Below are positions 1-64,000 of a stretch of 64,000 nt of DNA, in pieces. The stretch's first letter is position 1, and each line of letters opens with the position of its first letter. The notes under the pieces are model-generated. The model did not search any database. It had not been told where the DNA came from and saw nothing but the letters and a program-made list of their open reading frames with translations. Both the position numbers and the translations under genes were made by a program. Source of the stretch: Aurantiochytrium sp. KH105 (lineage: Eukaryota > Sar > Bigyra > Thraustochytrida > Thraustochytriidae); contig BGKB01000109.1 in the NCBI GenBank assembly GCA_003116975.1, forward strand, positions 124,001 through 188,000. The letters are read 5' to 3'.

Positions 1-1
1 T

Positions 2-3000
2 CCACCGCTCCAGACCGAGGCTGACGCGGCGGATAAAAGAGCGATCCAAGGCGGCCTGTCGTCGGCTGCTCCAAGGCAAGGCCGGAAGAGTCCTCGAAAG
101 GCCATCATAAAACAAAGCCAGAATACCGTCGACACCAAGGGTGCAGGGCCAGGAGTTCGATCTACAGCAGTAGCAGCCACAGCAACAATCCACGGGGCTC
201 TCGACGCTGACGACAGTGATGGGTCTCGCGGAGATCCATCCATGACACAGCTTGAAGAGACATTGGAGTCGCTCAAATTCGCGCGACCACGAAAGAGCGT
301 CTTCCTCGAGATCTTGCAGAGCCCTCGCCGACTCGATGATCTTTCTGAACGAGCCAATGAGCATGTCGTTTCTCAGATCGAAATCATTAAAAGTGTTCAG
401 CAGGCGGGAATGTATCCCGAACCCGTTGCTGTTTTCAAAGAGGACACCGACCGAGACGAATCCAAACTTGATCTCTCCCACCGAGGCCTTGGTGACGATA
501 AACTCGTGGCTGCTACCAAAGTGGCCGTGCGTGGTCGGAATCTCGCCATGCTCGACTTGTCGGAAAATCGACTCTCCGACAACGGAGGGGCTTCTATTTT
601 TGGCAGCATTGCTTCTGAAACGGATCCCGAAGCAATAAAGATTGCAAAGCCGCTCACGCTCGTTCTTGCACGAAATGCACTGGGTGCTCGGTCCTGCGAC
701 GCACTCGCCTCGCTTCTGCGCCCCTCATCGCACCGCATCTGTGAGCTTAACCTGTCTCGAAACAAGCTCGATTCTCGATGCATGGCAGCGCTCTCAGCAG
801 CGCTTGCCGAGGACAGTACGCTGAAGCGTCTCGACGTCTCGTACAATCCTCTTGGCCCCGCGGGCGTGTCGCAATTGGCAAATGCACTCGTGCGGAACAA
901 GACGCTCCGCGTTCTTTCGGTCGCATGGACACAAGCAGGTGCCATCGGAGCGCTCGCAATACTAAGTGCCATCCACCGCAACGATAAACTTGACCTCGAG
1001 AGTCTTGATTTGAGCCGCAACGCCATCGGTCGCGCGCTCTCATCGGATCTCTTGAACCTGCCTGCAGCTACCCCAGGGGACGTCGTCGGGACTCTCTGCA
1101 AGCTCCTGGAGACGGTGTCTCAAGGCAACGGAGCGCACTCGTCAACTGCAACACTCAAATCGAGCTCTTCGAATGCCATGCTTCGTCGGAAAAGGAGCGA
1201 GGCATCGCTTGGGTCCAACCGAGGAACTATTCGCCACCAGACGAGCGTCAGAAAGAGGGGACTCGTTCATCTCAATCTCGGTCATAATCTGATCCCCGCG
1301 GCAGCATGTCAGCGCATTGCGGAGAGCCTCGCGGTGAATCGCACACTTGTAGGTATACACTTTGACGGCAATGCGGGCTTCGTGGACGCGATGGGAAAAC
1401 TACATTTTGCGTCAAAGGGAAAGCAGGAAAAAGAAGACCCAATCGCAAATTCCCCAGGACCATCTCACTCGATGCTAAGCGAGAGCGATGCAAGTGAGGA
1501 CATGTGCGCGACAATACATCAGACAGAAGGACTGTCTGTGCGGACGCGCTTTGAAATGATAGCCGCCGCTTGGACCCCGCACGCGACATGCTGGGTATGT
1601 GCTGGTTTTCTTCCAAAACGCTTTGCCATATGTGCTAAAAAGTCTGCACGTGTTCTACTGCACACGCACTTTGACTATCCGCCCTGGGCAGGCTGTCCCA
1701 TGACGGAATTTAAGATCGCAGACTCGTGCAAGCCTACTGACAGTAGTGATGACGATTTACTCGACCCAACGTTAACAAACAAGGTCGACCATATTGCCGC
1801 AGCAGCCATGCGCCTCGGAGAGAACCTTTTCGATATGGCTGAATTTGTCGTCAATCGCGTGTGTCCGCCTGGCGAAGTAGCCTTCTTCTTTACTGTTGAT
1901 GGAGTTCCCACAGTTAGCGACCTCGAACAACAGACGCCGTGGGCTCTGGTAAGCGCGCGCGACCGCGTCAATCCGCCACGTCGATCGGACGTAAAGGACT
2001 TTATCGTGAACGTGGCGACAATTGAAGCACGGCAGACGCTTGCACGGATCGACCTGGGCAATCGACGAGACCCACTCGATGTCGATGCAAGTTTTCGCGT
2101 GGCTCATTCGCCATCAACATGGGCACTCGAAGCAGAAATTCAGAGTATGTCATCATGCAGAGACATGGTTGGACTCAGAAACATCAACAATAACAACAAC
2201 AACAACCAGAGCAACTCGGTTCACGATCACTATGACCCGTTCAAGATTCTTTTACCGGGCTCTCGTCGGGAATTCTGGACGCGGTCACCGCCGCGCAATC
2301 TTGAGCTGGTTTCACCGCCTCTCGAAGAACATTTGAAGACTGGGCCTGACGACATTGGTTCTCGCGCAGGACCATCTTGGGTGGGAACACGTTTAGATGC
2401 CCACTTTCGAGCACAATTCAGTGCGGATTCCCGAGCAGTTCTTTTCCAAGGCGATTGGATTGCGAGTGAGATTGACGCCCTCATTTCATCTCGTGTCGAA
2501 CAGGAGCGAACGCGCGCGCTGCTTGAGGAGTCATACGAACATCTTTGCAACGTCTTTGCGGTCTATTCAACCTTGGACTGCGCAAGTTCTCTGCCTCGCT
2601 CCGCCTGCCTGCTTAGTGTTGATGGGGCCATGACTATGTATGAACACATTACAAGGGGAGGTGGCATTGAGAAATATCAACTTTGTTCCTGGACGCAAGC
2701 TGAGCAGACGTATGAGACCGTTCTAAAAGAGCAGTTGCAGCGGTACCAAAATCAGCAACGCAAGCGTAAGATTACACTTGCACGGCAGTCCACCGCAGGG
2801 ACCCTCGTTGAAGGCTCTGCAGACAAGCACGAGCCGCCTCAGGTCTGGGGCCTGACGCGCGCCAAATTCTTGACCTTCCTGCTGAAATTAGCGCTCGTGA
2901 GTGTTGGAGAAAAAGCAGTTCACGAAAGTATAGCTCTCTCCATTCTGTTGGATCGGTTTGTATTTCCTCGAGCACAGCGGTTTGACCGAGAAGGCTACCT

Positions 3001-3637
3001 TCGAGCGCGTTTGCAAGACAAACCAGTGCACGAAGTCTTTGGGCGCAACATTCCGACGTTGCTTCGACTATACGCAAGCAACGCCGGCACACATCAGACG
3101 GGATTTGAGATGGCATGGATGTCGATTGGCGAGTGGCTTCGAAATCTCAACCTCGCAGGCCTCTTGACAGCAAGAGCCGCTGCAAAGACATTCGAAGCAC
3201 GAAATTCTAGAAGTGTGTCAACGCAGCCTGCTGATGCACCCTCTAAGCCATCTACGTATCCTGGTGAAAAGGCAACCCGCTCGGCGCAGTCGTCCCCGCC
3301 TCCGCACAACGTCGTGGAAGGCAATGTCAGTGTAGACAGAGCAATTGCCGTATTATTCTTTTCTGCGTGTATTCCGTGGAGCTCGCAAGACGAGCCGTCG
3401 CACAGTCGATACTTCAAGATGGATTTCCCATCGTATCTGCTCGCCATGAGCTGCGTTGTTGCTCTTGCAGTTGATCGATCAAGTTTGGACGACTTTTTCG
3501 TCACAGGCGCAACTTGCGAAGCGGCGCAGATGCGGCGTGCTAGTCTACTGAAGCATCGTATTTCTACGCCAGCGCATGGATCTGCAAGGCGCATTTCGAC
3601 CCAGCTAATTCTCCGTCGAATTAGCAAAGCAGCCTGA
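2..3637 (+). CDS. LRR (ribonuclease-inhibitor type) protein, 5' end outside window
   Basis: The frame is open from base 2 to the stop at 3637 with no stop upstream of the ATG at 242, so the gene probably begins left of the window; ATG 242 (1131 residues) is only the first methionine inside it. Counting from that ATG, roughly residues 75-370 carry leucine-rich repeats of the RI/NLRC kind, for example LDLSENRLSDNGG, LNLSRNKLDSRCMAALSAAL, LDLSRNAIG and LNLGHNLIPAAACQRIAESL. A short poly-Asn run (about residues 638-644) and a long repeat-free C-terminal half follow, with helical, weakly EF-hand-like stretches. Proteins with N-terminal LRRs and such tails are common in flagellated stramenopiles, where some are axonemal; that role is only an inference here. 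An AATAAA lies 17 bases after the stop. Function is not known. Confidence 0.85.
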   Translation, partial: PPLQTEADAADKRAIQGGLSSAAPRQGRKSPRKAIIKQSQNTVDTKGAGPGVRSTAVAATATIHGALDADDSDGSRGDPSMTQLEETLESLKFARPRKSVFLEILQSPRRLDDLSERANEHVVSQIEIIKSVQQAGMYPEPVAVFKEDTDRDESKLDLSHRGLGDDKLVAATKVAVRGRNLAMLDLSENRLSDNGGASIFGSIASETDPEAIKIAKPLTLVLARNALGARSCDALASLLRPSSHRICELNLSRNKLDSRCMAALSAALAEDSTLKRLDVSYNPLGPAGVSQLANALVRNKTLRVLSVAWTQAGAIGALAILSAIHRNDKLDLESLDLSRNAIGRALSSDLLNLPAATPGDVVGTLCKLLETVSQGNGAHSSTATLKSSSSNAMLRRKRSEASLGSNRGTIRHQTSVRKRGLVHLNLGHNLIPAAACQRIAESLAVNRTLVGIHFDGNAGFVDAMGKLHFASKGKQEKEDPIANSPGPSHSMLSESDASEDMCATIHQTEGLSVRTRFEMIAAAWTPHATCWVCAGFLPKRFAICAKKSARVLLHTHFDYPPWAGCPMTEFKIADSCKPTDSSDDDLLDPTLTNKVDHIAAAAMRLGENLFDMAEFVVNRVCPPGEVAFFFTVDGVPTVSDLEQQTPWALVSARDRVNPPRRSDVKDFIVNVATIEARQTLARIDLGNRRDPLDVDASFRVAHSPSTWALEAEIQSMSSCRDMVGLRNINNNNNNNQSNSVHDHYDPFKILLPGSRREFWTRSPPRNLELVSPPLEEHLKTGPDDIGSRAGPSWVGTRLDAHFRAQFSADSRAVLFQGDWIASEIDALISSRVEQERTRALLEESYEHLCNVFAVYSTLDCASSLPRSACLLSVDGAMTMYEHITRGGGIEKYQLCSWTQAEQTYETVLKEQLQRYQNQQRKRKITLARQSTAGTLVEGSADKHEPPQVWGLTRAKFLTFLLKLALVSVGEKAVHESIALSILLDRFVFPRAQRFDREGYLRARLQDKPVHEVFGRNIPTLLRLYASNAGTHQTGFEMAWMSIGEWLRNLNLAGLLTARAAAKTFEARNSRSVSTQPADAPSKPSTYPGEKATRSAQSSPPPHNVVEGNVSVDRAIAVLFFSACIPWSSQDEPSHSRYFKMDFPSYLLAMSCVVALAVDRSSLDDFFVTGATCEAAQMRRASLLKHRISTPAHGSARRISTQLILRRISKAA

Positions 3638-3653
3638 AAAAAAAACAGATCAA

Positions 3654-3659
3654 AATAAA
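3654..3659 (+). terminator. Putative polyadenylation signal AATAAA of the LRR gene
   Basis: The canonical hexamer lies 17 bases after the stop codon in an A-rich stretch. It is the obvious candidate for 3' end formation, but no transcript evidence is available. Confidence 0.4.
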
Positions 3660-4990
3660 CGAGAACAAAGAGAGTTATTTCACAGTTCACTGTGATTACA
3701 CTGATTTGCTTGTGTCCCGAAGCGGTTCGCAACTTTTTCCTTCCTTCCTTCGTTCCTTTTTTCATTCATTTTCCTATTCCGCCCGCAACGCCCTCCTCTG
3801 CGCCTAGGCCTAGTGCTTGCTCACGTAATGAGTGAGTGCTCCTCGATCAAACCGGTCTTCTCTCCCTCACCCTCACCCGACTTGTTGGTGTGCAACAGTC
3901 ACCAGGGTCATGGGTTGCTTATTATACCGTCCCATTGTAGCCGCAACCTCTGAGGACGTCCGGTAGAGACATTTTGACCCCACCTTTCCGCATAATTTCT
4001 ACTGCCACTTTCGTGCTCCAGTGCAGCCTAGACTGAGACAAAAAAACTACAGAGGAGACGCAGGCCATGCGTCGCACCGCGGCGGGGCACCGCAAAGGGT
4101 CTCGCTGGCCATTCCAATTTTCCGATGTGGGAGAGAGGGGAGAGGGGAGAGGGGAATCGATGAGCTGGCGGCAAAAGCAACAACAAGAAGCAGAAGGCCA
4201 AGCGAAAAGACGATGGAGGACGCAGAGCGAGGCTCCAGGGGCAAACGCGCGCGAAGACGAAGAAGAGGAGCGACGATGGCGCCGCGGCCGCGCGATTCTC
4301 GAATTCCTTCTGGCGCCGTGGCGACGGAGCTCGAGCGCGACGCGAGCGTCGTCTCTGTAGTAAGTACTACCTCGAGCGGGCCGACGAGGCCAGACCAGGC
4401 CAGGCCATGCAGGTCGGTGTCCAAAACAGAAAAGTAGAAAAGCAGAAGCAGCGAAGCAACGAAGCAATCGGAGCGAGCGTGCTGGCGTCAAAAGAACAGA
4501 GCAACAGGGAGATAGCAAGCAAACGCGGTTTGGCCTGAGTCTTGGAGACTTGCGCAGCGCGCGGCGCGGCGCAGCAGAGGGGCGTGCGCAGCGCAGCGCG
4601 GCGCACAGCATAGCACGGCACCGCTGTGCAACGGGCTGGAGAGCTTGTCTCCGCCGTCGTTGCACAAAGAGCGGAGGCGTCGGAGATAGATTGGCCGTGT
4701 CTGCCTCCCTCGGCTGCTGCGACAAACGGACGAGCTGCTTTGGGACACGAAGCGCGCGACGGGCGAGGACGCTGACGAGAGCTCCTCGAGGGAGGGACTC
4801 CATTGTTTAAGGAGGCGCTAGATACTCTGCCTTACGAGAGAAAAGAATAAGGGCACTGCCGCTCCGTGCCGAGAGGCGGAGTACGAGAAGAGGCCGCCAA
4901 GACCCCCCTCGTTTCGTTGGCGGAACCTTGCTCGTGCGCGCTCCATTCTCTCGAGTGAACACGGTGCAGTCACCTGCGTGTAACGTGAGA
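3660..4990. other. Intergenic region and probable promoter of the KH gene
   Basis: About 1.3 kb separates the LRR stop from the KH ATG. It contains a pyrimidine-rich patch (3735-3775), a (GAGGG)-like run near 4131-4155 and very GC-rich sequence between 4240 and 4780. Overlapping frames on both strands here are arginine- and serine-rich and read like shadows of GC-rich DNA, so no gene is called. Confidence 0.5.
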
Positions 4991-6574
4991 ATGAACTCAA
5001 GCGCGGAGCCATTCACCTTAGCGCACGATGCTCGACATCAGCTCCATCATCACCATGTGCAATCGTCCGTTGCTTCAACCAGCTTTTCTACTGCACCGAC
5101 GCCCACACATGGGATGCACAGGCCCGAAGATGGCCCTTCCGGCTCTCAGAGCAACAATGGACGAGGCAGCGGTGGTGGAGGTGCGGTTTGGGGCCTCTCA
5201 TTGCCTGGCACGTTTGTCCAGTCGGACGACTTTGGCGAAGCACTCGACTTTATCATGCGGTGCAAAGATAACGACGGCGCCGCGGCCGAAAGTTTTCTGC
5301 GAGGCACCCTCCGACTCCTCCGGCAGCGATTGAACCTCGATGACGAGGACGCTGAAGATGAAGAAAACGGAAATCGCGAGTTTGACGCCTTCATTGGCGA
5401 CGACTCGGACGACAAGCAGACGACGCTTGTCCTTTTAGTTCCAGGTCAATCCCACATCATTGGACACTTGATTGGCAAATCTGGATCGGAAATCACAAAG
5501 CTGGAGGCTGAAGCCAACGTTTCGATTCGCGTGGAGAGCAAGAGCAAGATGCCGCTCGGATCATCGGAGCGACGGATATTCATTGTCGGCTCTGTGGCAA
5601 ACTCCGTGTACACGCAGCAGCGAATTACGCAGCGGATCCACGAGAAGCTCCGTGAGGAAGGAGTGAAGCAAGAACTGATCAAGATTGTCATTCCTCACGA
5701 GAGCGTCCCGCACCTTATTGGCAAGGGTGGATCCAGCATTAAGCGACTGCAAGAACTCTCGCATGCGCGCATCCAGGTCGAGCAAGAAACCTCCGTGGTC
5801 CCCGGGACGATTGGGCGGTCTGTGACGATTCAGGGGACACAGTACGAGCGATCTCTTGCACAGTACCTTGTCTCGCGGCAAATGACGGAGAATCGATCGA
5901 CGCCCAAAGATTGGCAGGGCGGGCTTCCTCAAGTCCAGCCGCAGCACCAGCTCGGTGGTCCCTTTCCTCTTCGAGGGAGCGGGAATCTCATTCTTGAAGA
6001 CCTCGTACCGGGCGTGCCCCCAATTCCTGGGCTCAATCCTCCTTCTGCTCCTGGATCACAGAGCATTGGGTCTGGAGCGAATGGATATTACACCGGATCG
6101 CAAGGCGTCGGATTGGGTGGTAGCGGCGGTGACTCGGACAGCGTGTCTAGTCAGGGCTACGTGGACCCAGATCTCGGCTGGAACAGCAGCAAGATTGAGG
6201 AGGTCGCCTCCCAAGCGGGCATGGGGGCGTCCGGCATGAGGAATTCGCTCGGCGCAGCAACGTATATGGAGGGCGGCACGGGAGGCGAGGCATATCATTC
6301 TACAGCGCAACAGTATGAGCGACTCGTCCCGAATGGCGCAGTTGCTCATCTAATTGGGCGGAACGGATCCGTAATTTCGGACATTCAGAAGAAGTCCGGA
6401 ACGCGTATTAGTTTTTCCAAGAACCCTGGCCCACGGGCCGCAGAGGTGGGTATGGGTATGGGTCACTACCAAAAGGTGACCATCATCGGCACGCCATATG
6501 CGATCCAGCTGGCACAGAGTATCATCTCCAAGAAAATCATCGAGCACGTGGGCGAAGACTTTGAACGTCTCTGA
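4991..6574 (+). CDS. Triple KH-domain RNA-binding protein
   Basis: A 527-residue protein from ATG 4991; the open frame extends to 4928 but only with a TTG, so the ATG is preferred. Three type-I KH domains are visible, each with its GxxG loop: KH1 about residues 145-205 (LIGKSGSEITKLE), KH2 about 228-290 (LIGKGGSSIKRLQ), KH3 about 440-515 (LIGRNGSVISDIQ). The layout of two adjacent KHs, a long Gly/Ser/Pro linker and a C-terminal KH matches PCBP/hnRNP K and plant KH proteins, which bind single-stranded C- or U-rich RNA and act in splicing, mRNA stability or translation. Low-complexity His (about 18-22) and Gly runs lie near the N-terminus. Orthology to a particular named protein is not assigned. 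Confidence 0.92.
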   Translation: MNSSAEPFTLAHDARHQLHHHHVQSSVASTSFSTAPTPTHGMHRPEDGPSGSQSNNGRGSGGGGAVWGLSLPGTFVQSDDFGEALDFIMRCKDNDGAAAESFLRGTLRLLRQRLNLDDEDAEDEENGNREFDAFIGDDSDDKQTTLVLLVPGQSHIIGHLIGKSGSEITKLEAEANVSIRVESKSKMPLGSSERRIFIVGSVANSVYTQQRITQRIHEKLREEGVKQELIKIVIPHESVPHLIGKGGSSIKRLQELSHARIQVEQETSVVPGTIGRSVTIQGTQYERSLAQYLVSRQMTENRSTPKDWQGGLPQVQPQHQLGGPFPLRGSGNLILEDLVPGVPPIPGLNPPSAPGSQSIGSGANGYYTGSQGVGLGGSGGDSDSVSSQGYVDPDLGWNSSKIEEVASQAGMGASGMRNSLGAATYMEGGTGGEAYHSTAQQYERLVPNGAVAHLIGRNGSVISDIQKKSGTRISFSKNPGPRAAEVGMGMGHYQKVTIIGTPYAIQLAQSIISKKIIEHVGEDFERL

Positions 6575-7114
6575 CGAGATCAGATGAGGCGTACCTACTT
6601 CGCGAGGCAAGGCACCTGGAACTGAGCACGGTAAAGGAACACAGGACACACCCGAACATGAGAACGAAAGAACGAACAAACGGATGCATGATTGATTAAA
6701 TTTTACGTGATGGAGGAGGAAGGAGGTGTCTTGGTCTTGCTGGTACAGAAAATTCATTTGTGCTCGTGGATTGGCAATCTTCGTAAAGAGGGCAAGAAAT
6801 CAATCTATCTCTCTTGTTTTTGTGCAAACTTGCACGGTGTTCGACCAGCGAAATCTATGATGTACACTGCTCGAAGGCGAGCCGTCGGTGGAAGAAGCAG
6901 GAATATCGAACGCGGAGAGAGAGCTCCGAGAGTTCTTTGATGTGCGAGAAAAGAGAGCAAAAGTCGGCGCGCGCGGTCTCCAGTGGTACAACAGAGAGAA
7001 ATTGACCGCGACGCAAATTTACCTCTTGCTCCACAACGTAGGGGCTGCGTTCTGAAAGAAGAAAAAAAGGGGAGGAAGAGAGCGAACGAGCGAGAGAGAG
7101 AGGGTGTTCGAGCA
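6575..7114. other. Convergent 3' intergenic region
   Basis: 540 bp between the stops of the KH gene (+) and the SAS6-like gene (-). It is AT-richer than coding DNA and has a purine-rich patch around 7058-7105. Small frames on both strands show no protein character. Confidence 0.5.
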
Positions 7115-7897
7115 TCATTTACGCAAGTGAGCCGAGGAAGCGTGGCCGTTTGCGTTGGAACCACGACGGATTTGCAAAAGAAGCGATGGGTTTTTGAGCT
7201 TGACCAGAGAATTGACATCGGATAATCGAGCTTGCATTAGCGCAAGACGCGATTTCATAGCGTTGTAGCGGTAAGCGATGTGCTGACGAACGAGGTCCTC
7301 GCTAGAGCGCGTAAAGTCGCACGTGAGGAGCTCGACAAATTTGTACTCCATGTTTTTGATGAAATCGAGGCGGGAAGGTCCGTCCTCTTGGAGAACAAAG
7401 ATTGCGAGATGCGTATTGGGCTCCTTGATGCAGCTGTTGAGCATTCTGGTGAGTACCTTGGTATAGTCCTCGAATTCAACCATGAGCTTTTGCTGTTCTT
7501 GCATGATGCGGAAACCAGCCTCGTCGACGATGTGCGTGTAGTGAAAGAAGAGGTCGGTTTCGCTGCTGAGCTCGATGCGAAGGGCTTCTGGATCGTTGTC
7601 TGAACCAAGAGCAAGAACCTTGACCTTGATGGCTTCCAGGGTACCAACATCTTGTGGCCCATCCCTCGTTTCCTGGTAGCGGAGTTCAAGCGGAACTTCG
7701 CGATCGAATACGCAGCGCCAGCCTCCCTGAAGGCTGGGATCCATGGCCTCGATGGCGGAGAAGTCGAAATGAGTCAGAGCAGGGCCGGCTTCGCTCGCTG
7801 CCGCGCGCGGGCTGCCTGCAGCGGACCGGCACGAGATGGTCGCATTTCCCTTTCGACCACTCGAGATAGACCTTGGCGACGAGAAGCTGGCGTCCAT
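7115..7897 (-). CDS. SAS6L: SAS6-like protein (SAS6L), flagellar base/basal-body head domain only
   Basis: A 260-residue protein from the ATG at 7897; the frame runs on upstream to 8338 but that part is low-complexity Arg-rich sequence. Residues about 65-215 match the SAS-6 N-terminal globular domain, including the PISA-like core (LRIELSSETDLFFHYTHIVD) followed by the predicted helical pair and strand (QQKLMVEFEDYTKVLTRML, then LAIFVLQED). Full SAS-6 carries a long coiled coil after this domain and builds the centriole cartwheel. Here the protein ends about 45 residues after the head domain, the architecture of SAS6L, which in trypanosomes and apicomplexans sits at the flagellum base or apical complex. 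The zoospore flagella of thraustochytrids give it an obvious location. Convergent with the KH gene. Confidence 0.82.
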   Translation of the reverse strand: MDASFSSPRSISSGRKGNATISCRSAAGSPRAAASEAGPALTHFDFSAIEAMDPSLQGGWRCVFDREVPLELRYQETRDGPQDVGTLEAIKVKVLALGSDNDPEALRIELSSETDLFFHYTHIVDEAGFRIMQEQQKLMVEFEDYTKVLTRMLNSCIKEPNTHLAIFVLQEDGPSRLDFIKNMEYKFVELLTCDFTRSSEDLVRQHIAYRYNAMKSRLALMQARLSDVNSLVKLKNPSLLLQIRRGSNANGHASSAHLRK

Positions 7898-8493
7898 CTT
7901 CTTTCTTGGTCGCGTCCTTGTTTCGCTTTCTTGTTCTTGTTCTTCTTCGCCTCTACGCGCGCGAACAAGACGCGACGCGACGCTACGCGCGATGAGGCGC
8001 CCGCGGCCTTGTGCGACTTGGCTCTGCGAGCTTCGTGCTGCGAGCGGCACTGCTGATCGCCGCGCCGCGCCGCGCTGTTCGCGCCGGGTCCGCGCTGTGA
8101 AAGACGGTTTTGCTACCCCATAAATAAATAACATGTGTATGGTAATCAAATGGTCCATTTTATCGGTTACGTTTTTTTTGTCTTGTTTTTTCAGTGCAGA
8201 GCCGCTCCTTCTCGGCCCGGCCTGGTTGAAGCCTCCCGGCGCCCTTCTTGTTTGCTGGTCTTTCTTCTCGCGGTTGTGGGGTGCAACGTGGCCTCTTCTA
8301 CCTACCGATGAGAGAAAGGTATTTATCGCATACTCCAAGTACGCCGCATCGTGAGGAATAAAGTTGCAAGGCTAACGAAATCAAACCAAAAAAGTGTCGG
8401 TGTACACATTGTGCGTAGGTCTCGAGATGGTAAAGATGATGTAAACAGAATCCAAACACAAGCTTTTTCATTCTTTTTATCCCCTCATTTCGA
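7898..8493. other. Intergenic region upstream of SAS6L
   Basis: About 600 bp between the SAS6L ATG and the stop of the next minus-strand gene. The part next to SAS6L (7900-8100) is GC-rich with GCGC-type repeats; the distal part (8105-8490) is AT-richer and likely the 3' UTR of the upstream gene. No gene seen. Confidence 0.45.
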
Positions 8494-10164
8494 CTACTGA
8501 CGCCTGGTACTCGCATCAAAGGTATTTTCTGCATCAGAATCCGCCGAAGCCTGCGTTGCGTCGTCTTGATCTGCAGAATCTTCCACATCATCATCATCAT
8601 CATCAATATCGCTGCCAGGGCTATCAGCAGCCTTCTGCTTTCCAGAGACGGGCTCGTCGATTTTAACATGTACAGACTCGGTAGCGAGAGCAGACCCGAC
8701 CTCTGACTTCGCTTGAATGAACTCATGAGAGGTCTCACCAGATTCACTGTCAACGGGAAGAGCCACAGGTAGAATGACAAAGACCGGCGCCGCCGGATCA
8801 GGCTTGTAGTCATAGATTGCAGCAATGATCCGCCCAATGATCCAAGTAACCAAAGATGCGATGGGTCCGATGAAGAGAACAAGAATGAAAAGGCCAAGGA
8901 GCCAGGTTTGGAAAAGCCATCCTAGGTCCTGTACCGTCCAGTCTAAGATGATTGAAACAACGCAGAACGTTATCGCAAAGGCGAGCGTGAGGACACGAGT
9001 CACAATTTCTGAGACATAGCCAGCATCCGAAAGAGCTTGTCGCATAATGTTGGCAGACAGTTGAAACAAGAGGATTGAGAGCTCACTGAGGAAAAAATCT
9101 GGCCCGAAAAAGGAGAAAAAGTCGGGATTAAGCTCGTATCCTGCTGCTGCATCGTCTTTTCCGAATTGAGAGAGGAACGCGGGCCCGAATCGAGTTGTTG
9201 CCGTCGTGTCACCCTGGTCTGTGTCGACAAGGCCGTCGAAATAGCATGCGTACAACCCAACATGGGAAGGTTGAAAGAGGCAATTAACTCCAAAGGACAT
9301 GATGGTGACGGACAGGACATCCCAAAGTTTGGAAAGTTTGCTGCGACAGCTTTTGTTGCATGCACATGAATTGCAGCACATGTACTTGGAGTGACCCGTC
9401 TCATCAATGTAGCCCAGAAGGTAGAGAATGTATCGGAGACGCCAAGCACTAGTAGAGTGTGTACCGACGGTATTGCCAGGAACTTTGCGCGACTCGATGG
9501 ACCCATACTTGAAGACCTGATAGTCGACGACAGCGCTCACCATGAAGAAGAGGAGACTTATGATGTAGAGCGCGATCATTTGTGGTTTGTCGAAAGGAAC
9601 TTCGTTCTCGTCCGCAACACCTTCGAAGGCGGCAGTCGCCTCACAGCCGGCGCAGGCAAAGGAGCCATAGCGGGATTGATGTGAGTATATCCTTGCGTAC
9701 ATGAGCCAGCCGGCATCGGCGTCGATACAAAGCTGTTGCAACTCGGCGCAAGAGGGGGAGGCGGGCTCCTGGAACACTGAGAAATTCTTGCCATCCAAAT
9801 TAGGACACGCAGGGAGAGCAGAACTTGTAATGAATGTTTCGTTGGAATAGGCAAGCACGGTGTCTGGGCAATCGCTCGCAGGGCAAATGTAGCCGATGCC
9901 GCAGGAGCTGCATTGATATGGCCCACTTTGCGTCGCGCCGCTTGCGAGGACCGTCGCGCCGTCGCGTTGACCCCAGAGACGAAATGTACCAGTACACAAG
10001 GTCTTTGCCTGTTCTGCTGACTCTACCACCGGGCATTCGGGGGTGGGAAGAGAGCTTGCAACCCTTGGCTTTTCGTTGAACTCCCCGGCAGCGGCAGCGA
10101 CGGCGACAAGCATGCCGAGCAACGTAGCACGCGCTCCAAGCTGGGCCCATCGAAGTGCGCCCAT
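8494..10164 (-). CDS. Cysteine-rich multipass membrane protein, paralogue A (unrecognised family)
   Basis: A 556-residue protein from ATG 10164, chosen because it opens directly into a signal peptide (LGMLVAVAAAAG); the longer frame to 10377 adds Arg-rich sequence. The ectodomain (about 30-190) has paired cysteines, notably CSSCGIGYICPASDCPD, SCAELQQLC and CAGC, and N-glycosylation sequons. About five hydrophobic segments follow (about residues 195-450), beginning PQMIALYIISLLFFM and ending VLFIGPIASLVTWIIG. The C-terminal tail is cytosolic by inference, acidic, with a run of six Asp. It shares order, spacing and motifs (CSSCGIGY.CP, QVFKYGS, YACYFDG, GPxxSxVTW) with the gene just upstream, so the two are tandem duplicates. 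I do not recognise the family; a surface sensor or channel-like role is speculation. Confidence 0.88.
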   Translation of the reverse strand: MGALRWAQLGARATLLGMLVAVAAAAGEFNEKPRVASSLPTPECPVVESAEQAKTLCTGTFRLWGQRDGATVLASGATQSGPYQCSSCGIGYICPASDCPDTVLAYSNETFITSSALPACPNLDGKNFSVFQEPASPSCAELQQLCIDADAGWLMYARIYSHQSRYGSFACAGCEATAAFEGVADENEVPFDKPQMIALYIISLLFFMVSAVVDYQVFKYGSIESRKVPGNTVGTHSTSAWRLRYILYLLGYIDETGHSKYMCCNSCACNKSCRSKLSKLWDVLSVTIMSFGVNCLFQPSHVGLYACYFDGLVDTDQGDTTATTRFGPAFLSQFGKDDAAAGYELNPDFFSFFGPDFFLSELSILLFQLSANIMRQALSDAGYVSEIVTRVLTLAFAITFCVVSIILDWTVQDLGWLFQTWLLGLFILVLFIGPIASLVTWIIGRIIAAIYDYKPDPAAPVFVILPVALPVDSESGETSHEFIQAKSEVGSALATESVHVKIDEPVSGKQKAADSPGSDIDDDDDDVEDSADQDDATQASADSDAENTFDASTRRQ

Positions 10165-10680
10165 GTTGACTCCAAGGCGCAAGGACGAGCGGCGTTCGCC
10201 ACGCGCTCGCGAGATGGCGCCCGGGCGAGGGGTTAGGAGTTGACGGTGGCACGGGCGCGCGACCCCGCAAGGCCGGCGACGTCCGAGTCTGGAACGCGCG
10301 CTTGCGTTACGATTTATTTCGTCCATTACTTGCCTTGGCACGCGCTGGAATTCGTCTTCTTTTTGTTGTTGGCACATCAGCCACCAGTGAGCGAGAGAGG
10401 GGGCTCCTGCGACCTGTCACCTGTACTGTCTGCCCCTTATCAATGTCACAGGCCTCTTATCTATTCCCCAAAGCTGAGACGATTGTTCGCGTTTACGCGT
10501 GGCCAAAGGATGCAAGTCTTGAAGTGAGCAAGACGCCAGCCACATCTGGAGATGCACGAAATCAGCAACAAGAGACAGAGCAAACATGGTTTTTAGTTTT
10601 TTGGGTATTTTCTGCAAGAAGAACAACAAAAGGTAGGAAGAATAAGAGGCCTACTATTTCGGCAGGGAACTTCAAAGAAA
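10165..10680. other. Spacer between tandem paralogues
   Basis: 516 bp holding the promoter of paralogue A and the 3' end of paralogue B. Small plus-strand frames (10240-10829) have no protein character. No other feature seen. Confidence 0.45.
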
Positions 10681-12135
10681 TTAATTCCCGTCTTGGGAGG
10701 TTCGATCAGGTCTGGATCTGTAGTGCTGCACTTTTAGGGTGCCAGCTCGACGGTTCTCCTGCCTGTCGGCACGTGCCCAGGGTGAACAACCATAGACTTT
10801 TGAAATCAAGATACCGAGACACCACGTGACCACCGAGATGGCGGGGCCAACAAGGAGAAGGAGCAATGCAAAACTCACACTCCATGCGATGAGGAAGAGA
10901 ACCGCGTTTAAAGTCGACCACTCGTCGAAAACGCAAGCAATGCAAAAGACGATGGAAATGCTGAAAAGGACCTGTCGCATCCTCCACTCGGAGGTGAACC
11001 CAGAGTCAACAATGGCACGCCTGATCATTGCCGATATAAAAAAATAGAGCGCAACGATGAGCTGACCAAACATGAGCTCGAGATTCTCAAAGGATAATTG
11101 GACAGCAGGGATACCACCCTCAGATCGTGTGAGATCGCCAAAGTTGAGCGCGAAAGATGGTTGAAAAAGTTGCATTGCACTCGTGTCGGCGTTCGTTGCA
11201 TCACCGTATCCATCAAAATAGCAAGCGTACGAGATAAGAACGCCGCCTTTGAAGAGCCCAGTGACGCCCAGAGACACGACCGCGAGCGAAGCAAGGTCCC
11301 ACACTCTGTCAAACTCATTGTGAAAATCACAGCGTACTTTGTACATCACCTCGCAGAATGTGTGAGGTTTGCCATCTTCAGTCATGAAGCCGAGAATGCC
11401 GAGAATATAGCGCAGCCGCCACTTGTTGGTCGCTGTTTCAGAATAGGCTGCGGAAGATGTATTCAACTCGGGAACGCTGTCCCTGAGATAGCCTTTGGAT
11501 CCATATTTGAAGATGCGACAGTTGAGGAACATGCTCACGAGGAAGAAGACGCACATCATCATGTAGAGGATAACCATTTGGGGTTTACGGAGATGGGTAT
11601 AGCCATTCGAGGTACTGAGAACGCTGCCAGCATGGCAGCCCGCGCAGCTGTACGTGCCAAGCTCTGCGTCAAAGGATTCGGCAAACATCAGCCAGCCGTA
11701 ACCACTGCTTCTGCAAACATGTTGAAGGTTGGCGCAGCTGATCGTCAAAGAATCGCCCTCAACACTGGGACAAACGGGTGGTTTGCTTTCTTCATTGACA
11801 GTAACTTCGTCTGACGCCTGCACGTAAATAGAAGATGGGCATGAGCCATAAGGACAAAGGTAGCCAATGCCGCAGGAGCTGCAATAATAAGGCCCAGATT
11901 TGGTGGCGTTGTATTCTGTGGAAAAGTCAAAGAAGTTTTCACCGTTTTCATGCTCGCCCCAGAGCTGGAATGTTTCCGACGACGGGCAGCTCGCTTCCGC
12001 TGCAAGCTGGTTGGGGACAATCGGGCAATCGGCAGAGGGGAGCGAGACACTGGTAACTTTTGGTGCGTTTGCAAGAGTCCTTGTGACAAGGCTGGCTGTC
12101 ATCGCCGAGAGGAGAATCTGACGCGTCATCTTCAT
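10681..12135 (-). CDS. Cysteine-rich multipass membrane protein, paralogue B
   Basis: A 484-residue protein from ATG 12135 (a second ATG two codons on is equally usable), starting with a signal peptide (ILLSAMTASLVTRTLANA). The ectodomain repeats the cysteine pattern of paralogue A: CSSCGIGYLCPYGSCP, SCANLQHVC, CAGC. The hydrophobic segments also match (PQMVILYMMMCVFFLVSMFL, then spans ending LLVGPAISVVTWCLG), as do WRLRYIL and YACYFDG. It lacks the long acidic tail of paralogue A and ends in a short basic tail. Sequence divergence in the ectodomain is considerable while the membrane core is better kept, suggesting an old duplication with altered extracellular specificity (inference). Family unrecognised. 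Confidence 0.88.
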   Translation of the reverse strand: MKMTRQILLSAMTASLVTRTLANAPKVTSVSLPSADCPIVPNQLAAEASCPSSETFQLWGEHENGENFFDFSTEYNATKSGPYYCSSCGIGYLCPYGSCPSSIYVQASDEVTVNEESKPPVCPSVEGDSLTISCANLQHVCRSSGYGWLMFAESFDAELGTYSCAGCHAGSVLSTSNGYTHLRKPQMVILYMMMCVFFLVSMFLNCRIFKYGSKGYLRDSVPELNTSSAAYSETATNKWRLRYILGILGFMTEDGKPHTFCEVMYKVRCDFHNEFDRVWDLASLAVVSLGVTGLFKGGVLISYACYFDGYGDATNADTSAMQLFQPSFALNFGDLTRSEGGIPAVQLSFENLELMFGQLIVALYFFISAMIRRAIVDSGFTSEWRMRQVLFSISIVFCIACVFDEWSTLNAVLFLIAWSVSFALLLLLVGPAISVVTWCLGILISKVYGCSPWARADRQENRRAGTLKVQHYRSRPDRTSQDGN

Positions 12136-12970
12136 CTTCTCTCTGTATCAATCATGCGTCGTTTGTCCACGTTTAACACAGCAAGGAATCGATAGAGAGA
12201 AGATGCGCAGTGCTCTGACTTGGCTTCGCCAGGGTGGCGAGCAAATCCCTTGATTTGGCTGTCGGTACCGATTCCCATTTGCTTTTGCTGGATTCGGTTG
12301 ATGCCAAGATGATCTGAAAGCGGGACGTCCGTGGAATAGCCTGCAGATCAAGTTCTCCTCATCAGCCAAGCTCTCTCGTGAGAGGGGGAATAGGTCCTCG
12401 GGGTCCTCGGGGTCTTCGCGCACACCCCTTCAGCATCGCCGCTTTATTATTTACGAAACTGTAAAAGAAAGCAAGAGAACCCGCCGCTGGCTCGTGTGAG
12501 GACAGGACGACACTGGCTGGCGACGAAGCATGGGCGGCATTGGCGCCTGAGATTCTGGAGGTGGATGTGCAGCACCTGGCAACTTATATGACCAAACCGG
12601 GGTATAAGGCCTTTGGGGACAAAAAGGAAAGACAATAGAGGGCGCTTGCGGGCGCCTGCGCTGCGGACAATTGAGCGCAAGCAAGTTCGCGGCAAGTAAG
12701 TTACATCCCCAATAAAATGCGCAAGGAGATTTGCTTTGCGTTGGTTGCGATGGTTGCGCTGCCGCGGTCCAGCAGCGAGTAAAAGTTTGAAGAGGGACTT
12801 CTTTCAAATGGCCGTGCTTGCTCTCGCGCATTCGTGCGGATCAAAAGCCTTCACACTGATCAAACGTCGCATTTGTCGCCCGATTGGCTTCTGCCCTTGC
12901 CTTTCACAGCTCATCAAAGAAGCACAAGATAATACAGAACAAAATGTCGCCTTGATAAACGTAGTACTTC
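12136..12970. other. Intergenic region
   Basis: 835 bp between paralogue B's ATG and the kinase stop, both on the minus strand. It contains a short direct repeat (tcctcgggg, near 12396-12414) and a TTTATT on the plus strand at about 12444, which is AATAAA on the minus strand. No gene seen. Confidence 0.45.
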
Positions 12971-14515
12971 TCATAGAAAGCGACGGAGGTCCGCCAGAAT
13001 GGCGTCGATCGAAGGACGGCGGGCAGATTCGAAGGCGAGACAGGTATGCATGAGTTTTTCCAGGGGCCTAAACTCGCTCGGGGCAAAGTACCCTCGCGGC
13101 GGGAACTCGCGGTTGGTGACAATGTCTTCGATTTGCGCAAGGGTATAGTGTTTATAAAAGGGCTGTTCTCGGGAAAGCATTTCGTAAAGAATGCAGCCAA
13201 AGCTCCACGTATCGACTCGCTCGTCGTAAAGGTCGCCGCGGAACATTTCTGGACTACGGAATTGGGGCGATGTTACGCAGGTGCGCGTGCGGCGAAAGTT
13301 TCCTGTGTCGCCAGGGGCGCGCAAGCGCTTGGCCACCTCGAAGTTTGCTAGTTTTGCGGAGAATGTAAAGCCAGCGACATGAATGGCTGGGTCGAGAGAG
13401 GTCCAAGCGTTGGCGACGGGCATCTCCTCCCCCGATTGCGACTTGGAGCGCCACGTTGGCAGCGATGCCATGGCCCCGACAGCCGAGGCTGATTGTTTGT
13501 CGGACGCACTGGCACGGAACATGTTGCTGAGCGAGCGACTAAGACGGAAGTGCTTGCGCATGGCGGCGGTCCAGTTCCCGCTAGTTGGGTAGTCTGCGCA
13601 TGCCATCATGACGTTGTCAGATGTCAGGTCTCGGTGTACGATGCCCTGTTGCTGCAAGAAGAGCATGGCTTCAGCAATATCCATGGCGTACTTGCGAACC
13701 TCGAGGTAGGTGAGGCGTTCGTGGCCACTTGCGCGATGATAGACGAGGTCTGAGAGTGAGTCGACAGCGAACTCAAATGCAACTCGGCGTTCAAGAGTAT
13801 TATGAGGTACAACAACTTCTTGGTAGCCAAGAAAGCGAATGATGTTTGGATGGTCGAGGTCCTGCAGGATTTCGAGTTCGGTGTTGACTGTTTCGTTGTG
13901 ATCCGGAAGACAGGTGGGGGCACGACAGCGGAGAACTTTGGCGAGGACGATGCCGTGTTTATCATTGGCGGCTCTGTAAATACGTCTGCCATAAGTTCCG
14001 TTTTTCCCGATGTTGTCGAGGAGGTCGAGGTCGGTTGTGAGATGTCTGACTTTGGGAGGCAAGCGGACGGTCCCGATGTTTTCGTTCATGAAACTATTTG
14101 AGATGGCGAGCCTGCTTGTAGAAAGGGGTAGGATGACCGCGTCGTGAGCGATCTCGTCGTCGCCGACCGACATGATCTCCGAGTACGTGCTGACGGAGCT
14201 AACGTCGTGCCGTGCAGCGGGGGTGGACTTTCTGTTAGAGAAGACGGAGCGCACCGAATTTGCAGAGCTGGCAAGCACATGCTGTGAGAATCTCGCAGAG
14301 AACACAGGGCGGGATCTTGTGCTGAGCACGGGGCTGTTTGGCGTGAGGTCCTCGGCAGCCTGGGTTGCAGAAAGAAACATGTCAAGGTGCTTGCAGTGGC
14401 CATCTTTGCGGAAATCGCTGCATGAGCACGTTGGGCCGGCCCATTTTCTTCGCTGCTGGCACGCGGTGATGGCGTCCACGAAGGCGCGGCCCACGCCTGC
14501 CGCAGACCCGGTCAT
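12971..14515 (-). CDS. SWIM zinc finger fused to a TKL-like protein kinase with altered DFG
   Basis: A 514-residue protein from ATG 14515. Residues 30-43 (CSCSDFRKDGHCKH) fit the SWIM finger pattern CxCx(n)CxH closely, with the usual following hydrophobic helix. A Ser-rich linker leads to a protein kinase domain at about 165-510: glycine loop GKNGTYG, Lys in VLAKVLRC, HRDLTSDNV near 293 with catalytic Asp, TSPQFRSPEMF in place of APE, and DTWSFGCILYEML. The metal-binding DFG reads NFE (KLANFEVAKR, about 389), and roughly 95 residues separate HRD from it instead of about 20. Loss of that Asp usually marks a pseudokinase, although a few such kinases stay active. SWIM plus kinase recalls animal MEKK1 (MAP3K1). 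Signalling scaffold is the best guess. Confidence 0.85.
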   Translation of the reverse strand: MTGSAAGVGRAFVDAITACQQRRKWAGPTCSCSDFRKDGHCKHLDMFLSATQAAEDLTPNSPVLSTRSRPVFSARFSQHVLASSANSVRSVFSNRKSTPAARHDVSSVSTYSEIMSVGDDEIAHDAVILPLSTSRLAISNSFMNENIGTVRLPPKVRHLTTDLDLLDNIGKNGTYGRRIYRAANDKHGIVLAKVLRCRAPTCLPDHNETVNTELEILQDLDHPNIIRFLGYQEVVVPHNTLERRVAFEFAVDSLSDLVYHRASGHERLTYLEVRKYAMDIAEAMLFLQQQGIVHRDLTSDNVMMACADYPTSGNWTAAMRKHFRLSRSLSNMFRASASDKQSASAVGAMASLPTWRSKSQSGEEMPVANAWTSLDPAIHVAGFTFSAKLANFEVAKRLRAPGDTGNFRRTRTCVTSPQFRSPEMFRGDLYDERVDTWSFGCILYEMLSREQPFYKHYTLAQIEDIVTNREFPPRGYFAPSEFRPLEKLMHTCLAFESARRPSIDAILADLRRFL

Positions 14516-17500
14516 CTTTGCTCTCGGCTTGGCGGCAAGGTGATCACGTGCGTGCGCGACCGACCCCCTTGTCTCTGCCTCGAAGCTAGCAAGCTAGCTA
14601 GCTAGCAAGCAGGCAAGCACGCACGCACGCTCGTAGGCCCACCCACGCGCACGCCCCCCGCCCGCTCGCGCGCGTCGCGCCGGCCTCGTTCGCCAGCGCT
14701 CGACGTGGACTTATTGCCGACGTCTTCGCCGGCGACTTGCCGGTCTCGCTCTGCAGTTTTGACGTCGTCGTCGTCGTCGACGAGCGGGGGCTCGCGCCAC
14801 GTGCCAGCCAGCACGAGTCGGGTCTGCGCGCGCTCTGCTTGACGGTACACTCGCCAAGGCCGCCGCGCTGCTGCTGTCTCGCGGCTCGCCTCGCCTTCGC
14901 TCGCCTCCTTCGCTCGCCTCCTTCGCGCTCGCCGAGCTGCCAGGCCGCGGCGCCGGGCGGGGGCGCGGCCGAGGGAGTCTGCCTGCGCGCGCGGCGCGCG
15001 GGCGGCGCGGGCGGTCTCCGGAGCAGGAGATTGTAGACGAGTTGAGATGAGATGAGATCGAGGTGCGACGAGCCCGCGCACGCCCCCTCCTTCCTTGCTT
15101 CCTTCCCCCCTTCCTGCCTGGCGCCTCCCGCGTCCGAGGAGGCCGGCCGGCCGGCCGGGCGGGCGGAGGTCCTGCGCGGCCTCGAGGCCGCGGGGCGGGC
15201 GCGGGGGCGAGCGGAGCGGCGGGAATCGGTCGACCTGCGCTTGCTTGGGCCTCGCGCGAGAGAGAAGAGAGCGCGCGGAGAACTGGGCTTGCTGGAGGCT
15301 TGGGAGGAGAAGACGAGGACTCCCCCCGTGCCCCGCGCACACCCCGTGTGAACCCGCGCCCTCCCGGGGTGCGAACTCAGACGAGGGGGGCCTCCGGGGC
15401 GTTTCCGGGCCGACGCAGATGCCGCGCAGTACGAAACGGTCAACGGTCGCGTTCCGCAGCCGTTATCGGTTTCGCTAGAAGAGTCATCGTGAGAGATGAT
15501 GGTGGATGGCGTCGTTGGTACCCGGCGACGCGGACGCGGAGCGTGTTGTGGATTGCGGCGAAGAAGAGGCGACGCTTGTTCAAGTTGGGGAAAGGCGCAG
15601 GATCATCGTGTTGGCGGCCTCGGCGGCGGCCCGGACGGATAGAATAGCTAGCTAGCTACGCCTTCGCAACGACGGACAATGGCGTGTGTAAGTTTGTAAA
15701 AGATCCCAGGCGTATACGTGGGTCAGGATGCCCAAGGCGGTCCGGACGAGACCTGGTGGACAATCAAATCTTCCGTCCCCACCCCCCCCCAGACTGCGCG
15801 AGGTCTCGGGGAGTTTGTATGTCTCCGTGGGGCCTGGTTGCCATGCCATGCCATGCCAAGCCACCTGCCAGCAAAAGATCGGGGCGACGAGGGGTCGAGC
15901 ACCAAGCCATTCGGACGGACGCGCTTACTATGCGGGCCATTTTCGCAAAGAGAAGCGAGCGCGAAGATCTAAACTTTTGTGTGAAGGAGGACAAGGAAAA
16001 AGATTGTGAAGACCATGGCTGTCGCCAGCCAGCCACCGGCATCAAGTGCGTGGAATGGCCCGGCCGGGCCAGAAACAACGAGCGCAGGACAAGACCGGAT
16101 CATAAACCATACATTTGGCGCATCGCATGAGTACGCAGCAGCCACACCAGCATCAAGCGCTTCGCTGGCCGGACCGGCCGGCCCGGCTGTGTTTTCGTTA
16201 GGCCTATCACATGTAAAAACAACTGGTGGCCAGCAGTCCCCGACCTGCCAGCCAGGCGAAATGTGGGGCTCTCGAATCGCAGGATGGGGGGGGGGATAAA
16301 TGAACGAATGACTACTAAAGAAATCCTTGCTATACATTTGTCGTAGCCGGACCTCTGGCTGAAGCGGGCTGGTCGCGTGGGTGGCTGCTTTGAGTGCAGG
16401 AAATGAAGGAGACATGGCGCGACGGAACGTGAAAAGTATGACCGGACGCGCAGCGAATAAGAGGTCCGAACCGCGAGCTCTGACGAGGCCTGGCTTGCGT
16501 TTCCTCCTCGGCTGGCCGGCTGCCTCACAGGTGAGAGCCGACCATCTATTTGCTGCCATGGCTGCTGGCAGTGGCCGGCCGGCCAACTACGTCACTATTG
16601 CTATCTGCGGCCACTGAAGGCAGTCAGAGATGGCGTCATGGACGCTTTACTCCAGCCATGCCTGGTGCCGCGGCCAGCGCTTGACAAGAGGGAATTCAGG
16701 TCCACATGAATCAAATGCAAGATGTGGTGCGGCCATCGGGGCGGGGGCGATGCTGAGCCTGTTGCGGGCCGAAAAAGTCAGCACCGTAAGTGGCCGAGTC
16801 AGTGGTCAAGTCATCCAATTCGTCCTCGTCATCATGATCATGCTTTTCTCCTTTCCTTTTCTTTCCCAAAGGGTGTCTGTGTGTGTCTCGCGTTCTATCA
16901 AGCAAAAACAAGCAAGCAAGTAAAAGCCGGATCAGCATGATTTGAGACCAGAGAAGTCAAGTCCAGCCGGGCCGTGCTCCCGGTGCGGGCCGTTGTCTGA
17001 CAGTGCTCTGCACACTATTGCCGGAGCACTGTCGGAGAGCGCAGACGAGACGAGACTAGACTCCCGGGGGAGTGAGAGTATGAGACTGCCGCGCTCTGTG
17101 CTGCCGCCTGCGATGACGACGACGACGATGGCGATGATGGTGATGGGGAGATGGAGTTGCATTCGCGGCCGGGAATTGGAATTGAAAAAAAAAAAATGCC
17201 GGGGGGTCTCACACACAAAGCTAGTTCGCTCATCCGCGCGCGGAGAAGAAACGCCAAAGAAGAGCGATTCAGGCAATCCGGGAGTTTCAGACACTTTAAA
17301 AATAGAAATGGACAATAGTATATGCTGGCAGCAGGAGCCGCAGTTGGAATGCAGCAATCGAAAGAATGGTAAAAAGGCACGTCTACGAACGCGCTTCATG
17401 TAAGTCTGTGGCTATTTATTCTTCCTTTCTCTCTGTGGCTTTCTAAGAGGCAGGTATTGGCGGCAGCAGACAAAGGCAGGTCGCTGTCGCTGCTGCTGCT

Positions 17501-18746
17501 GGTCGGGTTGCTCATCTAAGATGACAAGTGCACACGAAATCCATTCCTCCCAAGTTACCATCACATGCCGGGAATTGGAGTTCCTCCAAAGGTGTGCAAT
17601 GATGCGAGCAAGGCGAGACGCGTGGCGGCGTCTGAGCCACGATAAACGCATCGCTCTCGCGGCCACGCGACTGCGACTTGCACGGAGGTGAGAGAGCAAG
17701 CACCGGCGTGAGAGTTTCTTGCTCTCGACGAGCAAGCTCTCTCACCTCGCACCGTGAAACCTGGGGCCGTGCTCCCCCTCTGGCGTTTTACATCGAACAG
17801 CAGCGACCAGCCACGGCACTATTGGCAGATAAGCCAAAGAAGGCCAAAAAAGTAAAAAGAAAAGCAAGCAAGCGAGCTGGAAAAGGCGAATTCGCACGCA
17901 AAAAGTTCGCGACTGACGAAGCAGCGATCTCACGCGAGCCCTCTACGACAAGCTCTAGGGCGGGCGGCGCAGCTGCAGGCATCTGTCTGCCACACTAGCA
18001 CGCGTGGCGCCGCACCGCCGAACGGACGAACGAACGCGCTGCTGGCAGCGGCGTTCTTCGCCTCGCCTCGGCTTCGCGCGTTTTCGAAGAAGCTCTCTCT
18101 CTCCCTGTGTGTTTCCCACTGCTCTTCAACTTGGGTCCGCGCCTGCCAGCTAGCTGCCGCGCGCAGAAACGCCCATGCCGTCTGAACACACGCGAATCGC
18201 AGCGCATGCAACAGCAAGCGTGGATCGCGCGGGAAGTTTCTTCAAAAGCTTGATCTCGACCTTTCGTTTTCTTTGCATCCATTCGTTCGATCATTCATCC
18301 ATGACAAGATAGGCCGCGCCTGCGCATGCTCTGTTCTCCTGCATGCACGCACATGCGCGCACACTCGAATGCAAGCTGAGTTTGCAGACAAACAAGCTAA
18401 GTTATGCACGGGACATGCCAGACGACGCTACGCGTGCGAAGAAAACAGAGAAAACACAGCTTGGACACCGTGGAAATTCCCCTCGCCACCTCCGCGCCTC
18501 CGCGTCTCCGCGATCGCGGACTCGCTGCAGCTGGCTGGTGCCGCGCTCTCCTCTTCTCCTCGCTTTACGAGCTCCGCGCGCGCTGGCGCGGCGCCGCGTC
18601 AACTGAATGCATGCATGCAAGAGCGGCGCGGCCGACGAGAGAGGATGCTTGGCGCGCGCGCGCGAAAAGCGCCTGCTTGGCACGCGACGTGGCCGGCGTG
18701 CCTGGCTCCTTTCAATTTTTTATTTACTCCTTCTCCTCTTCTTTCC
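14516..18746. other. Gene-free stretch, part 1
   Basis: About 4.2 kb with no convincing coding region. 14,600-15,650 is extremely GC-rich with frames open on most strands, the expected artefact of high GC. 15,660-17,400 holds short imperfect repeats (CATGC runs near 15840, GGCCGG motifs, a degenerate duplication around CATCAAG at about 16040 and 16150). 17,400-18,740 is upstream of the CTTT run. Predicted proteins here are Arg/Ala/Pro-rich in every frame with no motif. Confidence 0.5.
14583..14610. repeat. (GCTA)/(GCAA) tetranucleotide run
   Basis: Interrupted tandem GCTA then GCAA/GCAG units, about 70 bases upstream of the kinase ATG and so probably in its 5' UTR or promoter. Confidence 0.7.
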
Positions 18747-18875
<129 letters not shown>

Positions 18876-21800
18876 CTTGCCTCCTTGCTTCCGTTTCTCC
18901 TCTCTATTGTACTCCCAGGCGGGCCAGAACCGGCGAGTGAAGGCCGCAGGTGGTACCAGAATGGTGATGGTGACGGCATAGTAGCAAGCCAAAGAAAGTT
19001 TTGCATGCAGTGCGGTGGGCCCTGATTTTTTTCTTTTCCCATGTAGGCAAGGTATAGTATAGCCTAGAGGCTATTTTGGTAGAGGTGACTGCAGCATGGA
19101 AATTTGACCTTTTTCTTTCCTTTCTTCTTTCAAACATTTTTTCTTTTCTTTTTTTTTCTTTCTCTCCCTCCTTTCTTTCCTGGCTTCGTCGACGGCGCGA
19201 TCTTTGGACGACCGACCAATGGATTGTCTGGAGCTCGCTTGCCTATGAGCCCGCGTCGTTTCGTTCGCAGGTACGCAGAAATGTCGCTCTCCTGTGCTTT
19301 GCGTTGCTCTGGTTTGCGTTTCGTGGGGCGAGAGGGGTGGTCGTAATGAAAGGCAACGAGAAATGGAAGTTTTCAGATTTTCTTGTTTCTTTCTTTATTT
19401 CTTCCTTTATTTCTTTCTCTGATCCATAAAAAAACCTGCCTCTAGTAGTAGGCGCGTAGCTGCCAGCTGGCTGATGGAAAAGGCCAATCTGGCAGCACCA
19501 AGTGAGTCAATCCACGCCAAGCCAAGCAAGCCACCACCGATTTTTCCTTCGTTGATTCTCCCTCCTTTGATCCCTCCCCCCTTCCTGCTTCGATCCTTCC
19601 TTCGAACTCTGCAAGACTACTACCCGCTGCCGCTCGCTCAAGTTCGGCAGTGCTTAGCCTTTGCATTCTTCAGGCTGCCGCTGCCGCTTGCTTGTCTGGC
19701 AGGCGAGCCATTCGTGAGCACACGGCGTGCGCTGAGACGTGATGTGACGAGGGCCCACCCTTTTCTTTTGCATCCGACTCGCGCGCCGGATCAATTGATT
19801 GATGTGAGGGCGCCGAATGCAATGCGATGCAATACAATGCAATGCTTGGCATGGCGAGTGGTTCAGGCGGGGTCGGCCCATATCGTTCACTTGTTTTCAC
19901 GGTTCGCTGCTGTGGCGCTGCACGGGCGGGCGAACCGTGCCGCCGCGGCCAGCTGCAGAGGGCGCCGAGGATGGATGGGTCCGGGTCACCCGCCGCGCAC
20001 GCCGTGGCTTGACGTCGAATCATCGATCCTCGCAGCAGCCAGCAGCTAGCCAGCTGCTGCTGCAGCTGCTGCTACCTCCGAGACTCTCGGGTCCTCTCCG
20101 AGTCGAGACTCTCGGCTCCAGCAGCAGCAGCAGCAGCAGCAGCTTGCTTGGGTCCGCTGGTCGGGACCTGATCTTCAGCTGCAGGGCGAAATAGATCTTA
20201 GCGCAGCTCTGCTGCAGGCTGACTGGTGATTGATCCACGGCCGAGCGCGCCAAGTCAAGTCAGCCCGGCTGCTCGATTGATCTTCGCTCGTGCAGGCTGT
20301 CGACCTCGAGCTCGTCCGACGCGACCCGACGCGGCCCGACGCAGCCCCGACGCGGCCCGCGCAAGCGCAAGCTTGAGCCCGCGCTCGTGCGCGCGCGGGC
20401 CGGCCCGGCAAGGCGCACACGCGGTGCACGAGGCGAGACGAGACAAGAAGACGAGGCGAGACGGAGCACACACGCACGCACACGCAGAGGAATGGAAACC
20501 AGAGCCCTCCGCGCGGCCGCTTGAGGGGATTGGAGAAGCAAGGAGGCGCTGAAGCCGCGCGGGAGTCAGAGGCGGCGGCTACAAGGCGCGACCCCCCGGC
20601 CCGAGAAGGCTGCCTTCGCAGGCCTGCGCGGGGTTCGCAGGCACGCGTAGCTTGGTTGGTGGGAACGGAAATCTTCAACCAATCTTGAGCGCGCGCCAAA
20701 GGCGCACGGATAAATGATCAAACGAACGAATGAATGCACGAGTGCCCGTGCATGAACCAGGAAATAAATGCCCGTGCCGCCAGGTAGCCAGCCAGAGCCG
20801 GCTGGAGCGGTAGGCAGGTAGGCTGGCAGACACCCTGGCGGACGAGAGCCAGGCTCGGCGGCACGAGACCGAGCGGGCCGCGGCCCGCGGTAGCAATGAA
20901 GAAGGAGAGAAAGGAAGGCAGGAAGGAAGGAAAACACGGACAACGCTTGGACGAGGCGCGCGCTGCGCTCTTCCGCGACTTCGATCCTCCAACCATGCGC
21001 GACCGGGAAGAAAAAAGAAATGCTCTGAAAAGAAGAAAAGAAGAAAAGAAGAAAAAAGAATGATAAAATATGGAAGAACAAAAAGTGAAAGAGAGTTTCT
21101 TTCTCTGCCAGCCAGCTCACAGTGTGGGGATATTCCGGAAGCAAAGGAAACGGAAAAGAAAAAAAAACGCCTTGGACAACGTAACAAAAGGTCACAGACA
21201 TAGTTGTGGGATGGGTTCCGTCTATCCCGCACATGAAAGCTAGCAGCTTGTATGAAGCTGTGGGTTCAATCTCGGGTCTCAACAGCCTGCACGCCTGCCT
21301 GTTCTGGCTGCAGCACGATTGCGCAGTGCGACGCCGGATCCATTCCAAGCGACGGAGGCGCGGAGCGTTAATGTGAAAGGGCAACGATCCGGCTTGCCTA
21401 TTTTGTCTACCTTTCTGGCCAGTTGAGTCCGCGCGCGCCCCAAAGAAAAAAAAGTTGGACGATGCGGCAGCTGCCAACTGCTGCGGCGTGGCGCGCGCGG
21501 AGAGTGGGTGAACACAAAAGACAAAATGTATGCGTTGTATGTAACCTACCACTCGTCCCGCGCCTCATCTTCATCGTCAACAGCCACATGCCAGCAGCAG
21601 CCAGTCAGGAGAAGCAAGCGAATGCGAAGCCTAAATTTTTCAACAGCCAGAGCGACGAGGCAGCTCGTTCACCAGGCTCATGAGGCGGCAAGGCGACCAA
21701 GAGAGGGCAGGTACTGGAGGGCCTGCGCTAGCGCCGAAGGCAAGCAGCGTCCAGGCCGCTTCGCGAAGAAAACTCGTTTGGCGGCACGGGACGGGCCAGC

Positions 21801-22322
21801 GAGACTCTGCACGCGCTGTTGAACTCCGTCGACGCGGCGTCCTGCTTGCGCGCCTGCGCCGTCTTTACGCCACAAAGACTCGCCTCGGGATCAGTCGGGC
21901 GTCGGCCGCGGCCGCCGGGGAGGACTTTTCTAAACCAGACAGGCCCTTAGGCCAAGACTCTAGTCCCCATTAGCGGACGTTTCCTTGAGAGTCCAGTCTA
22001 GCCTTGCTGACATCGCGCTCGCCTTGCACTGGCTTGCAGGGTGCTGCACAAGGCATGGTCTCTCTGGCTATGCATGGAGAAACCGCAAATCAATCAATCA
22101 AGTGAGACACACCAGCAGCAGCCAGGCAGGCGCAGCTGCGGTGGCATGATTTCATACATGCATGCATGCATGCGTGGGTTCATGCCAGCCAGACCTGCAC
22201 CAGGCCATCTTCAGCATCTGCCTCTGGAAAAATAAAATAAATAGGCCTAGGCCTACTTTATCTAGGCCTACTGAAAAATAACTCCACTTTCCATGGTGGA
22301 GTCTCGCGCCGCGTCGGCTTGC

Positions 22323-22361
22323 GTCGAATCGCATCGCATCGCGTCGCATCGCATCGCATCG
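22323..22361. repeat. (GCATC)n pentanucleotide repeat
   Basis: About seven tandem GCATC units with one GCGTC variant. Confidence 0.85.
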
Positions 22362-24778
22362 AATTCTTCTGGCCTTTCCAACCGAGTTGAGCTAGTCACT
22401 GAGATCCATCTTCCTCAAGGCGCCTCCGAAGACCGCAGCGGCAGGCGTAGCACAGAAGGCAATTGCGGCGGCAGCAGCATCTCACGGCCTCTCGTCTTCC
22501 AGCACCGCCCGCAGCAGGTCGCCGAGGCTTGGTTTGCCCTTGTTACCTTCTCGTTTTATCGCCTGCCTCGCCCTCCGAGGCGCCAGGCAGCCTGGCTGCA
22601 GCTGCGACAGCGCAGCGGGCTCAGGCTGCACGCCATGCCATGAGTGAGTCCACATGGGTGTGCGATGGTCTGAGAGGCTGCAAACGTAGGCGTGCGCTCG
22701 ACCCGGAGAGCGCGCGACGCGGCAGGGCGGCTTTGCGGCGTGCGCCTGCGCCAGCGAGCGAGAGGACGGGCAAGCACGAAAAGGTGCGTGCGCAAATTTC
22801 ATTCACGGCGTTTGGCGGGACGAGTAACTAATTTCTCCTCTGGCACGCAGCCAGGGCGACGAGAGGGTTGAACACTGCGCGTGCCTGCCGCCGCTGCCGC
22901 CGCTGCCGAGAGCAATGGTCGCGCGCAGCGAGACGGTAGAGGCAGCTGTTGCCAGCTAGCTCGCTGCGTCCACGAAGGCTGCGGCGGTCTGGCTTCATGA
23001 GCGGCGAGCTCTGATTGATTGGCTGGCGGGCGATCGATCGATCACTCGCGTGGTCGACAAATGACGGATAAGGCCGCGTGGGCCGGCTACGGTTGGCGGC
23101 CCCAGGGGTGTGCGCTGCGATTGCAGTGGCGCAGCTATCTATGTTCATCAGCCTGGAAAGAATGGAAAAATACTTTTTTTTTAAAGGTGTGGTATAGGCT
23201 ACGCGCTCGTCGTTGTCTACGCGCAGTGTGGGTTTGGATGAAGTCCGCGCTGTCGACAGCCCCGCACGGAGGTCCCACATCTCTCCGAGGTAGGTCAACT
23301 GCGTGCCTCATGTGCACCATTCATTCACGTTGGCGCGGAGCCCTCGCCAAGCCATTATACCTACCTGACCTTTCGAAGCTAGCGTGCGCATCAGCCGCAG
23401 CCGGCCGTTGTCGGCCTCATCACTCTTTAGGGCCGAAACCGGACGGTAGTCTCGCGCCGAATGGGAGCCGAAGGTCGCCGATCAACCTATCTCTCAGCGC
23501 GAGGCTCGACTAGACGGGGTCCGGAATCAACCAATTAATCATCCATTTAGCCTTCGCATTCCGCCTCCTTCTTCCTTCCTTGTGCCGCCCTTGCCCCGGC
23601 TTTGTTAGCTGCCAGGCAGCCGCAAGAAGCTAAAAACCAGGGCAGGCCGCTTTCTGCGAGGCCCTGCCGCGCAAGCATACACTGCATGCGATACGGAGAG
23701 AAAGAGCCCTCTTTCCCTCCCTACCTGAGCCGCCGCCCCGCTCAAGCTGCCGGCCCGGGTGCAATCCCAGGCATCCATTGCACGCCTGTTCGGGTCAGGA
23801 CTCCGCGTGAAAGCGCGGCTTTCATGGCCATGACGACGGCCTGCGCCATACGGGGTTGACCGGCGAGCGTCCTCTAAAGCTAGTCACTGTCAAGGCATCT
23901 CGGTGAGTGTGCACAAGCCTGCTGGCTTGTTGGCTGCTGCGCTGGTTGCAGCTGGCTTGGTGTGTTGGTAGGCAGGCAGGCAGGCAGGCAAGGCCACAGA
24001 GGCTGTCGTCGTGCGTAGCGGTCCCAAGCGGTCGCGCATCGCGCTACGAGCATGCAGGGACTGCAGTCTCGGCGATGACGGTCTTTCTCTGCGATCTCTG
24101 GAAGGCAGAGCGTGTGAATTGCACGGCATGGCGTTCGCTGATGAAACCGCATTGCACTCACTTACAGGTCTCTGGCTGAATAGATTGCATGCAACCAGGA
24201 CCATGCATGCATCCAAGGCACGCAAACAAGCAAGAAAGCGAGTGCAGCCGCACCAGCCAGGCAGCAGGCAATGCAAGGCAAGCTAAGCCAAGCCGAGGCA
24301 GGTGAGTATGTTTTGTCAACGGCCGTGGTGGTGTGGACGGCAATGTACCTTATACGCGCAGCCTGCATCGACTCCACCGTGGACCGGGACTTGCTTGCCT
24401 GGTTGAAATTGAATACACGCTTGTTGCCTGCCGCCGCCACCCTTGCGCCGCCAGCCTGCTCGCTCCGTGCCCGCCGCCGGTGGCCGCTGCCGCCGCGCTC
24501 GGCCGGAGCTCGCGGAAGTTGCGGAGCTAGTGGCCTCGGCCCGAGGCAGGTGGCGGCGGCGGGCGAGCGGACCTACGGCGGCGGCGGCTCGTCACCGGCG
24601 CCGGAGTTCCTGCTGGCCGTGGCTCCTGCCGCTGCTTCCAAAGCAGGGCGGCGCAACAAAGGGGAGTCTGGGCCCAGGCGGTGCCGCACACATGGCGCAC
24701 GCAGGTGAAGGCCACGCAGGCGCAGCGGGCGAGGCGAGGGGGCGCCCCGCGCGCAGGTGTGTCTGCAGCGCAGCATAG

Positions 24779-24830
24779 CGCAGCGCAGCGCAGCGCAGCG
24801 CAGGGTAGGGCAGGGCAGAGCAGAGCAGAG
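24779..24830. repeat. (GCAGC)/(GCAGA) repeat
   Basis: Tandem GCAGC units grade through GGCAGG into AGCAG units, an imperfect pentanucleotide array. Confidence 0.7.
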
Positions 24831-26090
24831 CAGGCGGTGCCTACGGCGGGCAGGCGGGTGGTGGAGCCGCGGCTTGACGAGACAGGCAGGCGAGGGTGGA
24901 GGCGGCACGCAAGGAAAGCGGCGCGCGCTTCTTTTTTTATTATAATCAAAAAATTTATTGTCAATTCTATTGTCAATTCTTCTTTCTTTCACTCATTACA
25001 CTCCGGCCCAGAGAGAAAACGCAGCGCAAACTTCCCACTGGGTCCGTACCTAGCAATAGACTAGGATACCCTAATCGGTGCGGGGGAATTTTTTAACTTC
25101 ATTTATCCGTCAATCCATCTTTCAAAAGTCTTTTCTTTGCTTTTCTTTTCTTTTTTTAGTCTTTTCACCATGCACAGCTTTCCTTCTAAATCCTACTCTC
25201 TGCTCTAGCTGCTTGCTTGCTTGCTTGCCTGCTTGCTTGGGTATGACCACTCGCTTCTGCAGCAGCCGGGGCCTGCTTGGCCTTCCTTCACCGCGCAGAA
25301 ACGCAGGCATGCAAGCAGCATGGCGTTGTCTCTCCCCAAAATTCCACATCCTCCTGGTAGGCAGGCCATAGACCCCGTCTCGTAGATCGATCTATACCCA
25401 ACTTCCTGGCTAGCTCCCTCTCCTCGCTCTGCAGCCAGAAGCAGCCGCAAACCGCCCACTATGCGTTTTGCCCATTCTCCACTTGCGGCCTGGCTGCTTG
25501 CAAGACAAGACGCTGCCCCCCCTCCTCCGCCCCCCTAATCAGCGCGCGCAGTTTCGGTAGCCTTGGCGCGAGCTAGCTCTACCTCGCTTACTAATGCAGC
25601 GTTGCGCCTTCTCGCTCGCTCGCGCCCTCTCCCTCGGGCTGACCCGCCCGCTGCGCTGCAGCAACCGAGCGTGCACGGTCCGCTCGATCGCTGCGGCGCG
25701 TCGATAGGTCGATCGCGGCAGCGGCGTGCGGGCTGGAGTCAACTGGAGTCAAGCTAGCTGGCCGCGTAGCCTGGCGAGAAAGGCGGAGTGCTGCACGCTC
25801 CCTCTGCGGTGCTTGCTTGCTAGCTATGCACGAGTAGCAACTGGGTCTCTCTCTCTCTCCCTCTCTCTCCCTTGCGCCGCGCGGCGGCGGCGTTCCGGCG
25901 CTCGCTGGACTCGGCTGGCGGCACGCACGGCTGCCGTGGACGAGGGCGAGGACCTGCGCTGAGCCGCCGTGCATGGAGACGGGGAGCGAGGGAGGCAGGG
26001 ACAGAATCGGAGAGGGAGTGAGGGAAAGAAAAGGGGAAGAGGGCGCAGGCTCCATGGAAGAAGGGCGCTGCAAGCTGGCGAAATGAATTG

Positions 26091-26230
26091 TAAGGTAAAG
26101 AAAGGAAAGAAAACAAAAAAGAAAAAGGAAAAATTGGAAGAAATCAAAAAAGGGAAAGTTGGAAGAAAAGGGAAGAAAGAAAAAAGAAAAGCCAGAAAAA
26201 GAAAGCTAGGAAAAGAAAAAAAAAAGCCAC
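26091..26230. repeat. Polypurine tract
   Basis: About 140 bp almost purely A and G on the plus strand, about 270 bp upstream of the zinc-finger gene ATG. It produces a Lys-rich upstream extension of that gene's frame that is unlikely to be protein. Confidence 0.8.
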
Positions 26231-26310
26231 GCGGCTTCGAGGCAAAACCCCATTCAACGCGACCTGGACACGCTCGCCTCGGGCAGAGACCTCCGCGCGA
26301 GAACTCGACG

Positions 26311-26372
26311 CAGCGAGTAAGCCAGCCAGCCAGCCAGCAAGCAAGCGAGCAAGCGAGCGAGCGAGCGAGCTC
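26311..26372. repeat. GCCA/GCAA/GCGA tetranucleotide array
   Basis: Successive short runs of GCCA, GCAA and GCGA units, about 125 bases upstream of the ATG at 26497. Same GCNN theme as arrays upstream of several other genes in the window. Confidence 0.8.
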
Positions 26373-26496
26373 GTGCGCAGACAGACCCCCTTCGCCCCGC
26401 GCCCTCGTCCCCTCGCTGCTCATCGGAGAGAAAGAGGTAGGCGACCCCCGTCAGAACCAGCAGAACCGGAAACCCAAGCAAGCAAACCTCGCTAGC

Positions 26497-27222
26497 ATGC
26501 AGACTCTCGCGACCAAGCGCGCGCGCGCAAGCTCGATGACGCCCGTGGCCCGCTCGTGCGGCTCGGAGGCCTCTGTGGACCCCATCGGCGAGCAGCCGCA
26601 GCGACCGTGCGCGCCCCTCGGAAGGCGCGGCGACGACGCCGCCGCCGTCTCGCCCGCGACATCGGCCAAGACCACCTTTGTTGCCTTCTCCGACTCCGAC
26701 TCGGAGTGCGACGAGACGGCCTCGACGCTCTCCGTCTCGTACGAGATCCCCAGCAACCAGCCCGCCTCGCCCTGCCTCAAGGGCCGCAGCGGACTCGCCC
26801 GCGCACTCGCCATGTCGCCGCCGCCGACCCCGACCGCAGTGACCTCGCGCTCGCTCGACTCACCAAGTGCCGTCAGCCGCACCAGGTCAACGCGCTCCGT
26901 TGCCTCTGCTGACGGCGAGGAGGCCATGCTTCTGCGCCGCATTCTCAACGACAGCGACGACTCGGCCACCAAGGACATTCACTTCAAGCGCTGCGCCCAT
27001 TGCAAGTGCGTCTATTCGGGCGCCGGATCCTCCGGCGGCGATGGCACATCCATGCGCCACCTCTTTTGCAGCGGTGAGTGCTACATCACATCTTTTGCCA
27101 TGCTCCGGAATCGCCGCTACGTCGAGCGCCAGCGTCGCCAGGAGCAGCGCCAGCGCCTGCAGCACGCCATGGATGCCTCCACCGTTACCGCCGTCAACTG
27201 CGCCAACACTCGCCTTCGCTAA
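26497..27222 (+). CDS. FCS-like (FLZ-type) zinc-finger protein
   Basis: A 241-residue protein from ATG 26497. The frame is open upstream to 25969, but that part is the Lys-rich polypurine translation and GCNN repeats, so the later ATG is preferred; G/C-ending codon use starts there. Residues 1-155 are disordered, Ser/Thr/Pro-rich with SP/TP sites and an acidic Ser patch (FSDSDSECDE, 64-73). Residues 163-200 form a C2C2 finger: C166-x2-C169, 21 residues, then FCSGEC (C191, C195) and an aromatic/hydrophobic tail, closely resembling the plant FCS-like zinc finger that mediates protein contacts with SnRK1/AMPK kinases. A basic Arg/Gln-rich helix follows (207-225). A kinase-adaptor role is inference by analogy. 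Confidence 0.8.
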   Translation: MQTLATKRARASSMTPVARSCGSEASVDPIGEQPQRPCAPLGRRGDDAAAVSPATSAKTTFVAFSDSDSECDETASTLSVSYEIPSNQPASPCLKGRSGLARALAMSPPPTPTAVTSRSLDSPSAVSRTRSTRSVASADGEEAMLLRRILNDSDDSATKDIHFKRCAHCKCVYSGAGSSGGDGTSMRHLFCSGECYITSFAMLRNRRYVERQRRQEQRQRLQHAMDASTVTAVNCANTRLR

Positions 27223-27865
27223 GCAAAGCATCGCAATGCAAGGCAATGAAAAGCCAAAGCGTGCGAGGACCCAACCAAGCGCGCTCTTGTTCATGTTTCT
27301 CTATAATCCGTGCGGCTGCTCTCTCAAAGCACAAAAATCAAAAAGAGCATAATCGCACATAATCGCCTGGCCTCACGCGCCGCGCGAAGCTGTCCCTTCA
27401 TCGGATGCAAAGGACAAACGCCATCCGTATTTCTCCCAAGTAAATATCTCCATCCAGGCGGCAAGGAGCGAGCGAGCGACAATCAAACAAGAATCAAGAA
27501 GGGCTGAATATATATACTCACCTAAGCCGTCCGCCACGCCAGGCACGACCATTGACCTCAGCCTGTGCGAAATTTCTTCTTTTCTCGCGAAATCAAAGCG
27601 AGTGGCACGCTCTCCCTTCTTCGAAGCTCCTCCTTTCCCGTTGGGTCATTCTTATTCCGTCACGTCCATCTACATCACGTCCTGTTCCTGTTTCTCTTTT
27701 TTCAATGTCAATTCCTGATGCATTCCACCCCGCGCACGCCGTCCTTCCGTCTGCCACGCTCGCACGCACGCATGCGAGCATGCGCGGACGCGCAAGGAAG
27801 GCGTCGCTTATGTCCATACATAATATCATACACGTTACCATAATAATAAATCACATTCATCATGC

Positions 27866-27997
27866 TCAACTTCCCTCTCCACGATCGAGTCGATTTCCCT
27901 TGTCCCCAAGCACCAGGTGGGTGCCCTTGAGGCCACGCGTGAGGCCGACCGTGAACGCTCTCGGGTCCTTCCAGTCGCAGCCGCAGTGCAGCTGCCA
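27866..27997 (-). CDS. Possible terminal exon of an unrecognised protein
   Basis: On the minus strand, an open stretch ending at a TGA at 27866 reads WQLHCGCDWKDPRAFTVG then LTRGLKGTHLVLGDKGN, with mostly G or C in third codon positions as in the window's real genes. Just upstream is a pyrimidine-rich TTGCTTGTCGCAG that could be a splice acceptor, and a GTGAGT donor candidate lies at 28141-28146, but the reading frames on the two sides do not agree in an obvious way. It could be the last exon of an intron-containing gene or a relic. No family recognised. Confidence 0.25.
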   Translation of the reverse strand, partial: WQLHCGCDWKDPRAFTVGLTRGLKGTHLVLGDKGNRLDRGEGS

Positions 27998-28760
27998 CTG
28001 CGACAAGCAAGCCAAGCTAAATCCGCCAGCCATGCTAATACGCAAAAAGCTACTATACGACCCCTGCATCCACGGCGCCGAATGTGGCACGAGCCTTCGC
28101 CAGCGTGCTTTGGGCTGACCGACGATCGATTGATTGATTCACTCACGGGTCTTCTCCACGGCGAACTCGTGAGCGCCTGCCGCGACTGCGGTCGATGCGA
28201 CAATATGCGAGTGCGGTCCGCGCCGCAAATTCTCCGCCCCTGCAAAGCCCCGCCCGCCGAGAAGGGGGACCCGGCCGGCCGCTGCGCGCCACATGCCAGG
28301 ACCCAAGACTACGACGAGATCGGTCCCGGGCCCACGTCCATGCCGCCGACGGAGGCCGCCGAAATGCATTTCCGCCCGGGTCCTCGACCGGTTCCGAGCC
28401 CAGAGAAAGAAGGAAAGAAAGCCAAGGTAAGGCAAGGCAAGCTTTCCGAAGGCAAGCTCGTCGTGATGAACCAATGCCAGGCGCCCGACTCTTGAGGCAC
28501 GCCTTGGATGCCTGGCTGTTGCTGCTGGCAGTGGTGGCTGGAAGGTGCTTGTGGAGGACCGCCTTCAACTCTTGGCTGCCGGCTTTGGCATTGGTCCAAG
28601 TCCCCAGGCCTGCTGCGGAACTGAGACCGCCCCCCGGCGCCGTGTGATAAAAACCTCGGCGGGTGCGCGCGGGTGATCCTGCTGCTGATGACGATGATGA
28701 TGATGCTTTCTTTCATTCTTCTCGACGCCGTGCATCTCCACAGCCTGCCTGCACAGCCAA

Positions 28761-28805
28761 CTCGAGTCGAGTCGAGTCGAGTCGATTCGAATGAACTCGA
28801 GTCAG
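28761..28805. repeat. (GAGTC)n pentanucleotide repeat
   Basis: Tandem GAGTC units (about five, then variants GATTC, GAATG, AACTC). Shares the GANNC theme with arrays at 22323, 47629, 47869 and 53801. Confidence 0.85.
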
Positions 28806-29363
28806 CCGGCGTTGCGCTTGCGAGCGAGCGAGCGTGCGTGATACTCTCGACTTCGTTCGGTTAGAGAATGATTCTCTTTCCCAGGAGCAGCAAAGAGGAG
28901 CTGCGAGAGGGAGCAGCGAGAGGGAGCAGCACCAGCACCAGCACCAGCACCAGCATGCAGCTGCAGCACCAGCTAGCTGGCAGCAGCGCCAGCAGCAACA
29001 GCGTTTTTCTTTTTCTTTTTTTTGTTTGGAATCAACTGTCAAGATCAAGACTGCGACTGCGATCGCGATGACGAGCCGCATCCGGCTGCGGCCGGTGCGG
29101 CTGCGGCTGTCACAGACCAGGCCCGTTGCCGACTGCAATCGTCTTCTTCTTCTTCTTGTTCTTCTTCTTATTATTATTCTTTTCCTTCTTCTTCTTTTTG
29201 TAGCAGTGGCAACGAAAAACGCGTCTTGAGTCTCACCATCGGGAGCAAAGACGGACCCCGAAATGCCGAGACCCCAAAAATGGTTTGAGTGACCGTTAAA
29301 AAAAAGTAAATGACTCTGCATTTGGGGGCTCCACGGAACCCAATATTTAGCGACCGAATGGGG

Positions 29364-29370
29364 TATAAAA
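29364..29370 (+). promoter_or_regulatory. Candidate TATA box (TATAAAA)
   Basis: A perfect TATAAAA 117 bases upstream of the ATG at 29487. It is one of few canonical TATA boxes close to a start in this window. The transcript start is unknown. Confidence 0.5.
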
Positions 29371-29486
29371 AGGAAATACAAATGTGTCGGTCCGAATCCG
29401 GAATCCGGCTATCCAGACAAACAAGCTGAGCAAGGAGGCAAGCGTAGGCGAGATCGCAGGCAAGCAGGCAAGCACAGCACAGCACC

Positions 29487-31046
29487 ATGACTTCCGAGGG
29501 CCAGGGCCCGCAGACTGCCGCGCTCGCAGCATTCGCCGCGGCCGCCGCCGCAGCTGCGGCCGCCGTCGTGCTCCGGCGCAAGAACAGCACCGCCAAGTCG
29601 AGCGCTGGCGGCAGCAGCAGCAGCGCAAAGGCGGACTCCGTCGACGAGCAGCTGAAAAAGCTCTACAGCTCGACGCCAGCGATCCCCGAGGCACAAGACA
29701 CCTTCAACTTGCGTCTCGACGAAGCCCGCTTCGTCGACTTCCTCGGCCGCCTCCTCGACGAGAGCGAGCACCTGCAAAACTTCCCGCCCGAGTTTATTCC
29801 CAAGGAAGATCTCGTGGTCAAGCATGTTTTGGATATCCTCAACCTGCACAGCACCGAAAATGGCGGACCTCTTGAAATTGAGCAAGTCTCATTCACCCCC
29901 GGACGTAGCAACCTCATCATTCGCTACCCAAGTACTGCTGCTGACAGCAAAGATGCCCCAACCATTGGCCTCATTGGTTCCCACATGGACGTCGTCCCCG
30001 CTGTAAAGGAAAACTGGAAGCGCGACCCCTTTCATCTCCAGGTTGAGGGTGACATGATGTACGGCCGCGGCACTACCGACTGCCTCGGTCATATTGCACT
30101 CCTTACGCTCTTCTTTGAGGCCCTTGCCAAGAAGCGCCCCGAGACCCACGCCAACATTGTTGCCGTCTTTATTTGCAGCGAGGAAGCCACCGACAAGCCG
30201 GGCATTGGCGTCGATGGACTCGAACCCAAGGGGTACCTCAAGGCTCTTCAGAACGGCACCAGCCTGTGGATCGACGCGAGCGACTCCGAGCCCTGCATCG
30301 GTACCGCCGGCGCCCTGCAGTGGCACCTCAAGGCAACCGGAAAGCGATTTCACTCTGGATTCCCCAACCTGGCAGTCAACCCCATCGAGTTGCTCACCGA
30401 GGCCTCGGCGTACTTGCAGGACAAGTTCTATGCAAAGTATGCCCCTCACCCAGAGGAGAAACGCTTTGGCTACTTGAACCCATCAACCATCAAGCCCACG
30501 CAAATCTCGGCAGCAAAGGGCGGTCTCAATCAGATTCCCCCTACCGCGACGTTCTCAGGTGATATTCGTCTTACGCCCTTTTACGATTGTGCCGAGGTCA
30601 TCGAGTCCATGAACACATGGGTCAAGGAGCTCAACGAGACGCGCTTCGCCGCCCTTGGTACGCGCGGTCCTGTTTCCAAGTACGAGCTCCCCGATGAGGG
30701 TCTTATTGGCAAGTTGGAACTCGAGTGGGCTCACGATGGCGAGGAAATCCTCATGGAAGGTATTGCCTGCAACATCGATTCCCCGGGATTCCTCGCCATT
30801 TGCGACTCCATCAAGTCGGTGCGCGGCGCCGTCAAGCCTTATTCGATTTGTGGTTCGCTCCCGCTTGTGCGCTCCATGCAGCGGGCCGGATTTGACCTTC
30901 AAATCACCGGATTTGGTGCTTCTGACGCCTACCATGCCGAAAACGAGTACTGCAGGCTTTCAGATATGCTCAACGCCTGCAAGATTCTATCCCTCTATTG
31001 CTCCAAGCTCCAGGCGTTCTACAAGTCGAAAAAGGAGTCTTCTTAA
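29487..31046 (+). CDS. Acetylornithine deacetylase-like M20 metallopeptidase
   Basis: A 519-residue protein from ATG 29487, which follows a TATA box and a GCAA/GCAG-rich leader. Residues 11-30 are Ala/Val-rich and hydrophobic, a possible membrane anchor or organelle signal. The M20 peptidase fold is clear: GSHMDVVP with metal ligand H166 and catalytic D168, GRGTTDCLGH with ligand D198, SEEATD with E232/E233, IDASDS near 263, and GASDAYHAENEY near the C-terminus with the last His ligand. The overall pattern matches plant and stramenopile acetylornithine deacetylases, which hydrolyse N-acetylornithine to ornithine and acetate in arginine biosynthesis. The related enzymes succinyl-diaminopimelate desuccinylase and aminoacylase are less likely but share the motifs. 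Confidence 0.87.
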   Translation: MTSEGQGPQTAALAAFAAAAAAAAAAVVLRRKNSTAKSSAGGSSSSAKADSVDEQLKKLYSSTPAIPEAQDTFNLRLDEARFVDFLGRLLDESEHLQNFPPEFIPKEDLVVKHVLDILNLHSTENGGPLEIEQVSFTPGRSNLIIRYPSTAADSKDAPTIGLIGSHMDVVPAVKENWKRDPFHLQVEGDMMYGRGTTDCLGHIALLTLFFEALAKKRPETHANIVAVFICSEEATDKPGIGVDGLEPKGYLKALQNGTSLWIDASDSEPCIGTAGALQWHLKATGKRFHSGFPNLAVNPIELLTEASAYLQDKFYAKYAPHPEEKRFGYLNPSTIKPTQISAAKGGLNQIPPTATFSGDIRLTPFYDCAEVIESMNTWVKELNETRFAALGTRGPVSKYELPDEGLIGKLELEWAHDGEEILMEGIACNIDSPGFLAICDSIKSVRGAVKPYSICGSLPLVRSMQRAGFDLQITGFGASDAYHAENEYCRLSDMLNACKILSLYCSKLQAFYKSKKESS

Positions 31047-31142
31047 GGCGAAGCCTGGCCGCTGGCTTGCGACCTCGTTCCAGCGTAGTCAATGATCAAT
31101 CATGCCTTTCTTTTGGTAAACAACATTTTTGCACGCACCTCT

Positions 31143-31181
<39 letters not shown>

Positions 31182-31462
31182 ACAACGCGTCCTTCATTGC
31201 AACATACCAATGAGAACAAAACACAACAACGATATATCTTCAAGTGCACAGTTTATCTCAAAGTACAAGAGCTAATATTGCAAATTGGGCAAAAAAATCC
31301 CTCGCGTCTTGACGGGAGGACCAAGGAGCGTGTGCAAATTTTGCCGCCGCCGCCGCACAGCGTGCGACGAACCCGTCTGTACACACTTGAGCCCGCCCTA
31401 AGAATGACTTTTAGAACATCGAGCAAGCAAATATAAGTCCGAGCATCCATGTCTTCATCGAC
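31047..31462. other. Convergent 3' intergenic region with (TC)n
   Basis: 416 bp between the deacetylase stop and the LRRC57-like stop. It contains a pure (TC) run at about 31146-31180 and AT-richer flanks, consistent with two 3' UTRs. No gene seen. Confidence 0.5.
31146..31180. repeat. (TC)n dinucleotide repeat
   Basis: About 16 tandem TC units, about 100 bases after the deacetylase stop. Confidence 0.9.
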
Positions 31463-32293
31463 TCAAGGTTTAATCTCTCGCTCCACGTCGTCCGCGAGAC
31501 CGCAAATACTACGATCCGGATGAAGGCCCTGCGAAATGCCCTTATTGATTCGCTCTGCTCGACGTGCCATAAAAAGGTCGAATCCAGGCGTCTCGCGCAG
31601 TATCCCCACTGTAATCGGATTGCCATCGAGTTGCAAGAGGTGGATCTCTGTCTTTGCAAAAATCTCACTTGGCACACTTGCTAGCTGGTTGTTGCGCGCC
31701 TTGAGACACTTGAGCTTGGTCATCTCACCCACGGCTGGTGGCAAGGTTTGCACGGCATTGTCATCAATGTCGAGCTCTTCGAGGGCCTGCAGCGCCTCAA
31801 AACCGAATGAAGGCGCGAAACCCGTGATTCGATTGTGAGAAAGATTTGCCAATGCCGTACACGGCGGTAGCGCCAGGCGCGGATGTCCCACCTCGCCTTC
31901 GAAGGCGTTATACGAAAGGTCAAGCTTTTTCAGCTTTTGCCGAGGCAGCACCGCTGCCACCGTGTGCAATTTGTTGTGGTCCGCAAGTAGCGTGTGCAAT
32001 TCGCTCAAATGAATGAGCTCCATGGGGAGCTCTTGCAGCGCATTACAGCTCAGCCGCAGGCTCTGCAGTTTCGTGAGAACTCCAATCTGCGACGTCAGGT
32101 TCTCCAAGGCGTTCCCACTGAGGTCGAGGCTTCGTAGCCTGTCTCCGAGCAGCCACACCTCCGCCGGGACGCGCGTCAGCTTGCACTTGGCCAGCACCAG
32201 TCTGCCAGTCTTGCCGCCCGTCTCCACTGCGCCGCTTACGCCGCCCTTGCTCTTGTCCGCCGTCGTCAGCGCCGTCGACGAGGAGGTCCCCAT
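31463..32293 (-). CDS. LRRC57: LRRC57-like leucine-rich repeat protein, predicted N-myristoylated
   Basis: A 276-residue protein from the ATG at 32293; the open frame extends two codons further but only with a TTG. The true start gives MGTSSSTAL, a good N-myristoylation signal (Gly2, Ser6), as in animal LRRC57 (MGNS). About eight LRRs follow, such as LRSLDLSGNALENLTSQIG, LQSLRLSCNALQELPMELI and LKCLKARNNQLASVPSEIF. The C-terminal block HLLQLDGNPITVGILRETPG then FDLFMARRAERINKG aligns with the LRRC57 end (CLLAVEGN, LRELEGYDKYMERFTATKK). LRRC57 is a conserved but poorly characterised membrane-associated protein. Divergent from BCKDHA over a 657-bp shared promoter region. Confidence 0.82.
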   Translation of the reverse strand: MGTSSSTALTTADKSKGGVSGAVETGGKTGRLVLAKCKLTRVPAEVWLLGDRLRSLDLSGNALENLTSQIGVLTKLQSLRLSCNALQELPMELIHLSELHTLLADHNKLHTVAAVLPRQKLKKLDLSYNAFEGEVGHPRLALPPCTALANLSHNRITGFAPSFGFEALQALEELDIDDNAVQTLPPAVGEMTKLKCLKARNNQLASVPSEIFAKTEIHLLQLDGNPITVGILRETPGFDLFMARRAERINKGISQGLHPDRSICGLADDVEREIKP

Positions 32294-32950
32294 CGTCAAA
32301 GTAGTCGCTTTGTCGCTTTGATGCTTTCTTTGCTTTCAACTTTGCTTTGCTTTTATGCGTTATTGCAAAGTCCAGCCTGACTGAGCCTGTGCCTGCTGAG
32401 CCTGATCGGCCAGCGGGTTGGTTCTCCATCCACTGGGCAGATTCTCGTGGCCAGATCAAAAGCAACAGATGATCACATTCACGAGTACGCTAGCCCTGTC
32501 CAGGATGCGCACGCGGAAGCGCTCTTCTCTCGAGTGAGTGGTAACTCGCTTCGTAGTATCTCGCTTCGTACCGCATCGCATCGCATTGTTCATCACATCC
32601 AGCGCTGCACACCCTCGCCGCGCCAAACTAGTTCGATATAGTCTTGGAACTATAAGTTGTGCAACATTGTGTCCCAATGCGAGGATTTGGCACAAAGCGG
32701 CAAATTCCGGCAAGACGAAGGACTGACCCGGCGGGCGCTTTGGCAAGCGCGCGCGCGCGGCAGCAGACCGCCATCTCCGGCTTCCGCTCGACCACCCACG
32801 CCCGCGTCTCGCTTACGCGCCACGACCCCGCGCGTTTCTCGCCTCGCCTCGCTTCGCCTCGCTGGCGGACGGACGAACGGACGCAGCCACGCTCGGACGT
32901 GCTACGCCGAGGAGAACAAGGATAGGACCCCGGGAAAAGCGCTCAAGAAG
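32294..32950. promoter_or_regulatory. Bidirectional promoter region LRRC57-like / BCKDHA
   Basis: Divergent ATGs at 32293 (-) and 32951 (+) leave about 650 bp. It contains CTTTG/GCTTT-type repeats near 32315-32355, CGCTTCGTA repeats near 32548-32570 and CGCAT units at 32571-32587; the part nearest BCKDHA (32740-32900) is GC-rich. No core element stands out. Confidence 0.5.
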
Positions 32951-34228
32951 ATGCTTCTCGCGAACTCGCGCGGCATGCTCGCGGCGAGCCGGCGCGCGGC
33001 GGTCGCGGCGAACGCGATGCAGCTGCGATCCCTGACGACGGGCGTCTCAGGCGCTGCAGACAAGCTCACGTATGAGTTCACCGATAAGCTGGACCTCATC
33101 AAGCCCGAGTCCTACGAATCACGCAAGGCGTACCAGGTCATTGGCGAAGATGGCAAGCTCCGTCAGAGCAAAGAGCCCTCGCTGAGCGCCGAGCTCTGCC
33201 AAAAAATGTACGAGAACATGGTCCGTCTGCAAGTCATGGACCACGTGCTCTACGAGGCGCAGCGTCAGGGCCGCATCTCCTTTTACATGCAGACCAACGG
33301 CGAGGAGGGCATCAACATTGGGTCGGCCGCCGCACTCAAGCACGAAGATGTCGTCTTTGCGCAGTACCGCGAGGCTGGCGTTCTCATGTGGCGCGGCTTC
33401 TCGTTGCAAAACTTTGCGGACCAGTGCTTTAGCAACGCCGACGATCCAGGCAAGGGCCGCCAGATGCCCATTCACTACGGTTCCGTCGAACACAACTTTC
33501 ACACCATTAGCAGCCCGCTCACCACCCAGGTTCCCCAGGCTGCCGGTGCCGCCTACGCTTTTCGTGACGCTGGCAAGGACGGCCCCGTCGTCGCCACCTA
33601 TTTTGGCGAGGGCGCAGCGAGTGAGGGCGACTTCCACGCCGGCATGAACTTTGCCGCAACGCTCGAGTGCCCCATTCTCTTTCTCTGCCGCAACAACCAG
33701 TACGCCATTAGCACGCCCGTGCAGGACCAGTTCCGCGGTGATGGCATCGTCTCTCGCGCACAGGGCTATGGCATGGCCTCAATCCGCGTTGACGGTAACG
33801 ACACCATTGCCGTTTACGAGGCCGTGTCGGAGGCCCGTGCCTATGCTCGCGAGAATAACCGCCCCGTGCTTGTCGAGATGATGTCGTACCGCATCGGCCA
33901 CCACTCCACCTCGGATGACTCGACCGCATACCGTCCTATTGAGGAAATCGAGAGCTGGAAGGAGACCGCGCACCCGATTCCCCGTTTCCGCAAGTACATG
34001 GAGGCCCACAACCTCTGGGACGAAGACAAGGAGACTGCGCTGCGCACTGATGTGCGCAAGGCCGTGCTCCAGGCCATGACCCGCGCCGAGGACAAGCCCA
34101 AGCCCGATGCTCTAGACAACCTTTTTGCCGATGTCTACACGGAAATGCCACAGAACCTCGTCGAGCAGCAGCGTGAGCTGTCAGAGCAGCTGAAAAAGTA
34201 CCCGGCGCACTATGCAGTTCACCACTAG
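32951..34228 (+). CDS. BCKDHA: Branched-chain 2-oxoacid dehydrogenase E1 alpha subunit, mitochondrial
   Basis: A 425-residue protein from ATG 32951, where an Arg/Ala-rich, acid-free presequence (MLLANSRGMLAASRRAAVAA) suits mitochondrial import; the open frame upstream to 32657 looks non-coding. It aligns throughout with animal BCKDHA: GRISFYMQTNGEEG, the thiamine diphosphate/Mg motif from GEGAASEGD to CRNNQYAIST, the RVDGND segment and the regulatory loop RIGHHSTSDDSTAYR, whose serines are the kinase sites in mammals. With E1 beta, E2 (DBT) and E3 it decarboxylates the 2-oxoacids of Leu, Ile and Val. The retained phospho-loop suggests control by a BCKDH kinase (inference). Convergent with UMPS. 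Confidence 0.96.
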   Translation: MLLANSRGMLAASRRAAVAANAMQLRSLTTGVSGAADKLTYEFTDKLDLIKPESYESRKAYQVIGEDGKLRQSKEPSLSAELCQKMYENMVRLQVMDHVLYEAQRQGRISFYMQTNGEEGINIGSAAALKHEDVVFAQYREAGVLMWRGFSLQNFADQCFSNADDPGKGRQMPIHYGSVEHNFHTISSPLTTQVPQAAGAAYAFRDAGKDGPVVATYFGEGAASEGDFHAGMNFAATLECPILFLCRNNQYAISTPVQDQFRGDGIVSRAQGYGMASIRVDGNDTIAVYEAVSEARAYARENNRPVLVEMMSYRIGHHSTSDDSTAYRPIEEIESWKETAHPIPRFRKYMEAHNLWDEDKETALRTDVRKAVLQAMTRAEDKPKPDALDNLFADVYTEMPQNLVEQQRELSEQLKKYPAHYAVHH

Positions 34229-34645
34229 AGCCCATGACGTTCGACGGATAGATGGCGGGCGATCCACTGTCAGTCTTGTTTCTCTGTCTTTCTTTTGCTT
34301 TTATACTCGCCTTATTTCGTAAAATTATGTTGCACTCCTACGGCCATTGTGCTCACGCTCGAAACGCTTGACGCCAAACAAAAAGGAAACCAAAACAAAT
34401 CCAGAAATAAAGGCTGAAAGCAAGGCCTTGATATCATCTGTCGCCTCTTGCAAATCTAGTTTCGACATAAAGTCGAGTTCTTTCTTTTGGTCAAATTCAT
34501 TCATTCATTCATTGCCTGGCTCGTGAGTTCGAGAGTGAAACATTATAATTCTCTTTAGCATTCTCTTCTTCTAACGCTCTAGTCGCGTCGACACGACGCC
34601 GCGCCCCCAGTGCAGAGTACTGTGTAGGCGGGTCGGGGTATAAGT
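34229..34645. other. Convergent 3' intergenic region
   Basis: 417 bp, AT-richer, between the BCKDHA and UMP synthase stops. Includes an (ATTC) run at about 34495-34513. No gene seen. Confidence 0.5.
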
Positions 34646-36175
34646 TCATTTGTCGACGCCGTATTCCTTGCGGTAGGCCTCGACGGCGGTCAGCACGCTG
34701 TCGTCAAAAGTAGTTCCTGAAGAGCGGAGAAAAGCCAAAAGGTCGTCAAGGCAGACAATCGAGTGCACGTCAAAGCCAAACTCCTTCTTGACTGCCTGAA
34801 TGGCGCTGAGCGAACCCTCCTTGGCGCGCTCCTGGCGATCGAGCGCGATAACGACGCCAATGATGCTGGCGTCTTCCACGGAGAGCATCTCAATGCACTC
34901 GCGCACGGCAGTACCGGCCGTGATGACATCATCAACGACGAGAACGCGCTTTCCCCGCACAGGAGCACCAACCAAGAGACCGCCCTCGCCATGGTCCTTC
35001 TTCTCCTTGCGGTTGTAGGCCACCGGAGTGTCCTTGCCGTACTTGCGGTACAGCGCCGTGGCAATCACGCTGGCGAGCGGGATACCCTTGTACGCGGGAC
35101 CAAAAAGAACATCAAACTCGACCTTGGAGCGCATGATCGCCTCAGCATAGAACTCGCCCAGACCGTCGAGGGCAGATCCGCTGTTAAAGAGACCAGCATT
35201 GAAAAAGTACGGGCTCTCGCGGCCCGACTTGAGGGTGAACTTGCCAAACTTGAGCACCTCGCAGCGCAGCGCAAGCTCGAAAAACTGCTTCTGGAACGGC
35301 TCGAGTGCTTCCTCGGCACCCTCTGTCTTGGCGCGCTTCGCCGCAGGCTCGGCGTCTTCGGCGGCCTTGCGCACACCGTTGAGCAGATCACGAAACTTTT
35401 CTGCGGCCGCCTTCGGGTCCTCCGCGCGGGCAATACCCCGGGAGACAGGAACCAACAGGCCCATGCCGTCCGCGCGCAGGCCGGCCTTGGCGGCAGCCTC
35501 GAGATCGCCGCCCTGGAAACCGACGCCAGGCGCCAGAATCCACAGCGAGGGAGCCGCCGCGCGGGACTTGGCAAGGGCCTCCACGTCCGTGGCGCCCACC
35601 ACGAGGCCAACGTTGTCCTTGGCGTTCCACTTTTCGCACAACTTGGCCACGCGCTCGTACAGGAGGCCGCCCTCAGTGAGCGCGACGGTCTCGAGGTCCT
35701 CCGAGCTCGGGTTCGACGTCTTACAGAGCACAAAAGCTCCCCGCGTTTCGTCCTCGCCGACGAAGGGCGCAATGGAGTCCTCGCCCATGTACGGACTCAG
35801 GGTCACGCAGTGCGCCTTGTAGGCGTCATAGGCGGCCGTCGCGTACGCCTTGGCCGTGCTGGAAATGTCGCCGCGCTTGACATCAAGGACGACGGGAATC
35901 TCGGCCGGCACCGCAGCCACGACGCGCTGCAGCGCCTCGACGCCCTCGGCGCCAAAGGCCTCGAAAAACGCCGCGTTCGGCTTGTACGCGGCGGCCACGT
36001 GCTGGGTGGCCTCGATGAGCGCCTTGGAGAACTCAAAAGCGGCCTCGGCGTCGCTCTCGATGCCCTTGTCCTTCTTCACCTTGGCCACATCCTCCGCGTG
36101 CGGGTCCAGGCCCACGCAGACCAGCGAGTCGGCGGCCTTGACGCGCGCCTCCAGCGTCGCGAAGAAGCTCGGCAT
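34646..36175 (-). CDS. UMPS: Bifunctional UMP synthase, inverted fusion: OMP decarboxylase then orotate phosphoribosyltransferase
   Basis: A 509-residue protein from ATG 36175; the frame is open to 37111 but that part is Arg/Ala/Pro-rich and overlaps the divergent neighbour. Residues about 1-270 are OMP decarboxylase, with VCVGLDPH, the catalytic LDVKRGDISSTAKAYA (about 93-108) and LAPGVGFQGGD. A linker holds basic AAKRAKTEG (about 277-285). Residues about 295-509 are orotate phosphoribosyltransferase, with FTLKSGRESPYFFNAG, GPAYKGIPL, AYNRKEKKDHGEGG and the PRPP loop VLVVDDVITAGTAV (about 408). It performs the last two steps of de novo UMP synthesis. Animals and plants have the transferase first; this inverted order is known from stramenopiles, kinetoplastids and cyanobacteria. 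The C-terminus GVDK is not a peroxisomal SKL-type signal. Confidence 0.95.
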   Translation of the reverse strand: MPSFFATLEARVKAADSLVCVGLDPHAEDVAKVKKDKGIESDAEAAFEFSKALIEATQHVAAAYKPNAAFFEAFGAEGVEALQRVVAAVPAEIPVVLDVKRGDISSTAKAYATAAYDAYKAHCVTLSPYMGEDSIAPFVGEDETRGAFVLCKTSNPSSEDLETVALTEGGLLYERVAKLCEKWNAKDNVGLVVGATDVEALAKSRAAAPSLWILAPGVGFQGGDLEAAAKAGLRADGMGLLVPVSRGIARAEDPKAAAEKFRDLLNGVRKAAEDAEPAAKRAKTEGAEEALEPFQKQFFELALRCEVLKFGKFTLKSGRESPYFFNAGLFNSGSALDGLGEFYAEAIMRSKVEFDVLFGPAYKGIPLASVIATALYRKYGKDTPVAYNRKEKKDHGEGGLLVGAPVRGKRVLVVDDVITAGTAVRECIEMLSVEDASIIGVVIALDRQERAKEGSLSAIQAVKKEFGFDVHSIVCLDDLLAFLRSSGTTFDDSVLTAVEAYRKEYGVDK

Positions 36176-36881
36176 CCTGCCCGCGTCGGCGGCCTCGTCC
36201 TCCACCTCGTGCGCGCCCTGCTCGCTGCAAGCGAGCGCAGCCACCCACCGCCCGCGAGCGCCCTCGGCCCGCGATCCAGCGCTCCCGCGCGGCGCCAAGC
36301 TCGCCCGCTCCCGCGCTCCCGCGCTCAAGCGCTCACGCGCGGCCGCCGCGTCGCGTGCGTCGCGTCGAGCTCGCCGCGGGCTCCGTCGCGGTCGTGCGGG
36401 CGTCGGGGTTGGCGGTCTGCTCTGCCGCGCTGCCTCTGCATTCAGTCGCTCAACCATCGTCTCAATCGGTCTCATCTCATCTCGATATCTGCTCAAGGAT
36501 CCAAGGATCGGCGTCTCCGCCCGGCTCGAGGCCGCCGCAGAACCTGATACGGCGCCCGGGCCCGCGGCGGCAGCGCAGCGCGGCGCGGCGCGGCCAGGGC
36601 GGGGCAGGCCAGGGCGGGCAGCGGGCGCGCGGGCGGGCGGGCGTCTGTCTCTCTCGCCGTGCCGGCGCCGAGGCGAGGCGTGGATTCGCACCATCGCATC
36701 CCGCGCGCGCGTCGGCGACCACGCGTTGAACTGGCGCAGGGCGCGCGCGGGCGACGTGCGCGCGCGGCGCTCGGGCGCGGGCGCGCGGGAGGAGCTCGCT
36801 CGTTGCGTGGACGCGCGTGTTCCTGGACACGGCCGCTGCGTCGCACCGCGCTGCGTGAGGCGGCGCTGCGCGTCGTGGGCG
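36176..36881. promoter_or_regulatory. Bidirectional promoter region UMPS / DHTKD1-like
   Basis: About 700 bp between divergent ATGs at 36175 and 36882, very GC-rich with GGGCGGGC- and GCGCGC-type motifs near 36600-36790. Long frames run through on both strands from the two flanking genes, but their composition (Arg/Ala/Pro) argues against coding. Confidence 0.5.
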
Positions 36882-39311
36882 ATGAGGAGAGGCTTCTTCT
36901 CTCTCGCGCACAAATCCCACGTGGGCCAGGATGCCGCGCGGCTCCGGACGAGGAGACCGATGCTGCGTACGCGTAGACTCTTCTCGCAGTCGAGCAGCGA
37001 ACCAGATGCTGCCGCAGACCATGCAACGCCGGAAAACAATGTGCGCCTGGCACAGCTCGTCCAGGCATACAAAAGCCACGGCCACCTTCTTGCGACGGTG
37101 GATCCTCTCAAGCTGGCGTACTCAGACCCGCTGCGCGCCCCATACTATGTCCAGGATGTACCCGTACTGCAGCCCGAATACTATGGGCTGCGCTGTGATC
37201 GGGAAATGTTAGGCAAGACATTCTGGATTGGCAACGCGCTCGAACCCTTGCTCCAGGGACCGCACCACAAACTCTCGGATATTCTGGCCACCTTGCGCAA
37301 AGTCTACACGGGAAACATCGGCAGCCAGTTCGCGCACATTTTGCGGCCCGATTGCGTTGAATGGCTCAACCGTCGCGTCATCGAGCACTCCATGGTGGAG
37401 ACCTCCCCCACGGAAAAACGCGACATATTGAGTAAAATATCCCATGCGACGTTGTTCGAAGAGTTTTGTGGGTCAAGACTCTCGGGCGCCAAGCGCTTTT
37501 CACTCGAGGGCTGCGAAGCTCTCATCCCAGGTCTCGAGGCTCTTTTGGAGGAAAGCGCGGCCCGTGGCGTGCGCGCCATCGAAATGGGCATGACCCATCG
37601 CGGTCGTCTCAATGTCTTGAAAAACGTCATGCACGTCCCACTGGCAGCCGTTGTGCATCAGTTTCAGCCCTACCTTCCTGACGATGACGAGCATCCCAAC
37701 AACTCTGACGACGTGCGCTATCACCTCGGGACGTCTGTTGTGCGAATGTTTGGCTACGGTTCCGGTACCCGTGAGCTCCGTGTCTCGCTCGCAGCAAACC
37801 CTTCGCATCTCGAGAGCGTCAACAGCGTCGTCCTCGGCAAAACGCGCGCACGGCAGTTTCTCATGCGAGGGAGCATCGTGGAGGACGACAGTGGCGCCAA
37901 CCTCGTCGGCCAAACGCGCAAACGCGGCTCCGTCGATTACAGTCCAAGTGACGACGCCAAACGCGAGTCCATGGCCGTCCTTTTGCACGGAGACGCATCG
38001 TTTTACCAAGGTTCCGTTCGTGAGGTCCTTGGATTCAGCAACCTGCGCGACTACACGACGGGCGGCACCGTGCACATCATTATCAATAACCAAATCGGCT
38101 TCACCACGCTTCCCAAAGAATCACACTCCTCCGTCTACTGCTCGGATGTGGCCTTGTCCATTGGTGCGCCCGTTTTCCATGTCAACGGCGATGACCCCGA
38201 GGCCTTTGTGCGCGTCTGCCGGACTGCCGCCGAGTATCGCCAGCGTTTTGGTCGCGACTGCATCATCAATCTATGGGGCTATCGCCGCCACGGCCACAAC
38301 GAAATGGACGACCCTGGTCTCACACAGCCGATCATGTACAATGTCGTGAATCGCCTGCCGAGGCTCATGGACCTCTATTCCAGAAAGCTTGTTCACGAAG
38401 GGGTCGTGTCAGACCAAGACGCCGTCGAATCAGAACGCGAGGCCATCGTCGATTCGTACAAGGCCAGCTTCTCAGACTTTTGGAAAGACGGTCAGGAACC
38501 TCGCGATGAAGTTACCTCGTACTGGAACGAACTCGGTATGCTCACTTCGCAGGGTCACAATAGCAATCGCATCGCGCGTCGCCAGCTCTTGCAAACCACA
38601 GTCACCGGCGTGCACGCAGAGCTTCTTCGCTCGTACGGACGGGCCATTTTCACGCTGCCTGCCGACTACCGCTTCAAGGTCCATCCCAAGGTGCGTGAAG
38701 TTTTTCAGCAGCGCCTCTCGTCAATCGAAGTCGGGGCAGGCAAGACGATTCGATGGGCCACGGCCGAGGCGCTCGCTTTTGCATCCCTCTTGGAGGACGG
38801 CTTCCATATCCGTCTCAGTGGCCAGGATGTCGAGCGCGGAACTTTCAATCAGCGCCACGGCGTGTTGTGCGACCAGGAGCGTTCTGAACGAGGCAACGAG
38901 AGAATCTACAAGCCGTGGACCAACTTGCAGCTGCTCAGCTGGCACCAAGAAGATATTCGTCGCGATCTCGTCAAACGCGCAAACTCACAGGCGCTCCTAC
39001 CTTCGTCATCTGCTGGCGGCTATTCTAAAAGTGGCAAAGGCAGCGGGAGCGCAGCCTCGCACGCCGATGAAGAGACAGATTTTGCTGCCGGCATTTACAA
39101 CTTCCCTTCCGAAAAGGAAGGCGGCGATCACCTTCCCGAAACAGACTTCTATGCTGGGCTCTATCGCTTTGGCAGCGATAGCGACCCGGCCACCTCGAGG
39201 TCGCGAAACGGGCATTCTGGTCCCAAGGTTGAGCGCCGCGTAGTACGCCCCGGCCAAAGCTCACTTGACTCGCCAAGGTCTGCCTTCGCTTCTTCTTCTT
39301 CTTCTTCTTCT

Positions 39312-39342
<31 letters not shown>

Positions 39343-40568
39343 TGTCCTCATCCTCGTCTTCATCTTCGCCCTCTATCGCAAGCGAGGAGGAAGAGTATTT
39401 GGATGAGGATGAGGTCAAAGTCCGTGCGCATATTGAAAGTGAGCTCCACTCGATTCAAAAGGGACTCTCCCGCCGCGCCTGCGACCTGCGCAATCTTCGC
39501 AAGGTGCTGCGCTGGCGCGAGCCCACGGGAAAGCGCATGAACGCGCCCGAGCTTGGCATCATGGAGATTTGCAATAGCCCACTTAGCGAAGAGGCCGTGC
39601 TTGGATTCGAACACGGATATAGTTTGTACTCGCCAAACATCATGGCCATCTGGGAAGCTCAGTTTGGCGACTTTAGCAACTGCGCGCAGACAATCATTGA
39701 CACCTTTATTGCCAATGGCGAGGAGAAGTGGGTGAGATCCTCCGGTGTCGTCCTGCTTCTCCCGCATGGCTACGAGGGACAAGGCCCGGACCATAGTTCG
39801 GCCAAGATCGAGCGCTTTCTTCAACTTTGTGCAGAAGACTCTACGCCTCCGCTCGGTTCGGCAAGCCAAGGCGCACAAGACGAGCTCAACCGGCTGGCCA
39901 AGGTCAACATGCACGTGCTCAACCCAAGCACTCCTGCGCAGTACTTTCACGCGCTGCGTAGACAAATGATGCTTCCTGTGCGCAAGCCTCTCATCATTTT
40001 CACCCCAAAGTACCTCCTGCATCACCGTCCGTGCTCTTCGAGCCTCGATGAGCTGGGTCGGAACACACGATTTCACACCGTTTTACAAGACCCTGCGCAC
40101 GATGGCCACGGCATGCAACGCAGGAACGTACGCAAAGTCTTGCTCTGCTCCGGAAAAATGTATTATCATCTCGCGCAGAAACGTGCAGCCTTGGGAATGC
40201 AGCAAGAAGTGGCCATTCTCCGCATCGAGCAGCTTTCCCCCTTTCCATTCCACTCGGTCAGACACGAGCTCAGCAAGTACCTTTACAATAATGACGCACC
40301 GTACCCCGTGGAGCTCGTGTGGGTCCAAGAGGAGCCGAAAAACATGGGAGCTTGGACATATGTCAATGAGCGACTCCGTTGGGTCCTCGTCAATATGCCA
40401 CTTTCGGACGTTAATATGTCCTCCTTGCTCGAAAGGCCCTCTGTCGCTCCTATTGCGTACTGCGGTCGGCCCGTCGCCGCGTCTCCGGCAACAGGCTCTT
40501 TTGAACTTCATCGCAAGGAGATGAACGACATTGTGAATGCTGCATTCGCACCTCCCAAAGACGTGTAG
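36882..40568 (+). CDS. 2-oxoacid dehydrogenase E1, DHTKD1 (2-oxoadipate dehydrogenase) type with Ser-rich insert
   Basis: A 1228-residue protein from ATG 36882 with an Arg-rich mitochondrial-type presequence. The thiamine-binding and pyrimidine domains of the OGDH family are complete: MGMTHRGRLN, LHGDASFYQGSVREVLGFSN (about 367), HGHNEMDDP (about 472), RLSGQDVERGTFNQRHGVL (about 640), NSPLSEEAVLGFEHG (about 897), LLLPHGYEGQGPDHSSA and WVQEEPKNMGAW (about 1148). PSTPAQYFHALRRQM, NSPLSEEAVLGFE and EEPKNMG resemble human DHTKD1 more than OGDH, and the OGDH N-terminal E2-binding segment is absent, so oxidation of 2-oxoadipate (Lys/Trp breakdown) is the likelier reaction; OGDH cannot be excluded. 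About 165 extra residues (about 700-865), rich in Ser and acidic residues, split the pyrimidine domain, explaining a length well above DHTKD1 (919). Confidence 0.88.
39288..39378. repeat. CTT/CGT trinucleotide tract coding for poly-Ser
   Basis: Runs of TCT, TCG and TCC codons within the DHTKD1-like gene encode about 30 nearly continuous serines. The reading frame is kept throughout. Confidence 0.85.
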
Positions 40569-40948
40569 GAGGAAACCAACGAAGAGTACTGATGCCCTTT
40601 TACGTAATTTATCTTCTATCTGATAAACCAGAACACGATGTGTTCATTTTTGCTCCCCTTCTTCTCCTTCTCCTTCTTCTCCTTCTTCTTCATTCGTCTT
40701 CTTGGACTTACTGAAGAGTGCCACCATCATGATCATTGATCATCGAGGTTGGGTTTGTCCTTCGCAATCCTCCAATCTTACCAAGGTCAGCAAAGACCCG
40801 AGGTGTCGCCGCGCGCGGGCCGCCGCGCGCAGCGTAGCGCCGGCTGGAGCCCGCTGGCAGCAGAGGCTGCACCGACCGACCCTATCTCCGCGCGGCGTCG
40901 CGGCTCCAGAGTAGTTCGGGGCCGTCGAGTGAAGTTAGAAGAGGAATA
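40569..40948. other. Intergenic region, promoter of VPS53
   Basis: 380 bp between tandem plus-strand genes. It includes a CTTCTC repeat at about 40660-40695 and an AT-rich 3' UTR-like portion (40590-40640). Confidence 0.5.
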
Positions 40949-43900
40949 ATGGCGACAAACGATTCCGACGCCGAGGCTTCGACAGAGCTGGCCGAGCCTC
41001 GCGACGAGCCAGTGGATGGGGAGCAGCCCCCCGTCGGAGACGAGCAAGACGTCGAAGAGCAGCAACAAGCCCACGAAGAGCAGATACCGTCAGTGTACTC
41101 TGCCAAGGATGACGTGGGCGCAAGTGAGCCGACGCGGTATCCCGAGGTGGTCGAGCAGGCGCTCAAGGGTTGCTTTGGCGGCGAGCCGCAGCAACGCCAG
41201 CCAGACGGCGAGGCAGCAGGATTCATGCGCAGACGGTCTTCGCAACAAAGTTCCAGTCTTCTCGGCGATTCGGGACATGGCGATCACGAATTTGACGCGC
41301 TTGATGATGCCGACTTTGATCCTGTCGCCTTCGTGAACGACCGCTTTCCCGACGAGAAATCCTTCGCGCTCCTCGATCCATTCCTTTCTCGACTGCGATC
41401 CCAAGTCGGGACGCTCGATGTGGCCGTCTTTGAGGCAGTCAAGGCTCAGTCGACGCAGGCGGAACGCTCCATCGGGGATATCATCGAGGCCAAGGAGTCC
41501 ATCAAGCAGCTCCAAACCAAGGTGAAGGAAATCAAGGGCAAGGCGGAGCAATCCGAGGTCATGGTCCAAGAGATCTGTCGCGACATCAAAAAGCTCGACA
41601 ACGCCAAGCGCCATCTTACACACACCATTACATCTCTGAAGAAATTCCACATGCTCGTCACTGCTGTCGACCAGCTCGACTTCATGGTCGAAAGCAGACA
41701 GTATCGGGAGACAGCCAACCTGTTGCAGGCCATTGCGCAGCTCCTGGCTGCCTTTGAGCAGCACAAAACCATTGAACCAGTCGCCAAGCTGCGCGATTCC
41801 GTCGCGCGTACGCGCGCCGGTCTCACGGAGCAAATCTTCCATGACTTTGAAGCCCTTTCTGAGGTCAGCGCGGATTATTCCTCAAAGGAATCTCGCACTT
41901 CACGCCCCGCCGCCTCGTCTGCAGACGCGGACGGCGGCAGCAGTGGTCTTTACGAAGACCCGCACGCGCCGCCGGCTCATACGTATGAGGATCCCTTTGC
42001 ACCGCCCGTCACACCAGACAACGCCGACGCGCTCTTTTACAGCTCTGACGCGCACACGCCCGAGTCCTTGGCTGGCGCCTGTGCGGTGGTGGACGCTCTC
42101 GGGTCGAGTATTCGCCGCCAGCTCATTGAGCGTGTGTGCCAGGTGTGGCTTGGCCCCTACGACCGTCTGTTTGGTCCTGGCGAAGAGCATAGCGGCCTCG
42201 AATTTACAGAACGCAGATACGCCTGGCTGCGTCGTCTTCTGCGGCACAACGAAGAGCGGTACGACACCATCTTTCCGCACGCGTGGAACATCAACAAGCA
42301 TCTTGTGTTCGCCTTTGTGCAGCGGACCGAGGGCCACCTGCGCGCGGAGCTACGCAGCATCGACCCGCCCGAGAGCGCGGATGTCAGCGCGCTCGTTCGA
42401 GCGCTGCGCAAGACGCTCGACTTTGAGCACGAAATGGCCGTGCGCTTCGAGTACGACCGCAATAAACCTAGCGACGAGGCGCAACTCGCACACGACACCT
42501 CCGCGGCTCTCACCTCCGAATCGATTCGTCGCAAGCATGCAGTGCGCAGGGCCGAGAGCACGGGTCAACAAACTGTCACTTCAGAGGATGCTGACGCTAT
42601 TGCAGAGATGGAGAGCGGGGCCATCGTTGGAGACGAGCTCCGCGCTGTGCGCGAACAGGCCATTGCGGAGGCCAACGAGCTTCCACCCATTCGCGGCGCC
42701 GTCTCGGAAACGTTTGAGCCTTATCTCATCGCGTACGTCAAAGCTGTTGCCTCTAAAATGCGCGAGGAGCTGCAAAAGGTTGTCCGCGAGGAAAATGTTG
42801 ACGCAGATGGATCCCTTCCGTACTTTTCGAGCGCGTCGCAAATGTTTGCGCTCATCAAGAGCGGCATCAACCAGTGCATTCAATTTACCACGGGCCAGGC
42901 TTTTTATGACTTGCATGTGGAGTTCAAAAAGATCATGACCGAGTATGCTCGCACGCTAGAGAGCAAGCTCCCCGCCGTTGGCAAAGGTCTCTCGCCAACC
43001 TCGGCGCGAATGGCCTGCCATGTGCTGAACTCGGCAGAGTATTGCGCAGAGACCGTGGAGCAGCTCGAGGCCCTCATTCAAGGCAAGATCGACGAGGACT
43101 TTCGTGAAAAGATTTCCCTCGAAGACGAGGTGGACACCTTTTTCGGAACCGTTGACAAGGCAAGCAAGGCGCTGGTCGGTGGGGTGATCGCCATCATCGA
43201 GCCGAACTTGATCGAGGCGTCGCGGACAAATTGGAGCACATTCAGCGACTTCACCGATCAGTCCAAGTACGTTTCCACGCTGGACGTGGTGCTGGGCGAG
43301 TTTATTCCGCTATTGCGCGGTCTTTTGTCAGCTGTCTATTTCCGTCGGTTCTGCGACAGCTTTGCGGCGCGCTTCATCAAACGGTACTCGGACTTTGTCG
43401 CCAATTGCCGCAAAGTGAGCGAGTCGGCTGCGCAGCAACTACTTCTTGACGCCCAGGCTGTCAAGTCCCTCTTGGGCAAAGTGCCAGACCTGGCGGAGCG
43501 TGCGGCGCCCTCTGACTCGGAGGATGGTGACCTATCTTTTGTCACTTACAAGAAAATGGTCGAACCGCAAATGCAGCGACTCGAAGCGATTCTCAAGCTC
43601 GCGGGCATGGACCTGCAGCCCACGCTTCTCATTGAAAACTTCAAGTTACTTCTCGCCGACGGCACCACGGAGGATCTGCGCCAGGTGCTCGAGCTCAAGG
43701 GCTACCAAAAGCCCGAACAGGGTAAGTTGCTCAAGGAGGCCGAGCAAGCAGGAATTCCCAAGGCCACTGCTGTGCCGGGGGCGCCGCTTTCCGGGGCCGC
43801 GGCTTCCCCTGCATCAGGCTCGTTCAAGACCGCAGGTGCTGGCGCAGCTTTTCCATCATTCGCAAGTACGGTAAAGGGGGGCGACGACGATACGTCTTTC

Positions 43901-44068
43901 ACACAAGTCTTTTCAAAGATGACCGATATGGGGAAAGAGCATCTCGACAAGGTCACGGCTGCGGCAGCAAGCTCATCAAGTGGCCGTTCATTTGGATCAT
44001 TTAGCGCCAATCTCTCCTCTTCACTACAACAGTCATACCAGCGCGCAGTTAAAAAGGCAAACCGCTAG
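40949..44068 (+). CDS. VPS53: VPS53, GARP/EARP tethering complex subunit
   Basis: A 1039-residue protein from ATG 40949. After an acidic, Gln-rich N-terminus the Vps53 N-terminal domain starts near residue 124 (FDPVAFVNDRFPDEKS), with the coiled-coil block KVKEIKGKAEQSEVMVQEIC then RDIKKLDNAKRHLT and LDFMVESRQYRETANLLQAI, which aligns closely with animal VPS53 ([34 protein letters not shown]). The C-terminal helical rods contain LLRGLLSAVYFRRFCDSF and YKKMVEPQMQRLEAILKLAG. VPS53 with VPS51, 52 and 54 (or Syndetin) tethers endosome-derived vesicles at the trans-Golgi network. Acidic/Pro-rich (about 325-370) and Ala/Ser-rich C-terminal inserts are extra. Confidence 0.95.
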   Translation: MATNDSDAEASTELAEPRDEPVDGEQPPVGDEQDVEEQQQAHEEQIPSVYSAKDDVGASEPTRYPEVVEQALKGCFGGEPQQRQPDGEAAGFMRRRSSQQSSSLLGDSGHGDHEFDALDDADFDPVAFVNDRFPDEKSFALLDPFLSRLRSQVGTLDVAVFEAVKAQSTQAERSIGDIIEAKESIKQLQTKVKEIKGKAEQSEVMVQEICRDIKKLDNAKRHLTHTITSLKKFHMLVTAVDQLDFMVESRQYRETANLLQAIAQLLAAFEQHKTIEPVAKLRDSVARTRAGLTEQIFHDFEALSEVSADYSSKESRTSRPAASSADADGGSSGLYEDPHAPPAHTYEDPFAPPVTPDNADALFYSSDAHTPESLAGACAVVDALGSSIRRQLIERVCQVWLGPYDRLFGPGEEHSGLEFTERRYAWLRRLLRHNEERYDTIFPHAWNINKHLVFAFVQRTEGHLRAELRSIDPPESADVSALVRALRKTLDFEHEMAVRFEYDRNKPSDEAQLAHDTSAALTSESIRRKHAVRRAESTGQQTVTSEDADAIAEMESGAIVGDELRAVREQAIAEANELPPIRGAVSETFEPYLIAYVKAVASKMREELQKVVREENVDADGSLPYFSSASQMFALIKSGINQCIQFTTGQAFYDLHVEFKKIMTEYARTLESKLPAVGKGLSPTSARMACHVLNSAEYCAETVEQLEALIQGKIDEDFREKISLEDEVDTFFGTVDKASKALVGGVIAIIEPNLIEASRTNWSTFSDFTDQSKYVSTLDVVLGEFIPLLRGLLSAVYFRRFCDSFAARFIKRYSDFVANCRKVSESAAQQLLLDAQAVKSLLGKVPDLAERAAPSDSEDGDLSFVTYKKMVEPQMQRLEAILKLAGMDLQPTLLIENFKLLLADGTTEDLRQVLELKGYQKPEQGKLLKEAEQAGIPKATAVPGAPLSGAAASPASGSFKTAGAGAAFPSFASTVKGGDDDTSFTQVFSKMTDMGKEHLDKVTAAAASSSSGRSFGSFSANLSSSLQQSYQRAVKKANR

Positions 44069-44229
44069 GGTTGCCTTTGTCTCTCAGCATCTCGCACTCC
44101 TTTTGCATTATCATGGGGCACATCCATTTCCATTTCACGCTCTTGTTTGCTTCCTTGATCCTTTTCTCTTCTGTTTTGGAGTCAAAGTTACAAAAATGGA
44201 TGCCATGGCGTCATGTCGCTCGCTGGTAC

Positions 44230-46581
44230 TCATAAAAGACCGGCAGAGGCTGTGCCAAAGTGAATCTCGCTATCTTGCATGGCTTGCCAGGGTTTCCCGC
44301 ATGGAGCCTCTAGCCAATCGCGGATCGCGGTGAACTTGCATTTTGTCGCGGCATGTGCGACCGCCGCATGGCCACCAGATGGACCCTCGTCCTTGACTCC
44401 TCCAAGTCGGTGCGCCATCTCTAGCACTTGTGCTTGCTTGCGAGGTGCGAACACGCTGAGGCCTTCATGTTTGTATGGCCGATTTCGGGTCACTTTGCGC
44501 ATGTACACAATGGGTACTGGGTTTTCCTCAAAGGTCTCCACGTTTCTTTTTTGCGAATGCCTTTCAGGGAGTTCTCCGAGCGGACCCGCGTCAATCTGCA
44601 GATCGTGTGGTGTGACCAATCCGCACATTGGAGGCTGACGAGATGGAATCATTGCAGCCCCATTGGCCTTTTCTGTGTCAGTTCGAGAAATCCCTGCCGA
44701 CGCAGGTCGAGACCTAGTGTCCACGCTCGTGCGTCGGCTACCATTGCCGCTGCGTGCTGATCCAGGACGCTGTGTACGCTGTCGTCGCGCAATGTCCTGC
44801 ATATGCGCTTGGACTGTATCGCGACCTACATTCGAAAGTTCGCTTCTGCGGCGACTCAAGCGCCGCTTCTCATGCGTGGCACCCCAATGATCGCCCGGAT
44901 CGGCGGTGCGTACTTTTCCGAACCTGACTTGCCCGAGCTTTCCCACTTCTCGCCCTTGATCTTGTTGAAATCTCTGGTCGTTTCCACGACCAGCAATCCC
45001 GTTCATCGAGTTCCGATAACTCTTTCTACTGGAGCGACTACTTTTTCTCGATGCCGATGTTTCTGGCACTTGTTCATGCTCTTCATAGTAATCGACGTTG
45101 GTTTTGCTGATAGCCTCGTCTACGCTTTGCGCAGGCGCACTCAACTTGCGGTGTCCCTGCGCGGTCGCAGTGTCGAAATTCTCTATGTCATCTTGAAATG
45201 GCTTATCAAAAGCTTTCGAGGTTCTCGTTTCGCAAAGCGAGTCACATTGAGCCTTTGCCTTGTCAGACAGGGAGAAGCGGGCAATGACGAGGGCTCGCGC
45301 CATGGCTGCTTTTTTCTTCTCCTGCAATAGCTTTTTCCTTCGAGCGACAGCCAGTTTTTCTCGATCCGGTGGGCAATGACGGCGACGCGCTTCGAGGGGA
45401 TTAGCCGCGACCTCGATGCCCTGCCAACGTCCATGTGCTTTGAGTTCCTCGTATTCTTCTTGTGAGACGATGTCGTCATTTTCGCGAAAGCGGAGTGTGC
45501 CATTTTCTCCAACAACGAGCATCCGCTGTACGAGCTGATTCAAGAACGCAAAGTAAACGTCTTCGTTGACTTCATCTGTCCAGAGATCAACAATTTGGAA
45601 CCAAGAATGACTAAAGCTTGCAAAGTTGAGGTGATCGAGCCCGCTCGAGTCAATCTCCCAGTCCTCTTCGGCCATGGCCGCGCCCTCGACCGGGTCAAAC
45701 CGGCCGATTACCGCGACTTGGAGCTTTTGGTTCAAAAGCATGTACTCTGGTTTGTCGAGCTTGCCAGAAAAGTCAGAGTCTGCCGCGAGCCACACCATTG
45801 TGAGAAGAGATCGTATGCGGGCACTAAATCGAATCGATTCGCGCTGCAAGAGCATTTGATCAGAATTTATAAGCTCGTACTCGGCCTTTTCCTCCTCGGT
45901 AAGACTTGCAGCACGCTGAACGCGCTCCTCTTTCGACCCCAAGTAAAATTGCCGCAGCTCCGAGATGAGGCTTGGCTCCTCACTTTTGGGAGCGAGCAAA
46001 AGCGAGGACGGTGATGTAGCATTGTGCGAAGCAACGACCAGTCTGTTCAAAGACCCTGATCTGCTCAGTCGAGGCCTGGTTTGGGCGGACCGCGACCGCT
46101 GCAACTTTCGAGGCGATTCGATCTTTCCTTTGGGTGAAGTCAGAGCATTTAGACTCCAGCGTTGCGTGGCCGCGCGTTGCAGCGGTCGTGGAGGCAGCCT
46201 CGGGGGGGCTGGACTTCTCGTTGGTGCAGGGATGGAAGGTTGCGACCTCGACGATCTTGGCAGTGGGCTTTCAGTGTCTTTGCAGCTCAGTTGCTGTTGC
46301 GAAGGTCGCGATTGCGCTGTGAAATCACTGAACTGGGAAATGTTGATACCGATAATGGTGCTCTGTCGTGTGAGCGTGGGGCGTTTACATGCTGAAGAGC
46401 GTTGATCATGATGAGCACCGCCCGAGGTTTGCTCTCGCAAGAACGACCGACCACGACGAGCGGACTCTGGACTGGCTCGCGCTTCGACCTCAGCGCGCAC
46501 ATCTGACGAGAGCAAGCTGCTCGACCGGCTTCGTCGCAGGTTCACGCTCCGCTCCGCGCCCTCCTCCATGGCCGTGCCCAT
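44230..46581 (-). CDS. EF-hand protein, candidate ciliary/flagellar component
   Basis: A 783-residue protein from ATG 46581; the frame is open 24 bases further but only with a TTG. The first 200 residues are basic, Ser/Pro-rich and disordered. At about 250-370 lies a calcium-binding region: a canonical 12-residue EF loop (DSDFSGKLDKPE), a degenerate partner (EIDSSGLDHLNFASF) and WFQIVDLWTDEV followed by VYFAFLNQLVQRML, a combination seen in EF-hand proteins of ciliated and flagellated protists. A coiled, Lys/Arg-rich stretch (about 420-450) and a long Arg/Ser-rich tail follow. Convergent with VPS53 (161-bp gap) and divergent from GH92. The flagellar assignment is inference; no exact family recognised. 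Confidence 0.8.
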   Translation of the reverse strand: MGTAMEEGAERSVNLRRSRSSSLLSSDVRAEVEARASPESARRGRSFLREQTSGGAHHDQRSSACKRPTLTRQSTIIGINISQFSDFTAQSRPSQQQLSCKDTESPLPRSSRSQPSIPAPTRSPAPPRLPPRPLQRAATQRWSLNALTSPKGKIESPRKLQRSRSAQTRPRLSRSGSLNRLVVASHNATSPSSLLLAPKSEEPSLISELRQFYLGSKEERVQRAASLTEEEKAEYELINSDQMLLQRESIRFSARIRSLLTMVWLAADSDFSGKLDKPEYMLLNQKLQVAVIGRFDPVEGAAMAEEDWEIDSSGLDHLNFASFSHSWFQIVDLWTDEVNEDVYFAFLNQLVQRMLVVGENGTLRFRENDDIVSQEEYEELKAHGRWQGIEVAANPLEARRRHCPPDREKLAVARRKKLLQEKKKAAMARALVIARFSLSDKAKAQCDSLCETRTSKAFDKPFQDDIENFDTATAQGHRKLSAPAQSVDEAISKTNVDYYEEHEQVPETSASRKSSRSSRKSYRNSMNGIAGRGNDQRFQQDQGREVGKLGQVRFGKVRTADPGDHWGATHEKRRLSRRRSELSNVGRDTVQAHMQDIARRQRTQRPGSARSGNGSRRTSVDTRSRPASAGISRTDTEKANGAAMIPSRQPPMCGLVTPHDLQIDAGPLGELPERHSQKRNVETFEENPVPIVYMRKVTRNRPYKHEGLSVFAPRKQAQVLEMAHRLGGVKDEGPSGGHAAVAHAATKCKFTAIRDWLEAPCGKPWQAMQDSEIHFGTASAGLL

Positions 46582-47628
46582 CGTGTGACCAGCGCGTGCG
46601 TCCAAGCATGAACACTACCTCCACTTCTCTGTCAAAGCTCCATGCGCATCCTTCCTCCCTCTTCCACCCACCCGTCTATGCGTTGCAGCGCCATCGATCA
46701 TCCACACCCACCAACACCAACGAATGCACTCTTGCGGATGCACGGAAATGCGCAACGCCTCCGCGTCCGGGCGCACACCCCTTTTCCTCGCCCCCACAGT
46801 GCCGCAGCTGCGGTGCGTGCTTCGCTAGCGCTCGCTCGCGCGCGAGTCTTTCTTTCCCTCGACACTGGCCGAGGAAGAATGTGCGAACACACAAAAAGCT
46901 TGCAACAGCGGCGGCATCTGCGACGCAATCCAGACCAGCCCCGCCTGCAGCTGCAGCTGCTGCTACCAACCAGCCAGGTGAGGGAGGAACTTGGAAAACG
47001 GAAAAGAAACGTCCTGGCGGCGCCGGCCGGCCTCGCTCTCGCACAACCTGCAGCTGCAGCTGCTGCACAACCTGCTGCACGAAAAACCTGGAAAGGAGGT
47101 TTCCGACTGCCATCAGCAGCAGCTTTCTCTCCGCTTTTATCACAGGCAGGACAGAACAGGCTCCTTCTCCTCTCGATTTCGTGTCCGCGAGGCGACAGAC
47201 GAAGCGCCTCGCGGCGTGCGACATGCATGCATGCATGCATGCGATCGAGCGGCCAAGTCGAACGATCGAACGGACGAACGAAACAGCAGCATGGACGGAT
47301 GGATGGATGGATGGGACGAAATTTCGAGGCGCAGAATGCAAGCAGCACAAGCAGGCGGGCTCCCGCGAGCCCCTCGCCGCCCGAGGCGTTCGTTCGTCCG
47401 CACCGATCGCATCGCGCGGAAGAAGCCCAGGCCGCGAGGCGCAGCCGGCCGGCGCGGCGCGGAGCGGAACGGAGCGCGCGAGGCCCACACGAGGCGAGGC
47501 GGCTCGCAGGAACTGGAACTGGACCTGGAACGGGCTGCAGGCGTCGAGTCCCAGGCAGCCTGCTGGAGGCGGAGACGGGGCCACGGCCAGGCACCAGGAC
47601 TTTCTCGAGCTGAGCTGAGATGTGATCT

Positions 47629-47655
47629 GACGAGACGAGACGAGACGAGACGAGG
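47629..47655. repeat. (GAGAC)n pentanucleotide repeat
   Basis: Five tandem GAGAC units about 320 bases upstream of the GH92 ATG. Confidence 0.85.
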
Positions 47656-47868
47656 TCCGCGGCCGCGGCGCTGCAGAAATTACTTGCGTGCTTGCTCGCT
47701 TGCTTGCTTGCTTGCCGGCTTCGCTCGCTTGCTGGCGGGGGCCAAAGAGACATGTGTAAGCGACACACCTTTCGCAGGGAGGACCATTGACAAAGTAAAG
47801 TTTGTATGACAGACAATAATAAGCAGCTCCGCGACCAGCAAACCGCAAACCCGGACCGCTAACGAGCG

Positions 47869-47906
47869 TGAGGCGAGGCGAGGCGAGGCGAGGCGCGAGG
47901 CGAGAC
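47869..47906. repeat. (GAGGC)n pentanucleotide repeat
   Basis: About six tandem GAGGC units, then GAGAC, about 65 bases upstream of the GH92 ATG. Confidence 0.85.
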
Positions 47907-47971
47907 GAGCCGAGCGCGCGGGAAGCGGCGCGCGCAGGCGGCAGGAGCGGCTACGGAGGTCGCGGGCGGCG

Positions 47972-50515
47972 ATGGCGGGCATGGCGGGCATGTCGAGGAT
48001 GCGGGCCGAGGAGGACGACCCGCCGCGACGCCGGGGGGGCAAGGTCGCGATTCTGCCGCTCAGCAAGGCCGACACGCCGCGAGGCGCGTGGCAGAACAGG
48101 GCCCGCGCGCGCGCCGCGACGCGCAGCGTGGTCCTCGCGATCGTGGCGCTGGCAGCGCTCGTGGTCGTCAGCTTCGAGCTCCGAGAAGGCGCCACAGGAC
48201 TGCAAATTCTGCACCGCTTTTTGCACCCCTGGAATGATGTACTGGCCGTGAAGGGCCACGGCCATGGTCGTCCGAAGGGGGGCAAGAACAAGGAAGGAAA
48301 GGGGGAGGGGGGGGAGGAGGAGAACTGGGCGGACAAGGTCGACATTCGCATGGGCAGCGGCCCCGCGTCGATGGCCTTTAGCAGGGGCAACACGCTGCCG
48401 CTCATGGCACTTCCGCGCAGCATGACCCACTGGGCCGTGCAGACAACCTCGACAATGCTGACATCCCTCTTTTTCAACCCAGAAAGCGTGACATTCGCGG
48501 GCATCCGATGCACGCATCAGCCCTCACCCTGGATTGGCGACTATGGCCAGATGCTCATCACCCCAGGCGTCGAAAACCTTGGGAGCCCCGTGTACGACCC
48601 GGAAGGCGGCACGGAAATGCGGCCCTACATTCTCAATACCACCATGCTCAACATGTGCTCCTCGGAATCGTGTGTCCGTCTCGAATTTGTGCCCTCGGCC
48701 CACGGCGGGTTTCTGCGCGCGCGTTTTCCCCGCGGACTCGGCGCCGCGGAGCAAAGCCTTACGTTCAAGGTCGCGCACGGCAGCTTCATTACCATGAATG
48801 ATGCAAGTGGTTTTCTCGGCTATTCCACAACAAATCGCGGCGGTGTCGTGGCCCCGGATATCTTCAAGCACCATTATGCAGCCAAACTTGAGTTTCTTGG
48901 CGATGCTGGCGTTCCCATGAATCTACAGACCAACACGGTCTGCGGAACGAGCTCGACGACCTCGAATGGAGACCTCTGTACAGCGCGCGTCACCTGGAAA
49001 AACGAGAACATGAAGTCGGACGTAATTGTTCAGGTACGCCTGGGCACCTCCTTCATCAGTCCCGATCAAGCCAAGATTAGTCTTGAGCGGGAGCTTCCCG
49101 CCTTAATGTCGCTTGAAAATGCACGAGATAATGCACGAAACGCGTGGAACAAGATGCTTGGCCGTGTGCGCGTCAGTGGCACACCATCCTCAAGCTTTCC
49201 GCATGACAAGGACACAGCCACGCGACTGCTGTACACGAACATGTACCGCGCACTTTTGTTTCCTCGATCGCTTGGCGAGGTTGACGCGAGCGGCCGCACT
49301 ATTCATTTTTCTCCCTTTGATCCGAGTGGGGGCGTGCGTGATGGCGCCGTCATGGTGGATATTGGCTTTTGGGACGCTTACCGCACCGTGTTTCCCATGC
49401 TGCACCTCATCTTTCCCGAAGTGGTCAAGGAGGTCCTCGAGGGTTTCGTAAACAGCACTGCCGAAGCCGAGGGCAGGGTTGTCCAATGGGCCTCTCCTGG
49501 CCCTCGTAACTCGATGGTGGGCACGATGAGCGATGTGAGTTTAGCCGAGGGAATCGTCAACGGTGCATTGAAGGGCGATGTTGCGAAAACGGCCTACGCC
49601 AGCCTGCTCAAGAACGCATTTGATGGAAGCGGATCGAATTCACGCGGTACTGAACTTGATGCGTACGACAAGCTTGGCTATGTTCCCGAGCGGACGGCCC
49701 TATCGCTTAATTACAAGCTTGCAGACTATGCAATTTCTCGCGCTGCGCTTGTTATGAATGACACTAGCGTGGCTACGCGCCTGGAGGCTCGTTCCAAGAA
49801 CTGGGCGCGTCTTTTTGACAATAGTACGTTGTACTTTCGCGCTCCCAACAAAGATGGCAAGTTTGCCGATCAGTTCGACCCCTATCTCTGGCACCTCGAG
49901 GACTACACCGAGGGTTCCGCGGCACAGTACAGATTCTATGTACCGCACGACGCGCCCCACCTGCGCCGAGTTTTCGCTGCTCTCAAGGGCGAAGGGTCCC
50001 TGTGCGAATACCTGAAAGGTCTTCTTACGGCACCATCTACCTTCCACATGGCCAACGTCATTCACGAGGCGACCGAGATGGCCGCAAACTGCGTCGGACT
50101 TTATGCGCACAACAATCAGCCATCGCACCACATTCTCTACATGTTCGCGCACAGCGAGTGCCCTCTCGAGGGCCAGCGATGGATCGAGCATACCCTCGGA
50201 CACCAATACGATTTACGCGGATACGCTGGAGACGAGGACAATGGAGAGGAAGCAAGCTGGTACATTCTTTCTTCGCTTGGACTCTACGCCTTGGTACCAA
50301 GTAGCGGAACCTATCAAGTCGGCGCGGGTCCCATTTTCGAGAGTGTTGAGATTCGACGGCCAGCAGAATTCGGAGGCACGCTGCGCGTATCAAGAAGCGG
50401 TCATTCTCCCTTTCAGAGTGTGCGATTTGACGGAAAGACGCATGATCTTACTTCGGGCGCCGTGGCGCTGGACTACAGTGCGCTGCTTCGAGGAGGAAGC
50501 GTGGAATTTCTCTAA
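47972..50515 (+). CDS. GH92 family alpha-mannosidase with N-terminal membrane anchor
   Basis: An 847-residue protein from ATG 47972. Residues about 50-68 are a single hydrophobic span (VVLAIVALAALVVVSF) after a basic N-terminus, the layout of a type II Golgi/ER protein. From about 130 the GH92 fold can be read: GDYGQMLITPG, FWDAYRTVFPMLHLIFPE, AEGRVVQWASPGPRNSMVGT, GTELDAYDKLGYVPE, QFDPYLWHLEDYTEGSAAQY, NQPSHHILYMFAHSECP and the signature GDEDNGEEASWYILSSLG, where acidic residues occupy the position of the family's general-base pair and Gln is changed to Glu. GH92 enzymes are calcium-dependent exo-alpha-mannosidases, common in Bacteroidetes and some fungi. In this host a role in glycan trimming in the secretory path is likely; old transfer from bacteria is possible. 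Several N-glycosylation sequons are present. Confidence 0.9.
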   Translation: MAGMAGMSRMRAEEDDPPRRRGGKVAILPLSKADTPRGAWQNRARARAATRSVVLAIVALAALVVVSFELREGATGLQILHRFLHPWNDVLAVKGHGHGRPKGGKNKEGKGEGGEEENWADKVDIRMGSGPASMAFSRGNTLPLMALPRSMTHWAVQTTSTMLTSLFFNPESVTFAGIRCTHQPSPWIGDYGQMLITPGVENLGSPVYDPEGGTEMRPYILNTTMLNMCSSESCVRLEFVPSAHGGFLRARFPRGLGAAEQSLTFKVAHGSFITMNDASGFLGYSTTNRGGVVAPDIFKHHYAAKLEFLGDAGVPMNLQTNTVCGTSSTTSNGDLCTARVTWKNENMKSDVIVQVRLGTSFISPDQAKISLERELPALMSLENARDNARNAWNKMLGRVRVSGTPSSSFPHDKDTATRLLYTNMYRALLFPRSLGEVDASGRTIHFSPFDPSGGVRDGAVMVDIGFWDAYRTVFPMLHLIFPEVVKEVLEGFVNSTAEAEGRVVQWASPGPRNSMVGTMSDVSLAEGIVNGALKGDVAKTAYASLLKNAFDGSGSNSRGTELDAYDKLGYVPERTALSLNYKLADYAISRAALVMNDTSVATRLEARSKNWARLFDNSTLYFRAPNKDGKFADQFDPYLWHLEDYTEGSAAQYRFYVPHDAPHLRRVFAALKGEGSLCEYLKGLLTAPSTFHMANVIHEATEMAANCVGLYAHNNQPSHHILYMFAHSECPLEGQRWIEHTLGHQYDLRGYAGDEDNGEEASWYILSSLGLYALVPSSGTYQVGAGPIFESVEIRRPAEFGGTLRVSRSGHSPFQSVRFDGKTHDLTSGAVALDYSALLRGGSVEFL

Positions 50516-50602
50516 GAAGCGAAGCAAAGCAAAGCAAACATGCGCGGGTAAATGACCGACAAGGGAGGGATAGATTTGATTCAATGAAAGGTAATCTGGA
50601 AA

Positions 50603-51242
50603 TTATTGACGCAACTTCGACATGGAGTTTGCGGCATTTTGCATTTGCAGGTTTTGCATGTGGAGTTCAATGTTGCGGTTCTGCTCGCGCAGGAGCGCAA
50701 GTTCGAAGAGGCCTGGATTTGCCTGGAGGATGCTCAGTTCATCCAGTTCTTGCCGCTTCTTTTCGTTATATGCGGAGATCAGCAGCAAAAGTGTTTGCGC
50801 GCGCGAGGGATCCTCGGCTTGCAGCTTTCGCGCAATATCTTCCGTGAGTTCATTTGCGATCCCTCCACCCATGGAGAGGCCGCCTTGCTGTAAAGGAGGG
50901 GGCAGCGTCGCTGCACCCGAAGCCCCGGGACCACTCCCAGCAGATGTGGAGTCAGGCCCTTTGCCTTTGCCCTTGGTTTTGCCGACGTTGGAGCTACTGG
51001 AGCTGCCGCTCGCGCCGGCTGCAGCAGCCGCTGCGGCAGCAGCGTACGGATCGTTTGCAGCCGATATGTTGGTACCGGTCTTTCCGCCTCCAAGCATGGC
51101 AGAGGCGTTGCTGTTTTTGCTGTTACTGTTGTTGTCTGCTCCGGCACTCGATGACGACGCCCCGGCGCCGCCCTTCGCCTTGGACTTGGCCTTGTTGGGA
51201 TTCTTGCCTCGCGCGCCCGTTGAGGTTGCAGCGTTCGAATCG

Positions 51243-51286
<44 letters not shown>

Positions 51287-51737
51287 GCGAAGCTGGAATT
51301 GTTGATCCTGTTGCTGTTGCTGTTGCTGCTGTTGCAGAAACTGTTGCAAGATCGCCTGCTGGCGCGGGTCTAGCTCCTGCTGACCACCAGCGTCCCCACG
51401 TCCATTGGACTGACCAAGAAGCTGACTGAGACTCTGCTGTAGTTGCGCGAGTTCGTTATTGGACATGGAGGACTGCTGGCTCGAGGCTCCCTTGGCTCCA
51501 CCCGTGAGATCGTGAAGTTGTTGATCAATCTGCTGCTTGAGAGGTTGGAACTGCTGAAGTGCAGCAAATTGGTCTTGCAAAGTCGTTGCGTTTTGCATTT
51601 TCTGCATGTGCTCTCGCATGAGAAGAAACTGATGCGCCTCGAGCTCATTTACCTGTTGCAGCTGGGCCGGAGTCAGATGCAGACCGTTCGTGCCTGACTG
51701 CGAGGAGCTGCTGGAACGCTGTTGCTGAAGTTGTTGT

Positions 51738-51777
<40 letters not shown>

Positions 51778-53551
51778 GTTGTTGCTCCTGCTGCTGTCGT
51801 TGAATTTCAATCTGCTGCGCGAGTTGCTGCAGCTGGAGAAGAAGATCATGATGCATCGCGGCAAGGTGTTCTTGCTCTTGTGTTGAGAGTTGCGCAGGAT
51901 TGGACAGCAGATTCTCAATGATGGAGAGTTTGTGTTGGATTTCCATTTGTGCATTGAGCTGCTGCGCCTGCTGCGCTGCATGCAGCTGCGCCTGCTGCGC
52001 TGCCTGCTGCGTTTGACTTTGCGAGAGCTGGTGTCCCCCCATTTGCGGATGTTGCTGTTGCTGCTGCTGCTGCTGCCTTTGTTGCATCTGCATGTCATCA
52101 GCAGTGCGACTGTGCTGAAGAAGGGTGAGCATGTCCATTCGCGTCTGCTCAAGAAACTCATAGAGCGCTTTCTTGACGGGAGGAAAGGTCACGTAGCGAA
52201 TGCCGCCGTCCCGTATTTTCTCAAACTCAGTGATGAGCTGACGAAAAGTACGCTGCACCTCGGTTGCAGTGAGCTGTTCAGGGTCGGCTCCGCTAAAAAC
52301 CTCATTCTTGAGAAGGCTCTCGGAGATTTTCTGCCAAACGCCCTTGTCCAAGTAGGGTTTTTGCATGCAGGTCTCCTTGGCGAGCAACAATTGGCGCTCC
52401 TCGGTCCACATTGTGCCATTCGAGCCATGAGATCCAGCAGAGCTTCCCTGCGAGGCGTTTTGCCGCTTGAGGGGTTTATTGACGTCAGCAGACTCGTCAG
52501 CCTTGCGCTTCCGAGCGTCAGATTGGCCTTTCGCCGGAGTGCCAGGCCGATCTCCGCCCATCGTTTCTCCTGTCACTTGCTGAATGAGCGCGCGCGCGCG
52601 CTCCGGGGGCGCCAATGCTGCCATGCTGTCAGGCATCATTTTGTCTGTGGCCTCGCCAACCTTTCCACCGAGTTTGGGGAGTGCACCGAGTCTATTCTTG
52701 ATCTCTTGCGCCGCGAGCGACTGTGCTGCGGAAGTAAGTGCAGATGACGGGGGTGCGTTGGCGAGCGCACTAAACGCGCCGGATTGCAGCGTTGAGGCCT
52801 CTTTCTGCTTGCTATCCTTTGCGCCAAACTGGGTGGCCCCGAGCTGCGTGGCCCCGAGCGAGGCCAGAGCTCCAAGGGCGTCCGCAGTCTCTGCAGAGTC
52901 GTCTCGCTCTTGGTTGACGCTGGCTTTATCCTTGGCATTTTTCTCTTCCTTAAGTCCTCCCATTTTGCCGCGTTCGCTTTTTCCACTACTCGCATTCTTT
53001 TTATCAGAGGCAGAGGCAGAGGACGACGACGAGGAAGAAGCAGCCGTGGCGGTGGCGGCCGCAGTGTCGCCCAGCTTCTTTTTGGCTTCTGATGAGGACG
53101 GTGTCCTCCTCGCGGCTGGTTTCTTGGCGCTGCTGGCAACCGGAGAGACGGCATCATCCTCTTCTTCAAGTTCATAGTCTTCATCTTTCTCGTCATCGTC
53201 GTCGACAGCATTGTCGTCATCGTCATCCTCGGCCATCTCGTCATCTTTCGCCTTTGCATCTTGAGCGGGGCTGGAAGCTTTGTCTGCTGGCTTGGTTTTG
53301 TCCGCGGCCTGAGCCAAAGGATTTGTGCTCGAATTCAACTTGCCCTTCTTCGCTGAATCTGCGCCGGTCTTGATTCCATTGCTTGCCTGGGGCTTGTCCT
53401 CCGCATTGCCAGCTTTATCTTGACCGCTGCCCGGCGAGGTTTTCGCATCCTCTGCGTTCTTGGTGGTTTTGGCCTTGGCGCCATCGCCCGTCCCAGCAGC
53501 ACCAGCGGTAGCCGCAGCAGAAGTGACGCCGGCGGGGGTTTCCTCCGCCAT
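50603..53551 (-). CDS. Polyglutamine-rich nuclear protein with Myb/SANT-like domain
   Basis: A 982-residue protein from ATG 53551. Residues 1-370 are Lys/Ala/Ser/Asp-rich and disordered with acidic runs (DDDDNAVDDDDEKDED, about 103-118) and basic clusters. A predicted three-helix Myb/SANT-like segment at about 381-450 reads MWTEERQLLLAKETC, VWQKISESLLKN and TATEVQRTFRQLITEFEKI. From about 490 onward Gln-rich coiled coil dominates, with pure Gln runs coded by CAG/CAA (for example about 758-772), then Ala/Ser/Gly runs and a conserved-looking C-terminal helix (ANELTEDIARKLQAEDPSRA then QTLLLLISAYNEKKRQELDE). Composition suggests a transcriptional coregulator; no orthologue recognised. Its stop is 87 bp from the GH92 stop. 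Confidence 0.85.
51244..51283. repeat. (CTG)n / (CAG)n trinucleotide repeat
   Basis: About 13 pure CTG units on the plus strand, coding for Gln on the minus strand within the polyQ gene. Shorter, interrupted CTG/TTG runs lie at 51310-51345, 51735-51775 and 52050-52075. Long pure CAG runs are prone to length change. Confidence 0.92.
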
Positions 53552-53800
53552 CGTGCCGAGCGAGGGTTCGCTTTTCCCGCAGCGCTTCCCTTGCCACGAC
53601 GTGCGTGCAAGAGCCGGGGACGCTGATCAAATCCCCCTTCTTTTCCCTCTTACTTGTTCTTCTTTTCCACACCACTCCGGTCTGGACCCCGTGCTCTGCT
53701 GCGCTGCGCTTCGCTGCGCCGCAGATCGAGCGCCTGTATCCTGCGCGGCCCGAGACGACGACCTGCCAGTCCTGCGCTCTTTCGTCTCGACCTGTTATGG

Positions 53801-53828
53801 TGTGTCGTGTCGTGTCGTGTCGTCTCGA
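53801..53828. repeat. (GTGTC)n pentanucleotide repeat
   Basis: Four to five GTGTC units, then GTCTC/GAGTC variants, about 250 bases upstream of the polyQ gene ATG. Confidence 0.8.
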
Positions 53829-54096
53829 GTCGTCGCCCCGCGATCGAGCAAAAACGCCCTCGCGGGCACCGCTCACGCGGGCGCGCGCGGACGAGCGAGG
53901 GCGGCGGGACCTTCTCGCCTCGCGCGTCTCCTCGCGCGTCTCCTCGCGCGCGCGCGCGTCGCCTCGCACGCGGCGGCGTCCACGCTGTCGGTCTCCCGCG
54001 CTCGCGCCCGCCTGCGCCCGCCGCGGCGCCCCTAGCGTTTCCCCTAGTCCCGCCCTACGCCCGCGAGCAGGCAAGGGCGCTCGCGCCTCGTCGCGG

Positions 54097-54120
54097 CTAG
54101 CTAGCTAGCTAGCTAGCTAG
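54097..54120. repeat. (CTAG)n tetranucleotide repeat
   Basis: Six tandem CTAG units, self-complementary, resembling the GCTA runs at 14583 and 15645. Confidence 0.85.
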
Positions 54121-55300
54121 CAAGCCGGCGAGCGGGCTCCCGCGCGCGCTGCCTCGCGGCCGCGGGCCTGCGCGTCCGCGTCTGCGCCCGTCCGCGCGGG
54201 GCGCGCGCGTCTGCCGGTCTGCGCGGCGTGCAGCGGAGCGGCGGGGCGGAGCGGCGCGGAGTGGATCGCGCTTTGAGTTCAAACCCCCAGTTTTCAAACC
54301 AGCAAGGCCAGAAAGAAACACTGCACTGCGAAGGAAGCAAGCAAGAAAGCCGCAGCAGCGGCCAGGGGCCGCGCCGAGCGCGCGCCAGCAAGTCGGAATC
54401 CGCGCGCCGCAAGTCGACTTTGCGCCCCGCAAGTGCGCCGCCGGGCCATTCTCCACTTGCGCGCAGCTTTTTTCCTCTCCCTCGCAGGACACCCGCCTTA
54501 CCCTGCACCTTCCGCACCAGGCGTATGAGTATCACGATTAAGGCCGGCGAATGTGTGCGCAACCCTTTTTCGGAGGCGGTGAGGAGCTGTGCGAGACCAG
54601 ACCAGACCAGACCTGGAGGAGCTTTTAGACGCGCAGGGAGCGCTCGCGGGGGTGAAGGGGCGGCACGGCACGGTAGGGCACGGCGCTCGACGCTGACAAG
54701 TTCGCCTCCGCGAGCGCACGGAGGCTAGGGCCGGGGCTGCTTTCAGGCTCTGGGACGGAAGAGACGCGCGCGGCGCAAAATTCGATGCGATGTCGACGCG
54801 GAACATGCAGTGCGCTAGGCCTGCAGCCAGGTGCAATACGATGCGCAGCGGCCGCTGTCTCGGTCTCGCTCGAGCTCATCCCCCGGAAGAATCTCGACGA
54901 CGCCTCGACGGTGGTGTGGCTGACTGGACGGACGCAGCTCGTAGTCGCACGAGGCCTGGCCAAGAGCGGCCACGCGTTGCGTGCTCCTCCGGCTCGCTTG
55001 ATGCGCGGGGTCGGGGCTTTCTTGAAGTGAAGTGGCGGTATCCTGCTTTCTGCTTCTTTCTTTACTAGGCTGAGAGGCTGAGCGAGAGCAAGCAAGCACA
55101 AGCAAGGCTCCGTCCGGACGGGGCCGCTGCAGTTCGCGAACCCGACCTCCTGCCCGCGCCTCGCCGGTACTGCCTCGTTCGCAAGCAGCGCCTCCTCCCG
55201 CGACGCACCTACCCCCGTCCCTGCGCAGCCGCAGCAGCCCAGAGCAGCAAAAGTTTCGTCGGCAGGACGCGAGTAAGCGCGCACAAGGGCACTTGCAAAG

Positions 55301-55624
55301 ATGACGGGAGAAGCTCACCTCTCGTACACGATGGGCGGCCTGCTGGCGGCGGGCGGCATCATGGGCTACGTCAAGGGCAAGAGTGTCCCGTCGCTCGTGG
55401 CCGGGTGCTGCTTCGGTACCGGCTTTGCCATCAGCGGCTGGCTCATCCAGCAGAATGATGCCTACCGCGGACATACCCTTGGCCTCGGTCTCTCCACCCT
55501 GCTTTTGGGTGCCATGGCTCCGCGTGCTCTTCGGACCAAAGCCCCTGTGCCTGTCGCTGTCTCGTCTCTCGGCGCCGTAGGCGTCGTCTACAGCGGCACC
55601 AAGGCGCTTGAGTGGATGGACTAA
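55301..55624 (+). CDS. TMEM14 (UPF0136) family small membrane protein
   Basis: A 107-residue protein from ATG 55301, the usual size of the family. It is mostly four hydrophobic helices rich in Gly and Ala: GGLLAAGGIMGYVKGKSVPS, LVAGCCFGTGFAISGWLI, GHTLGLGLSTLLLGAMAPRA and PVAVSSLGAVGVVYSG. The GYxKxxSxPSLxxG motif after the first helix is the family hallmark. Animal TMEM14C sits in the mitochondrial inner membrane and moves porphyrin; plant FAX proteins of the same family export fatty acids from chloroplasts. In an oil-rich thraustochytrid a fatty-acid or porphyrin role are both conceivable. Confidence 0.92.
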   Translation: MTGEAHLSYTMGGLLAAGGIMGYVKGKSVPSLVAGCCFGTGFAISGWLIQQNDAYRGHTLGLGLSTLLLGAMAPRALRTKAPVPVAVSSLGAVGVVYSGTKALEWMD

Positions 55625-55767
55625 ACCATGACGGACTCTCGCCGACGACAATGACGACGACGACTTTTTTCTCGCACTTCTGCGCCAATGGGCGGGCACC
55701 TGTACGGCGATTACCCCCATTACAAAAAGATTGACACGTTGGAGCGCGATGATAGCCTCCAACGTCT

Positions 55768-55833
55768 CTTGGCGAGAAGCACGCCCTAGCACTGATACGA
55801 ATGACACTTGTCACGAGCTTGATCTTTCTTTTA
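55768..55833. repeat. Direct repeat, copy 1
   Basis: Starts CTTGGCGAGAAGC and includes TAGCACTGATACGAATGAC. It matches the copy at 55913 with few substitutions. Its core TGACA-CT-TGTCA is an inverted pair of TGACA half sites. Confidence 0.85.
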
Positions 55834-55912
55834 TCTGTGAAAAAACGTCCTCGCTCTTACGCGTTATCGACAAAAAGTTTGACCTTTCACAGCCCCGCGT
55901 CAACGAAAATCA

Positions 55913-55979
55913 CTTGGCGAGAAGCTCGCCTTAGCACTGATACGAATGACACATGTCACGGACTTGAGCTTCCTTTACG
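55913..55979. repeat. Direct repeat, copy 2
   Basis: Second copy, offset 145 bases from the first, with the TGACA-CA-TGTCA inverted half sites kept although the spacer differs. Confidence 0.85.
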
Positions 55980-56033
55980 CATGCTTACTGTTTACAAGGC
56001 CTCTGTTTCGAATCTTTTAAAGACTAAAAGGCG

Positions 56034-57686
56034 CTAGGATTGCGATCTATTGTCCTGAATCTTGGATGCTTCGATTTTCACACTATGCAATGCGTGCGGA
56101 CAATGTCCAAACCCTCGAATCGCCACAATCGCATCGTTAAGGGCATCAGGGCTGCTGGCCGAAACCCCGGCATCCCATAGATCAGCCAGGGCCTCTGGAT
56201 CAGGTACAGGCTCATGCAGGAGGGCTACGGCTGCACGCGAACCCCGCACCTTGGATGCAGTCCGTTTACACATGGCCAAGTGATAGCGTTCGACTGCAGC
56301 AGGAACATCAATCGTACTACTGTCTCCTGCACAAAGCTCGCTCGCCAAGGCCGCTGCATCAACGAGCGCTTGATTTGCGCCTTGCCCCTTGAAGGGACTC
56401 ATCGGATGCGCAGCATCGCCGACAAAAGCTAGCTTTCCTACCATGTTTGTGTTACCAAGGTGCGCGTTGAGATCAGCAGCATCGAGCTCGGGGCGGTCAT
56501 AAACAGGGTGCCCGGACAAGAGCTCGAGGTCTGTCTGCTGAAGGAGCGCTGGGATTGGCGCGTGCCAGGTGCCACAACGCCGAAGCGCCTCGGACATGAG
56601 AGAGGTCTTGTCAGCGCATAATGCTTTAGCTTCGTCCTCGTCCTGCATGGGAAAAGAGAGTTGCCACATGATCGAGTCTTGGCCACGTAGCCGCGTGTCC
56701 GTTTGAAAAGAGTTGTCATGCGCGCTCGTGAATGGCATCGTGTAAAGACGGGTCTCTCCATCCATCGTCTCGCAAACGCGTTCATGCGTCAAGGGATGGC
56801 GCAGCGCAGCGATGCCGAGAACGACAACACAGCCAAGGTAATTGAGGTGGTCCTCCGATCCGTAGATTGCCCTTCGCACGCCACTAAAGATCCCGTCTGC
56901 TGCTACCACCAGATCTGCGGCTATCGCGAAACAAGGCTGCCCGTTTACGCTCGATTCTTCATCGAGCTCGCGAAGATTTGGTGGTGGCGTCGTTTCAAAT
57001 TTACCGTGGAAAACGACATCGACCGCTTTTTCAGTGCTGTCCGAGCGCGTTTGCAGCCGATCAAACTTTGAGTTCCAGAGCACCTTGACACCAACGTCAG
57101 ACAGAGGCTCGAGAAGCATGGAACGGAGGTGTTGGCGTGGAACATGGCTGTTGAAGCGACCTTGGCCATTGAATTTGCCGTTTCGCTTGGCGCTAAAATC
57201 TTGCTGGGACGCAAACCATTCCGAGAATGCCGACCCAAAGTAGCCTAAAATGCGACCGTCGCTGCCAAAGGCAAAGTGCGAATAGGATGGTGTCTCCATC
57301 TTGGGCGGCTCAAGGCCGAGGCGACGAAGTGCGCCCCAGCCCTGCTGGATGGTGAGCCCATAGCCTTGTTTCCGCTGCGCAAAGCTCTCATCTTTTTCCA
57401 GAATTGTCACGGAAAATCCAAGTCTCCCTAGAGCGAGCCCTACTGCGCACCCTCCGATGCCGGCACCGACAACGACTACGTGCACTGCCCTTCGTCGGGC
57501 TCGCGTGGACTTGTCGTCCTCGTCGTCGCCATCGTTGTGACGGCCATCTTTCTTCTTTCGCGCACAGCAAATGACGCAAGACTTTCGGACACCGCGCTTG
57601 CCCTTGACCTCGCCGGTGCCGCCGCACTTCCAGCACGAGACCGCCGCGCCGGCTGCCTCCGGATGTTGTGCCACGTCCTCTGCCAT
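56034..57686 (-). CDS. FAD-dependent aromatic-ring-hydroxylase-type monooxygenase with N-terminal CxxCxG finger
   Basis: A 550-residue protein from ATG 57686. Residues 18-41 hold CWKCGGTGEVKGKRG then SCVICC, a DnaJ/rubredoxin-like four-cysteine zinc knuckle, followed by a basic and acidic linker. The class A flavin monooxygenase fold begins near residue 67 with the dinucleotide motif VVVVGAGIGGCAVGLALGRL and FAD-ribose Glu in TILEKDE; the DG motif is in LVVAADGIFSGVRRA (about 275) and the second FAD motif in VGDAAHPMSPFKGQGANQAL (about 421). These enzymes use NAD(P)H and O2 to hydroxylate or epoxidise aromatic or quinone substrates; the substrate here is unknown. The zinc-knuckle addition is unusual. 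No signal peptide seen. Confidence 0.88.
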   Translation of the reverse strand: MAEDVAQHPEAAGAAVSCWKCGGTGEVKGKRGVRKSCVICCARKKKDGRHNDGDDEDDKSTRARRRAVHVVVVGAGIGGCAVGLALGRLGFSVTILEKDESFAQRKQGYGLTIQQGWGALRRLGLEPPKMETPSYSHFAFGSDGRILGYFGSAFSEWFASQQDFSAKRNGKFNGQGRFNSHVPRQHLRSMLLEPLSDVGVKVLWNSKFDRLQTRSDSTEKAVDVVFHGKFETTPPPNLRELDEESSVNGQPCFAIAADLVVAADGIFSGVRRAIYGSEDHLNYLGCVVVLGIAALRHPLTHERVCETMDGETRLYTMPFTSAHDNSFQTDTRLRGQDSIMWQLSFPMQDEDEAKALCADKTSLMSEALRRCGTWHAPIPALLQQTDLELLSGHPVYDRPELDAADLNAHLGNTNMVGKLAFVGDAAHPMSPFKGQGANQALVDAAALASELCAGDSSTIDVPAAVERYHLAMCKRTASKVRGSRAAVALLHEPVPDPEALADLWDAGVSASSPDALNDAIVAIRGFGHCPHALHSVKIEASKIQDNRSQS

Positions 57687-58981
57687 TGTTTTGGGTTGGC
57701 TTTCTTGGCTGGCTGGTGGTTCTGCCAGTCTGCTTCGACCACGTTGTCGTAGAAATATGGAAATGGGACAACGTGAACCCGGAGGACGTGGACCTTATCC
57801 AAATTCGATTTATTGTTAGTTGTTCGTCTCGGGGTCGCGCTGTGTCGCGCCGAGCCATCTTGTGCTCAGGCCTGCTTGCACTTTAAGGGGGAAACGTGCA
57901 ATGGGTCAAAGACAAGAAGAAGCTCCGAAAATAGAAGAAGGAAGAACTGCAAGATGAAGAAGACTCGGAAGGTCGGCGCCGCGAATAATCTGTCTTCTCG
58001 CACTCATTCGAAGAACAAAGAAAGATTATGGTCAGAGCGATTGCGTAGGCTCGTGAATTTGCAGGGTGGAGCGCTGAGTCAAAGTGCTTTGAAGTCACCA
58101 GCGTTCGAAAGTCAAGATGATGGCGATTTAGTTTTTGAGACTCCGACTTCTTTTGGTTCTTCAACGAGCAGGCACTCAGGCCCGAGAAGAATGCATGTTT
58201 GCCTTGAGCGCGCAAATGCTAGACGACGAGATGGTACTTCACACGCGGCTATATATTGGGCTTCCTCTTCCGGCGAATGAGATGTGCAAATTTGGCGATG
58301 GTCGCGTTCTGAGGGACTACTTCCTCGACTCATACTTCCGGCTTCACGATTGATAAGACTTGAGTCTTTTCATCATTTAAAGCGCAATGTCCAGCTCACT
58401 TTAATGTCTGAGAAGAGCAGAAGTGGTGCGCAAGGCAGTTTTGCAAGTTACAATTGAAAACAATGATTATAATTGGTTGATCTCATATCTCATTGGAAGC
58501 TGTGTTCGAGCAAAAAATCATGTGCTCATCACATTATCGACGACGCTCGTCTACATTTTATTGTATTTGCCGTCCGTAAGAACTGTAAAGTGCCCGAAGA
58601 AAAGCCTATTCGCCCCAATCTTGGCCAAAAACAAACTCAGCGCTCAAATTAACCAAAATCCTTTTTTTGAAAGAAGCTTGTCCAGAATACTATCCCGGTG
58701 GACCGGTTGTGCTTCGCAGAGGAAGTCGGTGTGTTCGACTTGGAATCGCTTGCTGCGGACACGGAAAAGTCACATTCCGAGTCGTGGGTCATAAAGGGTG
58801 GAACGCAACTAACTGTAACGACTATCCTTTTCTACGCTCGCGATGGCTGGTATGAACAAGTGGGCGCGCAAAGAGAAAAGATGGCTGAAAATAGCGGTCC
58901 CTTTGGCCGGGCCAAGCCTACATATTTTCTTTCATTTGATTTTTTTTTATTTTATGATAATGGGACACGTCAGCACTCCAA
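57687..58981. other. Intergenic region with AT-rich, possibly decayed coding sequence
   Basis: About 1.3 kb. The proximal part (57687-57950) is the monooxygenase promoter. The rest contains several short, protein-like frames in different registers (57954-58280, 58160-58353, 58667-58855, 58698-58985) and is distinctly AT-richer from about 58360. No single intact gene can be supported. Confidence 0.4.
57954..58280 (+). CDS. Possible small protein of unknown function
   Basis: An ATG at 57954 opens 108 codons. The first 75 residues look protein-like: basic (MKKTRKVGAANNLSSRTHSK then NKERLWSERLRRLVNLQ) then acidic (SQDDGDLVFETPTSFGSS). From about 58160 another frame reads more like protein (EECMFALSAQMLDDEMVLHT then RLYIGLPLPANEMCKF) and runs to a stop at 58353. 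This may be a small gene with an unseen intron, a frameshifted relic, or chance. No family recognised. Confidence 0.25.
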   Translation: MKKTRKVGAANNLSSRTHSKNKERLWSERLRRLVNLQGGALSQSALKSPAFESQDDGDLVFETPTSFGSSTSRHSGPRRMHVCLERANARRRDGTSHAAIYWASSSGE

Positions 58982-61900
58982 CTAGACAACACCGATCTGA
59001 TTACCTTGGCTATGAGAGCTGTGCGTCCCTGGATCAACTTCTTGAGCAACGACGTACAAGCCATCTTCGACTGGGTGGGCTGTAGGAGTAGGGTTCACAT
59101 CGGTCAGCTCGACGGCCCTCGCGATCTCCGTGTCCGTATGGGATCTAGGACGATTATGCTGCCTGTAATACATCACGCCAGCGATAATAGTTGTGAAGGC
59201 ACAGAGAGCTCCAAATGCAGCGACTGCAGACCGCAGACGGTCTTCATAACGAAGCTTGTCCGCCCGAATCATGGTGATTTTATTGAAGAACTCAATCTCC
59301 TCGAGGCATTCCTGAATGCCGAGCTTGCCGAGTCCCCGGTGCGCCCACATTTCGCGAGACGATCCAATCCGATTTGTGAAGAGAGCGCGGCGTTCTGGAC
59401 CGTGGGGGCCATCCCCGAGGCCACCAGAGTTCATCTTTTGATGGACAAAATTGAGGATAGGCCTTGGTCGGTGCACCAAAAATGCTTGCGCCCCAGGAAG
59501 ATGGCGCACCTCATCGGCCGGGGGCGCATAAATGTCGTCGACGTCGATGCCAAAGTCTCTGCACTCTTTCGGGACCTGATCCGGTGGAGGGGGCATGTGA
59601 ACTCCCTCCATCACGCCCAGGAGAACAACCAACACCACAAAGCTGATGACAGCAATGATGAAACAGGGATTCGTTCTCCAAACTTGTACCAGAAGCCTCT
59701 TGATGGTATGTAAGAGCTCCGGAATGGTGCGGTGGCTCTCGTGGTCGTCGCCGTCGTCATCATCATCACGCTCACGTGTCGCGACGGGAAAATCCCCGTG
59801 ATTGCTCGAAGCATACCTGGCACTTCGTGAAGGATCGATTTGGGAAACTGTTCGTTCAGACACGTCGGTCTCCACACGCTCAGGCTGTTCCGTCGATCTC
59901 TGCTTGGGGGCAGCTTCTTCGAGGCGCTCCCCGCCTTCCAGGTCGATATCGCGTTCGAGTCGTTCGAGAGATGGCCCCGCCCGCGCGCCGGTCTGCGCAT
60001 GATCATAGTGTTCGAGAGGGAGGTCATGGTCAGCACGAAATGAGGTTTCCTCGCGGGCGTCGACTTCTTCCTTGCTCTCCTGCACGTGCGTTACATCCGT
60101 AGGTGGAACCGAGACACCCTTCGATTCTTCAAGAGGACTTTCTGTAACGTCGGCATCACCCGTCTTTGTGCTCTCGGAATCCGTCGCATCGAGTTCATCT
60201 TGATCTTCGTTCTCAGAACTGCCAACGCGGCTCGTGGCACCATCCTCCTTTGCGTCAGCGTCTGCATTGGTTCCGTCGTCTCCAGTGCGTGATGGTCCAT
60301 CCTTTAGTACATCAGCACCATCTGTGGGGCCGCGCTTGGCATCATGAAGCTGTCGCACGTTGGTGACAGGGTGGTGATAAAAGGCGACGGGCTTTCTTTG
60401 CAAATCAAGAGGTTCAAGAGGAAACTCCTCGTCGACATTTACTTGCATTTGCCGCGCCGGGTATGAGTTTGCGGCTTCGAAGCGAACGGGATGGCTGGGC
60501 GGGTGGTAGTCCGTATCGCCAGGGTGAGTAAAAATATTCGCCCCGACGTCGTCGAACAAGGCAAGCTCGCTCTCTGCGGGACCATGAAGGGCACGTTGAG
60601 CATTGACGCTGGCGTTCGAGCTTGCGCGATGAACGAGGCGATGGTCTTGAAAGTTGTCCATGCCATGGTGCTGCTGCTGGTGGTGGTGGTGGTGATGTGT
60701 CTGCTGTCGAGGAGGCAGAGGAAGCGTTGCCTGGGACTGTTGCTGTGGGGTGTGATGTGAAAAATTGCCGGGGTAGTCGAGAGGCTGCGAGAGCGGTTCA
60801 TTCATCGAGAAGCCGTCGGAGCCAAAATCAAGGCCGAGGAGATCATCGGCTTCCGCGCCATCGCTAGTCACGTTCATTGTCATGTGCGAGAACGGAGCCT
60901 CCGTTGCAGGGGGTTGGAACTGCGACCGAGAGGAAGGCTGTTTTTGCTCTACCGATCCATCGATGACCTGCGAATACGCGGGACCAGAACTTGGTTCCGT
61001 TTTCACCGCCTCATTGTAGGCTCGTTCAGTTGCACGAAAAGAGGAGTTTCCCGAGGCCACAGGCTGCTGCAAGCTCGAGTCCCATTCCTCCTCCTTGATT
61101 GGTTGAATAGGGTCTTCACTAGGCTGGCGCGGGGGCGAGTTGGATTCGGAATTGAGCGAGTCCGAAGGCGACGACATATAATCCGACGCATGATGTCGAG
61201 ATGAAGTCGAGGGCAAAGTACTATTGCCCACAGAGCCGGTTTCGGTGCTTGTTTCGTAATAGCTGTCAACAACTCTCCTTCGCTTCGCAGCCTCACTTTC
61301 ATCATACGGAACATCCTTTCGTTTCCCAGCCTCAAACTCGCCCATATAGCCGTCCAAGGTAGATGCATGCTGAATGTGGTCTGCGGAAGATGCGCCAAAA
61401 TTCCCAAATCCGTGCGCTGGCTGACTTAAAAAATTGGCGTCCTCATCCCACTGAATGTAAAGCTGGTCCGTTCCTCCCATTGGCTCCATGGTCCCGAGAG
61501 CGGAGAGTCCGCTATAGGCGTGCTGCCGGAGCGTGTGCGAGGGAGCGTTTTGATCAAGGAGACCACTCGGCTCGCCACTGGGCTGCTCGGCATGACCGAG
61601 CGCCATGTTCGCCACGCTGGCAAAGGGAACAAAATCGCCACGTTGGTGCGCGTAGGCGGGAATCTGTTTGTCGGACTCGGCATAGGGACTTTTGTCGACC
61701 TTGGTCTTGTCAGGCTTGGGCGCGCTCCGGCTAGAATACACGGTGAAAACAGGAGATGAGAGTCGCGCGACGCAGCGAACGACCTCTTTGGAGTTCGCGT
61801 TAAGCTTGCCATTCTCTACAATAGAAAGGGGCCCCTCGAAAACGTAGAGCCGCAAAATGTGCTCGGTGTTCTGCTTGTAGCGACCACCTTTCCACCCATA

Positions 61901-62401
61901 ATGCCAGGCACGCTCTCTGAACTCGAAAAGGACATTGGAGGGGGCGAACTGCACCAGCTTGGCACTGTACAAGGGTTCAAAAGGCGCGTCTGCTGACCTT
62001 TCGAACTGGGTGATGCGAGCCATGGCGACCTCTGCTCCGAGATCGATGTCGCCGAGGCGGTCTGTGAGGTCATCCACACAGACAGTCTTTCCGTCCGGGT
62101 TAAGAGGCAGGAAGCGGGCAAGGGCAATGTACATAAATTGGGAGTCCGCGGTGATGGCAGGGCTGACGAAGCGAGCGCGCAACGGGACTTCGCACGCTCT
62201 TGAATTCTTGTGGTCCTTTCCGCACATGGGAAAGCATCGCAGATGCTTTTTGCCGCCCGTCTTGTTATTGCGCTGATAACTCTTTCTGAATGTCTGTTGG
62301 CTGCAAAACTCGAGATTACACTTGGGGTCCACGGTCTCGGCCACGCCGAGCGACACATCTTCTGTCTTCTCGCTGCGCGATACGCCCTCAACATTCGTCA
62401 T
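58982..62401 (-). CDS. Large protein with Cys-rich N-terminal domain and two C-terminal membrane spans; candidate membrane-tethered regulator
   Basis: A 1139-residue protein from ATG 62401 (the frame extends 27 bases with GTG only). Residues about 20-240 look globular: a cysteine cluster (CNLEFCSQQTFRKSY, LRCFPMCGKDHKNSRACE) and a strand-rich part ending HILRLYVFEG and RLSSPVFTVYSSR. Residues about 250-880 are low complexity, with Ser/Pro, Gln and a His run (about 567-573) and acidic stretches, as in transcription activators. A hydrophobic span lies at about 908-931 (CFIIAVISFVVLVVLLGVM), then about 130 residues presumably lumenal, and a second span at about 1063-1080 (AAFGALCAFTTIIAGVMYY). 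A DNA-binding-like head tethered by C-terminal spans recalls MYRF or bZIP/NAC membrane factors, but no homology is established. It may also be a membrane protein with no nuclear role. Confidence 0.78.
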   Translation of the reverse strand: MTNVEGVSRSEKTEDVSLGVAETVDPKCNLEFCSQQTFRKSYQRNNKTGGKKHLRCFPMCGKDHKNSRACEVPLRARFVSPAITADSQFMYIALARFLPLNPDGKTVCVDDLTDRLGDIDLGAEVAMARITQFERSADAPFEPLYSAKLVQFAPSNVLFEFRERAWHYGWKGGRYKQNTEHILRLYVFEGPLSIVENGKLNANSKEVVRCVARLSSPVFTVYSSRSAPKPDKTKVDKSPYAESDKQIPAYAHQRGDFVPFASVANMALGHAEQPSGEPSGLLDQNAPSHTLRQHAYSGLSALGTMEPMGGTDQLYIQWDEDANFLSQPAHGFGNFGASSADHIQHASTLDGYMGEFEAGKRKDVPYDESEAAKRRRVVDSYYETSTETGSVGNSTLPSTSSRHHASDYMSSPSDSLNSESNSPPRQPSEDPIQPIKEEEWDSSLQQPVASGNSSFRATERAYNEAVKTEPSSGPAYSQVIDGSVEQKQPSSRSQFQPPATEAPFSHMTMNVTSDGAEADDLLGLDFGSDGFSMNEPLSQPLDYPGNFSHHTPQQQSQATLPLPPRQQTHHHHHHQQQHHGMDNFQDHRLVHRASSNASVNAQRALHGPAESELALFDDVGANIFTHPGDTDYHPPSHPVRFEAANSYPARQMQVNVDEEFPLEPLDLQRKPVAFYHHPVTNVRQLHDAKRGPTDGADVLKDGPSRTGDDGTNADADAKEDGATSRVGSSENEDQDELDATDSESTKTGDADVTESPLEESKGVSVPPTDVTHVQESKEEVDAREETSFRADHDLPLEHYDHAQTGARAGPSLERLERDIDLEGGERLEEAAPKQRSTEQPERVETDVSERTVSQIDPSRSARYASSNHGDFPVATRERDDDDDGDDHESHRTIPELLHTIKRLLVQVWRTNPCFIIAVISFVVLVVLLGVMEGVHMPPPPDQVPKECRDFGIDVDDIYAPPADEVRHLPGAQAFLVHRPRPILNFVHQKMNSGGLGDGPHGPERRALFTNRIGSSREMWAHRGLGKLGIQECLEEIEFFNKITMIRADKLRYEDRLRSAVAAFGALCAFTTIIAGVMYYRQHNRPRSHTDTEIARAVELTDVNPTPTAHPVEDGLYVVAQEVDPGTHSSHSQGNQIGVV

Positions 62402-62531
62402 CCTAGCAAGAGGCGATGCTTTCGCCACTGCTCGACGACGGCGATTTGCTTGTCCACAACAAGGGAAGCTGGCAGCCGCTTGTCAAAGCGCTCGCAAGCC
62501 CGAGTGCCGTGTCCTTTTCCCTCGTTTGCCC

Positions 62532-62559
62532 GCAAGCAAGCAAGCAAGCAAGCAAGCAG
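62532..62559. repeat. (GCAA)n tetranucleotide repeat
   Basis: Six to seven tandem GCAA units about 130 bases upstream of the ATG at 62401. Confidence 0.9.
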
Positions 62560-62750
62560 GCACGGTGCGTCGAATCAAGCAAGACAACAACGTGCTGGCT
62601 TCCTTTCCTTTCCCCTCGCTCGTCTGCTTCGGGCCGCAGTTGTTTTTATTGTCGGAGAGGGCGCTGGATGCGTCCGGGCTCCTCGTCCGCAGGCAGCTCG
62701 AGCGAGAGGGGCGAAGCGGCGCGCAGGAGCGAAAGGAGATGAGATGGACC

Positions 62751-62790
62751 CTGTCTGTCTGTCTGTCTGTTTGTCTGTCAGTCTGTCTGT
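62751..62790. repeat. (GTCT)n tetranucleotide repeat
   Basis: About nine GTCT units with one TTGT and one CAGT interruption. Confidence 0.9.
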
Positions 62791-64000
62791 GCTCGCCTGG
62801 TACGAGTGGAGAGGCTAGGCCAGTCCAGGCCCTTTGTCCTCCGGCCTCGGCCTGCGGACTTCGCGGTCGAGGGCCGGGAGCGGCGGGCGAGCTCGGCTCT
62901 GCGGCGCGCGCGCGCGGGGAGGGATGGGCGCGAGGCTAGCCCGGACGCTCGCGAGATCTCGCGACCGTACCGCGCCCTCGCTTCGGTTTTGAACGTGCCC
63001 GGCGCAACCAGATGCAGCCTCTCGTCTTGCGCGCAAACACTCCGTACCGCACCGGGTCGCTAATAGCCTGCACACTCCCAATCCCCTCGTTATCTAATAT
63101 TCCTTGTGCCTTTTTCACCAGACACACCGCTTCCCCCGTGCCCCTGTGAACCCACCGCCCGTGTCTCAGAGATAACAACTCCGACCTCGGCCGGAGAAAA
63201 TTATTCTCCTCGGAGGATCCTGTGCTACGCTAGTTTCACCGACCTACGCCACCAAGCTGCGCGGCCGGAGAAACCTAAGCGAAACCGCTAGCCGTTGCGA
63301 GAGGTTTCGTAACGGGCAAAGGTGGAAAAAGAAGAGGGAGATAAAGGCAGTTTGGCTGGTCGCTGAATGCCCGAGCGGCGGGGGAAGAGGCGACCAGGAA
63401 CCAGTATGCAGCAGCAGCGTGCGGCTGCGACTTGCTCGCGGCGGCTGCAGCAGGCGCGAGGGGGCCGGTTGGTCGTTCGTCTGCTGCTGCTGCTCGACCC
63501 CGGGTGAGGGCGACGAGTTCTCAGGCAGCCAGCCACCAGCGAGAAGTGGGAAGCCCAGGGACTCGGATGCGGCGGGGGTTTTTTGCGCTTCTGCGGTGAG
63601 ATGTTCGCGTCCCCAAATTGACACGGAGGTCGATTGGCAAAAGTTGCCCGAAGCTGCAAGAGAGTGCTTCCCGCCGTAGATATCTCTGACCGCAAGAAGA
63701 GGCTCCCTGGCACGGCGGCGGTGGTAGCCGGCGTGAAGGACAGCAACTATGGTGGCTGCACTGCACACGCCTTGGGGATAAAGCGATGAGCCAGGCAGAG
63801 GCAGCAGCTTCATGGCCGGGCGACCAGCCAGCCAGAGCGAGACTGCAAGTCGAAAACGCCGGCCAAGGTTGCGGATTGCGAGGGGTTATACTTGTCAACC
63901 ATAAAGATGCCAGCCAAACAAACAACAAGCAAGACTTCTGGCGGGTATTGCTCGTCAAAATTGGTCTTCAATTAACTTTTAAACCAGACAAGTACAGAAA

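Follow-up and report, generated by a model that had tools for sequence, protein, structure and literature searches.

What does a protein do that joins a putative metal-binding finger to a kinase domain whose DFG motif reads NFE? The question is raised by a frame on the minus strand of the window, the 64,000-nucleotide stretch of DNA analyzed here. We propose, with a probability of roughly 0.55, that the encoded 514-residue protein is a pseudokinase scaffold of impaired catalysis that carries a minimal SWIM-like finger. A real finger would show that a motif of MEKK1 can be combined with a kinase fold that works without catalysis; otherwise, the protein is one more lineage-specific pseudokinase. 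Among the papers listed by literature searches, judged by their titles and the starts of abstracts, none reported SWIM paired with a pseudokinase, and SWIM was named together with a kinase for MEKK-type MAP3Ks alone. Likewise, the paper on the Phytophthora infestans kinome (PMC3019232) does not list SWIM plus kinase in its table of accessory domains. According to the same paper, 32 kinases of P. infestans are predicted to be inactive, 19 of them belonging to the TKL group.

Table 1. Features of the 514-residue protein and its gene, in window coordinates
Feature	Position	Strand	Basis
ORF, 514 residues plus stop: SWIM-like finger, disordered linker (predicted) and kinase domain without the DFG aspartate	12971..14515	-	Frame reading; second copy
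SWIM-like core C30-x-C32-x8-C41-x-H43 (CSCSDFRKDGHCKH)	14387..14428	-	Pfam SWIM 10.6 bits, cut-off 19.6; identical in both copies
Linker, residues 57-160, Ser-rich (20/104), disorder predicted over 57-148	14036..14347	-	AlphaFold pLDDT <50 at 57-148; composition
Protein kinase domain, residues 161-514	12974..14035	-	
ATP-binding lysine K193, retained	13937..13939	-	Column of alignment A1
Alpha-C glutamate E213, retained and invariant in A1	13877..13879	-	Alignment A1
Catalytic loop HRDLTSDN, retaining Asp and Asn, with Thr instead of the usual Lys at position 298	13613..13636	-	Alignment A1
Insert between HRD and NFE, residues 307-384, mostly disordered (predicted)	13364..13597	-	pLDDT <50 at 316-318 and 320-381
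NFE replacing DFG, residues 391-393	13337..13345	-	Same in second copy
SPE motif (421-423) to aspartate D435, both retained	13211..13255	-	Alignment

The kinase domain and its catalytic residues

The protein is encoded by a single ATG-to-stop frame of 514 codons, uninterrupted as a sequence-only reading had described it, and the nearest in-frame stop lies 26 codons upstream of the ATG. A Pfam scan revealed a Pkinase domain (E 2.6e-31) overlapping with PK_Tyr_Ser-Thr (E 8.8e-27), in addition to two further weak kinase-like families (E 0.11). The structure predicted by AlphaFold adopts a bilobal kinase fold, with ten-residue mean pLDDT values of 63-97 over residues 161-310 and 381-514. Judged by both the profile and the predicted fold, this is a genuine protein kinase domain of the eukaryotic type.

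The sequence-only reading also stated that HRD and the ATP lysine are kept and that DFG reads NFE, and the alignment bears it out, with HRD at residue 294 and both D296 and N301 in place. By contrast, both the aspartate and the glycine of DFG are altered. Column 298 of alignment A1 holds lysine in 31 of 34 rows, threonine in two and glutamine in one; the two threonines belong to the two copies of the 514-residue protein, and the glutamine to a second kinase-like frame, L073. A pseudokinase lacks at least one of the VAIK lysine, the HRD aspartate and the DFG aspartate, and here the last of these is Asn391. The DFG aspartate is the residue that holds the ATP-associated magnesium, as described in PMC8141879. 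The proposed alteration of the metal-binding site is upheld, as this aspartate is replaced in both copies of a gene under purifying selection. The further proposal, loss of catalysis, holds in so far as impaired catalysis is the likeliest outcome of that replacement.

Alternatively, the protein might be an active kinase with unusual metal use, in which phosphate is transferred slowly, either with the help of N391 and other residues or without any metal. We regard this as a tentative alternative. It has to accommodate changes in the D and G of DFG and in the catalytic-loop lysine, and the change from aspartate to asparagine at DFG is a standard kinase-killing one. On the other hand, the ATP lysine, the alpha-C glutamate, the HRD aspartate and the catalytic asparagine are all kept, which counts against a pseudokinase scaffold, and the kinase domain is under strong purifying selection. 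There is also a precedent in CASK (GFG), which is reported to transfer phosphate without metal (PMC4718504); unlike the 514-residue protein, however, CASK is a MAGUK protein whose metal-independent activity is described there as shown.

The SWIM-like finger

The metal ligands of the SWIM family (PF04434), CxCxnCxH, are present in the N-terminal region as C30, C32, C41 and H43, with n = 8. In a scan of residues 1-80 alone, SWIM was the sole Pfam family found (10.6 bits, E 0.42, model positions 13-29 of 38), a score short of the curated cut-off of 19.6 bits. The scan of the whole protein gave no SWIM match, and the protein was absent from the nine candidates of the genome-wide SWIM search. Of the near-consensus SWIM finger previously claimed for this frame, the four-ligand core thus stands, whereas the family assignment is less certain. 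To compare the finger, we chose L067 as a known SWIM of the same genome; the two cores are identical at 10 of 17 residues, with an E of 1e-5 for that single comparison. As a yardstick, a comparable scan gave the L067 SWIM 17.6 bits, also below the cut-off, and the genome search gave it 22.1 bits.

The question is whether such a cluster could arise by chance in a pseudokinase or kinase that has no SWIM finger, a reading we consider possible although the less probable one. A loose pattern, CxCx6-25CxH, proves little by itself, because it occurs six times in the 293 ORFs of the window, compared to 1.09 in shuffles; it arises in 0.28% of shuffles of the 514-residue protein. In 150,845 residues, chance look-alikes of C-x-C...C-[KRN]-H turned up in antisense frames of the loci L018/L019 and L060/L062, and a six-row SWIM alignment is invariant only at C, S, C, C and H. 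In addition, a search of residues 1-80 against the PDB returned no match (one hit, E 2.3). The predicted models are divided: a beta hairpin before CxC appears only when SWIM rows are supplied (mean pLDDT 51), and the full-length model has a helix at residues 5-23 (low confidence); nevertheless, a helix directly follows CxH in both models (42-56 or 42-57). The structure search, whose rows span residues 154-514, is mute on the finger.

Several observations speak against chance. A stricter Cys/His pattern, although written after the sequence had been seen, has one occurrence in the window, where 0.03 would be expected. In a search of 67 kinase frames, a number that counts both copies as well as repeat or overlapping loci, CxCx6-25CxH is found only in the gene of the 514-residue protein. 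Moreover, the SWIM of L067, with which the core shares its 10 of 17 residues, falls below the cut-off in the same scan although it matches that of MEKK1. On these comparisons of sequence, the motif is probably a minimal SWIM-like finger rather than a proven member of the SWIM family.

The second copy, the linker and the insert

A second copy of the gene is located at G000:C205:100190-101731. The assembly around the window comprises 76 Mb in 367 contigs, and its kinase matches are often paired across contigs with equal or near-equal scores; we therefore take it to be probably diploid with both haplotypes kept, the C205 gene being the other haplotype. The two copies differ at 35 of 1542 bases without any indel and are 99% identical, with 28 silent and seven replacement changes (pS 0.077, pN 0.006, both uncorrected). 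A neutral split of silent and replacement changes is excluded (P 3e-12), and the gene is under purifying selection. The 1.5-kb flanks show 79 differences over 1469 aligned bases on one side and 119 over 1401 on the other, with 62 and 192 gap columns, respectively. The finger, HRD, T298 and NFE are identical in both copies.

The selection is not uniform along the protein. Residues 161-306 carry 13 silent changes and one replacement (P 5e-8), and residues 385-514 carry nine and one (P 1.7e-5). Residues 1-160, in contrast, have two silent and four replacement changes (P 0.45; Fisher test against the rest, P 0.009). These are only six differences, compared to about 26 predicted from the less diverged flank, which argues that this region is also under some form of constraint.

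The insert between HRD and NFE amounts to about 78 residues, close to the figure of about 70 given earlier, and no Pfam family matched residues 301-390 around it. It differs between the copies by four silent changes and one replacement, and this excess of silent changes (P 0.013 for coding constraint) argues against reading it as an intron. An unusual motif and an insert within a kinase domain might suggest sequence error, an intron mistaken for coding sequence or decay into a pseudogene. These explanations are largely refuted: the insert too favors silent changes, and error and decay fail to account for an NFE and a finger that recur in an indel-free copy under purifying selection.

Relatives of the protein were confirmed neither in viral contigs nor in prokaryote genomes (6 + 4 peptide-pattern stretches, of which 0 passed tblastn), in scans that reach close relatives only and may leave out records very near the genome of the window.

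Kinase group and the relation to MEKK1

Sequence search of the whole protein against the PDB gave an unspecific set, with PknB, NEK7, MARK4, CDK2, Aurora A and LIMK2 among the best 60 of 2073 matches. For the N-lobe alone, the best 60 of 521 include CDK2, ACK1 and STK10, whereas for the C-lobe the best 60 of 936 are headed by PknB, followed by MLKL, NEK7, TAK1 and LRRK1. The match to MLKL, second only to PknB among these 60, covers residues 3-131 of the 132-residue query with an E of 2.3e-9. The matches of the predicted structure and most of the sequence matches are active kinases.

A tree was built with 52 further kinase domains; it contains no MAP3K1 kinase sequence, and its group names are labels that we presume from motifs. 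The protein stands alone in it on a long branch (1.6), and none of its neighbors is well supported; its highest identity to any of these domains is 28%. It falls on the TKL side with a support of 88/66, below the starred level. Topology tests did not reject placement on the STE, NEK or WNK sides (p-AU 0.12, 0.063 and 0.28) and weakly rejected the CDK side (0.037) and the CAMK/AGC side (0.014), values that serve only as a guide, as the tested groups were named after a quick tree had been seen.

The sequence-only reading had compared the frame with animal MEKK1 (MAP3K1), and a link between the two is not supported. MEKK1 resembles the 514-residue protein in having a SWIM-like finger and a kinase domain on one chain, and its SWIM finger is reportedly a receptor for the substrate c-Jun. 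RING and TOG domains are further parts of MEKK1, as described in PMC13072407. In MAP3K1, SWIM is followed by RING on the same chain, whereas the 514-residue frame has the SWIM core only and no RING family at E up to 10. The SWIM-RING combination lies instead on L067 (G000:C3:272443-272538 with flanks; second copy L069, C19:252746-252841), which matches the PDB entry 9p40, 'MEKK1 SWIM and RING Domains', over two stretches with an E of 6e-14. L067 and L069 share the CxCx8CxH spacing with the 514-residue protein; unlike it, they have a longer SWIM match and a RING, and Pfam found no kinase family in the 424-residue frame of L067. The MEKK1-type SWIM-RING module thus exists here apart from the kinase frame.

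A MAP3K1 origin therefore has no support, and a diverged MAP3K1 orthologue that lost its RING is the least probable of the readings: the SWIM-like core and kinase in one frame, the presence of MAP3K2 and TAK1 (MAP3K7) among the best 60 of 936 C-lobe matches and the p-AU of 0.12 for the STE side are outweighed by the separate SWIM-RING protein, by PknB and MLKL outranking any MAP3K for the C-lobe within those 60, and by the lack of any MAP3K in the best 60 of 2073 (whole protein) or of 521 (N-lobe). A bolder idea divides the MEKK1 scheme between two proteins in this lineage: L067 would be a SWIM-RING ubiquitin ligase, and a separate pseudokinase with the same type of finger, from a conserved stramenopile family of SWIM-pseudokinases, would be its regulated adaptor or substrate receptor. 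This seems quite improbable.

NFE in other kinases of the genome

The DFG aspartate is kept in 34 of 36 kinase rows, the exceptions being the 514-residue protein and L073, and in all 20 rows of a second set chosen with the PK_Tyr_Ser-Thr model. In the first set, rows with identical motifs were dropped, and the two sets may overlap; because the rows were picked from the best-scoring hits, the selection favors intact kinases and under-counts losses. A DNA pattern for K-x-A-[NSDG]-F-E occurs at 27 places across the genome, compared to three for the reversed pattern. Two of the 27 are the present gene and its second copy, 17 were read, and the other eight resemble allele partners by their matched letters. 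NFE was considered as a mark of one kinase family in this genome, an idea set aside with one kinase among the 17 places read and a separate origin for it.

That one kinase is L073 (G000:C6:188580-189230), a kinase-like frame in which NFE replaces DFG and CGD replaces HRD. In a tree it pairs with L099, a DFG kinase (SH-aLRT 99), and a grouping with the 514-residue protein is rejected (p-AU 2.4e-5). NFE thus has at least two origins and is convergent in the two proteins, and L073 is probably a second, independent pseudokinase.

A proposed scaffold and its known counterparts

We propose that the kinase fold of the 514-residue protein is intact and may still bind nucleotide, perhaps weakly, with the Gly loop, K193 and E213 kept. 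Phosphate transfer would be absent or very weak, owing to the loss of the DFG aspartate, the DFG glycine and the catalytic-loop lysine. Acting as a reduced SWIM finger, the CxCx8CxH core would probably coordinate one zinc and could hold a partner protein or a nucleic acid, in keeping with a scaffold role. The Ser-rich linker and the insert beside the active site may take phosphate from other kinases, and such phosphorylation might shift the domain between partner-bound states. Counting against this proposal, besides the retained catalytic residues, are the SWIM score below the cut-off, the four replacement versus two silent changes in residues 1-160 and the prevalence of active kinases among the matches.

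Kinase folds without the DFG aspartate serve as switches or scaffolds. One such pseudokinase, MLKL, has the motif GFE and is reported to bind ATP without metal (PMC5104457, PMC8141879). It resembles the 514-residue protein in the change from DFG to xFE (GFE in MLKL, NFE here) and in the C-lobe match. They differ in the catalytic loop, which is HGK in MLKL and HRD here, and at the N terminus, where MLKL carries a four-helix bundle, unlike the 514-residue protein with its SWIM-like core and a linker predicted to be disordered; in the low-confidence model of the latter, helices at 5-23 and 42-56 are followed by disorder over 57-148. Titin kinase has also lost the DFG aspartate and is described as an inactive scaffold that recruits a ubiquitin ligase (PMC4042850). 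According to the same source, however, it has EFG rather than NFE and an odd VAIK residue. Titin kinase also differs in being part of a giant muscle protein. MLKL, titin kinase, CASK as a warning case and the SWIM finger of MEKK1, put together, make a scaffold with a partner-binding finger the best reading.

Other observations in the genome and the window

Another unusual kinase frame, L010 (G000:C60:223684-227346, plus frame; second copy L017 on C1), contains a kinase that has HRN, DFA and, after HRN, an insert. Beyond the kinase, a Pfam scan of L010 found cyclin N and C domains; an F-box-like stretch ahead of the kinase was seen by eye only. The insert of L010/L017 lies at the same site as that of the 514-residue protein, and a common insert was considered and discarded, as the two did not look alike. 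Kinase-cyclin fusions are reported from Phytophthora in PMC3019232.

Within the window, the frame at 34646-36694 (minus strand) encodes an OMP decarboxylase domain ahead of a phosphoribosyltransferase domain, a UMP synthase in inverted order; the inverted fusion is known from stramenopiles. Together with the kinase-cyclin fusion, it makes a stramenopile source plausible without proving it. The adjacent frames at 8494-10377 and 10681-12135 (both minus strand) look alike by eye, are of membrane type with cysteine-rich N-terminal halves, gave no Pfam match at E 0.001, and are perhaps a tandem duplication. A long simple-sequence repeat at about 18750-18920 would be translated, in several overlapping frames, into runs of Phe/Leu/Ser on one strand and of Lys/Glu/Arg on the opposite one.
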